A program made the translations under genes and the position numbers. Positions 1-12,347 of a stretch of 12,347 nucleotides of DNA are shown piece after piece. Location: NCBI GenBank assembly GCA_902766185.1, contig CACXCQ010000200.1:1-12347 (forward strand), written 5' to 3'. The stretch comes from an uncultured Eubacteriales bacterium. Lineage in GTDB: Bacteria > Bacillota > Clostridia > Peptostreptococcales > Anaerovoracaceae. Position 1 is the first letter of the stretch. Every line of letters starts with the position of its first letter. A model generated the notes under the pieces. It made no database searches. It was not told the origin of the DNA and saw only the letters and a program-made list of their open reading frames with translations.

Positions 1-662
1 ACAGGGATGCTGTTCATCTTGCCGATGCGCATGAGCTCATTTCCGCAGGCCCGGACCTGTGAAACGCTGCCCGGGGCGGACTCCAGCTCCGCCGTATACA
101 TGGTCTGGATGGAATCGATGATCAGGAAGGAGGGCTTCAGGCTCTGGCAGACAGTGCTGATGTTTTCCATGTTGGTCTCCGCCAGGATGAACAGCCGGTC
201 GCTGAGGTCGCCGCAGACCCGGTCGGCCCGCATCTTGATCTGCTCCTCGGATTCCTCGCCGGTAACGTAAAGCACCGTTCCCACATCTCTGGCGATATGG
301 GCCGCGGCCTGAATGATGATGGTGGATTTGCCGATGCCGGGCTCGCCGGAGATCAGGGTCAGAGACCCCGGCACAAGACCGCCCCCAAGCACCCGGTTCA
401 GCTCGCCGATCCCGGTGTCGATCCGCTCCGATTCGCCGGAGCGGATCTCCGCCAGCTTCGCCGGCCGGCCGGCTCTGCTGCCGGCGGCTGCTCCCGCAGC
501 CTCACCGCCTGAGGTCCGCCTGCGTCGGTCATCCCCGCTGAATTCCACGACCTTTTCCTCGACCATGGAGTTCCAGGCGCCGCAGATGCATTGCCCCATC
601 CATTTTGAACTTTCATAGCCGCATTCCTGACAGACGAACACGGTCTTTTGTTTCTTAGCCAT
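1..662 (-). CDS. radA: DNA repair protein RadA/Sms, 5' part (runs off left edge)
   Basis: RadA is a RecA-like ATPase that helps process recombination intermediates by promoting branch migration. The 220 visible residues begin MAKKQKTVFVCQECGYESSK, the typical RadA zinc-finger start (C11, C14, C25, C27), and continue KWMGQCICGAWNSMVEE. A poorly conserved Ala/Gly/Arg-rich linker (about 42-68) leads into the ATPase core with LNRVLGGGLVPGSL, Walker A GEPGIGKST (106-114), YVTGEES (132-138) and the Walker-B-like stretch FLIIDSIQT (179-187). The KNRFG motif and Lon-like C-terminal domain would lie beyond the window. The ATG at 662 has GGAAGGGG about 10 bases upstream. The second zinc pair is spaced C-x-C instead of the usual C-x2-C, which is unusual but need not abolish zinc binding. 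The gene follows the sensor kinase on the same strand after 84 bases, so it may be cotranscribed. Identification is very secure. Confidence 0.96.
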   Translation of the reverse strand, partial: MAKKQKTVFVCQECGYESSKWMGQCICGAWNSMVEEKVVEFSGDDRRRRTSGGEAAGAAAGSRAGRPAKLAEIRSGESERIDTGIGELNRVLGGGLVPGSLTLISGEPGIGKSTIIIQAAAHIARDVGTVLYVTGEESEEQIKMRADRVCGDLSDRLFILAETNMENISTVCQSLKPSFLIIDSIQTMYTAELESAPGSVSQVRACGNELMRIGKMNSIP

Positions 663-685
663 GATTATCTATGCCCCTTCCGTTC

Positions 686-746
686 GTGAGGGTCCCGGCG
701 GCCGTGCCGGGTCTGTTTCCAGTGAGGGTCCCGGCAGCCTTGCCGG
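686..746. repeat. Tandem pair of 25-bp hairpin-forming repeats between kinase gene and radA
   Basis: Two direct copies (686-710 and 722-746) of a GC-rich 25-mer differ at two positions and repeat with a 36-bp period. Each copy is itself a dyad: CCCGGC/GCCGGG around a 6-base loop at 694-711, and CCGGC/GCCGG at 731-746. They fill most of the gap between the kinase stop codon and radA on the minus strand. No T-run follows either hairpin, so they are not standard intrinsic terminators. They could be RNA-stabilising or attenuating stems, or a small dispersed repeat; the sequence alone does not decide. Confidence 0.6.
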
Positions 747-2195
747 TCATTCCGTGCGGACCAGCTCCAGTTCGAACCAGAAGACGGAGCCCTGTCCCAG
801 GGCGCTGTCCACGCCGAAGTCCGCCTTGTGCAGGGTCAGGATCTCCTTGACGATGGAGAGACCCAGACCGGAGCCTTCGCTGGTGCGTACAGTATTGGAA
901 CTGGAACGGTAATACCGCTCCCAGATGTGATCCAGATCCTCCGGCGCGATGCCGGGGCCGTGATCCTGGACGCTGACCCGGACTGCCCTGCCTTTGCGCT
1001 GCAGAGAGATGTTGATCTCGCGGCTCTCGCCGCAGAACTTCTTGGCGTTGGTCACCAGGTTGGAGATCACCTGCTTGATCTTCTCCTCGTCGCCGTCCAC
1101 GTAGAACTCCGCCGGGCAGTTCAGATCGAAGTGATAGCCCTGATCCACTTCCAGCACCCGGTAGGTGTCCACGATGCTGCGGACCGCGGCGGAAATGTTG
1201 AAGGTGCTCATCTCGACGCTGATCTTGCCGGACTGCAGGCGGGATACCGTCAGAAGATCGTCCACCAGGTCGTTCAGCCGTTTGGATTCATCGATGATGA
1301 CCTGCAGATGCTGCTCCCGCTTTTCCGGATTGTCCCCGGAGATATCCCGGATCATTTCCGCGTAGGAGCGGATCATGGTCAGGGGAGTGCGCAGATCGTG
1401 GGAAACGTTGGCGATAAGGTCCTTCTGGATCATATCGGATTTTTCCAGCTCGATGGAGGCGGAGGTCAGGGTGTCCGCCAGATTGTTGATCTCCGTGTAG
1501 TGCCCGCCTTTGAACACAACGCCGTATTCGCCGTTGGCAAGACGTTCGGCCGATGCCGTGATCTTACGGATGGGCCGGGTGATGCGGGTGGCCAGGTACA
1601 GGGACAGGAAGAAGGCCAGGATCAGGGAAATGATGGTGACGTAGATCAGGATGGTGGTCATGATCTTGCTCGTCGAGGTCACCGGCCGCAGGGGCGAGAA
1701 GATATACAGGACAGTGGCGTCCCGGTAATCCGAATCGCTTCCGCCCTCCCGCAGGACAGCGGCGTAGGCGAAGACCTTCGAGCCGTCCTCCCGGCCGACC
1801 CGGGAGATCTGGGCGTTCTCGCCGCCGGAATCCACGATCTGGCCGTACATGGCGTCGATGGCCTTCACGTACTCCTGGGTGACCTTGTCCCCCATAGCGC
1901 TGTGGGTCAGGTACAGGGGCGAGCCGCCGGAATAATAGACTACATAGATGTTCAGGTCGTAGGAGCGGGACAGATCCGTAACGTCGTTGTTGAACTCCGT
2001 CTCATCGTTGTGCTGGAAGGAGGTCTGCAGTTCTTCCGCCACCATCTTCGTCTGCTGGGTCTTCATGATCCCGTAAAAATTGTTCAGAAACAGAACCTGC
2101 AGCGACCAGAGGAGGATCATCAGGAATCCGGCGAACAGGGTGAAGTACATGAAGGTCTTGAATATGATGCTGTTTTTGTCCAGTCTAAGCTTCAA
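747..2195 (-). CDS. Membrane sensor histidine kinase (HAMP, HisKA, HATPase)
   Basis: This is a 482-residue sensor kinase that would autophosphorylate and pass phosphate to the adjacent response regulator. Visible parts in order: TM1 (about 16-39), an extracytoplasmic sensor region (about 40-176), TM2 (178-203), HAMP (200-253, with TRPIRKIT), HisKA with the phospho-acceptor H266 in NVSHDLRTPL, and the ATP-binding domain with N box NLVTNAKKF (379-387), G1 DHGPGI (411-416) and G2 GSGLGLSIV (441-449). I chose the TTG at 2195: it overlaps the regulator's stop codon by 11 bases, has a GGGGGGTGGG purine tract just upstream, and gives a short basic N-terminus before TM1. The frame is open further upstream, but those residues would lie inside the regulator gene and look like no protein family. 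The overlap suggests translational coupling. The general architecture is like PhoR or VicK types; the signal is unknown. Confidence 0.93.
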   Translation of the reverse strand: MKLRLDKNSIIFKTFMYFTLFAGFLMILLWSLQVLFLNNFYGIMKTQQTKMVAEELQTSFQHNDETEFNNDVTDLSRSYDLNIYVVYYSGGSPLYLTHSAMGDKVTQEYVKAIDAMYGQIVDSGGENAQISRVGREDGSKVFAYAAVLREGGSDSDYRDATVLYIFSPLRPVTSTSKIMTTILIYVTIISLILAFFLSLYLATRITRPIRKITASAERLANGEYGVVFKGGHYTEINNLADTLTSASIELEKSDMIQKDLIANVSHDLRTPLTMIRSYAEMIRDISGDNPEKREQHLQVIIDESKRLNDLVDDLLTVSRLQSGKISVEMSTFNISAAVRSIVDTYRVLEVDQGYHFDLNCPAEFYVDGDEEKIKQVISNLVTNAKKFCGESREINISLQRKGRAVRVSVQDHGPGIAPEDLDHIWERYYRSSSNTVRTSEGSGLGLSIVKEILTLHKADFGVDSALGQGSVFWFELELVRTE

Positions 2196-2856
2196 ACTTG
2201 TATCCCACCCCCCGGAGCGTAACGATATAATCCCGGTATTTTCCCAGGTTGTTCCTGAGGTTCTTGATGTGCGTGTCGATGGTGCGGTCGGCGCCGAAGA
2301 AGTCATATCCCCAGATATCCGACAGAAGCTGATCCCTGGACAGGGCGATGTTCCGGTTCTCCACCAGATAGAACAGCAGATCGTATTCCTTCGGGGTCAG
2401 ATCGACCTTCTCGCCGTCGATGGTCACTGTACGGGCGGGGATGTTGATCTCCAGACCGTCAAAGGTCAGGACCTGAGAAGAGGGCTGCTGGGAACTGTTG
2501 CGACGGGAGAGCACCGCGTTGATGCGGGCCATCAGCTCCTTGGGGCTGAAGGGCTTGACCACATAGTCGTCGATGCCCAGCTCGAAGCCGAAGAGCTTGT
2601 CGTATTCCTCGCTTCGCGCGGAAAGCATGATGATGGGCGTATCCTTGACCTTGCGGATCTCCTTGCAGGCGGAATAGCCGTCCAGCTTCGGCATCATGAT
2701 GTCCATGATGATCAGATCGAAATCCTCCAGCTTGCACAGGCCCACCGCCATCATGCCGTCAGAGGCTTCCGTGACCTCGTGACCGTTGAATTCCGAGTAT
2801 TCCCGGATGACCTCGCGGATCTTCTGTTCGTCGTCAGCAACCAGTATCTTCGCCAT
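2185..2856 (-). CDS. OmpR/PhoB-family response regulator
   Basis: This is a 223-residue DNA-binding response regulator, partner of the overlapping downstream kinase. The receiver domain (1-118) has the acidic pair D8/D9, phospho-acceptor D52 in LIIMDIMMPKLDG, the switch residue S79 (MLSAR) and K101 (VVKPFSP). A Ser/Gln-rich linker (about 119-128) leads to a winged-helix output domain (about 129-223) with LTPKEYDLLFYLVENRN, RDQLLSDIWGYDF, and the family ending RTIDTHIKNLRNNLGKYRDYIVTLRGVGYKF. The ATG at 2856 is preceded by AGGAGGT at 8 bases. It is the first gene of the minus-strand operon. All functional residues are intact. The target genes are not evident. Confidence 0.97.
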   Translation of the reverse strand: MAKILVADDEQKIREVIREYSEFNGHEVTEASDGMMAVGLCKLEDFDLIIMDIMMPKLDGYSACKEIRKVKDTPIIMLSARSEEYDKLFGFELGIDDYVVKPFSPKELMARINAVLSRRNSSQQPSSQVLTFDGLEINIPARTVTIDGEKVDLTPKEYDLLFYLVENRNIALSRDQLLSDIWGYDFFGADRTIDTHIKNLRNNLGKYRDYIVTLRGVGYKFEA

Positions 2857-2929
2857 ATCTGCATACCTCCTGTTGGATCAAGGATAGTACATTTTCGTGA
2901 ACGGTTTGTGATTTTTCTGTGTCGTTCTC

Positions 2930-2938
2930 ATCATACCA
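2930..2938 (-). promoter_or_regulatory. Extended -10 promoter for the two-component operon
   Basis: On the minus strand TGGTATGAT fits an extended -10 element (TGn plus a hexamer one base off TATAAT). It lies about 75 bases upstream of the response-regulator ATG. No good -35 hexamer is visible at 16-18 bases, which extended -10 promoters tolerate. Assignment is by motif only. Confidence 0.45.
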
Positions 2939-2961
2939 CAATTTGGTTTTCGGGTACAGAA

Positions 2962-2999
2962 GGTTTGGGGTGTGGGCACAAAGAAATAATCCCCAAACC
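2962..2999. promoter_or_regulatory. 9-bp inverted repeat between divergent promoters (candidate operator)
   Basis: GGTTTGGGG (2962-2970) and CCCCAAACC (2991-2999) are perfect inverted arms around a 20-base spacer. The right arm covers the -35 position of the rightward CarD-gene promoter, and the whole element lies just upstream of the leftward two-component promoter. It could bind a dimeric regulator affecting both directions, possibly the response regulator itself. There is no T-run, so a terminator is unlikely. Confidence 0.4.
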
Positions 3000-3011
3000 C
3001 CCTCAAAAATG

Positions 3012-3020
3012 TGATATAAT
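3012..3020 (+). promoter_or_regulatory. Extended -10 promoter for the CarD-family gene
   Basis: TGATATAAT is a perfect extended -10 (TGn plus TATAAT). The -35 region (about 2992-2997) does not resemble TTGACA. Transcription would begin near 3027. That would leave only about five leader bases before the ATG at 3032 and supports translation starting at 3059/3062. Confidence 0.65.
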
Positions 3021-3061
3021 ATCAAGTAAGTATGACCAGAACGTCATACGGGAGGAATATG

Positions 3062-3535
3062 ATGTACCAGGAAGGCGACAGGATCCTGTATCCCATGCAC
3101 GGAGCGGGAATCGTAAGAAAGATCGAAAAGCGCGAAATACTGGGCAACGTCAAGGATTACTATATTCTGCACGTCCCTTGCGGAGACATGAACGTCATGA
3201 TCCCGGTGGACAACTGTGACGCCATCGGCGTCCGTCCGATCGCCTCAGAGGAGGAGGTCCGGGAGGCGGTGGAGATCCTGAAACAGGATTCTACCCACAT
3301 GACCGGAAACTGGAACAAACGGTACCGGGAAAACATGGAAAAGATCAAGACCGGCGACATCCGGCTGGTCGCCGGTATCGTCCGCAATCTGACCAGGATC
3401 GACCGGGAGAACCGGCTATCCGCGGGAGAAAAGAAGATGCTCACCAATGTCAGGAAGATCCTGCAGAGCGAGATCATGCTCGTCATGAATATCGACGAGC
3501 AGGACGCCCGGCAGATGATCGAAGACGCGATCTGA
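3062..3535 (+). CDS. carD: CarD/CdnL-family RNA polymerase-binding transcription factor
   Basis: CarD-type proteins bind the RNA polymerase beta subunit and stabilise open promoter complexes; the N-terminal domain is shared with the Mfd polymerase-interaction domain. Here the 157-residue protein starts MYQEGDRILYPMHGAGIVRK, the typical start of the Tudor-like interaction domain (about 1-60). The helical C-terminal domain follows, with GNWNKRYRENMEKIKTGD (82-99) and VAGIVRNL. Length is normal for the family. Three in-frame ATGs are possible (3032, 3059, 3062). GGAGG at 3051-3055 is best spaced for 3062 (3059 is only 3 bases away), and the predicted transcription start makes 3032 improbable. 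The gene has its own promoter and sits before the PIN/TRAM gene, a common clostridial order. It probably acts as a global transcription modulator; target promoters are unknown. Confidence 0.9.
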   Translation: MYQEGDRILYPMHGAGIVRKIEKREILGNVKDYYILHVPCGDMNVMIPVDNCDAIGVRPIASEEEVREAVEILKQDSTHMTGNWNKRYRENMEKIKTGDIRLVAGIVRNLTRIDRENRLSAGEKKMLTNVRKILQSEIMLVMNIDEQDARQMIEDAI

Positions 3536-3651
3536 GCAGGGCGCCCGCCCGAGCAGGGGTCGCTGCCTGACAAAGGCTGAACATAAGAGATCGGGGAGTC
3601 TCCCGGCGTGTTTCGCTGGAAAGACTCCGGCAGAAAGGAGGTGAAAAAAGG

Positions 3652-4764
3652 ATGCTTCAGAAACTGTTCAAGTTAGTGTTCACGGTCCTGGGCATGATGC
3701 TGGGATACGGTGCGTATCAGCTGACCGCCTACATCGCGGCCGGAAGAGGCTATGATCTGAGTGAACGGCTCTCCGTCGCGGAGAACCTGTTCGTCACTCT
3801 CGTTTTCGCAATTATTTTTGGATTAATATTCTACAAGCTGACGCCGGCGCTGACCAGGCAGGGGCGCAAGGCCGCCGTGAACCTGGAATCGGACCTGAAA
3901 AAGACCTCCACCAACGACATCATCATCACCGGAGGCGGTCTTATCTCGGGTCTGGTCGTGGCTTATCTTCTGACCGGGCTCTATGAGGGGATCAACATTC
4001 CGGTGCTGCAGGTGGTGCTGAACATCATCACGTACCTGATCCTGGGCTCACTGGGCGTTTTCGTGGCCACAAGCCGCGGAAGGGATCTCAGAGAAGCCTT
4101 GATGGCTGCCAGGCGGGGCACATCCGCGGGCAAGACCGGCAGGCACAAGGAAGGAGAGTCCGTGCCGAAGATATTCGACACCAGCGTCATCATCGACGGC
4201 AGGATCTCGGACATCATGAAGACGGGCTTTCTGGAAGGCCCCATCATCATTCCGGAGTTCGTGCTGGTGGAGCTGCAGCACGTGGCGGATTCCTCGGATT
4301 CCCTGAAGAGGAACCGGGGCCGGCGGGGACTGGATATACTGAACCGGATCCAGACGGATTACGGCGTGGAGATCTACAACACCACGGCGGACAAATCCCT
4401 GGAGGAGATCCCGGAGGTGGACGTCAAGCTGCTGAAGCTGGCCCAGAACATCGGCGGGAAGGTCGTGACCAACGACTTCAACCTGAACAAGGTGGCTGCC
4501 ATCAAAGGCGTTCCGGTGCTGAATATCAACGAGCTGGCCAATACGCTTAAGCCGGTGGTGCTGCCGGGAGAGGAGATGATCCTGTCCCTGGTGAAGGAAG
4601 GCAAGGAACGGAATCAGGCGGTTGCCTATCTGGACGACGGAACCATGATCGTCGTGGAGGATGGCCGCCGGTTCATCGGCCAGACCATCAAAGTGACGGT
4701 GACGAGTGTGCTCCAGACCACAGCGGGCCGAATGATCTTCGCCAAGCCGTCGGGAGACAAGTAA
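3652..4764 (+). CDS. Membrane-anchored PIN/TRAM-domain protein (YacL-like)
   Basis: This 370-residue protein resembles Bacillus YacL. The N-terminal third carries four hydrophobic segments (about 8-30, 45-63, 90-110, 118-140). A basic linker follows (about 141-170), then a PIN nuclease-fold domain (172-295) with candidate metal-binding acids D176 (IFDTSVIIDGR), E207 (VLVELQH), D257 and D275 (VTNDFNLNK). A C-terminal TRAM domain (about 299-362) resembles RNA-binding beta-barrels. The set of acids suggests an active endoribonuclease held at the membrane, but no substrate is established from this sequence. The ATG at 3652 has AAAGGAGGTG about 9 bases upstream. It follows the CarD gene by 116 bases with no clear terminator between, and precedes ispDF by 22 bases, so cotranscription is likely. 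Confidence 0.92.
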   Translation: MLQKLFKLVFTVLGMMLGYGAYQLTAYIAAGRGYDLSERLSVAENLFVTLVFAIIFGLIFYKLTPALTRQGRKAAVNLESDLKKTSTNDIIITGGGLISGLVVAYLLTGLYEGINIPVLQVVLNIITYLILGSLGVFVATSRGRDLREALMAARRGTSAGKTGRHKEGESVPKIFDTSVIIDGRISDIMKTGFLEGPIIIPEFVLVELQHVADSSDSLKRNRGRRGLDILNRIQTDYGVEIYNTTADKSLEEIPEVDVKLLKLAQNIGGKVVTNDFNLNKVAAIKGVPVLNINELANTLKPVVLPGEEMILSLVKEGKERNQAVAYLDDGTMIVVEDGRRFIGQTIKVTVTSVLQTTAGRMIFAKPSGDK

Positions 4765-4786
4765 GCAAAGGCAGGAGGGACCTGAT

Positions 4787-5938
4787 ATGTATCGTGGCAA
4801 GCGCGTAGCGGTCATCATCGCCGCCGCCGGCGAGGGAAGCCGGCTGGGAAGCCAGATCCCCAAGCAATATCTGAAGATCGGAGGAAAGCCTGTCCTGGCA
4901 AAGGCGATGGACGCCTTTGAGAGGATGGAGGAGATCGACTACATCTTCGTGGTGGCCGGAGAGAAATATCTGGACACCTGTTCGGAGATCATCCGCAATC
5001 ACGGGTTCGAGAAAGTGGAATCCGTGGTGGCCGGGGGCGATGAGCGGCAGGACTCCGTATACAATGCCCTTCAGGAGATGAACAGGCGAAAGCCCGGAGT
5101 GGAATACGTTCTCATCCACGACGCGGCCAGACCATTCATCAGCGAGGAAGTGATCCGCAGCGTGCTGGAGGCCACGGCGGAGAAGGGGGCTGCGGTGGCC
5201 TGTGTGGCCATGACCAGCAGCGTCCGCCACCTGTCCGTGGAGGACGCAAAGAGCGAAAGCGTGGACCGCAGCGAATACTACACGGTGCAGACGCCCCAGG
5301 GCTTCCGCAAATCCCTGCTCATCGACGCTTACGAAAAGGCTTACGACGACAGCTTTTTCGGAACGGATGACGCAGCCATCGTGGAACACGCCGGCGCCGA
5401 GATCGCTCTGGTGGACGGCGAATACCAGAACATCAAGATAACGACGAAAGAGGACCTTCCCATGGAAAATCGTATTGGAACAGGATTTGACGTGCACCGG
5501 CTGACCGAGGGCAGAGCCCTGATCCTGGGTGGAGAGACCATTCCCTTCCCCAAAGGGCTGGAGGGCCATTCCGATGCGGACGTGCTGATCCACGCCGTGA
5601 TGGACGCCTTGCTGGGCGCTGCCGGGCTGGGAGACATCGGGATCCATTTCCCGGATACGGACCCGGACTACGAGGGCATATCCAGCCTGCTTTTGCTGGA
5701 GAAGGTCCGGGAGATGCTGAAGGAAGCCTACTACGAGATCGGCAATATCGACGTGACCGTCATCGCCCAGCAGCCGAAGATCCGCCCCTACGCGGACGCC
5801 ATGCGCAGGAATCTGGCGGAGACGCTCCAGATCGAGGAGAGCCGGATCGGCATCAAAGGAACCACCACGGAAAAGCTTGGCTTCATCGGACGGGAAGAGG
5901 GCATCGCGTGCCAGGCTGTCGCGTCCATATACAGATAG
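4787..5938 (+). CDS. ispDF: Bifunctional IspD-IspF (MEP isoprenoid pathway)
   Basis: One 383-residue frame encodes two enzymes of the non-mevalonate pathway. IspD (1-225) makes CDP-methylerythritol from MEP and CTP. It shows the nucleotide-binding loop AAAGEGSRLG (12-21) with R19, PKQY (K26), GGDERQDSV (83-91), HDAARPF (111-117), VDRSEYYTVQTPQGF and NIKITT. IspF (226-383) makes the cyclic diphosphate. It shows GTGFDVHR (metal ligands D235, H237), HSDADVLIHAVMDALLGA (H269), IHFPDTD and the final KGTTTEKLGFIGREEGI. No frameshift is visible and both active sites look intact. The middle enzyme IspE is not in the window. Met226, at the domain junction, is preceded by AAGAGGA at 7 bases and could also be an internal start for free IspF. 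AGGAGG precedes the ATG at 4787. Confidence 0.96.
   Translation: MYRGKRVAVIIAAAGEGSRLGSQIPKQYLKIGGKPVLAKAMDAFERMEEIDYIFVVAGEKYLDTCSEIIRNHGFEKVESVVAGGDERQDSVYNALQEMNRRKPGVEYVLIHDAARPFISEEVIRSVLEATAEKGAAVACVAMTSSVRHLSVEDAKSESVDRSEYYTVQTPQGFRKSLLIDAYEKAYDDSFFGTDDAAIVEHAGAEIALVDGEYQNIKITTKEDLPMENRIGTGFDVHRLTEGRALILGGETIPFPKGLEGHSDADVLIHAVMDALLGAAGLGDIGIHFPDTDPDYEGISSLLLLEKVREMLKEAYYEIGNIDVTVIAQQPKIRPYADAMRRNLAETLQIEESRIGIKGTTTEKLGFIGREEGIACQAVASIYR
5448..5464 (+). promoter_or_regulatory. Possible internal ribosome binding site and start for free IspF
   Basis: Inside ispDF, AAGAGGA (5448-5454) is followed after 7 bases by an in-frame ATG (5462-5464, Met226), precisely where standalone IspF proteins begin (MENRIGTGFDVHR). 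The arrangement looks like a surviving translation start from formerly separate genes. Whether it is used cannot be told from sequence. Confidence 0.35.
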
Positions 5939-5966
5939 TAATAAATACAGAGGAGAGTTGACACAT

Positions 5967-7709
5967 ATGAGATTATCAAAAGCACATCTGAAAACACTGA
6001 GAGAAGTTCCCACCGAGGCGGAGATTCCCAGCCACATCCTGCTTTTGCGGGCAGGAATGATCCGCAAGCTGGTTTCCGGCGTCTACGGCTTCATGCCTAT
6101 GGGATGGCGGGCCCTGCACAAGATCGAGGGCATCGTCCGCGAGGAGATGGACGCGGCGGGAGGTCAGGAGATCCTGATGTCCGCGGTGCAGCCGGCGGAG
6201 CTGTGGCAGGAATCCGGCCGCTGGTACGCCTACGGACCGGAGCTGTGGAGACTGAAGGACAGAAATGGCAGAGACTTCTGCCTCGGCCCCACGCATGAGG
6301 AAATCTTCACGGACATCGTCCGCAACGACATTTCCTCCTACCGGCAGCTGCCCATGAACCTCTACCAGATCCAGACGAAGTACCGTGATGAGGCGCGGCC
6401 CAGATTCGGACTGATGCGCAGCCGGGAATTCATCATGAAGGATGCCTATTCCTTCGACCGGGATGAAGCGGGGCTGGACGAGAGCTACCGGATCATGTAC
6501 GAGGCCTACGAGAAGATCTTCACCCGGTGCGGACTGACCTTCCGGCCGGTGGAGGCGGATTCCGGCGCCATCGGCGGCAGCAACTCCCACGAGTTCACCG
6601 CCCTGTCGGAAGTGGGCGAGAGCGAGATCGCCTACTGCGAGAAGTGCGACATGGCGGCCACCACCGAGCGGGCTGCCTGCACGGATGCTGCCCCGACGGA
6701 TGAGGAAATGCTCCCCATGGAGGAGGTATATACTCCGGAGACGTCCACCATCGAGGCGGTGGCGGATTACCTGGGTCTTCCCACGAGCAAGACGCTGAAG
6801 GCGCTGCTCTTCGTCAAGTACAACGAGCAGGGCGAGGAGGACGGTTACGTGGCGGCCTTCGTCCGGGGAGACAGAGAACTGAACATGACCAAGCTGGTGA
6901 ACGCTCTGGACATTCCGGAGCACGCCATCGAGTTTGCCGACGAGGAGAAGATGGGCGAAGCCACCGGCTGCGTAGGCGGATTCACCGGGCCTGTGGGCCT
7001 GCATGACTGCCTCATCGTGGTGGACAGCGAGGTTCCCGGACAGAAGAACCTCTGCGCGGGAGCATGCAAAAAAGACCACCACGTGAAGAACGTGAACTAT
7101 GGACGCGACTACGAAGCGGACATCGTGACGGACATCAAGGTCCTGGCGGAGGGAGACCCCTGCCCGGTGTGCGGTGCTCCCGTGAAATATGCCCGGGGCA
7201 TCGAGGTCGGACAGGTCTTCAAGCTGGGGACGAAATACAGCGAGTCCATGGGAGCGCTCTACAAGGATGAAAACATGGAGAGCCATCCCATCGTCATGGG
7301 ATGCTACGGGATCGGCGTCAGCCGGACGCTGGCTGCCGTCGTGGAGCAGCATCACGATGACAACGGCATCATCTGGCCCATCGCGGTGGCGCCCTATCAC
7401 GTGATCATCACCCTGATGAAGCCGGATGATGAGACGCAGGCTGCCGTGGCGGAGCAGATCTACCAGAGCCTGCAGCAGCAGGGCGTGGAAGTGCTTCTGG
7501 ATGACCGGATGGAGAGACCGGGCGTCAAATTCAAGGACGCGGACCTTCTGGGGATCCCCATCCGGATCACCGTCGGAAGAGGAGCTGCGGACGGCATGAT
7601 CGAGTACAAGATGCGCCGGGACGCCGACCGTACGGACATGACCATCGAGGAGGGCATTGAGACCGCAGTGAAGACGGTGGAGGCGGAACGCCGGGGCCCC
7701 ATCGAATAA
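5967..7709 (+). CDS. proS: Prolyl-tRNA synthetase, bacterial editing type
   Basis: This class II synthetase attaches proline to tRNA-Pro in the cytoplasm. The 580 residues match the normal bacterial length. They show an N-terminal catalytic segment with GVYGFMPMGWRAL (38-50), LGPTHEEIFTDIVRN (106-120), and motif 2 YRDEARPRFGLMRSREFIMKDAYSF (139-163). The inserted editing domain (about 222-400) contains TSKTLKALLF (K278, the expected conserved lysine) and GFTGPVGL. Then come GQVFKLGTKYSESMGA (415-430), motif 3 MGCYGIGVSRTLAAVVEQ (444-461), and the anticodon-binding domain (about 475-580). I chose the ATG at 5967 because the MRLSKAHLKTLREVP start fits the family and AGGAGAG lies just upstream; the frame is open for 30 codons before it but overlaps ispDF. 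CxxC pairs at 224/227 and 399/402 sit in the editing region. It follows ispDF by 28 bases, consistent with one operon. Confidence 0.98.
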   Translation: MRLSKAHLKTLREVPTEAEIPSHILLLRAGMIRKLVSGVYGFMPMGWRALHKIEGIVREEMDAAGGQEILMSAVQPAELWQESGRWYAYGPELWRLKDRNGRDFCLGPTHEEIFTDIVRNDISSYRQLPMNLYQIQTKYRDEARPRFGLMRSREFIMKDAYSFDRDEAGLDESYRIMYEAYEKIFTRCGLTFRPVEADSGAIGGSNSHEFTALSEVGESEIAYCEKCDMAATTERAACTDAAPTDEEMLPMEEVYTPETSTIEAVADYLGLPTSKTLKALLFVKYNEQGEEDGYVAAFVRGDRELNMTKLVNALDIPEHAIEFADEEKMGEATGCVGGFTGPVGLHDCLIVVDSEVPGQKNLCAGACKKDHHVKNVNYGRDYEADIVTDIKVLAEGDPCPVCGAPVKYARGIEVGQVFKLGTKYSESMGALYKDENMESHPIVMGCYGIGVSRTLAAVVEQHHDDNGIIWPIAVAPYHVIITLMKPDDETQAAVAEQIYQSLQQQGVEVLLDDRMERPGVKFKDADLLGIPIRITVGRGAADGMIEYKMRRDADRTDMTIEEGIETAVKTVEAERRGPIE

Positions 7710-7722
7710 TTATCGGATAGTT

Positions 7723-8340
7723 ATGGAAGAAAAGCAGGGGAAGCAAAAGGGAAGAAGTCTGCTGGAGCTGTTCATCGCGTTTCTGAAGCTGGGGCTTTTT
7801 ACCGTTGGCGGCGGATACGCCATGATCCCCCAGATGCAGCAGCTGGCGTGTGAGGATCACCGCTGGCTGACAGAGGACGAGGTGGTGGACTGCATCGCGG
7901 TCAGCCAGTCACTTCCGGGCATCATCGCCATCAATATGGCCACATACATCGGCCGGAAGGTCGGCGGAACTGCCGGAGCGGTCTGCGCCACCGTGGGCGT
8001 GGTGATCCCTTCCTTTGTGATCATCACGCTGGCCGTACTCATCCTCGGGGCCATCGGGGACAACCCCTGGGTCGCGGGGGCGTTTCTGGGCGTCAAGGCG
8101 GCGGTGTGCGGACTGATCCTGGTCTCCGCGGTGCGGCTTGGGCGGCAGGTCCTGCGCACGCCACTGCAGTGGATCCTGATGATCGGTGCCTTGCTCGCCG
8201 TGGGCGTGTTCGGCATCACCGCCATCTGGGTGATCCTGGCCGGCGGCATCATCGGCATCGCCTGGACCCTGCTGCGTGACCGCAAAGGCAGGCCGCAGGA
8301 TGACGTCCCGCCCGAAGACCGGAAGGGGGTGCAGAAATGA
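7723..8340 (+). CDS. Chromate transporter-family half protein, first of pair
   Basis: This 205-residue integral membrane protein is a short CHR-family member, about half the size of full-length ChrA. It carries the family signature FLKLGLFTVGGGYAMIP (20-36), a loop with DEVVDCIAVSQSLPGIIAINMATYIG (52-77), and hydrophobic spans at about 84-110, 115-138, 148-163 and 164-184. The C-terminus is charged and soluble. Short CHR proteins usually occur as adjacent pairs that are thought to act together; the next gene is its partner. The family name comes from chromate efflux, but the substrate here is not shown by sequence, and other anions are possible. The ATG at 7723 lies 13 bases after the proS stop and lacks a good Shine-Dalgarno sequence, so it may depend on coupling to proS translation. 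Confidence 0.9.
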   Translation: MEEKQGKQKGRSLLELFIAFLKLGLFTVGGGYAMIPQMQQLACEDHRWLTEDEVVDCIAVSQSLPGIIAINMATYIGRKVGGTAGAVCATVGVVIPSFVIITLAVLILGAIGDNPWVAGAFLGVKAAVCGLILVSAVRLGRQVLRTPLQWILMIGALLAVGVFGITAIWVILAGGIIGIAWTLLRDRKGRPQDDVPPEDRKGVQK

Positions 8341-8921
8341 AACTGCTGACCCTTTTCGTCGCGTTCTTTCGGATCGGACTCTTCGGCTACGGCGGAGGCC
8401 TGGCGCTGTTGCCTCTGATCTATCAGAGCGTGCAGCAGTTCGGCTTCATGACCCAGGCGGAGTTTTCGGATCTTCTGGCGCTGTCACAGGTGACGCCCGG
8501 AGCCATTGCGGTGAACGCCGCCACGTATGTGGGGCTGAAGTTCGCCGGCCTGGCCGGAGCCGCGGCGGCGACGCTGGGCGTGATCCTGCCGGAATTCGTG
8601 CTGATGCTGATCGTCTGCCGCTTTCTGGACAGCTTCAGCGAGAACCCCCTGGTCAAGGGCGCGTTCCTTGGGATCCGCCCGGTGACCATCGGCCTGATCA
8701 GCGCAGCGGTGATCTTCGTCAGCGAAGGCGTTCTGGTCCATGGACCGCTGATCTCGGCGAAACTGTTTACCGGCGGTCCTGGTTATTACGGCTTTATCGC
8801 CATCGCGATCGCGGTGGTGTCCGTGCTGCTGATGACGGCCGCGAAGATGAAGCCCATCCGGGTGATGCTGATCATGGCAGCCATCGGCGCAGTGGCCGGA
8901 GGAACGGGACTCATAGGATAA
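8337..8921 (+). CDS. Chromate transporter-family half protein, second of pair
   Basis: The 194-residue partner repeats the layout of the gene before it: FFRIGLFGYGGGLALLP (10-26), DLLALSQVTPGAIAVNAATYVGLKFAG (45-71), and hydrophobic spans at about 72-97, 113-133, 150-167 and 174-193. Its start overlaps the previous stop as ATGA, with GGAAGGGGG just upstream, so the pair is almost certainly translated together and probably forms a heteromeric carrier. The two halves are related but clearly diverged (VGGGYAMIP against YGGGLALLP), as expected for antiparallel partners. Substrate uncertain, as for the first half. Confidence 0.9.
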   Translation: MKLLTLFVAFFRIGLFGYGGGLALLPLIYQSVQQFGFMTQAEFSDLLALSQVTPGAIAVNAATYVGLKFAGLAGAAAATLGVILPEFVLMLIVCRFLDSFSENPLVKGAFLGIRPVTIGLISAAVIFVSEGVLVHGPLISAKLFTGGPGYYGFIAIAIAVVSVLLMTAAKMKPIRVMLIMAAIGAVAGGTGLIG

Positions 8922-8959
8922 TACGAGTGTTACAGAAGTGGTTTTAGCGGAGAACAGAT

Positions 8960-9418
8960 ATGTGGACTGGAGGAGTGAGAGCCATCGTGCTCGACAAAGA
9001 CGAACGGATGCTACTGGTGCGGCAGCATCATGAGGACAAAGACATCTGGATGGTCCCCGGCGGCGGCATCGAAGAAAACGAGAACGCGGCCGAGGCTGCC
9101 ATACGGGAGGTAAAGGAAGAGACGGGGCTGGACATCGGCGTGGACGGTCTGCTCTGGCACGTGGAGGAGGTCTCCGGCCGGGGACAGCGGTTCGTCAATT
9201 TCTTTCTCTGCCATGTGGAGGGAGATACGCAGGACCTGGCTTTGGGCACCGACCCCGAGCTGGCAGAGGATGCCCAGGTTTTGCGCGAGGTAGCCTTCCT
9301 CGACCGGGGAGAAGTGGCGAAGCTGGAGGTGCTGTATCCGGAATACCTGAAGGATGAATTCTGGAGACTGCTGGACAGCGGGAAGCTGCAGTACAACGCT
9401 TTCCGCATGAGAGACTAA
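8960..9418 (+). CDS. Nudix hydrolase
   Basis: This 152-residue protein belongs to the Nudix family, which hydrolyses nucleoside diphosphates linked to another group. The full Nudix box is present at 35-57: G35, E41, R49-E50, E53-E54, G56, with REVKEETGL matching the metal-binding helix. The N-terminal MWTGGVRAIVLDKDERMLLVRQ is the usual first strand pair. The residues after the box do not point to a particular substrate; MutT-like sanitation or nucleotide-sugar turnover are both open. GGAG lies 7 bases before the ATG. It follows the transporter pair by 38 bases and precedes the cyclophilin by 26, so it probably belongs to the same transcript. Confidence 0.93.
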   Translation: MWTGGVRAIVLDKDERMLLVRQHHEDKDIWMVPGGGIEENENAAEAAIREVKEETGLDIGVDGLLWHVEEVSGRGQRFVNFFLCHVEGDTQDLALGTDPELAEDAQVLREVAFLDRGEVAKLEVLYPEYLKDEFWRLLDSGKLQYNAFRMRD

Positions 9419-9444
9419 ATCAAAACACAGGAGGAAAACACACA

Positions 9445-9927
9445 ATGAAGTACGTACAGATCGAAATGGAGAACGGCGACATCATGAAGGGCGAACTCTA
9501 TCCGGAGATCGCGCCCATCACCGTGGAGAATTTCATCAAGCTGGTGGAGGACGGATTCTACGATGGGCTGATCTTTCACCGGGTGATCCCCGGATTCATG
9601 ATCCAGGGAGGATGTCCCGATGGAACCGGCATGGGCGGTCCCGGCTGGAGCATCAAGGGCGAGTTCGCCAGCAACGGCGTGAAGAACGATCTGAAGCACG
9701 AGAGAGGCGTTCTCTCTATGGCCAGATCCATGATGCCCAATTCGGCAGGCTCCCAGTTCTTCATCATGGTGCATGACGCGCCTCATCTCGACGGGGACTA
9801 TGCGGCCTTTGGCAAGATCATCGAGGGCATGGAGGCGGCGGACGCCATCGTGAACCAGCCCAGAAACGCGATGGACAAGCCCAAAAAGCCTCAGGTCATG
9901 AAGAAGGTCACCATCATCGAAGAGTAA
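9445..9927 (+). CDS. Cyclophilin-type peptidyl-prolyl cis-trans isomerase
   Basis: This is a 160-residue single-domain cyclophilin, without signal peptide or membrane anchor, so probably a cytoplasmic folding helper. Active-site residues are visible: R46 and F51 in FHRVIPGFMIQGG, Q54, the SMARSMMPNSAGSQFFIMV stretch (91-109) with Q104 and F106, and HLDGDYAAFGKIIEGM. At the position where eukaryotic cyclophilin A has the cyclosporin-contacting tryptophan this protein has leucine (L115), as many bacterial members lack that tryptophan. AGGAGG stands 12 bases before the ATG. It is the last gene of the block, followed directly by an intrinsic terminator. Confidence 0.96.
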   Translation: MKYVQIEMENGDIMKGELYPEIAPITVENFIKLVEDGFYDGLIFHRVIPGFMIQGGCPDGTGMGGPGWSIKGEFASNGVKNDLKHERGVLSMARSMMPNSAGSQFFIMVHDAPHLDGDYAAFGKIIEGMEAADAIVNQPRNAMDKPKKPQVMKKVTIIEE

Positions 9928-9948
9928 AACGCGATATGCGATGCATAC

Positions 9949-9984
9949 ACCCGGTGCAAGAATATTTGCACCGGGTTTTGATTT
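9949..9984 (+). terminator. Intrinsic terminator after the cyclophilin gene
   Basis: A perfect 11-bp stem (9949-9959 with 9966-9976), a 6-base loop (9960-9965) and the tail TTTTGATTT make a strong Rho-independent terminator 21 bases after the cyclophilin stop. It closes the plus-strand block. Its right arm doubles as the -35 element of the next promoter. Confidence 0.9.
9956..9969. promoter_or_regulatory. UAS-like palindrome over the activator's own -35 (candidate autoregulatory site)
   Basis: GCAAGAATATTTGC matches the downstream activator palindrome GCAAATATATTTGC at 12 of 14 positions. It sits in the terminator hairpin and overlaps the -35 hexamer (9966-9971) of the activator gene. If the activator binds here it would block its own transcription. 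The dyad is partly required by the terminator stem, so chance is possible. Confidence 0.4.
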
Positions 9985-9994
9985 GTGGTAAAAT
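9966..9994 (+). promoter_or_regulatory. Sigma-70/A-type promoter of the sigma-54 activator gene
   Basis: TTGCAC (9966-9971) and TAAAAT (9989-9994) are separated by exactly 17 bases, and TGG directly before TAAAAT adds an extended -10. Expected transcription start is near 10001, about 40 bases before the chosen ATG. The -35 lies within the right arm of the preceding terminator. Confidence 0.75.
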
Positions 9995-10040
9995 CGTAGC
10001 GGGGAAAAGGGAAAAGGAACCGGAAGAGAGGAAGACGATC

Positions 10041-11495
10041 ATGCGGGGCAAGGACTATATGGCCGTGCTGCGGGCGGTCACGGAGGTCATGGGCGAGGCC
10101 ATCCACATCGTGGACGCCTCCGGAAGAACGATCTTATATAATGAAGCGATGGCGCAGCTGGAGAAGATCTCCGTGGAGGATGCTTTGGGCAAACCTTTCC
10201 GGAAGGTGTTTTCCAACATCCCGGAGTCGGAGAGCACGCTGTATCAGGCGCTGGTGAACCGCAGGGAGATCCGGAACAAGCAGCAGACCTATATGAACAT
10301 CTACGGCAAGCAGATCACCACCATCAACACCACGATCCCCATCATCGTGGACGACCGGGTGGTGGCGGCCATGGAGGTGGCCAGGGACATCACGGAGCTC
10401 AAGGACATGAGCGACCGGATCATGTCCCTGCAGGACAGCATTTCCGCCAAAAGCAGGAAAGCCGGCGGGGAAACGGAGACCGGCAGCGCGCAGCAGGAGC
10501 AGGCCGGAGAGGACGCCCAGCCTGTCCCGGGGATCCGCCAGTATCACTTCACGGACATCATCGGCGAGGATCCGAATTTCCTGCAGGCGGTGGATCGGGC
10601 AATGAGAGCCACGTCCAACACGGCTCCGGTGTTCATTTACGGGGAGACCGGAACCGGCAAGGAGCTCATCGCCCAGAGCATCCATTACGGGGGCAAGCGG
10701 CACAAGAAGCCCTTCCTGGCCCAGAACTGCGCGGCTATTCCGGAGAGCCTGCTTGAAGGGATCCTCTTCGGTACCGAAAAAGGCGGATTCACCGGCGCGG
10801 TCGACCGGGCGGGATTGTTCGAGCAGGCCCATGGCGGGACCCTGCTGCTGGATGAGATCAGCGCCATGCCTTACGAGCTGCAGAGCAAGCTACTCCGGGT
10901 GCTGCAGGAAAAATACATCCGCCGGGTAGGCGGGAGCAAGGACATTCTGGTGGACGTGCGCATCATCGCCACGGTGAACGAGCCTCCCCAGGAGCTGATC
11001 CAGCGGGGGGCCCTGCGGCCTGACCTCTACTACCGGCTGAACGTCATCGGCGTCGATCTGCCGCCGCTCCGGGAGCGAAAAGGAGATATTCCCATTCTGG
11101 CGGACCGGTTCATCCGCAAATATAATGAAGAATACGGCCGGGAGATCTGGATGATCGCCGAGCCTGCTCTGGAAAAGCTCAAGAACTACGATTATCCGGG
11201 AAATGTCCGGGAGCTGGAGAACATCATCATGTCAGCGGTGTCGCTGGCGGAGGATGAACACGTGCTGACGGACCGGGACATCAGCATCCGGCCCACCTAC
11301 CGGGAAGGGGACCCCGCCATCAGCGAATTCAGCCCGGAGGAGGAGTCTCTGGCGGAGTATCTGTCCCGCATCGAGCAGACGGTGATCCGGCAGTACCTGG
11401 CCGGCAACGGGGGAAATGTTACCCGGACCGCCCGGGAGCTGGGCATGATCCGTCAGAATCTTCAGCATAAGCTGAAAAAATATGAATTGGTATGA
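10041..11495 (+). CDS. Sigma-54-dependent transcriptional activator (PAS, AAA+, Fis-type HTH)
   Basis: This 484-residue enhancer-binding protein activates sigma-54 RNA polymerase by ATP hydrolysis. A PAS sensor domain (about 10-120; IHIVDASGRTILYNEAM) is joined by a Glu/Gln/Gly-rich linker (about 135-165) to an AAA+ domain (about 170-405). That domain has Walker A GETGTGKE (201-208), the sigma-54 contact loop GGFTGA (248-253, usually GAFTGA), Walker B LLLDEI (268-273), RPDLYYRLNVIGVDLPPLRER (326-346) and YPGNVRELENII (385-396). The Fis-type helix-turn-helix is at about 440-484 (GNVTRTARELGMIRQNLQHKLKKY). It looks like the RocR class that controls amino-acid catabolism. I chose the ATG at 10041, with GAGAGGA upstream and after the predicted transcription start; the in-frame ATG at 9936 would precede the promoter. 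The sigma-54 promoter just downstream is its probable target. The inducer is unknown; an amino acid such as ornithine is an inference. Confidence 0.94.
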   Translation: MRGKDYMAVLRAVTEVMGEAIHIVDASGRTILYNEAMAQLEKISVEDALGKPFRKVFSNIPESESTLYQALVNRREIRNKQQTYMNIYGKQITTINTTIPIIVDDRVVAAMEVARDITELKDMSDRIMSLQDSISAKSRKAGGETETGSAQQEQAGEDAQPVPGIRQYHFTDIIGEDPNFLQAVDRAMRATSNTAPVFIYGETGTGKELIAQSIHYGGKRHKKPFLAQNCAAIPESLLEGILFGTEKGGFTGAVDRAGLFEQAHGGTLLLDEISAMPYELQSKLLRVLQEKYIRRVGGSKDILVDVRIIATVNEPPQELIQRGALRPDLYYRLNVIGVDLPPLRERKGDIPILADRFIRKYNEEYGREIWMIAEPALEKLKNYDYPGNVRELENIIMSAVSLAEDEHVLTDRDISIRPTYREGDPAISEFSPEEESLAEYLSRIEQTVIRQYLAGNGGNVTRTARELGMIRQNLQHKLKKYELV

Positions 11496-11510
11496 ATAAT
11501 ATTCACAAAG

Positions 11511-11524
11511 GCAAATATATTTGC
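11511..11524. promoter_or_regulatory. Activator-binding palindrome, copy 1 (upstream activating sequence)
   Basis: GCAAATATATTTGC is a perfect 14-bp palindrome centred about 155 bases before the predicted sigma-54 transcription start. An identical copy begins 22 bases downstream, so both would face the same side of the helix, as expected for cooperative binding of activator dimers. The overlapping palindrome TTTGCGCAAA (11520-11529) adds further GCAAA half-sites between them. Confidence 0.75.
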
Positions 11525-11532
11525 GCAAAATA

Positions 11533-11546
11533 GCAAATATATTTGC
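11533..11546. promoter_or_regulatory. Activator-binding palindrome, copy 2 (upstream activating sequence)
   Basis: This is an identical second copy of the 14-bp palindrome, centred about 133 bases before the predicted start, a normal distance for a sigma-54 enhancer. It lies 37 bases after the activator gene's stop codon. Confidence 0.75.
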
Positions 11547-11592
11547 GGTATGTTGGTAAAACGCCCTGTTTTTATCGGGCACAGAATGAGGA

Positions 11593-11629
11593 CGCAAAGG
11601 CTGGAAACGTTGAAATTCCAGCCTTTGCG
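11593..11629. terminator. Perfect 14-bp-stem hairpin, possible terminator of the activator gene
   Basis: Arms 11593-11606 and 11616-11629 pair without mismatch around a 9-base loop. The bases after it (ATTGTTTGG) are only weakly T-rich, so termination is plausible but not sure. It lies exactly between the activator palindromes and the -24/-12 promoter, and its arms also contain GCAAA/TTTGC. It could instead shape the DNA loop or bind a protein. Confidence 0.5.
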
Positions 11630-11646
11630 CATTGTTTGGTGGATGT

Positions 11647-11662
11647 TGGCACGGGAATTGCT
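11647..11662 (+). promoter_or_regulatory. Sigma-54 (-24/-12) promoter
   Basis: TGGCAC, five bases, TTGCT is a full match to the sigma-54 consensus. GG (11648-11649) and GC (11660-11661) are separated by the required 10 bases. Transcription would start near 11673, leaving a leader of about 57 bases with AAAGGAG before the ATG at 11730. Together with the upstream activator gene and palindromes this is a strong call. Confidence 0.9.
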
Positions 11663-11729
11663 TCATATTAGGAGCGTAAATAAGTTATGGCAAATCTTTA
11701 TTGAATAACCAAAAGAAAAGGAGATTAAC

Positions 11730-12347
11730 ATGGAAAACGTAAAAGTAATCATCTGGGGTCTTGGTGCAATGGGCGGCGGCGTTGCCGATATGCTGCTGAG
11801 CAAGGAAGGCGTTGACATCGTTGGTGTTGCCGGAAGAGAACACAAGCAGGGTCATTCGATGTATGAGTACATCAAGACCGAGAAGGGCGACAGAGAAGAT
11901 GTCCTCATCGCTGCTCCGGAAGAAATCATCAAGCCGGGTGCTGCTGATATCGTCATCCTGTGCACAGACTCCTTCACAAAGGAAGCTTTCCCGAGAATGA
12001 AGTTCATCCTGGAGCAGGGCATCAACTGCATCACCTCCGCTGAGGAGATGGCTTATCCCGCAGCACAGAGCCCCGAGCTGGCAGCTGAGCTGGACAAGAT
12101 CGCTAAGGAAAACGGCGTCTCCATCCTGGGCACCGGCATCAACCCGGGTCACATCATGGACATGCTGGTCCTCGTAATGACCGGCTGCATGACCGATGTT
12201 AAGCACATCCTGTCCAGAAGAGTCAACTCCCTGTCCCCCTTCGGACCGGTTGTTATGCACGAGCAGGGCATCGGCGTTTCCGTCGAAGAGTTCAACGAAA
12301 GAAAAGCTAACGGCACCATGTCCGGTCACGTTGGTTTCGCAGAGTCC
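11730..12347 (+). CDS. ord: Probable 2,4-diaminopentanoate dehydrogenase, 5' part (runs off right edge)
   Basis: 206 residues are visible, open to the window end; full-length relatives have roughly 340-350. The N-terminus is a Rossmann NAD(P)-binding fold: VKVIIWGLGAMGGGVADMLL (GLGAMG at 10-15), then ADIVILCTDS and GINCITSAEEMAYP. The later segments ILGTGINPGHIMDMLVLVMTG and ILSRRVNSLSPFGPVVMHEQGIGVSVEEFN resemble the clostridial Ord enzyme, which oxidatively deaminates 2,4-diaminopentanoate to 2-amino-4-oxopentanoate in ornithine fermentation. A related dihydrodipicolinate-reductase-like dehydrogenase remains possible. AAAGGAG precedes the ATG. It is the first gene after the sigma-54 promoter; in known clusters ortA, ortB and the ornithine aminomutase genes follow. 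Codon choice (GGT, GCT, GTT, AGA) differs from neighbours and suggests high expression. Confidence 0.82.
   Translation, partial: MENVKVIIWGLGAMGGGVADMLLSKEGVDIVGVAGREHKQGHSMYEYIKTEKGDREDVLIAAPEEIIKPGAADIVILCTDSFTKEAFPRMKFILEQGINCITSAEEMAYPAAQSPELAAELDKIAKENGVSILGTGINPGHIMDMLVLVMTGCMTDVKHILSRRVNSLSPFGPVVMHEQGIGVSVEEFNERKANGTMSGHVGFAES

Follow-up and report, generated by a model that had tools for sequence, protein, structure and literature searches.

The stretch of DNA analysed here, referred to as the window (12,347 nucleotides, from a gut bacterium), quite probably carries a circuit in which the presumably ornithine-sensing activator OrdR would activate the ornithine degradation gene ord from a pair of palindromes and would repress its own gene, ordR, at a third palindrome. 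Sequence comparison established which sites are present and how they are spaced, their link to ordR and ord, the geometry of the promoter, and how uniform the codons involved are.

The ordR–ord region of the window

The activator gene ordR (10041–11495, forward strand; 484 amino acids) was defined by open reading frame calling, domain search and conservation. According to the ORF list the frame is intact, with its ATG at 10041 and its stop codon ending at 11495. The domains PAS_4, PAS_9, Sigma54_activat, AAA lid and HTH_8 each score above their Pfam cut-offs, in agreement with an earlier note on this DNA that had described an intact PAS/AAA+/HTH activator gene. With 205.6 bits for PF00158 and 39.9 bits for PF02954, the Fis-type HTH, OrdR has the characteristics of a sigma-54 enhancer-binding protein, and the best PDB matches of its predicted AlphaFold model (mean pLDDT 81) are sigma-54 activators, e.g. 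1ojl and NtrC1. The loop motif of bacterial sigma-54 enhancer-binding proteins is GAFTGA. Residues 248–253 of the window's OrdR, forming the sigma-54 contact loop, read GGFTGA instead; 63 activator ORFs (window included) showed GGFTGA in 51 cases, GSFTGA in 5 and GAFTGA in 5, the loop not being found in 2.

The best-scoring NCBIfam model for OrdR is that of PrdR (NF041552); its 345.2 bits do not reach the equivalog cut-off of 795. Within the PAS domain the polar residues S65, Q82, Y84, N86, N96 and E112 are invariant in 37 aligned sequences, which makes them candidates for ornithine binding. A search for PDB sequence relatives of this domain returned none that was convincing. The rpoN gene, which the earlier note had wanted confirmed in the genome, is present on another contig (G000:C269) as a 524-aa open frame (Sigma54_DBD, 215 bits).

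Downstream of ordR, motif scan and conservation define a distal (11511–11524) and a proximal (11533–11546) predicted OrdR upstream activating site. Both are exact copies of GCAAATATATTTGC and start 22 bp apart, just as previously described. At up to two mismatches, GCAAATATATTTGC occurs three times in the window compared with an expectation of 0.01 per shuffled window, and the class GCAAAWWWWTTTGC is confined to the two sites at 11511 and 11533 in the entire 1.94-Mb assembly. The proposed consensus −24/−12 promoter, TGGCACGGGAATTGCT at 11647–11662 on the forward strand, matches the pattern without mismatch and is conserved. With up to two mismatches the pattern was found twice in the window where 4.6 matches are expected, i.e. 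not above chance. Because the loose pattern alone is no rarer than chance, the weight of this call comes from its exactness, position and conservation.

A hairpin with a 14-bp stem (11593–11629, forward strand) lies between the activating sites and the promoter. It has no T-run and is single-copy in the window's genome. The hairpin was discarded as a general part of the circuit, as a similar one occurs in only the window and three close relatives (L034, L035, L044) out of the 61 loci with pair and promoter that were compared. No Rfam match was obtained in the window at gathering scores.

The gene following the promoter, ord (11730–12347, forward strand), was recognised by its NCBIfam match to 2,4-diaminopentanoate dehydrogenase (292.9 bits, positions 1–203 of 335), which substantiates the diaminopentanoate dehydrogenase-like gene of the earlier note. 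The score is under the 400-bit cut-off for the full-length protein; the contig, and with it the window, stops at 12347 and truncates the gene. Behind ord, the relative L035 has ortA, ortB, a small ORF, oraE and the Or-4 gene, the small ORF at the place of oraS being without an NCBIfam match. Searching the window's assembly (1.94 Mb, 83% complete) with the relative's DNA for the rest of the ornithine operon recovered only the ord fragment. In the window ordR adjoins the ornithine operon through ord at 11730, and ord is preceded by a sigma-54 promoter with upstream sites, as expected of OrdR.

Conservation of the palindrome pair and further targets

Sampling from named genomes gave 80 ord loci, kept out of 158, and sampling from related genomes, 44 of 61 of which had a match, gave 30. 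The comparison comprised 110 loci with ord, the window included and two further copies of it left out. One locus, L063, was excluded (ord start off the contig), 92 loci were left after removal of duplicates, and 87 of these had at least 450 nt upstream of ord. A relaxed site was defined by arms GCAA/TTGC and six central A/T with at most one departure, and a pair by starts 20–24 bp apart; this definition was fixed only after the strict matches had been inspected.

An activator gene adjoins ord in 62 loci; of these, 57 have both the pair and a sigma-54 site, four have a sigma-54 site without the pair and one has neither. Conservation of the palindrome near orthologous activators, a check proposed by the earlier note, was thereby borne out. 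The 25 loci without an adjacent activator gave neither element in 20 cases, both in four and a sigma-54 site only in one. Wherever pair and promoter occur together (61 loci) the pair starts are 21–23 bp apart, the outer GC on either side of the palindromes is invariant, and the proximal palindrome begins 63–205 nt before the sigma-54 promoter. Outside the 500-nt stretch ahead of ord no palindrome pair was found in 1.13 Mb of the same loci. Control of ord by a sigma-54 circuit, as the earlier note had claimed, is well supported by this recurrence of pair and promoter together with the activator.

Pair and promoter occur despite the lack of a neighbouring activator gene in four loci, L048, L050, L056 and L111. 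In the genome of L050 a full-length OrdR homologue of 62% identity (L146) is encoded on another contig, and the pair is still present at ord. A position of the L146 gene just past the end of L050 was considered and rejected: on one contig the coordinates of the two stretches would overlap, the stretches share no overlap, and hence they belong to different contigs. In L111 an OrdR homologue is found about 3.9 kb away on the opposite strand, and in L056 the contig ends 587 nt upstream of ord. L074 and L080 have ordR divergent from ord, the sites being kept as three palindromes in the common intergenic region.

A number of ord loci (L058, L059, L067–L069, L083, L086–L090, L092, L095, L096, L105 and L113) are without an activator match in the sampled stretch, without the palindrome and without the sigma-54 site. 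By their record titles they belong to Oscillospiraceae, Ruminococcaceae and other Clostridia. Ornithine degradation may be regulated differently there.

The exact pair is present in 82 of 297 genomes of the order, and a reversed control pattern gave zero in the listed genomes. From the matches listed, 50 pair loci were examined, representing 49 distinct places (one place in G233 was sampled twice) and overlapping partly with the genomes of the first set of activator loci (see below). Among these listed matches, 45 of the 49 pairs are situated at most 700 nt upstream of ord. Two of the exceptions, L143 and L173, have the pair at a contig end adjoining the activator gene, and a third, L159, has a pair without ord and without a sigma-54 site. 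In the fourth (L158, 1644–1855, genome G297) the pair precedes a basic amino-acid antiporter gene, with a −24/−12 element, TGGCATAAAAGTTGCG, between pair and gene and a third palindrome close by. The antiporter scores 504 bits with TIGR00905, over the cut-off, and 518.8 bits with the arginine-ornithine antiporter model (cut-off 591). This gene represents a second apparent OrdR target in one relative and, as a member of the arginine/ornithine antiporter family, it supports the ornithine-related role of the circuit.

In the window's genome there are five other sites within one mismatch of GCAAWWWWWWTTGC; the reversed control pattern gives three. They were considered as further targets and rejected: one on contig C294 is inside an ORF that resembles cysteine synthase by eye, one at 3808 of the window is inside the ORF 3652–4764, and no sigma-54 site was found in the four loci outside the window. 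The circuit had been called self-contained, and for the window's 83%-complete assembly this stands; it does not extend to the relative with the antiporter as second apparent target. The probable OrdR binding motif is now defined across many genomes as GCAAAWWWWTTTGC in two copies 21–23 bp apart.

The third palindrome at ordR

The earlier count of two palindromes was incomplete, a third one at 9956–9969 having been overlooked. This predicted ordR auto-operator, GCAAGAATATTTGC, found by motif scan, is two mismatches away from exact GCAAATATATTTGC. It forms the core of a terminator-like hairpin after the cyclophilin gene (9949–9976, forward strand; 12-bp stem, 4-nt loop, T-rich tail) and is overlapped by the −35 element of a predicted sigma-A promoter of ordR (9965–9994, forward strand), composed of TTTGCA at 9965–9970, an 18-nt spacer and TAAAAT at 9989–9994 with TG ahead of it.

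A first set of 63 activator loci was inspected, 14 of which were skipped (start too near the locus end or not covered by the match). In 45 of the remaining 49, window included, a site is present at most 300 nt upstream of ordR. Elsewhere in the same loci such sites number 12 per 1.11 Mb, and some of these are third sites inside the gene. The best −10-like hexamer starts 19–20 nt after the third site in 33 of the 45 loci and 7 nt after it in five, and its score is at least 5 in 39 of 45 loci, whereas 500 shuffles gave 10.2 on average and 19 at most. From this spacing to the predicted −10 it follows that in 38 of 45 loci the third site covers the −35 region or the spacer beside the −10.

Of a second set, made up of 20 loci (18 belonging to families of the order other than that of the window), 17 were usable. 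The upstream site was present in only three of these, two being from the window's own family, and many have a palindrome inside the ordR reading frame. Pooling gave 183 loci. Excluded from these were 45 for want of a good activator match, 19 whose ordR start was not covered, four whose start lay off the locus, and 15 duplicates. There remained 100 distinct ordR genes, 92 with at least 150 nt upstream. In these 92 the site is upstream only in 52, in the gene only in 27, in both places in two and in neither in 11, the last group including the unlinked ordR of L146. Four ordR genes with neither placement (L185, L192, L193, L203) have, close to the ord pair, one or two extra palindromes 1.2–1.6 kb downstream of the ordR start. 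Alignment served to assign the ordR start codons, and the start so assigned in L198 and in L209 lies on the palindrome itself.

The in-gene site is mostly found at nt 29 or 32 (zero-based), where it encodes Q-[K/N]-I-L. Codon usage was analysed in 33 representatives (<85% identity) chosen only for their lack of an upstream site. At the in-gene site 23 of 30 Leu are TTG, against 55% uniformity for the runner-up among the 25 Leu columns; 24 of 29 Ile are ATT (runner-up among 22 columns, 64%) and 23 of 24 Gln are CAA (runner-up among 10, 73%). The three codons are thus the most uniform among the 10 (Gln), 22 (Ile) and 25 (Leu) conserved columns, it being understood that codon columns of related ordR genes are not independent. 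At the same positions, 39 representatives with an upstream site use TTG for 1/9 Leu, CAA for 3/9 Gln and ATT for 3/4 Ile. A tree of 80 ordR genes, calculated with the first 20 residues omitted, shows four placement switches and 3–5 independent pairs. Because the placements are phylogenetically clustered, with only this number of independent pairs, the exclusivity of upstream and in-gene sites is not significant by itself.

We infer binding by OrdR, the sign of its autoregulation and ornithine as the ligand. OrdR would be made from the sigma-A promoter and sense ornithine through its PAS domain. On the palindromes at 11511–11546 it would contact sigma-54 RNA polymerase at 11647–11662, upon which transcription of ord would start, together with that of ortA-ortB-(oraS)-oraE and an accessory gene as judged by comparison with a relative. 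OrdR would also bind the third palindrome at its own gene and block ordR transcription, in the lineage of the window by covering the ordR promoter and in other lineages by standing as a roadblock near the beginning of the ordR frame. Occupation of the third site is expected to lower ordR transcription since the site covers the sigma-A promoter or the early part of the gene, and since the loci scanned revealed no sigma-54 promoter ahead of ordR. A third site at ordR would probably make the circuit self-limiting. Counting against this model, the pair or the promoter is missing from five of the 62 ord loci that have an activator next to them, and 11 of the 92 ordR genes have neither an upstream nor an in-gene site.

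The third palindrome shares its motif with the pair, and its in-gene version, being part of the reading frame, could not act simply by covering a promoter. Both features would also suit an activating or bridging site, with OrdR on the ord pair also holding the ordR site about 1.5 kb off, or activating its own sigma-A promoter. We consider this unlikely, given the missing sigma-54 promoter in the scanned loci and the overlap of the upstream site with the −35 region or spacer, as placed by the predicted −10, which is a location typical of repression. It is far less probable that the palindrome at 9956–9969 is a mere terminator hairpin of the cyclophilin gene resembling the motif by chance: in the window the site does form the core of a strong hairpin, with a T-rich stretch behind it, but a site recurs upstream of ordR in 45 of 49 loci, and a hairpin context (at least five extra pairs plus a T-rich tail) accompanies it in only seven of 45, on which ground a terminator context was also rejected as a rule for the third site. 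That the pair belongs to another regulator and the activator works elsewhere is the least credible reading, as the pair co-occurs with an adjacent activator, pair and promoter are both absent from 20 of the 25 loci without one, and the divergently arranged L074 and L080 keep the sites.

We lean towards OrdR being a dual regulator with conserved negative self-control. Its single auto-operator would have moved between the sigma-A promoter and the ordR frame, where synonymous codons would be held to keep the palindrome, and the stretch in the window would combine operator, terminator core and −35 overlap, perhaps three functions. In the predicted in-gene operator a regulatory site seems to constrain synonymous codons, a case provided by nature; the relocation of the operator lets two ways of reaching the same control be compared.

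The probable inducer and comparison with known systems

The earlier note proposed that the activator senses ornithine or a product. In mice, C. difficile expressed ornithine pathway genes more highly when the animals ate standard chow than when their diet was free of ornithine, and deletion of oraSE raised orr, ord and ortB in mice, both as reported in the sections of PMC8803604 consulted. Because the oraSE mutant cannot carry ornithine past the aminomutase, its raised ord argues for ornithine itself rather than a downstream product as the likelier signal, so that the first half of that proposal is favoured over the second; ornithine would then be the OrdR ligand, acting via the PAS domain. 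The same source describes oxidative ornithine fermentation as helping C. difficile to colonise the gut. The present analysis narrows the probable inducer to ornithine and proposes, in addition, a self-limiting loop of the circuit that can be tested.

The type of circuit is already described. It is the OrdR–ord system of Clostridiales, predicted in 2019 (Nie et al. 2019; PMC6615313) with OrdR as one of 39 groups, and is also listed for C. difficile (PMC7438776). Going by title, no other paper among those listed by a literature search deals with this regulator. The earlier interpretation of a sigma-54 circuit at ord was largely right, but does not concern a new system. As given in the parts of PMC6615313 consulted, the published system has the same Fis-type HTH activator beside ord-ort-ora, a sigma-54 promoter and upstream sites, and the authors set the OrdR motif apart from the common TGT-N10-12-ACA type, to which the published motif of PrdR, the proline reductase activator, belongs. 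Unlike the circuit proposed here, Table 1 of that paper gives the ord operon alone for OrdR. No mention of OrdR autoregulation was found in its main text; supplementary Table S3 may list ordR sites.

In C. difficile the activator CD0441/OrdR is likewise adjacent to ord, upstream of which a transcription start with a −24/−12 promoter has been mapped; this system differs in that no third site was found mentioned in the sections of PMC7438776 consulted. In the same sections, hadA and ord carry an identical promoter sequence in their rows of Table 4, possibly a copying slip. Under the conditions of that study, qRT-PCR showed no regulation of ord by SigL, which counts against the model; for most such genes the authors suggest that the inducer is absent in TY.

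In the literature examined no earlier description was found of a third operator at ordR or of the OrdR autorepression predicted from it, and a search for autogenous control of PspF gave nothing of use. Autorepression by this class of activator is called well-established in the sections of PMC10274813 consulted and was shown for NtrC of Caulobacter, which binds and represses its own operon as is predicted for OrdR. The two differ in that NtrC is a two-component regulator, whereas OrdR is a PAS activator whose self-site is located at the promoter or in the gene, depending on the lineage.
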